From IMG/VR virus record IMGVR_UViG_3300031638_000020, positions 1-23,080 of that record: a stretch of 23,080 bases of DNA; one strand, written 5' to 3'. This stretch comes from a virus. The number at the start of each line of letters is the position of its first letter. Positions within the stretch are counted from its first letter, which is position 1. Of this stretch, positions 1-23,080 are shown in pieces. Position numbers and translations under genes: made by a program. The notes beneath the pieces were generated by a model. The model was not told the DNA's origin, did no database searches, and saw nothing but the letters and a program-made list of their open reading frames with translations.

Positions 1-294
1 GCTAACTTCAACACCACCTCAGACGCCACACTCAAGACCAACGTAGAGACGCTCACAGGCTCTCTGGATGCCGTTAAGTCCCTGCGTGGTGTATCATTTG
101 ATTGGCTAGAGAATGGCAACTCAGAGGTCGGTGTAATCGCTCAGGAGGTGGAAGCAGTTCTACCTGATGTAGTCAGCACTAACGCCGAAGGCATTAAGTC
201 AGTGAAGTACGGCAACATGGTCGCTGTTCTCATCGAAGCAATGAAAGAGCAGCAGCTTCGCATTGAAGCCCTCGAACTTAAACTAGGAGAATAA
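1..294 (+). CDS. Tail fibre/spike C-terminal S74 intramolecular chaperone domain (5' partial)
   Basis: The frame is open from the first base and stops with TAA at 292-294, so only the last 97 residues of a larger fibre or spike are present. They match the S74 peptidase (intramolecular chaperone) domain found at the C-terminus of many phage fibres. An S-D-x-x-L-K motif sits at visible residues 7-12, where the auto-cleavage Ser/Lys dyad lies in this family. It is followed by LRGVSFDW, then GVIAQEVEAVLPDVVS and a final coiled-coil helix (LIEAMKEQQLRIEALELKL). In characterised members this domain drives trimerisation of the fibre shaft and is then cut off. The motif usually reads SDxRLK; the Arg is Thr here. 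The next gene begins 2 nt after the stop, and its Shine-Dalgarno (AGGAGA) lies inside the last codons, so the two are co-translated. Confidence 0.85.
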   Translation, partial: ANFNTTSDATLKTNVETLTGSLDAVKSLRGVSFDWLENGNSEVGVIAQEVEAVLPDVVSTNAEGIKSVKYGNMVAVLIEAMKEQQLRIEALELKLGE

Positions 295-296
295 TT

Positions 297-599
297 ATGG
301 CTGTAACATTTACATGGTCTGTAGCAAACCTTGAGCGCACAACAGCAGACGGCGGTGTGACAGTAGTCCACTGGCGCTGCGATGGCGTGGATGGGGAGGT
401 TACGGTTGGTCAGTACGGCACAACCTCATGCAGTCCTGACGCATCTGCATCTGACTTCATTGCATTTGCTGACTTAACTCAAGCCAACGTGCTTGCTTGG
501 GTCTGGGATACAGTCGTCCGTGCTGACGTTGAAGCAAGCATTACGGATAAGATCAACGCTGAGTTGAACCCAACGTCAACTGCTGGGCTTCCTTGGTAA
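297..599 (+). CDS. DUF7936-like small phage protein
   Basis: This 100-residue protein starts MAVTFTWSVANLERTTADG and is predicted to be mostly beta, with no membrane segment or signal peptide. The opening words strongly recall a family (DUF7936, from memory) that is widespread in marine phages, especially cyanophages, and usually lies near tail-fibre genes. No biochemical role is known to me. The start is supported by AGGAGA at 285-290, 6 nt upstream, overlapping the end of the preceding fibre gene. Position between fibre genes suggests a structural or fibre-associated role, which is inference. Confidence 0.75.
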   Translation: MAVTFTWSVANLERTTADGGVTVVHWRCDGVDGEVTVGQYGTTSCSPDASASDFIAFADLTQANVLAWVWDTVVRADVEASITDKINAELNPTSTAGLPW

Positions 600-629
600 T
601 CTAAACGCTAATAGTGAAGGAACACGAAG

Positions 630-1022
630 ATGGCGATTAAAGTTAATGGTACTACGGTTATTGATGATAGTAGGAACCTTGTAAATATTGTAAGTGGGGC
701 GGGTGCTAGTACAACCTTCGGTGCTGTTGGGACTTATACATTAGCTGGTGATGCTACATACACCGCCAGTATACAAAATGTTTTGGCTGGAGGGACTTTT
801 GCTGGTAGCGGCCTTACACCCATAAGCCTTAGCTCATCAAATTTTACGAATATTAATGCTCACAATGATCCAAGTAGCGGAAGTTTCGGTGCTTCTGCTA
901 ATGCAACCGTTACGTTATCTGGAACTTGGAGAAAAATGACCCCTACATATACAACCCTTTATATGGGCGGCGACACCACTACCAGACCGGGGCCAGTTTC
1001 TATCTGCGTAAGGACAGTATAA
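630..1022 (+). CDS. Short tail-fibre/knob-like protein
   Basis: This 130-residue protein begins MAIKVNGTTVIDDSRNLVNI, a leader seen at the start of many marine-phage fibre proteins, where it acts as an attachment or shaft segment. The middle is Gly/Ser/Thr/Ala-rich and beta-prone. The end (SGTWRKM, then a short beta segment and VRTV) resembles the terminal knob of short fibres that finish in GTWR...W-x-R. A GAAGGA Shine-Dalgarno precedes the start by about 8 nt. The stop overlaps the next start (TAATG), and that gene encodes a fibre chaperone, so this is probably its client. It looks more AT-rich by eye than its neighbours, which would fit recent exchange, but I did not count bases. Confidence 0.65.
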   Translation: MAIKVNGTTVIDDSRNLVNIVSGAGASTTFGAVGTYTLAGDATYTASIQNVLAGGTFAGSGLTPISLSSSNFTNINAHNDPSSGSFGASANATVTLSGTWRKMTPTYTTLYMGGDTTTRPGPVSICVRTV

Positions 1023-1438
1023 TGAGTATTACAATCACAGAAGTACGCAACGCACAGTCACTACAAGCAAACAATGCTCGTATGGACATAGAGATTAACC
1101 ACCCTGATTACGGATGGATACCGTACACGTTAGACCTTGACGACACCGACATGACGGTCAACAACGATGAAGTCATGGCTCTAATCGGTACAGACTTCGC
1201 AGCCTACGTTGCACCTACTCAGGCAGAGTTGGACGCATCAGCAGTAGCACAGGTACGCAGTAAACGTAACAACATCCTAGCGACAGTCGTTGACCCTCTG
1301 GTGTCTAACCCACTTCGCTGGGCTGACCTAACGCCTGACAAGCAAGCTGAGTGGTCACAGTACAGGACTGACCTACTGGGCGTACCACAGCAGGCGGGTT
1401 TCCCTAACACAATTACTTGGCCCACTAAACCGGAATGA
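1022..1438 (+). CDS. Tail fibre assembly chaperone-like protein, copy 1
   Basis: This 138-residue protein starts at the ATG overlapping the upstream stop (TAATG at 1020-1024). The frame runs further upstream, to 926, but that extension lies inside the previous gene and is rejected. The N-terminal half contains EINHPDYGWIPYT, and the C-terminal third contains LRWADLTPDKQAEWSQYR followed by GFPNTITWPTKPE. This pattern is characteristic of small proteins encoded just after tail fibres and annotated as tail fibre assembly proteins or tail chaperones, which help fibres trimerise. The last third is clearly related to the protein at 3592-3828, which ends in the same WPTKPE. Its stop overlaps the next start in an ATGA. 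Confidence 0.75.
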   Translation: MSITITEVRNAQSLQANNARMDIEINHPDYGWIPYTLDLDDTDMTVNNDEVMALIGTDFAAYVAPTQAELDASAVAQVRSKRNNILATVVDPLVSNPLRWADLTPDKQAEWSQYRTDLLGVPQQAGFPNTITWPTKPE

Positions 1439-1662
1439 AAACCATACCTATAGATAAGCAAGCACACTTCCTAGCAGGGGCAGCAATAGCCTCTACAGTG
1501 TGCCTGTACTCTACACCCCTATTAGCCATCGTAGCTTGTGTCGTAGCTGCTGTAGGTAAGGAACTATATGACGCCACTGGGCGAGGTACACCAGATGTAT
1601 GGGATGCCGTAGTAACAATCTTAGGTGGTACAGTTGTACTGCCATACATCTTTTTAAGTTAG
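1435..1662 (+). CDS. Small membrane protein, YfiM/DUF2279-like
   Basis: This 75-residue protein has two hydrophobic stretches, residues about 12-38 and 60-74. The first is preceded by DKQAHFLAGAAIAS; a central loop reads GKELYDATGRGTPDVWDAV. The D-K-x-A-H-F-x-x-G and G-K-E-x-x-D...D-x-x-D-A pattern resembles the YfiM (DUF2279) group of small membrane or lipoprotein-like proteins, which also occur in phages near lysis or tail genes. Its function is unknown. It is translationally coupled to the upstream chaperone through an ATGA overlap at 1435-1438. A lysis accessory role is possible but unproven. Confidence 0.6.
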   Translation: MKTIPIDKQAHFLAGAAIASTVCLYSTPLLAIVACVVAAVGKELYDATGRGTPDVWDAVVTILGGTVVLPYIFLS

Positions 1663-1675
1663 AGGATACTAAACA

Positions 1676-3550
1676 ATGACTAGAGCAAGAAACTTAGCTG
1701 ATCTAGCTGACAGTGCCAGCGTCTTAGATGACGTAACGGCAACTGCTGCTGAGCTAAATCTATTAGATGGCAAAGCATTCCTTGATGAGGATAACTTCGC
1801 AAGTAACAGTGCTACTGGTATCGCATCTCAGCAGTCCATCAAAGCATATGTGGATGGTATTACTACAACCAACGTAACGGCAACTGGTGCGCTCGACGGT
1901 GGTAGTATTACCTCTGGCTTTGGTAACATAGACAACGGTGCATCTACTATCACAACTACAGGCGACATCACTGCAGGTAACTTTGTTACATCTGGTAATG
2001 TAGATGGACGTGATGTCTCTGTTGATGGCACTAAGCTAGATGGCATTGAGGCTAGTGCTACAGCAGATCAAACTAACGCTGAGATTAGAACAGCGGTAGA
2101 AGCAGCAACCGATAGCAACGTATTCACAGATGCAGACCACACTAAGCTAAACGCCATTGAGGCTTCGGCTGACGTTACTGATGCAACTAATGTAACGGCT
2201 GCTGGCGCACTGATGGATAGTGAAGTCACTAACCTTGCACAGGTTAAGGCATTCAGTGCAGCCGACTACGCTACAGCGGCTCAAGGTACGCTTGCAGCAA
2301 ATGCTCTGCCCAAAGCTGGCGGCGCTGTGACAGGTAACGTGACCTTTGGTGACTCAAATAAGATTGTCATGGGGGCAGGTTCAGATTTAGAGCTGTATCA
2401 CGATGGTGGAAATAGCTTTGTTGATGAAGTTGGAAATGGCAGGTTATACATTAGAGCTTCTGATGGCATTTTTCTGTCAACACCTAGCAACGCTTTATAT
2501 TTGTCTACATACGACACAGGTAACGTATCTCTATATCACAACGGCGTAAAGAAATTTGACACGACCAGCAGCGGTATCGATGTAACAGGCACAGTCAACG
2601 CAGATGCTCTCACGGGTATCGGTAGTATTGATGCGACTACAGCAGCGTCGATTACGGCGGCGGGCGTAGGCGGGTCTACGCTGGGGCGTAGTTGGTATAG
2701 AGCATATGATACTGCGGGTGGATCAACTGATTATAGGGGTGCTGCTACTTCAAGCAGCAAGGTTATGATTGGAAAAGGTGGTGCGGCACCTATTATTAGC
2801 ACTGACGGAATAAGGTTTTCTGCGGCAGGAAGTGGAACCACATACCCTTATTCAATACGCGTTCTTGCGTATTCTTCGAGTTTAGACATATGGGTAGCAG
2901 GCTCCTCAAATGGTAGAATTGCCTATAGTTCAAATGATGGAGCAAACTGGACGCTAGTAAATACTGGAACAAATGCTGACCATTATGGCTTGCATTGGAA
3001 TGGATCAATGTTTGTTTCTGTTTCAGAGGCCAGTGGAACTATATACAGTTCTACAAACGGCACATCTTGGACATCACGCTTGACTACATCTACCGCCATA
3101 AAGGATGTCACATATGGAAATGGAAACTGGGTGGCAGTCGGGGCTTCTAGCACCGTTTGGTACTCGTCGAATGGCACATCTTGGAGCACAACAAGTACGG
3201 GTGTCCCAAGTGGGCAAACGTGGAATGCTGTTCACTATGCAAATGGTTATTTTGTTGCTTGCGCTCCCGGTGGGCAGTCTATGTACTCAACAAATGGCAC
3301 ATCTTGGACTGGGTATTTCGGTCCTAGCAGTGTTGTTCAAGGCGGTATTGATTATATAGGTGGTGTTTGGGCATGCGGCGGAAGCACCAACGGGATTATA
3401 TCATTTTCAGAAGCACACAACGGGCCTTGGAGGGAAATCCCGCAAGCTGCTGGGTTTTCAAATAGTGTCAACACAGCACTTTCAACCAGTGTGGGTGGGC
3501 AGAAAATTATTTTCCCGGCAAGTAATGGAAACATTACTTACAGTGTTTAA
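1676..3550 (+). CDS. Long tail fibre with C-terminal beta-propeller-like repeats
   Basis: This is a 624-residue fibre. Residues 1-35 (MTRARNLADLADSASVLDDV... AAELNLLDG) are a typical marine-phage fibre leader. Residues about 35-210 are a repetitive shaft with two related units, each containing T(K)LDGIEASA or TKLNAIEASA followed by VTA-x-GAL. Residues about 215-330 contain LELYHDGGNSFV and VSLYHNGVKKFDT motifs common in fibres. From about 345 to the end the protein is Ser/Gly/Trp-rich and carries five repeats spaced 38-42 residues apart, each centred on a YSS-N-G-T-S-W type motif. That is the signature of beta-propeller blades of the BNR/sialidase-like type. The C-terminal part is the likely receptor-binding head; enzymatic activity is not indicated. 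AGAGGA about 9 nt upstream supports the start. A chaperone-like gene follows. Confidence 0.8.
   Translation: MTRARNLADLADSASVLDDVTATAAELNLLDGKAFLDEDNFASNSATGIASQQSIKAYVDGITTTNVTATGALDGGSITSGFGNIDNGASTITTTGDITAGNFVTSGNVDGRDVSVDGTKLDGIEASATADQTNAEIRTAVEAATDSNVFTDADHTKLNAIEASADVTDATNVTAAGALMDSEVTNLAQVKAFSAADYATAAQGTLAANALPKAGGAVTGNVTFGDSNKIVMGAGSDLELYHDGGNSFVDEVGNGRLYIRASDGIFLSTPSNALYLSTYDTGNVSLYHNGVKKFDTTSSGIDVTGTVNADALTGIGSIDATTAASITAAGVGGSTLGRSWYRAYDTAGGSTDYRGAATSSSKVMIGKGGAAPIISTDGIRFSAAGSGTTYPYSIRVLAYSSSLDIWVAGSSNGRIAYSSNDGANWTLVNTGTNADHYGLHWNGSMFVSVSEASGTIYSSTNGTSWTSRLTTSTAIKDVTYGNGNWVAVGASSTVWYSSNGTSWSTTSTGVPSGQTWNAVHYANGYFVACAPGGQSMYSTNGTSWTGYFGPSSVVQGGIDYIGGVWACGGSTNGIISFSEAHNGPWREIPQAAGFSNSVNTALSTSVGGQKIIFPASNGNITYSV
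2922..3430 (+). repeat. Five beta-propeller-like blade repeats
   Basis: Inside the long fibre, related segments recur with the endings SSNDGANW, SSTNGTSW, SSNGTSW, STNGTSW and a looser HNGPW. The first Asn codons lie at about 2933, 3056, 3170, 3293 and 3419, giving spacings of 123, 114, 123 and 126 nt, close to the size of one propeller blade. At DNA level the string (C/T)GGCACATCTTGGA is shared by three copies, at about 3058, 3172 and 3295, so the duplications are fairly recent or under homogenisation. Confidence 0.7.
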
Positions 3551-3591
3551 TGCAAATAATATAACGCAGTAATGATATAAAGGTGAGCTAA

Positions 3592-3828
3592 ATGATAAAC
3601 TTTGGTTTAGAAACAGTAAAACAAATTCTTGAGTTTAAGCTGTCTGAAGCAGAAACAGCGGAACAGCTTCGCTATTTGCGGGACAGTTCACTAGAAAAGA
3701 CAGACGTATGGGCGCTATCAGACCGTACAATGTCTGACGCCCAGACAGCCTATCGACAGGCGCTGCGTGATGTTACTGCACAGGATGGTTTCCCGACTAG
3801 CGTAACGTGGCCTACTAAGCCGGAATAA
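3592..3828 (+). CDS. Tail fibre assembly chaperone-like protein, copy 2
   Basis: This 78-residue protein contains LRDSSLEKTDVWALSDRTM and then YRQALRDVTAQDGFPTSV followed by WPTKPE. This is the classic tail-fibre-assembly/tail chaperone pattern in which YRQALRD and a WP-x-KP end are conserved. It corresponds to only the C-terminal part of the protein at 1022-1438 and lacks its N-terminal domain. AAAGG lies about 8 nt before the ATG. It immediately follows the propeller fibre and probably serves it. An analogous pairing occurs at 630-1438. Confidence 0.75.
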   Translation: MINFGLETVKQILEFKLSEAETAEQLRYLRDSSLEKTDVWALSDRTMSDAQTAYRQALRDVTAQDGFPTSVTWPTKPE

Positions 3829-3832
3829 CTAA

Positions 3833-4087
3833 ATGACACATGTAACCTTGACACCAGATGAGCTAGAAGCTATGCTAGATAGAGCAGCTAAGCGTGGGGC
3901 TAAGTTAGTCCTGCGTGAGCTTGGCTTGCATGATGAGTCTGCCTCTATAGACATACGCGAGATACGTAGCTTGCTTGATACATGGCGTCAAACACGTCAG
4001 AGTATATGGAATACATTTATAAAGATAACAACCATTGCTGTGTTTACCTTCATCGGGATGGCAATCTGGATGAAACTAGGTAACTAA
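3833..4087 (+). CDS. Holin-like small membrane protein (DUF6127-like)
   Basis: This 84-residue protein has an N-terminal helical part (LTPDELEAMLDRAAKRGAK), a charged middle with DIREIRSLLDTWR, and one hydrophobic segment at residues about 63-80, ending in KLGN. The D-I-R-x-x-R-x-L-L-D pattern and overall layout recall DUF6127 proteins, which I associate with Alphaproteobacteria and their phages; this is recognition from memory. A single C-terminal membrane helix plus a position three genes upstream of other lysis candidates makes a holin or holin-regulator role possible. A CGGA about 9 nt upstream supports the start. It could equally be a tail membrane accessory. Confidence 0.65.
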   Translation: MTHVTLTPDELEAMLDRAAKRGAKLVLRELGLHDESASIDIREIRSLLDTWRQTRQSIWNTFIKITTIAVFTFIGMAIWMKLGN

Positions 4088-4101
4088 TAAGGACTATTAT
4101 A

Positions 4102-6192
4102 ATGGCTAAACGATTTGCAGGTTTCACTCCTGAACAGCTAGGTAAGATTATACCTGAGATGCAGGGTATGCAGGCTGATGAACAGGCGCTCTTCTTGGCA
4201 TCAAAACCAGGAGCCTCTGCATCTGAGCGCATAGCCAAGATGGCTGAAGCTGCACAGAAGCGCATTGGTATGGCTTATGGTGGCATGGTAAAGAAGCAGG
4301 GTTATGCTGTTGGTGGTACTGTAGATCCACAAGCTAAGCTAGATGCATCTCAGCAAGGTATAGTTACAGCAAACCAAACCGTACAGGATGCTATTGCTGC
4401 ACAAGCAGCAGACCCAGGGAATGCAAACCTTGTGGAAGCCGTAACAAAAGCACAAGCATCTGTAGGTACTGCACGTCAAAAAGCTGCATCAGCATATAGT
4501 GACTTCAAGACTACAGAAATACCCACTCCTGCTGAGTTTACTGCTAGTGCAACACAAGACCCTAGTTCCATTACAAAGACAGCTGATGTAGTTAACATAA
4601 CAGATGCAGATAAAAAAGCAGGCCAGATTACCACAGGAACAGGTCAAATCACTGGTGGCGCACCAGAGGTAACTACTGAAACTGCTGCAACTGCAGGCGG
4701 TGTAGCTGCCCCAACTCCACAGGCTGCAGTAACATACACACCTCTCTCTGTAGAGGCTACAACACAGGATGTACTTGACCGCCTTGAGGCTGCTACAGGC
4801 AAGCCCAGTGATGAAGCTCTCGTAGACGCACAGTCAATGTCACCACAGGATCTAGCTCAGCTAGGCCTCAGTGCCGCACAGCTTTCAGAAGCACAGAGAG
4901 TACAGTCTGTTGCTCCACGCACTGTTCAAGCAGGTGAGATGATTGAAGGCTCCACGGTTGATATGACCCGTGTTAAAGCTGAAACTAACTTTGCTGCTGC
5001 TACAGGTGCACCATCTACGGATGCTACTGTACAGGGTCAGCTTACTAGCCTTATGGAAGACTTTGAGGGTAACGATCCTCCTGCATGGGCGGCTGGTGCT
5101 ATGCGTGCTGCTACTGCAACAATGGCTGCACGTGGCTTAGGTGCTTCCTCTATGGCAGGGCAGGCTATTGTCCAAGCGGCTATGGAATCAGCAATGCCTA
5201 TAGCTGTACAGGATGCACAGACATCAGCACAGTTTGAATTGACTAACCTTAGTAACCGCCAGCAGACAGCTATGTTCGCTGCAGAGAAACGCGCTGAGTT
5301 CCTTGGACTAGAGTTCAACCAGAACTTCCAGACACGTGTAGCTAACTCAGCAAAGATATCAGAGATTGCTAACATTAACTTTACTGCTGAACAACAGGTA
5401 GCTCTTGAGAATGCACGTATGGCTCAGTCTGTAGACCTTACTAATCTTACTGCTGCTAACGCTAAAGTAATGGCAGACGCTGCAGCTATGACACAGATGG
5501 ATCTCACTAACCTGAACAACCGTCAACAAGCGCAAGTACAGAACGCTAAGTCATTCCTAGACATGGACATGCAGAACCTTGCTAATGATCAGCAGACTAC
5601 AATCTTTAAGACACAAGCTATGACTAATGCATTACTATCTGATCAGGCAGCTGAGAATGCCTCTAAACAGTTTAATGCTTCAAGTGAAAATCAAACAAAC
5701 CAGTTCTTCTCTAACTTGTCATCACAGGTATCTATGTTCAATAACGAACAGACTAATGCTATGAACAAGTTTAACGCTGGTGAAACTAATGCAGTACTAC
5801 AGTTTAATGCAGCACAGAAGGCTGCTCGTGATCAGTTTAACTCTAACAACGGTCTAATTGTAGCACAGGCTAATGCTGCATGGTCACAGGCCACTACAAC
5901 AGCTGAAACTGCAGCACAGAACCAAGCAAACCGTGATGCAGCTATGACTGAAAATGAATACACCATGACAGCCTACAATAATGTCATACAAGAAGAGCGT
6001 GACTTAATAAGTTACGCATTTAGTGCTGCAGAGGGTAGTGCTGACAGGGATGTACGTTTGCAGATTGCAGCTATTCAAGCAGAAACTAGCGAAGCTGGAA
6101 TACAGGCGCAGGTTGATACAGCACGAGGTCAAGGTACAGGTAAGCTCCTAGCTATCTTTGCAGACAAGGCCTTGGAGTGGGCCTTCAGCTAA
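4102..6192 (+). CDS. Virion structural protein with 22-residue (hendecad) repeat rod
   Basis: This is a 696-residue protein with no catalytic motif that I recognise. Residues 1-90 include FTPEQLGKIIPEMQGM and a YGGMVKKQGYAVGGTV segment; such Tyr/Gly/Met-rich motifs are frequent in marine-phage structural proteins. Residues about 70-270 are Ala/Thr/Gln-rich. Residues about 330-377 (AMRAATATMAARGLGASS...) lead into a region at 378-619 made of eleven consecutive units of exactly 22 residues (two hendecads), rich in Asn, Gln and Ala. The end is LLAIFADKALEWAFS. The periodicity predicts a long alpha-helical rod or right-handed coiled coil. An internal virion or tail-needle component is the best inference, given the position between fibre and ejection-like genes. 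AAGGA lies 12 nt before the ATG. Confidence 0.75.
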   Translation: MAKRFAGFTPEQLGKIIPEMQGMQADEQALFLASKPGASASERIAKMAEAAQKRIGMAYGGMVKKQGYAVGGTVDPQAKLDASQQGIVTANQTVQDAIAAQAADPGNANLVEAVTKAQASVGTARQKAASAYSDFKTTEIPTPAEFTASATQDPSSITKTADVVNITDADKKAGQITTGTGQITGGAPEVTTETAATAGGVAAPTPQAAVTYTPLSVEATTQDVLDRLEAATGKPSDEALVDAQSMSPQDLAQLGLSAAQLSEAQRVQSVAPRTVQAGEMIEGSTVDMTRVKAETNFAAATGAPSTDATVQGQLTSLMEDFEGNDPPAWAAGAMRAATATMAARGLGASSMAGQAIVQAAMESAMPIAVQDAQTSAQFELTNLSNRQQTAMFAAEKRAEFLGLEFNQNFQTRVANSAKISEIANINFTAEQQVALENARMAQSVDLTNLTAANAKVMADAAAMTQMDLTNLNNRQQAQVQNAKSFLDMDMQNLANDQQTTIFKTQAMTNALLSDQAAENASKQFNASSENQTNQFFSNLSSQVSMFNNEQTNAMNKFNAGETNAVLQFNAAQKAARDQFNSNNGLIVAQANAAWSQATTTAETAAQNQANRDAAMTENEYTMTAYNNVIQEERDLISYAFSAAEGSADRDVRLQIAAIQAETSEAGIQAQVDTARGQGTGKLLAIFADKALEWAFS
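5233..5958 (+). repeat. Eleven 22-residue protein repeats (66-nt period)
   Basis: Counting residues from Phe378 of the 696-aa protein gives eleven consecutive units of 22 residues with no gap. Units begin FELTNL, FLGLEF, IANINF, VDLTNL, MDLTNL, MDMQNL, ALLSDQ, TNQFFS, MNKFNA, RDQFNS and TTTAET. The second half resolves into 11-residue subunits with FN, FF or AN at the same place in each (KQFNASS, NQFFSNL, SMFNNEQ, NKFNAGE, LQFNAAQ, DQFNSNN). The DNA units have diverged, so this is a maintained protein periodicity and not a recent tandem duplication. Confidence 0.85.
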
Positions 6193-6240
6193 TTGGTTAA
6201 TAATAGCAGATACATTTGGGTAACAACAGGTATAATAACA

Positions 6241-7275
6241 ATGGCACTTTTATCACAGTCACAGCAGGATAACATCTTAACAATGATGTCACGTCTTAAA
6301 CAGCGTGCAGCAGAAGCACAAGAGATATCTATAGAACCTGCAAAGGCACCTAAGGGTGTGTTCAATAAACCAAAAGAAAACCCACGACCAGCTTCGGGTG
6401 ATGATATGGTTCTTAATGTTGTGAACCGCCTACGCCAGAAAGCAGATGTAGCTATGGCAGAACAGAAGCCCATAGAAATGGGAAGCTATGATGTGACTGC
6501 ACTTAGTATTCCTACATCTCAAGATAGACCCAATGGACGTTCTTCTTCTGTAGCAGAGAGCTTTGTAACTAAAGTGTCAGATAAGGTGTTTGGTACAGGT
6601 GATACAGAAGATCCTGTAGTGGATGCAGACGCTATTGATTCTGCTGTCACTGAAGCTGTTACATCTTCTGACAGTGGCTTGATGTCCCGCCCAAAAGCTA
6701 GGCCCTTTATTACACCAGAGAAATATAAGATAGCTGTAGATGAGATGTCAGATAGAGAGATGCTGGCTCGTACTATTGAGGCAGAGGCCGCAAAAGAAAA
6801 GTATAATGGCAAGTTAGCCGTAGCTGCTACAATAGCTAATAGAGCAGCTTCAGGTAACTTTGGCGGAGATATAAGGGGTGTTATACTTAAAGTAGGTCAC
6901 TTCTCACCTTGGAATACGTATACAGGCCACGCAGAGGGTAAGCAGGGCAAAGATATGACTAAAATGAAGGCTAGTGAAGACTCTTATAAAGCAGCAGATG
7001 CTATTCTATCAGGGGACTACACAGACCCAACAGGCGGTGCAACTCACTATGTAAATGAAAAGGTAAATCAACCTTCATGGCTGACTAAGGGTGGTGTTGG
7101 CGATGTTGGCATGAAGGGTCGTGCTAGAGGTACTAAACAAATAGGCAACCACTTGTTTGGTAATGCAGATAACAACGAGGTCTATGACGGACAGGCTTGG
7201 GCTAAGATGATGGCAGATATGGCTACTTCCCCAAGACCACAAAAAAGACCAGACACTCAGGTAGCAGGTAACTAA
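6241..7275 (+). CDS. SleB-type cell wall hydrolase (endolysin or virion-associated lysin)
   Basis: This 344-residue protein has a C-terminal Hydrolase_2/SleB domain at residues about 172-315. It reads MLARTIEAEAA (the conserved Glu is E182), LAVAATIANRA, FSPWNTY, DPTGGATHYVNEKVNQPSWL and IGNHLFG, all hallmarks of the family, which cleaves the glycan strand of peptidoglycan. Residues 1-160 are not catalytic; they contain two similar helices (ILTMMSRLKQRAAEA and VLNVVNRLRQKADVA, residues about 12-27 and 58-73) and a low-complexity linker, perhaps for virion docking. I chose the ATG at 6241, with CAGG 10 nt upstream, over an in-frame TTG at 6193 that would directly abut the previous stop. There is no signal peptide, so either a holin or virion delivery is needed. 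Confidence 0.85.
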   Translation: MALLSQSQQDNILTMMSRLKQRAAEAQEISIEPAKAPKGVFNKPKENPRPASGDDMVLNVVNRLRQKADVAMAEQKPIEMGSYDVTALSIPTSQDRPNGRSSSVAESFVTKVSDKVFGTGDTEDPVVDADAIDSAVTEAVTSSDSGLMSRPKARPFITPEKYKIAVDEMSDREMLARTIEAEAAKEKYNGKLAVAATIANRAASGNFGGDIRGVILKVGHFSPWNTYTGHAEGKQGKDMTKMKASEDSYKAADAILSGDYTDPTGGATHYVNEKVNQPSWLTKGGVGDVGMKGRARGTKQIGNHLFGNADNNEVYDGQAWAKMMADMATSPRPQKRPDTQVAGN

Positions 7276-7697
7276 TGTTTGGTCTTCCCCTAGAACTTAT
7301 CACAATGCTTTTCTCTACCATACTAGGTGGGGTCATGTCTATGTGGGGTCAGAACACTAAGAACAAAGCTGAACAACAGAAGATGATGATTGGTGGTATG
7401 CAGGAAGCCAGAGAGCATGGCAAGACTGACGTACACTTTGCATGGACACGTAGGATCATTGCTCTATCTGCAGTATTTGCTATTATAGTATTGCCAAAGA
7501 TGGTGGCTGTATGGTATCCTGAGGTCAGCGTTATCGTAGGCTACACTGAAGTAAAGGGTGGCCTATTTAACTGGCTCTTTGGTGGTGATGGCACAGTACA
7601 GTGGCAGGCAGCACGAGGCTTCGTAATTACACCCCTAGACACACACATAGTTTCAGCCATCGTAGGACTCTACTTTGGCGCTGGATTTACAAAGTAA
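7275..7697 (+). CDS. Multi-pass phage membrane protein, possible holin
   Basis: This 140-residue protein has three hydrophobic segments: residues about 4-24 (ELITMLFSTILGGVMSMW), 60-82 (IIALSAVFAIIVLPKMVAVWY) and 119-137. A basic/polar helix (NTKNKAEQQKMMIGGM) lies between the first two, and a Gly/Trp-rich loop between the last two. Its start overlaps the stop of the SleB-type hydrolase (TAATG at 7273-7277), so the two are translationally coupled. Coupling of a membrane protein with a signal-less wall hydrolase is the usual holin-endolysin arrangement, which is why I propose a holin. The large loop is unusual for a classical holin. Confidence 0.6.
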   Translation: MFGLPLELITMLFSTILGGVMSMWGQNTKNKAEQQKMMIGGMQEAREHGKTDVHFAWTRRIIALSAVFAIIVLPKMVAVWYPEVSVIVGYTEVKGGLFNWLFGGDGTVQWQAARGFVITPLDTHIVSAIVGLYFGAGFTK

Positions 7698-7706
7698 GGT
7701 ATTACA

Positions 7707-8276
7707 ATGGCTACTAAACCAACACAATTCGAGGGGCCAATTCCAGGTCAGTCTCTAACTACTGAACCCAAGAACGTACCTTGGGAGCAGCCACCTCAGT
7801 ATGCTGATCCTATGGATGCTTTAGAGATGTACATGAAACGTCTTGGTGATCCAGAGGCTCAGGATGAGTTAATTGATATGCTGGACATTGGTATTCCTAT
7901 TAGTATTGTTACATCAACAATGTTGTCTCGTGGTGTTATGGATGGTATGCATTCTGTTGATACTAAAATCCTATTGAAACCTATCCTAGCAACACAGATC
8001 CAAACGATAGCGGATGTTGTAGGTATTGAATACAAAATTACTATGGCTGACTATGGTGACATGGAAATCGTTAAAGAAGATCGTATGAAGCGTAAATTCG
8101 CTACTAAGCTAGAGCTTGCTATTGCTAAGGGTGATGCAGAAGATCCCGGCGTACAGATGCAGCAGGATGTTGTAGAGTTGATGGGTGAAGATGAAGAGAT
8201 GGAAAGCCCTGAGATTGAAGCAGTAGAAGAAACACAAGAAGATATGCCTATGGGCATCATGGCAAAGGAAGTTTAA
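7707..8276 (+). CDS. Conserved marine-phage structural protein, function unknown
   Basis: This 189-residue acidic protein begins with a proline-rich segment (PIPGQSLTTEPKNVPWEQPP) followed by YADPMDALEMYMKRLGDPEA, then a helical core with LDIGIPISIVTSTMLSRGVM and KPILATQIQTIADVVGIEY. The C-terminal 45 residues are Glu/Met-rich. The PG-x-SL...PWE-x-PP-x-YxDPxxAL pattern resembles a protein I recall from cyanophages and other marine phages, where it is annotated as a virion structural protein. TAAGG is about 10 nt before the start. It sits directly before the two giant virion genes and may be a scaffold or adaptor for them; this is inference. Confidence 0.65.
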   Translation: MATKPTQFEGPIPGQSLTTEPKNVPWEQPPQYADPMDALEMYMKRLGDPEAQDELIDMLDIGIPISIVTSTMLSRGVMDGMHSVDTKILLKPILATQIQTIADVVGIEYKITMADYGDMEIVKEDRMKRKFATKLELAIAKGDAEDPGVQMQQDVVELMGEDEEMESPEIEAVEETQEDMPMGIMAKEV

Positions 8277-8278
8277 TC

Positions 8279-11164
8279 ATGGCAATCACTGGTGCATTTG
8301 GTGCAGGACTTATAGGTGGCTTTGGTACTACCCTAGCTGGTAAGATTGAAGACCGTACAGCAAAGCAAGAGAAGTATGAAGATCTAATGATCGACTCCGC
8401 TAAAGCTAAGGCACCTAAGTATGCGGCTACAACTGCTGCTTACAACAACACTGTGACTAGAGCTAAACAGCTAAAGTCTGAGTTTGGTTTCTCTGATACA
8501 GAGATTGTAGGTATTGCAAGTAAGTACGACATCAATAAGATCTACAACGACATGTTTGAACTAAAGGCTCAGGCAAAAGCAAATGGCACTGAACTAGGCT
8601 TTGATAAGAGCCTCATCTTGGGTTCACTTAATCTGCCTGCAGACACTATGCTACCAAAAGGCATGACTATGGAGCAGGGCTTACGCCAAATCGCTTTCAA
8701 TACACAGGCTAACCTAGACAAGAGCGACAATCCTAAGTCAGAAGTATCTCGCAGGAGTGCATTTGGTAAAGCTTTGGGTGAGATGTTTGCATTCAACCCT
8801 AGGGCAACAGCCACAGATATGGTTAAAGGTATGGAGATTGCTGGCTTTAGCGGTGAAGAGATTATGGCTTGGAGTCCAGAAGCTGGCCCCGGAGATGTTT
8901 TCCCTGAGATATCTGCTGGACCACTTTCACTACCTGACCAAGACTACAAAGCTACAGATCTTAAGACAGTAACAAATAACACTCGTGTATCCTTTGCTAG
9001 ACAGTTTGATCTTATTGATGAGGCTGGTAATCCACTGACGCTTAGCAAGCCTATGGCTACTGCATTTGGTGAAACTAACTCTGCAGCAGCATCGGCAACG
9101 GCTGGCCTTCTAATTGATGATGCTGCAGCTGCAATGGCACGTATTGACAGGAACTTGGCCTTCAAGGGTTATGCTAGTGGCTTTGGCAATATAGGCCTAC
9201 GTGAAGACACCCGTGGACGATTGCGCCGTATGATTGACACCCCAGCTGAACTAAAGCAGTTCGTTGAAGCTGAGAAGAGTGGTGCTATAACTAAACTGCT
9301 TTTGCAGGACAGTGGAACATTTACTGATACACAACTTGAAGCTGTACTGTCAGGTAAAGATCCTAATGCAATAACTACAGATACTGTAAGTGATGCAACT
9401 AGTGATGCAACATCTCTTGTATTAGACAGTGAAGCAGCTGCTATAGCAGAAGCTATTACACCCGAAACTGGGGGTGACACTGGCACAGGTACAGGCTCTA
9501 TTAAACCTGCTGCTGGTTCATCTAACTTTCCTGGTGGACGCTCTCTACTTGATACTATCGTAGCTAATGGGTCTGAGACACCCGCTGTTGGAGAGCCACC
9601 AGAGTCCGTTGATGCTGTTACTGCAACAGTACCTGATCGTAGTTCTATGGAGGCTAGATTTCAGAAATGGGTTGCACCTCTGATGACTCCAGCAGTTGAT
9701 CAAGGTCTAGTATCAGAAGTTGGCATGGATAGAATACCAAAGGATGACAGCTGGAAGAATAGTTCCTTCCTATTACCGGAGGACGCTGAAAAACTCTCAA
9801 AGTCTGTTATTGCTGGTGAAGTTACTGGTGACTTTCTACAAGAGGTATGGGATAGGGGCAACACAGACTTTGGTGTAGCCATTGATATTGGTAATGCAGG
9901 TCTTTCCTATGGCCTTGCCTCCGTTATAGACTTTGGTAGAGGTGTACTTGGAGCAGACTCTGATTCTACCTCAGGGGATTGGTCCAACAGCCTTAAAGAT
10001 GCGGGTGCCTTCTACTCACAGAGAGCCTCTGACATTGCTACTATGGGGTGGAAAGATTATGTAGAAGCTCAAACTGAAGTAGAAGTACCTGAAGCTGTTT
10101 TAGCAGAAGTCAAAGGCGGGTTTGATACAGAAGTATTTACAGCTAGTGGCGTTAATACAAAAGATGGTAAACTCTCATATGAAGCGTTTGCTGGTTTTGT
10201 ACCAGACTTTCCCGGTGATGTACCACCTTCCTTAAGGACTCAACAAACGGGCACTTCACTACCAAGTAAAGTAATGTCTACTGTAGAATCACTGATGGCA
10301 CCTACACGGGGTCTTATGGAAATGGAGATGCCTTCCTCAGAAGAACTTCAGGCTGCTATAACAGAGCGTACAGGACAGATACCAAAGGACTATAAGAGAC
10401 AGATAGTAACGTCTATCAATTCCTTTAATGAAACACTTAAAGATTTTGAGGACTCTGTAAACGTTTTTGTACCTAATGCCATTGATGCTGTATCTTCTGC
10501 AACTCTGTCGGGTGTTGATAACATAAATGACAGGCTTAAAGCCCTTGAGACATTAGTAAATGAAACTATGGATGCTGAAGTTGATAAACGTGTACCTGCC
10601 TTTAAGGAGTTGCAGCGCCAGTTTGGTGAGCTAACCTTATTCCCAAGTAAGAAGGAAGGTACAATAGATACAGGGCCAAACACAATAACTGATACTCAGT
10701 TTGACACTGATGCAGCTGTTCTTGAGTTCTTTTCCCCTGAGAGGAATGCAGTACGAAAGCGTATAATACAAGACCTGTTAGGTATAGAGACAGAAGATAC
10801 AACACCTCTACCGGAGCCTGAAGTATCGCCTAGTATCATGTCTAAACCTGTTGACACTAGCAAGAGAACTGGTACAGTATCAAAGCCTACTACAAGTATG
10901 ACACAAGATCCTGCTATTGAGGTAGAAGCTCTTGTAGCAGAGGTAGAGGATAAGTTCTGGATTAAGCCTAAAGATGCTGTAACAAATACATATGAGTCAG
11001 TATTCTTGAAGGCCTTAGTGCAGAATAGGAAGAAGCCTCTCTCATTCAAGACAGAGAAAGCTGCAGAAGCTTGGGTTAAGAAGAACTTCCCAGATAACAA
11101 ACTGAAGTCTAGTGAAGCTCGTAACCTTATTGTAACACTTGCTGCACGTTTCCCTTCTAAGTAA
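8279..11164 (+). CDS. Large putative internal virion (ejection) protein, 961 aa
   Basis: This 961-residue protein has no enzymatic motif that I recognise. It opens with a Gly-rich hydrophobic segment (residues 2-21), then helical regions. A low-complexity Thr/Ser/Asp stretch lies near residues 360-375 (TDTVSDATSDATS) and a Gly/Thr-rich linker (GGDTGTGTGS) near 400. A long helical region runs at about 710-820, and a Lys-rich end contains KAAEAWVKKNFPDNK. Podoviruses such as T7 store several large proteins inside the capsid that exit to form the DNA-ejection channel. Size, order and pairing with the next gene fit that role. AAGGAAG lies 7 nt upstream; the gene starts 2 nt after the previous stop. 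Confidence 0.65.
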   Translation: MAITGAFGAGLIGGFGTTLAGKIEDRTAKQEKYEDLMIDSAKAKAPKYAATTAAYNNTVTRAKQLKSEFGFSDTEIVGIASKYDINKIYNDMFELKAQAKANGTELGFDKSLILGSLNLPADTMLPKGMTMEQGLRQIAFNTQANLDKSDNPKSEVSRRSAFGKALGEMFAFNPRATATDMVKGMEIAGFSGEEIMAWSPEAGPGDVFPEISAGPLSLPDQDYKATDLKTVTNNTRVSFARQFDLIDEAGNPLTLSKPMATAFGETNSAAASATAGLLIDDAAAAMARIDRNLAFKGYASGFGNIGLREDTRGRLRRMIDTPAELKQFVEAEKSGAITKLLLQDSGTFTDTQLEAVLSGKDPNAITTDTVSDATSDATSLVLDSEAAAIAEAITPETGGDTGTGTGSIKPAAGSSNFPGGRSLLDTIVANGSETPAVGEPPESVDAVTATVPDRSSMEARFQKWVAPLMTPAVDQGLVSEVGMDRIPKDDSWKNSSFLLPEDAEKLSKSVIAGEVTGDFLQEVWDRGNTDFGVAIDIGNAGLSYGLASVIDFGRGVLGADSDSTSGDWSNSLKDAGAFYSQRASDIATMGWKDYVEAQTEVEVPEAVLAEVKGGFDTEVFTASGVNTKDGKLSYEAFAGFVPDFPGDVPPSLRTQQTGTSLPSKVMSTVESLMAPTRGLMEMEMPSSEELQAAITERTGQIPKDYKRQIVTSINSFNETLKDFEDSVNVFVPNAIDAVSSATLSGVDNINDRLKALETLVNETMDAEVDKRVPAFKELQRQFGELTLFPSKKEGTIDTGPNTITDTQFDTDAAVLEFFSPERNAVRKRIIQDLLGIETEDTTPLPEPEVSPSIMSKPVDTSKRTGTVSKPTTSMTQDPAIEVEALVAEVEDKFWIKPKDAVTNTYESVFLKALVQNRKKPLSFKTEKAAEAWVKKNFPDNKLKSSEARNLIVTLAARFPSK

Positions 11165-11181
11165 AGCCAATCGGAGCTACA

Positions 11182-14100
11182 ATGGACTATTATACCCCAG
11201 AGAAGATGCAGGGTAAGAAGGTTTCGGATCTAAAGATGGACCGTAACTTCCTTTCAGATGCTGTAACATTCCTTAAGAGTAACCGGAAGGGCATGACTGA
11301 CGAAGAGCTAAGCAAGTATACACCAGATGATGTTGTGGATGAGGTTCTAGAACACTTCCGTATGGGTACAATGAATGAAGTCACTATGGCTAAGGACTTG
11401 TACTTTGTGAATGATGAGCAAGCCCCTGAGACTGACCGTCAGGCCTATGGGCGATTACTGTTTAGTTTTGACAACGCAGAGGGTGAAGGCCTTTTAGATC
11501 GTGGTGGTGAAAAGATATACGACTATGCTAAAGGTATTGCCACTGCCCCATCCACCTATCTCTCTGTAGCTGCTGGCGCATTTACTGGTGGCGCTGGTGG
11601 TGCAGCTGTACAGGCTACAAAGCTTGGCGCTCATCAGGCTGTACGTAAGGTTGCTAACAAGCTGATTGGACGATCTGTTATGGTTGGTGCTCTTGAGGGT
11701 ACTATGGCGGCTGGATCTCAGCTAGGCCTAGAGCGTATCAAGCAGTCAGCAGGTAAAGAGATTGGTGAAGACTATGATGTTAATATGGGTAATGTTGCCC
11801 TTGCTGGAGGTATTGGTACAGTTATTGGTGGGGCTGCTTATGCTATCCCTGCTATGCGCCGTAATAAAGCGGCCCACCGCCTAGTTGATACTCTTGATAA
11901 GGGAAGACAGGCTAACGTAGCAGCACTACAAACAGCTAATGCTAACACTGAGACTACTATCAAGAAGGCTCTATCTACAGCAGAGGGCAAGAAGAGGATG
12001 ACATTCACTACGAATAGGCTCCTTAAAGCTATTGACCCTGCGCTTGTTAAAGAGGGCATGGCAGCTAAGTACGACATCCTTAGTGACACGCTCCCTGATG
12101 GACTTATAGGTGGTCTTGAGCGCTCTACTCTTAGGCGCATTACTGCTGCCTCATTTGAACTGTCTAAGCAGCTTAACGTAAAGCCTGAGTCAGGTCAGCG
12201 TATTACTGAGTTGCTTGCTAAGACTATTGATGAGAATGGTAGCAGCGATATCTTTACTACGATTGCATCTGACTTTGGTTTAAGTAACCGTCAACTCTCT
12301 GCAGTGTATGCAGCAGAAGTATCAGAGGCTGCTAAGATCCTGGCTGATCAGTCTAAGCTGGTTCGCAAGGGTGGCGCTAAGCTTGTTGGTGCTATAGATG
12401 CTAAGACTTTCTCTGATGATATCCAACGTTTGTATAATGCAGGTATGTCTACAGTAGATGCGGATGAAGCGAAGAAAGCTTTGGATGCTGGAGCAGCGGC
12501 TGGACACGGTATTGCAGGTAGGGCTTGGCGTGGCTTTAAGGAAGTTGAATCAGCAAGACGTGCCTTTATGACTTCTCAGGTTGCTACAACCATGCGAAAC
12601 AATATATTTGGTGTAGCCATGACAGGCATTGATATGCTTGACCAAGTTAATACTGGTATATACCGCCTTCTTACAGGGCGTGGTAAAGAGGCTATGTCTA
12701 CATTCAAAGGTACAGTGGATACGTTTAACTATCTTACTAAAGATAATGCTGTAGCTGAAGCTATGATGAAGATTCTACGACAGGATGCACCAGAGACACT
12801 CTCACGTGTATTCCAGGATGCTGCAATGGCAGAGAGTTCACTTGTATCAAACTCTGTATTAGCTAGGATGGGTAAAGGGTTCAACGTACTAAACACAATG
12901 TCAGACCACACGTTCAAGAAGGCAGTTATTGCTGGTAATCTGGATCGACAGTTTAAAGCTAGAGGCAGCAGTCTCCTAAAGGAGATGGAAGCAGGGCGTT
13001 TAGGCAACATATCAAATGAGATGCTTACAGAGGCTCTTGATGAGAGTTTATCATTTACCTTCCAGCGTAAGTTTGGCAGTAAGGGTTCATCTGCAGAGAG
13101 CCAAATAACTAAAAAGATTGTAGATGGTATCAACAAGAGTGGTCTAACTTTGCTTATACCTTTTCCACGGTACATGGCTTCACAGGCTAAGTTTATTAGT
13201 GACTACACAGGCCTAACTCTTATACGCCGTTTAGGTACAGGACGTAAGATTGCTGATGAAGAGTTTGGCAAGGCAGCAAGTGGTGCTGCTATGTTTGGTG
13301 CTTTGTATGCTGTACAAAAAGGCAACATTGAGAATGACCTAGAGTGGTTCAATGGTCAAACAGATGATGGTCAGACTTATGATGCACAGGCTGCGTTAGG
13401 ACCAGCTGCTATGCATGCCTACCTAGCAAACCTAGTGGCTCGTATCCAAGGTGGACATGAAGTTAAGGATACTGCAGCCATTAAGAAGGATATTGTAAAG
13501 ATCACCGTAGGTACAGAGTTCCGCCCAAGTGGTACAGCTGTAGATAAAGCTATACGCTGGGCAGAGACAGGTGATAATAAGGCATTCTATGATTGGGTGG
13601 GGGATACGTTTAGTGCCTTCACTTATCCTGCAGCAGTAGTGAAGGACTTCTATGGGCAGCTTGACCCAAGGGCCTCTTACTTTCCAGAGACACGGGACGC
13701 TACAGTGAGCTTGTTGGAAGCATCAGGGCCAATGGAAATGGCAATGTCTACTTATCAGCGTATAACACGCCAGCTGCCTGACTTTAATAGTGCCACTATG
13801 GCTAATACTCTTGATGAAATGACAGGGATTAAAATGGACCCTAAGAAGATGGAGGGCTTTCTAGAGTTCTTTAAGTCTTCTACACGGGCTACCTTCCAGA
13901 CTGACTACCTAGAAAATACAGATGAAGGCTATGACGCTATTCGTATGGACATCTTTGGTGAGGGGCCTCTACGTGCTACAAACCCCTTTCTCAAACAGAT
14001 CTTGGGTATCTCAGGTAAGCCACGCTCTAATGTGTTGCAACGGGAAATGGTAAAGCTTCAGTTAGATCCATTCCTAATCTACAACCCTTACCGTGAAAAG

Positions 14101-14568
14101 AACCCTGCAGTCTCTATCTTAGCAGAACAATCTATGCAGGGTCACTTGTTAGATGAGATGAAGAAACTCATTAGTTCTACTCTGTATCAATCCTCTACTG
14201 TAGAAGAACAGAAGCTACTTCTTTCAGGAGGCAATGGCTACACTGAGAAGTGGGAAAATGTTAAGGGTATAAAAGACTATGTAAGCATGGCACGTAAGAA
14301 TGCACGTGAGAACTTAGCTCTTGCTGCATCAGATCCTAAGTATCAAGGTGACTACATAAACTGGACTAGAGGTCGCTTACAGGCTCTTGGTCCTGCAGAT
14401 CGTAAAACTCTGGCACCTATGTTTCAGCGGTATGCTGTAGGTACAGACTACGAGGGTATGACAATAGAAGAAAGCATTGCTGATATAAAAGCAGACAAGG
14501 ATATGAATGAGCGTGAGAAAGACATTAAGATAACCACGCTAATCAATTACTACTTAGCAATGGAGTAA
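11182..14568 (+). CDS. Very large putative internal virion (ejection) protein, 1128 aa
   Basis: This is the longest gene here, at 1128 residues, and the last of the late block before the terminator. Residues 1-115 are soluble and charged. Residues about 122-150, 163-182 and 203-225 are three Gly/Ala-rich, zipper-like hydrophobic segments (SVAAGAFTGGAGGAAVQA; GNVALAGGIGTVIGGAAYA) able to pack or insert in a membrane. The rest is mostly helical, including a segment with LTLLIPFPRYMASQAKF near residue 654 and an acidic/basic end with MNEREKDIKITTLINYY. T7 gp16-like ejection proteins are similarly long, and their regions insert into the cell envelope. I see no lytic transglycosylase or peptidase motif. 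CGGAG 6 nt upstream supports the start. Confidence 0.65.
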   Translation: MDYYTPEKMQGKKVSDLKMDRNFLSDAVTFLKSNRKGMTDEELSKYTPDDVVDEVLEHFRMGTMNEVTMAKDLYFVNDEQAPETDRQAYGRLLFSFDNAEGEGLLDRGGEKIYDYAKGIATAPSTYLSVAAGAFTGGAGGAAVQATKLGAHQAVRKVANKLIGRSVMVGALEGTMAAGSQLGLERIKQSAGKEIGEDYDVNMGNVALAGGIGTVIGGAAYAIPAMRRNKAAHRLVDTLDKGRQANVAALQTANANTETTIKKALSTAEGKKRMTFTTNRLLKAIDPALVKEGMAAKYDILSDTLPDGLIGGLERSTLRRITAASFELSKQLNVKPESGQRITELLAKTIDENGSSDIFTTIASDFGLSNRQLSAVYAAEVSEAAKILADQSKLVRKGGAKLVGAIDAKTFSDDIQRLYNAGMSTVDADEAKKALDAGAAAGHGIAGRAWRGFKEVESARRAFMTSQVATTMRNNIFGVAMTGIDMLDQVNTGIYRLLTGRGKEAMSTFKGTVDTFNYLTKDNAVAEAMMKILRQDAPETLSRVFQDAAMAESSLVSNSVLARMGKGFNVLNTMSDHTFKKAVIAGNLDRQFKARGSSLLKEMEAGRLGNISNEMLTEALDESLSFTFQRKFGSKGSSAESQITKKIVDGINKSGLTLLIPFPRYMASQAKFISDYTGLTLIRRLGTGRKIADEEFGKAASGAAMFGALYAVQKGNIENDLEWFNGQTDDGQTYDAQAALGPAAMHAYLANLVARIQGGHEVKDTAAIKKDIVKITVGTEFRPSGTAVDKAIRWAETGDNKAFYDWVGDTFSAFTYPAAVVKDFYGQLDPRASYFPETRDATVSLLEASGPMEMAMSTYQRITRQLPDFNSATMANTLDEMTGIKMDPKKMEGFLEFFKSSTRATFQTDYLENTDEGYDAIRMDIFGEGPLRATNPFLKQILGISGKPRSNVLQREMVKLQLDPFLIYNPYREKNPAVSILAEQSMQGHLLDEMKKLISSTLYQSSTVEEQKLLLSGGNGYTEKWENVKGIKDYVSMARKNARENLALAASDPKYQGDYINWTRGRLQALGPADRKTLAPMFQRYAVGTDYEGMTIEESIADIKADKDMNEREKDIKITTLINYYLAME

Positions 14569-14574
14569 AGCAAG

Positions 14575-14601
14575 AGGGGCCACACTAAGCGGCCCCTTTT
14601 T
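14575..14601 (+). terminator. Intrinsic terminator at end of late operon, possibly bidirectional
   Basis: AGGGGCC at 14575-14581 pairs perfectly with GGCCCCT at 14591-14597 across a 9-nt loop and is followed by a T run to 14601. It lies 6 nt after the stop of the 1128-aa gene. Read on the - strand, the same stem is followed by CTTGCTTT, a weaker T-rich tail. It sits between convergent operons, so it may also stop the early transcript. Confidence 0.85.
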
Positions 14602-14602
14602 G

Positions 14603-14806
14603 TTATCGTATACCATGTGTCTTGGCACAATGTTTAGACCAAAGCACGAAGGCAGTTAAATGCTCTAGTGCTTTTTCTTTTTCTTCGCTAGGCCAGAGTT
14701 GCTTGTTAATAAAGTATTCAATCTCTTCTGTATTCCTAGCTAACTCTTCGTAGAACTTAATGCGTGTGCCTTCTACGTGCGCCTTAGCTTCCTGTTCTAA
14801 CTTCAT
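14603..14806 (-). CDS. Small protein, candidate Acb2/Tad1-type anti-CBASS sponge
   Basis: This 67-residue, helix-only protein is the last gene of the - strand operon. It shows two helices separated by a turn: KFYEELARNTEEIEYFINK, then PSEEKEKALEHLTAF followed by VLWSKHCAKTHG. The second part matches my memory of the Acb2/Tad1 hairpin family, whose C-terminus typically reads P-S-x-E-(R/K)-x-x-A-x-x-x-L-x-x-x-x-x-W-x-x-x-x-I-A. Known Acb2 proteins bind cyclic oligonucleotide messengers and so block CBASS and related defences. The N-terminal helix is shorter than usual for the family, and the binding residues cannot be confirmed by eye. The start overlaps the HNH stop (TAATG), with AGAGAGAAG upstream. 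If not Acb2, it is an unknown helical hairpin. Confidence 0.6.
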   Translation of the reverse strand: MKLEQEAKAHVEGTRIKFYEELARNTEEIEYFINKQLWPSEEKEKALEHLTAFVLWSKHCAKTHGIR

Positions 14807-15555
14807 TAGATACTTCTCTCTGACTCAAATGTGTATAGACTCTTTATGATAGTACTCTTTGTATCTTCACAGACAGAGGCATTCTTACTAAGGTTCTCCG
14901 CTGCAGGTATGACCTGTAAGTTACCACTCCAGTGAGGCCCACCATCTGCTAGAGGCCACATATGATCTACATGGTGTTGCAATCCTGTGGCTTTACTTAG
15001 TATGTTACTCAGCTTGTATATCCCTACTAAGCGTTTCTTCTCGCGAATGCATTCACGTAGGTGTACAGGTATCTGTTTTAGCTTTAAGGCTCTTCGTTTT
15101 GCGTTTGAAGCGTATTCAGAAGCCTTGTTGTTTCTATAATAAGCCCTTCTGTATAAGTTCCAAGCCTCTCTGTTAGCTTCTCTATAAGCTTTTTTTCTAT
15201 CCTTGTATCGATCTTTGAAGACACTTTTGTTAACTTCGTAATATGCTTTTTTCTTTATAAGTATCTCAACCTTGTTATCTTCATACCAATCTTTTTGTCT
15301 TACTCTCACCCAATCCTTGTTAGCTTCTCGCCAAGCTTTCTGACCAGCAGCTACTACATCTTTATTAACTTCTCTATAAGCTTTTCCTACTGTAGCTATC
15401 TTTTCTTTGTTAGCTTCTCGCCAAGCTTTATTTACTGCAGCTATCTTTTCTTTGTTAGCTTCTTTATAAGCCCTGCTCTTAGCATTTCTTTTTTCTTTGT
15501 TGCGTTCATGGTAAGCTTTATCTACTGCAGCCTTTTGTTCCTTGCTCTGAGCCAT
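14806..15555 (-). CDS. HNH endonuclease with 15-residue tandem-repeat arm
   Basis: This 249-residue protein is probably a free-standing homing-type nuclease. Residues 13-151 consist of nine Lys/Ala/Tyr/Glu-rich units with the pattern K-A-(Y/W)-R-E-A-N-K-E-K-I-A-A, almost all exactly 15 long, probably a highly charged helical DNA-tracking arm. Residues about 194-225 form the HNH core: HHVDHMWPLADGGPH, then NLQVIPAAENLSKNA, with the D-H, the GG-x-H and the N-L...N all present. I chose the ATG at 15555 over an upstream in-frame ATG at 15588, because it has a near-consensus Shine-Dalgarno (AAGGAGGGG) 5 nt away and overlaps the PhoH stop in a TGATG. Confidence 0.85.
   Translation of the reverse strand: MAQSKEQKAAVDKAYHERNKEKRNAKSRAYKEANKEKIAAVNKAWREANKEKIATVGKAYREVNKDVVAAGQKAWREANKDWVRVRQKDWYEDNKVEILIKKKAYYEVNKSVFKDRYKDRKKAYREANREAWNLYRRAYYRNNKASEYASNAKRRALKLKQIPVHLRECIREKKRLVGIYKLSNILSKATGLQHHVDHMWPLADGGPHWSGNLQVIPAAENLSKNASVCEDTKSTIIKSLYTFESERSI
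15103..15519 (-). repeat. Nine 15-residue (45-nt) tandem repeats in HNH gene
   Basis: Units read from right to left begin KAYHERNK, RAYKEANK, KAWREANK, KAYREVNK, KAWREANK, KDWYEDNK, KAYYEVNK, KAYREANR and RAYYRNNK. All are 15 residues except the seventh, which is 19. On the + strand the matching DNA shows recurring words such as GTTAGCTTCTCGCCAAGCTTT at two places. Units toward the start codon are more alike than those near the HNH core, suggesting expansion from the 5' end. Confidence 0.85.
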
Positions 15556-16271
15556 CACAACCCCTCCTTCATAAACACCTTGACCCACTCTGCACAGATA
15601 CCACTACGCACAATGTCATCAATACCAAACTCAACTACTGGTGCATCTAACATGTACTTCTTAGAGAGATGTATGACCTTAGCTAGACCAGACGTACCCT
15701 TAAGATCTGACTGTTGGATATCACCGTTGAGTACAATAGTACTGCCTTCGCCTACCCTAGTCAACAGCATCTTGATCTCACTGATCTCAATGTTCTGTGC
15801 TTCATCTACGATAATGAATGCATCATCAAAGCTACGCCCACGCATGAGCGCCAGTGTTGCTACTTCAATGTTACCTGCCTTCAGTCCTGTATCAACAGCA
15901 CCACGCCCTAGATGTTTAACCAGTACGTCTAACACAGGTAGTGCCCAAGGCTGAGCCTTCTCTTCAAGCGTTCCCGGCAGGAACCCAATGTCTTTACCTA
16001 CAGCTACGTGAGGGCGTGTGATAACAATCTTGTCAATCTCTTTTAGTGTATACAAGTCTGCAGCACATGTAGCTGTAACGTAGGTCTTACCAGTACCAGC
16101 AGGACCAAGTATCAACACCTGCTTGCTACTAGCAATGGCATCAATTAGCTTACCTTGGTTAACTGTCTTTGGTACTATACCTGATACAGGCTTAGAAGAG
16201 GCTCCCTTGTAGGTTGTCTTCCTTCTTGTGCGTGTCTGCTTTTTTGGTGGCTCTAATGTGTCGGTGTTCAT
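15555..16271 (-). CDS. phoH: PhoH-like P-loop ATPase
   Basis: This 238-residue protein has the full PhoH ATPase core: Walker A GPAGTGKT at residues 56-63, an ITRP motif at 84-87, Walker B IIVDEAQN at 153-160, and LNGD with a following Gln pair at 181-187. PhoH-family ATPases/putative RNA helicases are common auxiliary genes of marine phages; their exact role is unsettled, with suggested links to phosphate stress or RNA metabolism. Residues 1-40 are Lys/Arg/Thr-rich and poorly conserved. The ATG at 16271 is the only Met before Walker A, with GGA 8 nt upstream, but this makes the gene overlap the upstream GIY-YIG gene by 80 nt. A later GTG start remains possible. The stop overlaps the HNH start. 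Confidence 0.9.
   Translation of the reverse strand: MNTDTLEPPKKQTRTRRKTTYKGASSKPVSGIVPKTVNQGKLIDAIASSKQVLILGPAGTGKTYVTATCAADLYTLKEIDKIVITRPHVAVGKDIGFLPGTLEEKAQPWALPVLDVLVKHLGRGAVDTGLKAGNIEVATLALMRGRSFDDAFIIVDEAQNIEISEIKMLLTRVGEGSTIVLNGDIQQSDLKGTSGLAKVIHLSKKYMLDAPVVEFGIDDIVRSGICAEWVKVFMKEGL
15561..15569 (-). promoter_or_regulatory. Strong Shine-Dalgarno for the HNH gene
   Basis: On the - strand, AAGGAGGGG is followed by 5 nt and then ATG at 15555-15553. It lies within the last codons of PhoH and decides the HNH start against the ATG at 15588. Confidence 0.75.
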
Positions 16272-16785
16272 TTAAGTTATCCAGTATTGTTATTGCCTGC
16301 TGTAACGGTATCTTAAACCACTCTCCCTTGGAGTCAAGTGACAAAGGCAGTGCCCTAGTGTGTGCCTCTTTTTCTGCCTTACGCCTATCATTAGATGCAA
16401 CAGCATGTTCCAACACAAAGTCACGCATAGGGCTGCTGGTTTGGTAACCGTTGAGCCTATCTTCTGCATCAATAGCCATGCCTATCTTAACCCATCCAGG
16501 CCAAGCTTTGTTAGTGATGACGTATACATAACCCTCTTTAATGTTAGCTAACTTATAAGTCCCCTCAAAGGCTGCATCATTAAAGTTTTTGTATCTACCT
16601 GCTTTGTGTAGAGGGTGATCTTTATGTATGTATTTGCCATTTACGTACATCCTATTTGGGTTAGATACCTTGACATTAGACTTTAGTGATAACTGCATGC
16701 GACAGGGTCTACATATTTTGCTCCCGTAGTCTGACTTGTACTGATTGTCTGTACTTAATAATACGTCACATGTATTACAATGCAT
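16192..16785 (-). CDS. T5orf172/GIY-YIG-type putative nuclease with zinc ribbon
   Basis: This 197-residue protein starts with a four-cysteine zinc-ribbon pattern (C3-x2-C6 and C25-x2-C28), then a linker containing GKYIHKDHPLHKAGRYKNF, and a T5orf172/MUG113-like domain of the GIY-YIG superfamily at about 85-165. That domain shows GYVYVITN, WVKIG, R110 in EDRL, KAEKEAH (E138 and E140 are candidate catalytic Glu) and GEWFKI. Such proteins are usually mobile endonucleases or host-takeover nucleases. The ATG at 16785 is preferred over 16812 because GGAGGAA lies 5 nt before it and it overlaps the upstream stop (TAATG). The last 27 codons overlap the start of PhoH in another frame. Confidence 0.8.
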   Translation of the reverse strand: MHCNTCDVLLSTDNQYKSDYGSKICRPCRMQLSLKSNVKVSNPNRMYVNGKYIHKDHPLHKAGRYKNFNDAAFEGTYKLANIKEGYVYVITNKAWPGWVKIGMAIDAEDRLNGYQTSSPMRDFVLEHAVASNDRRKAEKEAHTRALPLSLDSKGEWFKIPLQQAITILDNLNEHRHIRATKKADTHKKEDNLQGSLF

Positions 16786-16985
16786 TACGCTTCCTCCGGT
16801 ACTTTGGCACATAAGTGAACTAGCTTTGGTGTGTTCTCCATGATGGCTGGTATGCCTTGATATAACTGGTCTAATACATTTACCGCCGCACTATTGCAGG
16901 AAGCATATGTGTTATACAAAACAGGAGACGCCCGAATAAACGGAACATCCCCTGCAAAGTATGCTACTACAACTAGGACATACAT
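16785..16985 (-). CDS. Small secreted or membrane-anchored phage protein, unknown
   Basis: This 66-residue protein has an N-terminal hydrophobic segment (MYVLVVVAYFAGDV) that could be a signal anchor, then a short polar domain with two cysteines (YASCNSA and HLCAKVP). Small proteins with a hydrophobic start and a Cys pair are frequent in marine phages, but I know no function for them. A periplasmic, disulphide-bonded product is plausible. It overlaps both neighbours by one base (TAATG at each junction), so it belongs to the coupled operon. Confidence 0.65.
   Translation of the reverse strand: MYVLVVVAYFAGDVPFIRASPVLYNTYASCNSAAVNVLDQLYQGIPAIMENTPKLVHLCAKVPEEA
16791..16797 (-). promoter_or_regulatory. 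Shine-Dalgarno for the GIY-YIG gene
   Basis: GGAGGAA on the - strand, 5 nt before the ATG at 16785, inside the end of the upstream 66-aa gene. It fixes the start and argues against the in-frame ATG at 16812. Confidence 0.7.
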
Positions 16986-17089
16986 TACCCTGAGGTTGCC
17001 GCCGCTACAGTAGCAACAGGTTCAAACAGTGCCTCAAGGATACCGTTGCCTACCATGACAATCATAACGAATTGTATTACTTCAAACAT
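16985..17089 (-). CDS. 34-residue hydrophobic peptide gene
   Basis: This short gene begins MFEVIQFVMIVMVG, continues through GILEALFEPVAT, and ends AAATSG with a TAA stop. Residues 4-22 form one probable membrane helix. Three features support it: an AAAGGA Shine-Dalgarno about 6 nt upstream, an 8-nt overlap with the end of the glutaredoxin gene, and a TAATG overlap with the next gene. Without it there would be a roughly 96-nt gap in an otherwise gapless operon. Function is unknown; it may be a small membrane modulator. Confidence 0.7.
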   Translation of the reverse strand: MFEVIQFVMIVMVGNGILEALFEPVATVAAATSG

Positions 17090-17324
17090 CTTTATTCCTT
17101 TCAAGTTGTTGGACTAACTCTTTATAACCACCTACGTAGTCACCTTTGCTATCCCATATTTGTGGTACGGTTTTCATACCAGCTTCTTTTATGAGCGTCA
17201 ACAGCCACCTACTACTTGGTGTATCAAGAGAGTAAGACGTGAAGCTTACCCTCTCTTTGCGTAGTAGATACTTAGCCTTAGTGCAGAACTCACAGTTAGT
17301 TGTTCCTAAGACTATGTAGCTCAT
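17082..17324 (-). CDS. Glutaredoxin, likely electron donor to the RNR
   Basis: This 80-residue thioredoxin-fold protein has the C-x-x-C active site (C11-E-F-C14), the cis-proline motif TVP at 52-54 and the GGY glutathione/partner-binding motif at 65-67. Its length and order are typical of a single-domain glutaredoxin. Its ATG overlaps the RNR stop (ATGA at 17321-17324), so synthesis of reductant and reductase is coupled. It probably reduces the C-terminal cysteine pair of the RNR after each turnover. Whether glutathione or a host reductase recharges it cannot be told from sequence. Confidence 0.9.
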   Translation of the reverse strand: MSYIVLGTTNCEFCTKAKYLLRKERVSFTSYSLDTPSSRWLLTLIKEAGMKTVPQIWDSKGDYVGGYKELVQQLERNKDV

Positions 17325-19216
17325 ACCAGATCTACAATCTCGCAGCTGTCACCAGAACAAGCAAGTGTTTGACTACCTGCAGTGTTGTCTTCGTTCTCAT
17401 ACTCATCTAGTTTTGACCAATCAATAGTCTTAGGCATCAGAGACAATAGTGTCTTATAGTCAGACTTACCACACTCCTGATAAGGAGCTTGCTGGTACGT
17501 ATGCTCATTGAATGGCAGGAAGGATACCCCTGACATCTCATCAAAGTGTTTGTACACAAAAGCACCTACTTCAAACCATTCATCATTCTTCACGTTAATA
17601 GTAACGGATGGCTTATGCTCACACCAGTTACGCTGGTATGCTAACCACATCTCTAGCTGTTCAATAGCAGTCATGTCAGCGGTACACACTGCATTATCTG
17701 GTGCCTTCATAGGAAAGCTGAACACTGTAGTCTGATCTGGTTTAAATACCTCAGGTGCATTAGGAATACCTTGATCCTTCATGAACTGTGTTACTGGATC
17801 TTTGTTGTCACCACGTACAGTGCGAATATAATAGGGGCTGTGACGTGCGTGAATACCACTAGCGGAGTCAACAAGTTGAGATACGGTTCCCGAAGGTTTA
17901 ACACAGCTGATAGCAGCACTAACAGGGATGCCAAGGCGCTCAGCCCACTCAGCGTTAGTAGTAACAGCAACATTACGTAAGTGATCAAGGGTCTTATCCA
18001 ATCCTTTGTTCTTCAGTGTCATGAGAGGGTTGTCCATGATACCTGTCAGTGACACACCCAACAGACGTTCAGCTTCAGTGTTTGTTGCCCAGATCTTACG
18101 CAAGTAGGGCATCTTAGTATAAGTAGACTGAATTGTACCCATGATAGTAGCTAGGCGTACCTTTTCAGATATTGTATCAATAGTATCGGTTGCACGTATA
18201 ACGCACTCTGTTAGGTTGCAAAACTGATATGGAAGTAATATTATTTCGCTGCAAGGATTTGTTCCGAACTCATGGTTAGGGTCACGGCGACCATTCTTTG
18301 CTGCTTGCTTCTTAGATGCTTCACGATTGAAGATGCCACGCTCACCAGAGCCAGACTCTACAAGCGACATCCACTCACGCATAAACGACAGGCTATCAGG
18401 CTTCTCAGTATAGGCTACAGAGTTATTAGCTAAGGCACGTTGTGGATTGTTCTCCCACCATGAGCCAGACTTAGCAGTACGCATACGATCATCACTAAGA
18501 TTACTCAATGAAATCATGGCGCTGCGCCGAACTCCACCAACTACCACTACCTCGCCAATCTTACACATGATGTCATGACACTCAATGGATGAAAGCTTAC
18601 GTCCCTCTGATTTCTTGAATGAATTGATAGTGAAGTTAAACAGATCCACCAATGGTGCTGGGCCTGATGCCCTACCGCCAAACGTCTTAAGAGGTGCACC
18701 AGCAGCGCGTACCTTAGAAACGTCCCACGTTGGGATTTCACCAGCATACAGGAGTGCAATCAATTGACGCAAAGACTTAGCCCACCCCTCCTTACTATCC
18801 CTGACAACGATACTAGTCTCGCTCTGGAAGAGTTGTGGCACCTCTGGGAGCTTAGTGATGAACTGGCGCTCGACACTGAAGCCAACGCCAGTACCACAGA
18901 GGAGGATAAACATAGCCTCATCGAAGGACTTAAGGTCATCTACGGGTAAGAAGCTACAGTTATACATGCAAGTATTGTCCCGCTCTGATGCGGGGCCTGC
19001 AGTCATGAGCGCTCTCATAGATGGCATAACTTCTAGGCCCAATATAGCTTGCTCTAATTGATCTGCTGTCTTCTTATCAACCTTATCCCCCACAATGTTC
19101 TTGACGTAACGGGATACTGTGTCTCCCCACGATTCACGCCCAGTGCCCTCAAAGTATTTAGCATAGCGTGACTTGTGGATAAAAGATTGGTAGTCGGTTG
19201 GTAGTTGGTTGCTCAT
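17321..19216 (-). CDS. nrdJ: Adenosylcobalamin-dependent (class II) ribonucleotide reductase, monomeric type
   Basis: This 631-residue enzyme converts ribonucleotides to deoxyribonucleotides for phage DNA synthesis. Key residues are visible. NPCSEI at 320-325 gives the catalytic Asn, thiyl Cys (C322) and Glu (E324). C333 lies 11 residues on, as in the monomeric Lactobacillus-type enzyme. C87 in NTCMYNCSF is the likely redox partner, and ACSGDSCEI near the end gives the C620-x4-C625 shuttle pair. No small radical subunit (NrdB) and no glycyl-radical motif is nearby, which supports the B12-dependent class. It is shorter than the roughly 740-residue Lactobacillus enzyme, as phage versions often are. 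GAGGAAAT upstream supports the start; glutaredoxin follows. Confidence 0.9.
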   Translation of the reverse strand: MSNQLPTDYQSFIHKSRYAKYFEGTGRESWGDTVSRYVKNIVGDKVDKKTADQLEQAILGLEVMPSMRALMTAGPASERDNTCMYNCSFLPVDDLKSFDEAMFILLCGTGVGFSVERQFITKLPEVPQLFQSETSIVVRDSKEGWAKSLRQLIALLYAGEIPTWDVSKVRAAGAPLKTFGGRASGPAPLVDLFNFTINSFKKSEGRKLSSIECHDIMCKIGEVVVVGGVRRSAMISLSNLSDDRMRTAKSGSWWENNPQRALANNSVAYTEKPDSLSFMREWMSLVESGSGERGIFNREASKKQAAKNGRRDPNHEFGTNPCSEIILLPYQFCNLTECVIRATDTIDTISEKVRLATIMGTIQSTYTKMPYLRKIWATNTEAERLLGVSLTGIMDNPLMTLKNKGLDKTLDHLRNVAVTTNAEWAERLGIPVSAAISCVKPSGTVSQLVDSASGIHARHSPYYIRTVRGDNKDPVTQFMKDQGIPNAPEVFKPDQTTVFSFPMKAPDNAVCTADMTAIEQLEMWLAYQRNWCEHKPSVTINVKNDEWFEVGAFVYKHFDEMSGVSFLPFNEHTYQQAPYQECGKSDYKTLLSLMPKTIDWSKLDEYENEDNTAGSQTLACSGDSCEIVDLV

Positions 19217-19251
19217 TTCATTTCCTCATAAAATAGTTTCATCATACTCAT
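19213..19251 (-). other. 12-codon mini-ORF bridging MazG and RNR
   Basis: Between the MazG stop and the RNR start lies a 12-residue reading frame (MSMMKLFYEEMK). It begins in an ATGA overlap with the MazG stop and ends in an ATGA overlap with the RNR start. The RNR Shine-Dalgarno (GAGGAAAT) is inside it. It may be a coupling peptide that keeps ribosomes running into RNR, a remnant of a lost gene, or chance. Confidence 0.3.
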
Positions 19252-19721
19252 ACCAGATCACTTAAGTCTGGTGCTTTATAGTTAGGCCCTTTAAGAACCT
19301 TACCGTCTTCACGGAAGATAGGCTTACCGTCAGTGCCTAGCTTGGACATATTGCTCTGGTGTACAAGCTGGAAGGCATCAAACACAGTGCCGTGCCCGTA
19401 GTAACTTTCAGCATTTTCAATCTCATCATGGGCATCCCCCATTAAATCCATCCATACACTGGTTTCTGGTGCACCTAAAAACTCTATGAAGTTGCCAGTA
19501 GTTACAGTATCAAAACCTTCAATAACGTAGAGCAGATCAGCTATCTCTTTAAGGTGTGCAGCCGTACCAATAGTCTCTGCCTGAGCCTCTTCTAGTTCTT
19601 CTTTAATAAGCTTTAACCACAGCCGTGGGTCAAGTGATGCCTTAAAGGTATAGATAAACTCCTGTAAGCATTCCTCTTGTGTTGGCACTCTGAATGCCTC
19701 AATATCTGTTGCGTTAATCAT
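19248..19721 (-). CDS. MazG-like nucleotide pyrophosphohydrolase
   Basis: This 157-residue all-helical protein carries the MazG/PRA-PH-type metal site: E41-E42-x-x-E45 in KEELEEAQAE and E59-x-x-D62 in KEIADLLYVIEGF. The C-terminal part, with DAFQLVHQSNMSKLGTDGKP and VLKGPNYKAPDL, is the substrate-side signature of phage MazG-like/phosphoribosyl-ATP-type pyrophosphatases. These enzymes hydrolyse NTPs or dNTPs to monophosphates; in phages they may clean up noncanonical nucleotides or tune the pool feeding RNR. An AAGGAGAGG Shine-Dalgarno lies just upstream, and the start overlaps the 57-aa gene in an ATGA. Confidence 0.8.
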   Translation of the reverse strand: MINATDIEAFRVPTQEECLQEFIYTFKASLDPRLWLKLIKEELEEAQAETIGTAAHLKEIADLLYVIEGFDTVTTGNFIEFLGAPETSVWMDLMGDAHDEIENAESYYGHGTVFDAFQLVHQSNMSKLGTDGKPIFREDGKVLKGPNYKAPDLSDLV

Positions 19722-19891
19722 AACCTCTCCTTCACTACCAAGTTTTTAACTTCAATGTCATCCACGTCATAGAACGTATCAACAATCATATCTCTTACAT
19801 CATCTTCGTGTGCGTCTTCATAGGACGATAAGATGTTGTTATTACTATCTACAGTGACCAACATTGTCACCCCGAATTGCTTAACACTCAT
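19718..19891 (-). CDS. 57-residue acidic protein, unknown
   Basis: This short gene reads MSVKQFGVTMLVTVDSNNNI... and then YEDAHEDDVRDMIVDTFYD, ending VVKERL. It looks like a small beta strand plus an acidic helix, with no motif that I recognise. It is strongly supported by context: its ATG overlaps the stop of the DUF3310 gene (ATGA, 19888-19891), its TGA overlaps the MazG start (ATGA, 19718-19721), and it fills exactly the space between them. Function unknown. Confidence 0.75.
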   Translation of the reverse strand: MSVKQFGVTMLVTVDSNNNILSSYEDAHEDDVRDMIVDTFYDVDDIEVKNLVVKERL

Positions 19892-20175
19892 TTGTGTTTC
19901 TCCGCAAGTGCTTCATTCATTTTATTAAGATACCACCCTGCCTTCTTCATATCTTCCACGGGGTTAGCCTTATAGCGATATCTGTGTTGGTACTTAACCA
20001 TGTTACCGTGGCAGTACGCAATGTAACCGTCTAAACCTAGCACCTGCTTGATGTAGTCGATGCATTCAATGCCACCCATGTTATAATGCACAGGTCGATC
20101 AACAGGATCAAAGTGCTTTAACTCAGGATGCTGATCACCTACATACTCTGTGTGTGGTAATAGTTCTTCTTTCAT
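19888..20175 (-). CDS. DUF3310 protein
   Basis: This 95-residue protein matches the DUF3310 pattern: RPVHYNMGGIECIDYIKQVLG, then GYIAYCHGNMVKYQHRYRYK, then PVEDMKKAGWYLNKM. The family is common in the replication regions of tailed phages and is sometimes called nucleotide-kinase-like, but no activity is firmly established. Its place between endonuclease I and MazG fits nucleotide metabolism. It overlaps both neighbours by 4 nt (ATGA). Confidence 0.8.
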   Translation of the reverse strand: MKEELLPHTEYVGDQHPELKHFDPVDRPVHYNMGGIECIDYIKQVLGLDGYIAYCHGNMVKYQHRYRYKANPVEDMKKAGWYLNKMNEALAEKHK

Positions 20176-20510
20176 GCGTTACCCTCTGTCTTAGTCCATC
20201 TGTTTAATCTTATTACGTTGTTACCCTCAGGTGGATCTGGTTCATCATCTAACAGCCAACCATCTACTTCTTCCAGTAAGCCATCACGATAAGCTACAAC
20301 CTCATCAAGAGCCTTAGGGTTATCATTAGCCCATGATAGGAAAGCAGCCATCAGAGTTATATAGTGAACCATAGTACTCTGTGTAGACCTTTCTATGGTT
20401 GACTCAGAGGATGCAGCAATACCTGTCTCAATGTGACCTGTCCACTCATCACCCTGCATTACAGGTCTAACGATCAGTGCCATCTCATCATCTGATAACG
20501 TATAACTCAT
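20172..20510 (-). CDS. Unknown small acidic protein
   Basis: This 112-residue protein starts MSYTLSDDEMALIVRPVMQG, has a hydrophobic helix around residues 48-61 (VHYITLMAAFLSWAN), and then an acidic, proline-rich end (DDEPDPPEGNNVIRLNRW). I do not recognise a family. The helix is short and flanked by polar residues, so it is more likely a buried core helix than a membrane segment. It is coupled to the endonuclease I gene upstream and overlaps the DUF3310 gene by 4 nt. Confidence 0.7.
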   Translation of the reverse strand: MSYTLSDDEMALIVRPVMQGDEWTGHIETGIAASSESTIERSTQSTMVHYITLMAAFLSWANDNPKALDEVVAYRDGLLEEVDGWLLDDEPDPPEGNNVIRLNRWTKTEGNA

Positions 20511-20959
20511 CAGTCTTTCCTTTTTGTTTTTAGTACCACTACATCTGTAGTAGCCCTAGATCCTGGCTCAGTCAACCACGCCTCAGGTATAACTCTGTTT
20601 GCCCACAGGAAACTGTTCTTGTCGCACCACTCAAAGTAGCGGCTCTTAGCACCCTTATAAAGCTTAGCATTCGCGTTACTGAATACGAACCTTATATCTA
20701 ACTCTGGATGTTGTTGCTTTATTGCAACATGTTTCCTGCGATCTTCATTATCGAATATACCCTTTGTCTCCACTATGATGCCGTTGTCTAACTCAAAGTC
20801 AGGAGTGTACTTGCGGTAGCGTAGGTCTTCCCACTCTATCTTTAGTAACTCATACTTAACTATCTTCTGTCTTGGAGTTAAAAAAGCAGCGGCCTCTTTC
20901 TCAAGACCACTGCGATAACGGCGAGAGTTATGTACTCTTGCAGTTGTTCTTTTTGCCAT
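20510..20959 (-). CDS. Endonuclease I (T7 gp3-type Holliday-junction resolvase)
   Basis: At 149 residues, this equals the length of T7 endonuclease I, which cuts branched DNA and helps degrade host DNA. The catalytic residues line up almost exactly with the T7 enzyme (E20, D55, E65, K67): here E20 in RSGLEKE, D54 in YTPDFEL, and E64 and K66 in IIVETKGIFDNEDRRK. The C-terminal part RFVFSNANAKLYKGAKSRY and FEWCDKN is also characteristic. It starts 1 nt after the stop of the Cas4-like exonuclease and overlaps the next gene by one base. It probably works with that exonuclease on replication and recombination intermediates. Confidence 0.92.
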   Translation of the reverse strand: MAKRTTARVHNSRRYRSGLEKEAAAFLTPRQKIVKYELLKIEWEDLRYRKYTPDFELDNGIIVETKGIFDNEDRRKHVAIKQQHPELDIRFVFSNANAKLYKGAKSRYFEWCDKNSFLWANRVIPEAWLTEPGSRATTDVVVLKTKRKD

Positions 20960-20960
20960 C

Positions 20961-21821
20961 CTAATTGTATTCCTCCGCTACAAACGTATAGTCTACTTCA
21001 GGTGGGTTCTTAGCCTTGCTCATGATGCTTGGCCTTGGTGTTAGGTTAGTGTGACACTTGTGTTTAAAGCTACAGAACTTGCAGCCATTCGGCAGTACCC
21101 AGTTGCCTGTCTCTTTACGATAGAACGTTTCCTTAACTGGCTCAAAGCAACGCTCAAAGGGTTCATCATTATCAATGAAGTCCACGGTAGCTTGTATGTC
21201 AGCTAAGACCTTCTTCCGGTCCACCATAGAGGCGTCTACATACTTAAACTCTCCATTGCCTTTGTTGACTACCCACCAGCCACCTACATCAACTCCTGCG
21301 GCCTCTGCGTAGCCTACAAGCTGTGATACATAGCCGAAGCCATCTCCATCAGCTAGACTATCAAAGGAAGCAAACTTATTAGTGTAGGACCAAGGTGAAG
21401 CAGACTTAACATCGTCAAGCTTACCATCCATGATCATGTCATACTCACCGTTGATCTTACGACCATTGGCTAACTCAAGTGTAACCCTATCATTGTCTTG
21501 GAAGTCCACACCAGCCTCATTAAGGATGCCTTTAAATACTGCCTCAACAATATCTCCAAGCATCATGTTCATCATGAAGTGGGGTGGAAAGGGTGTCTTA
21601 TCTGCTGGGTCATTCTTATCAAACCACAGCTGACACTTAGGGCGACCTATATTGGACATACGCAAACGAAACTCATCACGTGGTCCACTATCAAACTGCT
21701 TAAGTAGTGCAGCCTTCACATCGGAGGCGACCTTATCAGCCACCTCCTCTGAGAATGAAGTCTTCCCTGCAACAGCCCTCTGAAAGAAGCTATAAACTTT
21801 AAGTTCTGCAGGGTGTTCCAT
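20961..21821 (-). CDS. Cas4/RecB-like PD-(D/E)XK exonuclease, probable Fe-S protein
   Basis: This 286-residue protein has the Cas4/AddB-like nuclease layout. E93 in LGDIVEAVF, D128 in GEYDMI, D137-V-K139 and the Q167-x3-Y171 motif give the active site. C63 (IGRPKCQLWF) together with C247, C250 and C256 (CKFCSFKHKC) could bind a 4Fe-4S cluster, as in Cas4. In phages such proteins are the replication-linked 5'-3' exonuclease, chewing host DNA or preparing ends. No cas genes or repeats are nearby, so it is not a CRISPR adaptation protein here. It overlaps the upstream gene's stop by one base. Confidence 0.85.
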   Translation of the reverse strand: MEHPAELKVYSFFQRAVAGKTSFSEEVADKVASDVKAALLKQFDSGPRDEFRLRMSNIGRPKCQLWFDKNDPADKTPFPPHFMMNMMLGDIVEAVFKGILNEAGVDFQDNDRVTLELANGRKINGEYDMIMDGKLDDVKSASPWSYTNKFASFDSLADGDGFGYVSQLVGYAEAAGVDVGGWWVVNKGNGEFKYVDASMVDRKKVLADIQATVDFIDNDEPFERCFEPVKETFYRKETGNWVLPNGCKFCSFKHKCHTNLTPRPSIMSKAKNPPEVDYTFVAEEYN

Positions 21822-22687
21822 TAGAATGGTGCCTCATCTACATCAATGATAGACGATACAAGATCTGTATCTTCCTTTGACATACTTGAACCAGACCGCT
21901 CATGATGCAGGTCCATGATCTTTGTATTGATGTAGGAGATCAGTTCCAAGAAGTCTTGGAGCGTCTGATTATCCCCGTCAGAGAGTTCAACCGTATCAGC
22001 TACAGCAGACTTGAAGTAAGCATACTGATTGCCGTTTGGTAGATCTCCTATAACACCATCAACGCTTAAGTTAGCCATGATAGGTAGCAGGTTCTTCCGG
22101 TGTAGTGCAGACAGTGAACTATCCAATGCCTTAAGACTATCGCGGTTTTTAACGTCAAAGATAACAGGCATGTTGTTGATCTCTACTACAACAGGCTCAC
22201 CCATTTCGTTCATTACGGAATCCACTGTAAGTGCACCCATAACAACCTTCACACGTTTAACACTACGGATGATGTCCTTTGTCTTATCTGGAAGAGCATT
22301 CCAATCCTCAATGTAACCAGATGGACGACCTAAGTTAAAGCCACCAACACTGTCAGCCAAGTCGCTGTTGACAGAGTTAGCCAAGACAGACTTTTCCATC
22401 TCGTTAGTGTCTGAGTTCCAGCGCTGCCACTGCTGACGCTGTGTGAATACCCGTAACTTAACGCTGTTTGCGTAATAGGTATCATCACCCATAGTGATCT
22501 TGAATGCACCGACACCGATCACCTCAGTGCGGAGCTTCTTGCCGTTTACTTCTATTTCACCCATCATAGGTGACTGTACTAGGTTCAGACGTGCAATCGT
22601 TGGACCACTAGAGGTAGGTGCTGACACCCCCATAAGTTCTGCCAATGATTTGCCTTCATGACCTGTTACTGATAGTTCTGTACTCAT
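21821..22687 (-). CDS. Putative ssDNA-binding protein with acidic C-terminal tip
   Basis: This 288-residue protein has no recognised enzymatic motif. The central part is beta-rich (IARLNLVQSPMMGEIEVNG, YYANSVKLRVFTQRQQW). The end is acidic and finishes DVDEAPF, resembling the D-D-x-x-P-F or acidic-tail-plus-Phe tips that let SSB proteins such as E. coli SSB and T7 gp2.5 contact polymerases and nucleases. It sits between DNA polymerase and the exonuclease, where an SSB is expected. AAGGAAA lies about 6 nt upstream. The assignment rests on the tail and the position; the core fold is not recognised. Confidence 0.6.
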   Translation of the reverse strand: MSTELSVTGHEGKSLAELMGVSAPTSSGPTIARLNLVQSPMMGEIEVNGKKLRTEVIGVGAFKITMGDDTYYANSVKLRVFTQRQQWQRWNSDTNEMEKSVLANSVNSDLADSVGGFNLGRPSGYIEDWNALPDKTKDIIRSVKRVKVVMGALTVDSVMNEMGEPVVVEINNMPVIFDVKNRDSLKALDSSLSALHRKNLLPIMANLSVDGVIGDLPNGNQYAYFKSAVADTVELSDGDNQTLQDFLELISYINTKIMDLHHERSGSSMSKEDTDLVSSIIDVDEAPF

Positions 22688-22728
22688 GTGTTTTTCCTTA
22701 CATGTTTTAAGAGAGTCTTAGTTATACA

Positions 22729-23080
22729 CTACACATCTTTTACGTCAAGCCAGTTAGGACCGATTTTTGACTCTAATAGTAGTGGTACGTTCATTTTTAC
22801 TCCGTAAGCCTTTTCTATTAAGGTGTTAAGACCTTCGTTCATTCCATTAATAATCTGTAGCACTTTCTCCTTCTCCTCTGGGTGGATATCTATAACCACT
22901 GAGTCATGAACTGTGTTCACTAAGCATGACTGTAAATGATCCAACCTTCTCTCCATTTCTATCAACACAGCAGGAACCACATCACCTGTCGCAAACCCCT
23001 GTACTGGGTAGTTCTTGATCATGGTGAAGTGTGATACTCCTCCTCTTGCGTTGCGCTTCACGTCAGGGAAAGCATACTGT
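22729..23080 (-). CDS. DNA polymerase family A, C-terminal end (5' part outside window)
   Basis: The frame is open to the window edge and stops at 22729, leaving about 116 residues of the palm/fingers end of a T7-like DNA polymerase. PVQGFATGD is the conserved segment after the O-helix region. NTVHDSVVIDI contains motif C (His-Asp-Ser) with a catalytic aspartate. The terminal GPNWLDVKDV resembles the end of T7-type polymerases. The true start lies beyond 23080. This is the phage replicase, and it heads the SSB-exonuclease-resolvase series. A 41-nt gap before the next gene is the longest untranslated stretch on this strand. Confidence 0.9.
   Translation of the reverse strand, partial: QYAFPDVKRNARGGVSHFTMIKNYPVQGFATGDVVPAVLIEMERRLDHLQSCLVNTVHDSVVIDIHPEEKEKVLQIINGMNEGLNTLIEKAYGVKMNVPLLLESKIGPNWLDVKDV

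Follow-up and report, generated by a model that had tools for sequence, protein, structure and literature searches.

Podophages discharge conduit-building proteins before their DNA, and what fixes the dimensions of the conduit in these short-tailed phages is poorly understood. In P22, about 12 copies of gp7, 12 of gp16 and 30 of gp20 are injected (PMC8402733); in T7, six two-helix subunits of gp14 make up a helical channel (PMC11784390), and known gp14-like proteins range from 181 to 240 aa (PMC8954989). The SU10 proteins gp20-24 are likewise present in the virion and gone after genome release (PMC9509320). Here we describe a protein of an HMO-2011-type phage, a member of a group described as among the most abundant of marine viruses (PMC9038755), which may belong to such a set, and whose central segment, hereafter the rod, varies in length among practically all homologues by exact multiples of 11 residues.

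The window analysed, a virus record of 23,080 bases, comes from an HMO-2011-type marine podophage. Its + strand carries the 3' portion of the structural genes; its - strand carries genes for replication and nucleotides, among which those for a class II ribonucleotide reductase, a PhoH-like protein and a family A DNA polymerase. The relevant features, with the basis of each assignment, are the following:

4102..6192, +, 696-aa rod protein, homologue of HMO-2011 phage1322_25 (ORF; tblastn)
4102..4317, +, N-terminal module, residues 1-72, MAKRFAGFTPEQ...GGMVKKQGYAVGG (start motif, consensus)
4318..5013, +, variable Ala/Thr/Gln/Pro-rich linker, residues 73-304 (N-terminal lengths)
5014..5196, +, conserved N-terminal anchor, residues 305-365, PPAWAAGAM...RGLGASSMAGQ... 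(conserved columns; HMM anchor)
5197..5649, +, N section of the rod, residues 366-516, NLxNxQQ hendecads with two hydrophobic faces (position profile, length classes)
5650..5880, +, QFNA section of the rod, residues 517-593, 7 hendecads (position profile, 11/3 power)
5881..6189, +, W594 (C-terminal anchor), a conserved helix and a short end of moderate hydrophobicity, LLAIFADKALEWAFS (invariant W; hydropathy)
6241..7275, +, cell wall hydrolase adjoining the rod gene (PF07486, E 2.9e-19)
7707..8276, +, 189-aa protein with the PIPGxSLT..PWExPP motif, 3' of the rod gene (alignment)
8279..11164, +, 961-aa protein, positional equivalent of SU10 gp23 / T7 gp15 (gene order)
11182..14568, +, 1128-aa protein, positional equivalent of SU10 gp24 / T7 gp16 (gene order)

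Conservation differs among the neighbours of the rod gene. The protein with the PIPGxSLT..PWExPP motif is retained 3' of the rod gene in 11/11 phages aligned; identity is very low for the 961-aa protein and low for the 1128-aa protein, the gene of which is the final one of the structural block. When the latter was used as query in a scan of viral contigs, three loci were found, versus about 600 for the rod with the HMO-2011 query: this protein, which by position corresponds to the largest of the ejection proteins, thus seems to evolve far faster than the rod. By sequence-profile search, no solved relative was found for the 1128-aa protein, and the hits to the other two neighbours were weak and no better than chance. 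Elsewhere in the window, a tail fibre protein (1676-3550) features successive motifs resembling Asp boxes at its C-terminal end (SSNDGANWT, SSTNGTSWT, YSTNGTSWT), suggestive of a beta-propeller, and a putative HNH-type endonuclease (14806-15588, - strand) contains Lys/Glu-rich, KAYREANKEK-like repeated units in its N-terminal half.

The rod protein matched 27 phage records by tblastn, Roseobacter phage CRP-603 being the best (60%) and HMO-2011 phage1322_25 matching at 52%; all are hypothetical or unannotated, except one labelled 'huntingtin'. Family members occur in both marine and soil viruses. The window protein matched no Pfam and no PHROGs family, and no solved relative of the rod was found by sequence-profile search; the HMO-2011-type family is without an entry in either collection. 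The N-terminal module is widespread within the close family, its start motif being found in 86 distinct homologues, among those with a complete N-terminus. A LysM domain lies N-terminal to the rod in 3/54 relatives scanned, and would fit a contact with peptidoglycan.

A C-terminal Peptidase_S74 domain, which a Pfam search did not find in the window protein, is carried by 3/48 aligned relatives (CRP-212, CRP-235 and CRP-738); in other podophages, S74 is also seen in proteins annotated as serving ejection or injection. The same three rod proteins match PHROG 4287, 'DNA ejection protein'; for CRP-235 and CRP-738, the match consists of the S74 domain and a short preceding stretch, and therefore indicates a shared module rather than homology of the rod. 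In the HMO-2011 clade, rod proteins (L001, encoded at 11389-13506, and 45 further homologues) have at their C-terminal end a VAREVYG...FAKFISNKP... module, occupying the site where other relatives carry S74 or nothing.

The starting observation, made in an earlier note, was that residues 378-619 of the 696-aa ORF (4102-6192), corresponding to positions 5233-5958, divide into eleven perfect 22-residue repeats with recurring LTNL/FN anchors. The coordinates are correct, and the periodicity is real: compared with 2000 shuffles, similarity within this region peaks at lags 22 (z 7.2), 44 (z 5.3), 11 (z 4.9), 33 (z 3.6) and 55 (z 3.1), lag 7 being depleted (z -2.3), and the same lags dominate across 47 homologues. 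The repeats are, however, far from perfect, as only 46/220 residue pairs (21%) are identical at lag 22, the LTNL anchor is found in 3/11 blocks, and no tandem repeat is detected in the gene at the DNA level. The extent, too, needs revision: in residues 1-377 lag 22 gives no signal (z -1.3) and lag 11 is raised (z 3.6), and a single unbroken 11-residue phase, beginning no later than P366, is held to W594, both residues lying beyond the repeats, and spans two differently patterned sections.

P366 and W594, being outside the repeats, were used as anchors: they were placed by HMMs in each homologue, and their separation was measured in 203 distinct sequences, taken from the best 80 loci per scan. 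In 202 of them, the distance differs from the 228 residues of the window by an exact multiple of 11. The classes observed are 140, 151, 162, 173, 184, 217, 228, 283, 316, 317, 338 and 448 residues, 11 of which are in register and range from 140 to 448 residues, which for a helix would correspond to about 21-67 nm; the off-phase exception, 317 residues, is contributed by one sequence. This rod (L190:3656-5020) carries one additional residue near the W anchor, which could be either a skip residue or an assembly error. The regions flanking the rod in these proteins served as a control: their lengths, 134 distinct values on the N-terminal side and 40 for the C-terminal tail, show no preference for any of the 11 residue classes. 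When a tree of 96 sequences was made from the anchor regions only, parsimony required at least 9 changes of rod length: were each of 9 changes free, the odds of all of them hitting multiples of 11 would be about (1/11)^9. The phase is thus maintained in homologues, the point on which the earlier proposal could have fallen. The constrained unit is, in contrast, not the 22-mer, which is ruled out by differences of -11, -55, -77 and +55 residues: these are odd multiples, and the quantum is therefore 11. On sequence grounds, something appears to enforce an exact 11-residue repeat, while the sequence of the rod drifts freely.

Rod length tracks phage lineage more than host envelope. Among phages of strain FZCC0040, the rod is 217 residues long in CRP-207 and 162 in both CRP-212 and CRP-235, and Pelagibacter phages feature rods of either 316 or 162 residues, in different strains; both observations speak against the host as the factor that sets rod length.

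Residue preferences were profiled over 46 cluster representatives, on an 11-residue wheel numbered with P366 as p0. Over the whole rod, power is absent at 3.67 residues and strong at 2.75 and 2.2, because the rod consists of two sections with differing patterns. The QFNA section, the last 77 residues before W594, is characterized by Phe at p4 (70%), Asn at p5 (72%) and Ala at p6 (60%), and has a classical 11/3 hydrophobic face, with coherent phase, in 22/46 representatives at p<0.01. In the N section, Leu, Met, Val or Ile at p3 and Leu or Ala at p6 lie on one face and hydrophobic residues at p1 on the opposite side, along with Asn at p5 (72%) and Gln at p0 (48%); a single 11/3 (3.67-residue) hydrophobic seam is found in 0/46 representatives at the same threshold. 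The simple hendecad bundle originally envisaged is at odds with this two-faced section. Helices with two opposite faces could line up laterally to give sheets or wide barrels.

The rod is Asn/Gln-rich, less hydrophobic than the tail segment, and poor in Pro (0.4%) and Gly (1.3%). In the AlphaFold2 model of residues 297-696, the confidence of which is low (pLDDT 62.6, pTM 0.23), almost the whole chain is helical, and a fold search with this rod model gave no PDB match. Nothing globular was predicted, which speaks against the globular fold considered as an alternative in the earlier note, but these values are too weak to establish a rod; a low-confidence monomer may be what is to be expected of an extended assembly, and proves neither a rod nor a bundle. 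If fully extended, the helix would measure about 34 nm by residue count, in agreement with the 35 nm first estimated. For phage1322_23 of HMO-2011, a 502-aa neighbour, the model (pLDDT 82) is mostly helical and retrieved generic coiled-coil and BAR-like matches, with no ejection protein among the matches listed.

Gene order was compared in HMO-2011, CRP, HTVC, phiM6, CHOED, MQM1 and Slicky01 versus SU10, T7 and P22. The rod gene heads a cluster of ejection-type genes at the 3' end of the structural block: it is followed by variable small genes, which in some phages are lysis or cell-wall genes, by that of the PIPGxSLT..PWExPP protein (about 185 aa), and by two genes encoding proteins of 370-960 and 820-1670 aa, usually the last before the strand switch. 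SU10 has gp22 (323 aa), gp23 (552 aa) and gp24 (1474 aa) at the same place, gp22 being a distant relative of Salmonella phage 7-11 gp20, the DNA ejection protein of PHROG 4287. Acyltransferase-like genes, labelled 'toxin-activating lysine-acyltransferase', 'N-acyltransferase' or 'putative acetyltransferase', are also found, in several phages, near or adjoining the rod gene or adjoining S74 ejection-type genes (L088:4006-4455, L089:1443-1865, L290:4685-5179 and L299:2911-3315), and their products might acylate an ejection protein, aiding its insertion into the membrane.

From its gene position, the rod protein is probably a virion protein; a literature search found no virion proteomics of any homologue. 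The likeliest reading, to which we give a probability of about 0.5, is that it is the first of a podophage DNA-ejection set and plays the part of T7 gp14 or P22 gp7. This reading is favoured by gene position, by the S74 and LysM domains of some relatives, and by the 11-residue periodicity of unrelated podophage ejection proteins. Counting against it are the length of the protein, 459-1141 aa in isolates and outside the range of gp14-like proteins, the lack of marked 11-periodicity in P22 gp7, PVA1, SU10 gp22 and 7-11 gp20, and the only moderate hydrophobicity of the C-terminal end in the window protein, where the best 15-mer has a KD of 1.07 (family medians 1.2-1.5). The PHROG 4287 match falls, in CRP-235 and CRP-738, on S74, a mobile module, and the short stretch ahead of it, and hhalign detected no profile similarity to T7 gp14 or P22 gp7 (probabilities 0.1-0.2%), nor to 7-11 gp20. 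The protein may thus work like gp14 and gp7, and we do not assign it to their family, given its size and the sequence comparison.

As an ejection protein, it would reside in the virion, leave ahead of the DNA and build part of the conduit across the bacterial envelope. The central segment would be a helical rod of 11-residue, three-turn units, copies of which would bundle together to form a stiff helical wall of the conduit; units would be gained and lost only whole, since any other change would put the packing faces before and after it out of register.

The main rival to an ejection protein is a tail needle, or a central tail fibre, comparable to P22 gp26 and SU10 gp18: the protein would then be a trimeric helical rod that plugs the short tail or protrudes from it, and the S74 domain of some relatives would serve as trimeric assembly chaperone. 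Trimeric fibres are the usual substrates of S74 chaperones, and the presence of S74 among rod relatives agrees with such a role. Needle genes, too, sit immediately 5' of ejection genes (P22 gp26; SU10 gp18, PMC9509320), and a rod of 24-34 nm is close to the 26 nm of the SU10 needle (PMC9509320). However, rods reaching 67 nm would be long for a needle, two hydrophobic faces exceed the need of a one-seam trimer, and P22 gp26 shows no profile similarity to the rod protein (hhalign probability 0.05%); moreover, the P22 needle fragment prefers lag 7 (z 2.5), the one avoided by the rod (z -2.3). We regard a needle as rather doubtful. It is unlikely that the segment acts in the manner of siphophage tape measure proteins, as a hendecad rod setting or filling the length of a tail or conduit: this would accord with rod lengths shifting by whole units and with Phe every 11 residues, though in the QFNA section only, as tape measure proteins have aromatic residues at 11-residue spacing (PMC5099701), but HMO-2011-type phages are described as short-tailed (PMC9038755), the relatives' PHROGs matches are to other families and the window protein has none, and host strain does not fix rod length, as seen with the two lengths on FZCC0040. 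Of the functions proposed earlier, a channel or ejection role is therefore the one best served by gene context, a needle being possible and a host-set length opposed.

Two further explanations concern the repeat itself. Repeat proteins naturally gain and lose whole units, and the multiples of 11 might merely record such duplication and loss, with no structural selection, as the whole-unit length classes would allow. We consider this quite improbable: the gene contains no present tandem repeat at the DNA level, units are only about 21% identical, odd and even multiples both occur, and a single off-phase length is seen among 203 sequences. The lags of 11 and 22 equal, in addition, the periods of the apolipoprotein A-I and alpha-synuclein families, so that the rod could be thought of as a membrane-binding amphipathic repeat; an apolipoprotein-like helix was dropped as highly improbable, the N section having no single amphipathic face (0/46 at 3.67 residues) and the rod being Asn/Gln-rich and less hydrophobic than the tail segment.

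For an ejection protein, a doubtful extension is that the bifaceted hendecad helices stand side by side in an alpha-helical cylinder lining the DNA conduit, whose length would be set, lineage by lineage, in 1.65-nm steps. If true, the rod would be the podophage counterpart of a tape measure protein, located inside an ejection protein. The exact three-turn steps of the rod, over a threefold range, offer in any case a clean natural experiment on what determines the dimensions of the transient DNA conduit in short-tailed phages.

Among known systems, T7 gp14 and P22 gp7 resemble the rod protein in being Ala/Gln-rich and first in a run of ejection-type genes ending the structural block, and the T7 protein builds the helical channel, a hexamer of two-helix subunits, mentioned above (PMC11784390); in contrast, the rod protein is two to six times longer, has no detected sequence relation to them and alone contains a quantised hendecad rod. 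SU10 gp22 and 7-11 gp20 (PHROG 4287) share its relative gene position, and 7-11 gp20 also the S74 domain of some rod relatives, but both are without strong 11-periodicity, and 7-11 gp20 has no profile match to the rod; no marked 11-periodicity was found in P22 gp7, T7 gp14, PVA1, SU10 gp22 or 7-11 gp20. Strong 11/22/33 periodicity is instead a feature of two 'putative ejection proteins', Pseudoalteromonas phage H6/1 gp17, which ends in S74 as the S74-bearing relatives do, and ct76p945: their units are Gly/Ala-rich, unlike NLxNxQQ and QFNA, no homology to the rod was detected, and a viral-contig scan with H6/1 gp17 gave no loci. With hendecad coiled coils, the rod shares an 11-residue phase practically without slips (202/203) and, in the QFNA section, an 11/3 seam, the two-faced N section, devoid of 11/3 power, being the difference. 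On the sequence evidence considered here, we would assign it neither to tail needles nor to tape measure proteins: siphophage tape measure proteins do resemble it in the 11-residue spacing of Phe, in unit-wise changes of length and in predicted helix, but the rod belongs to a short-tailed phage group and has no PHROGs match. These comparisons suggest that ejection proteins of podophages, too, make use of 11-residue helical repeats such as are known in the tape measure proteins of siphophages.
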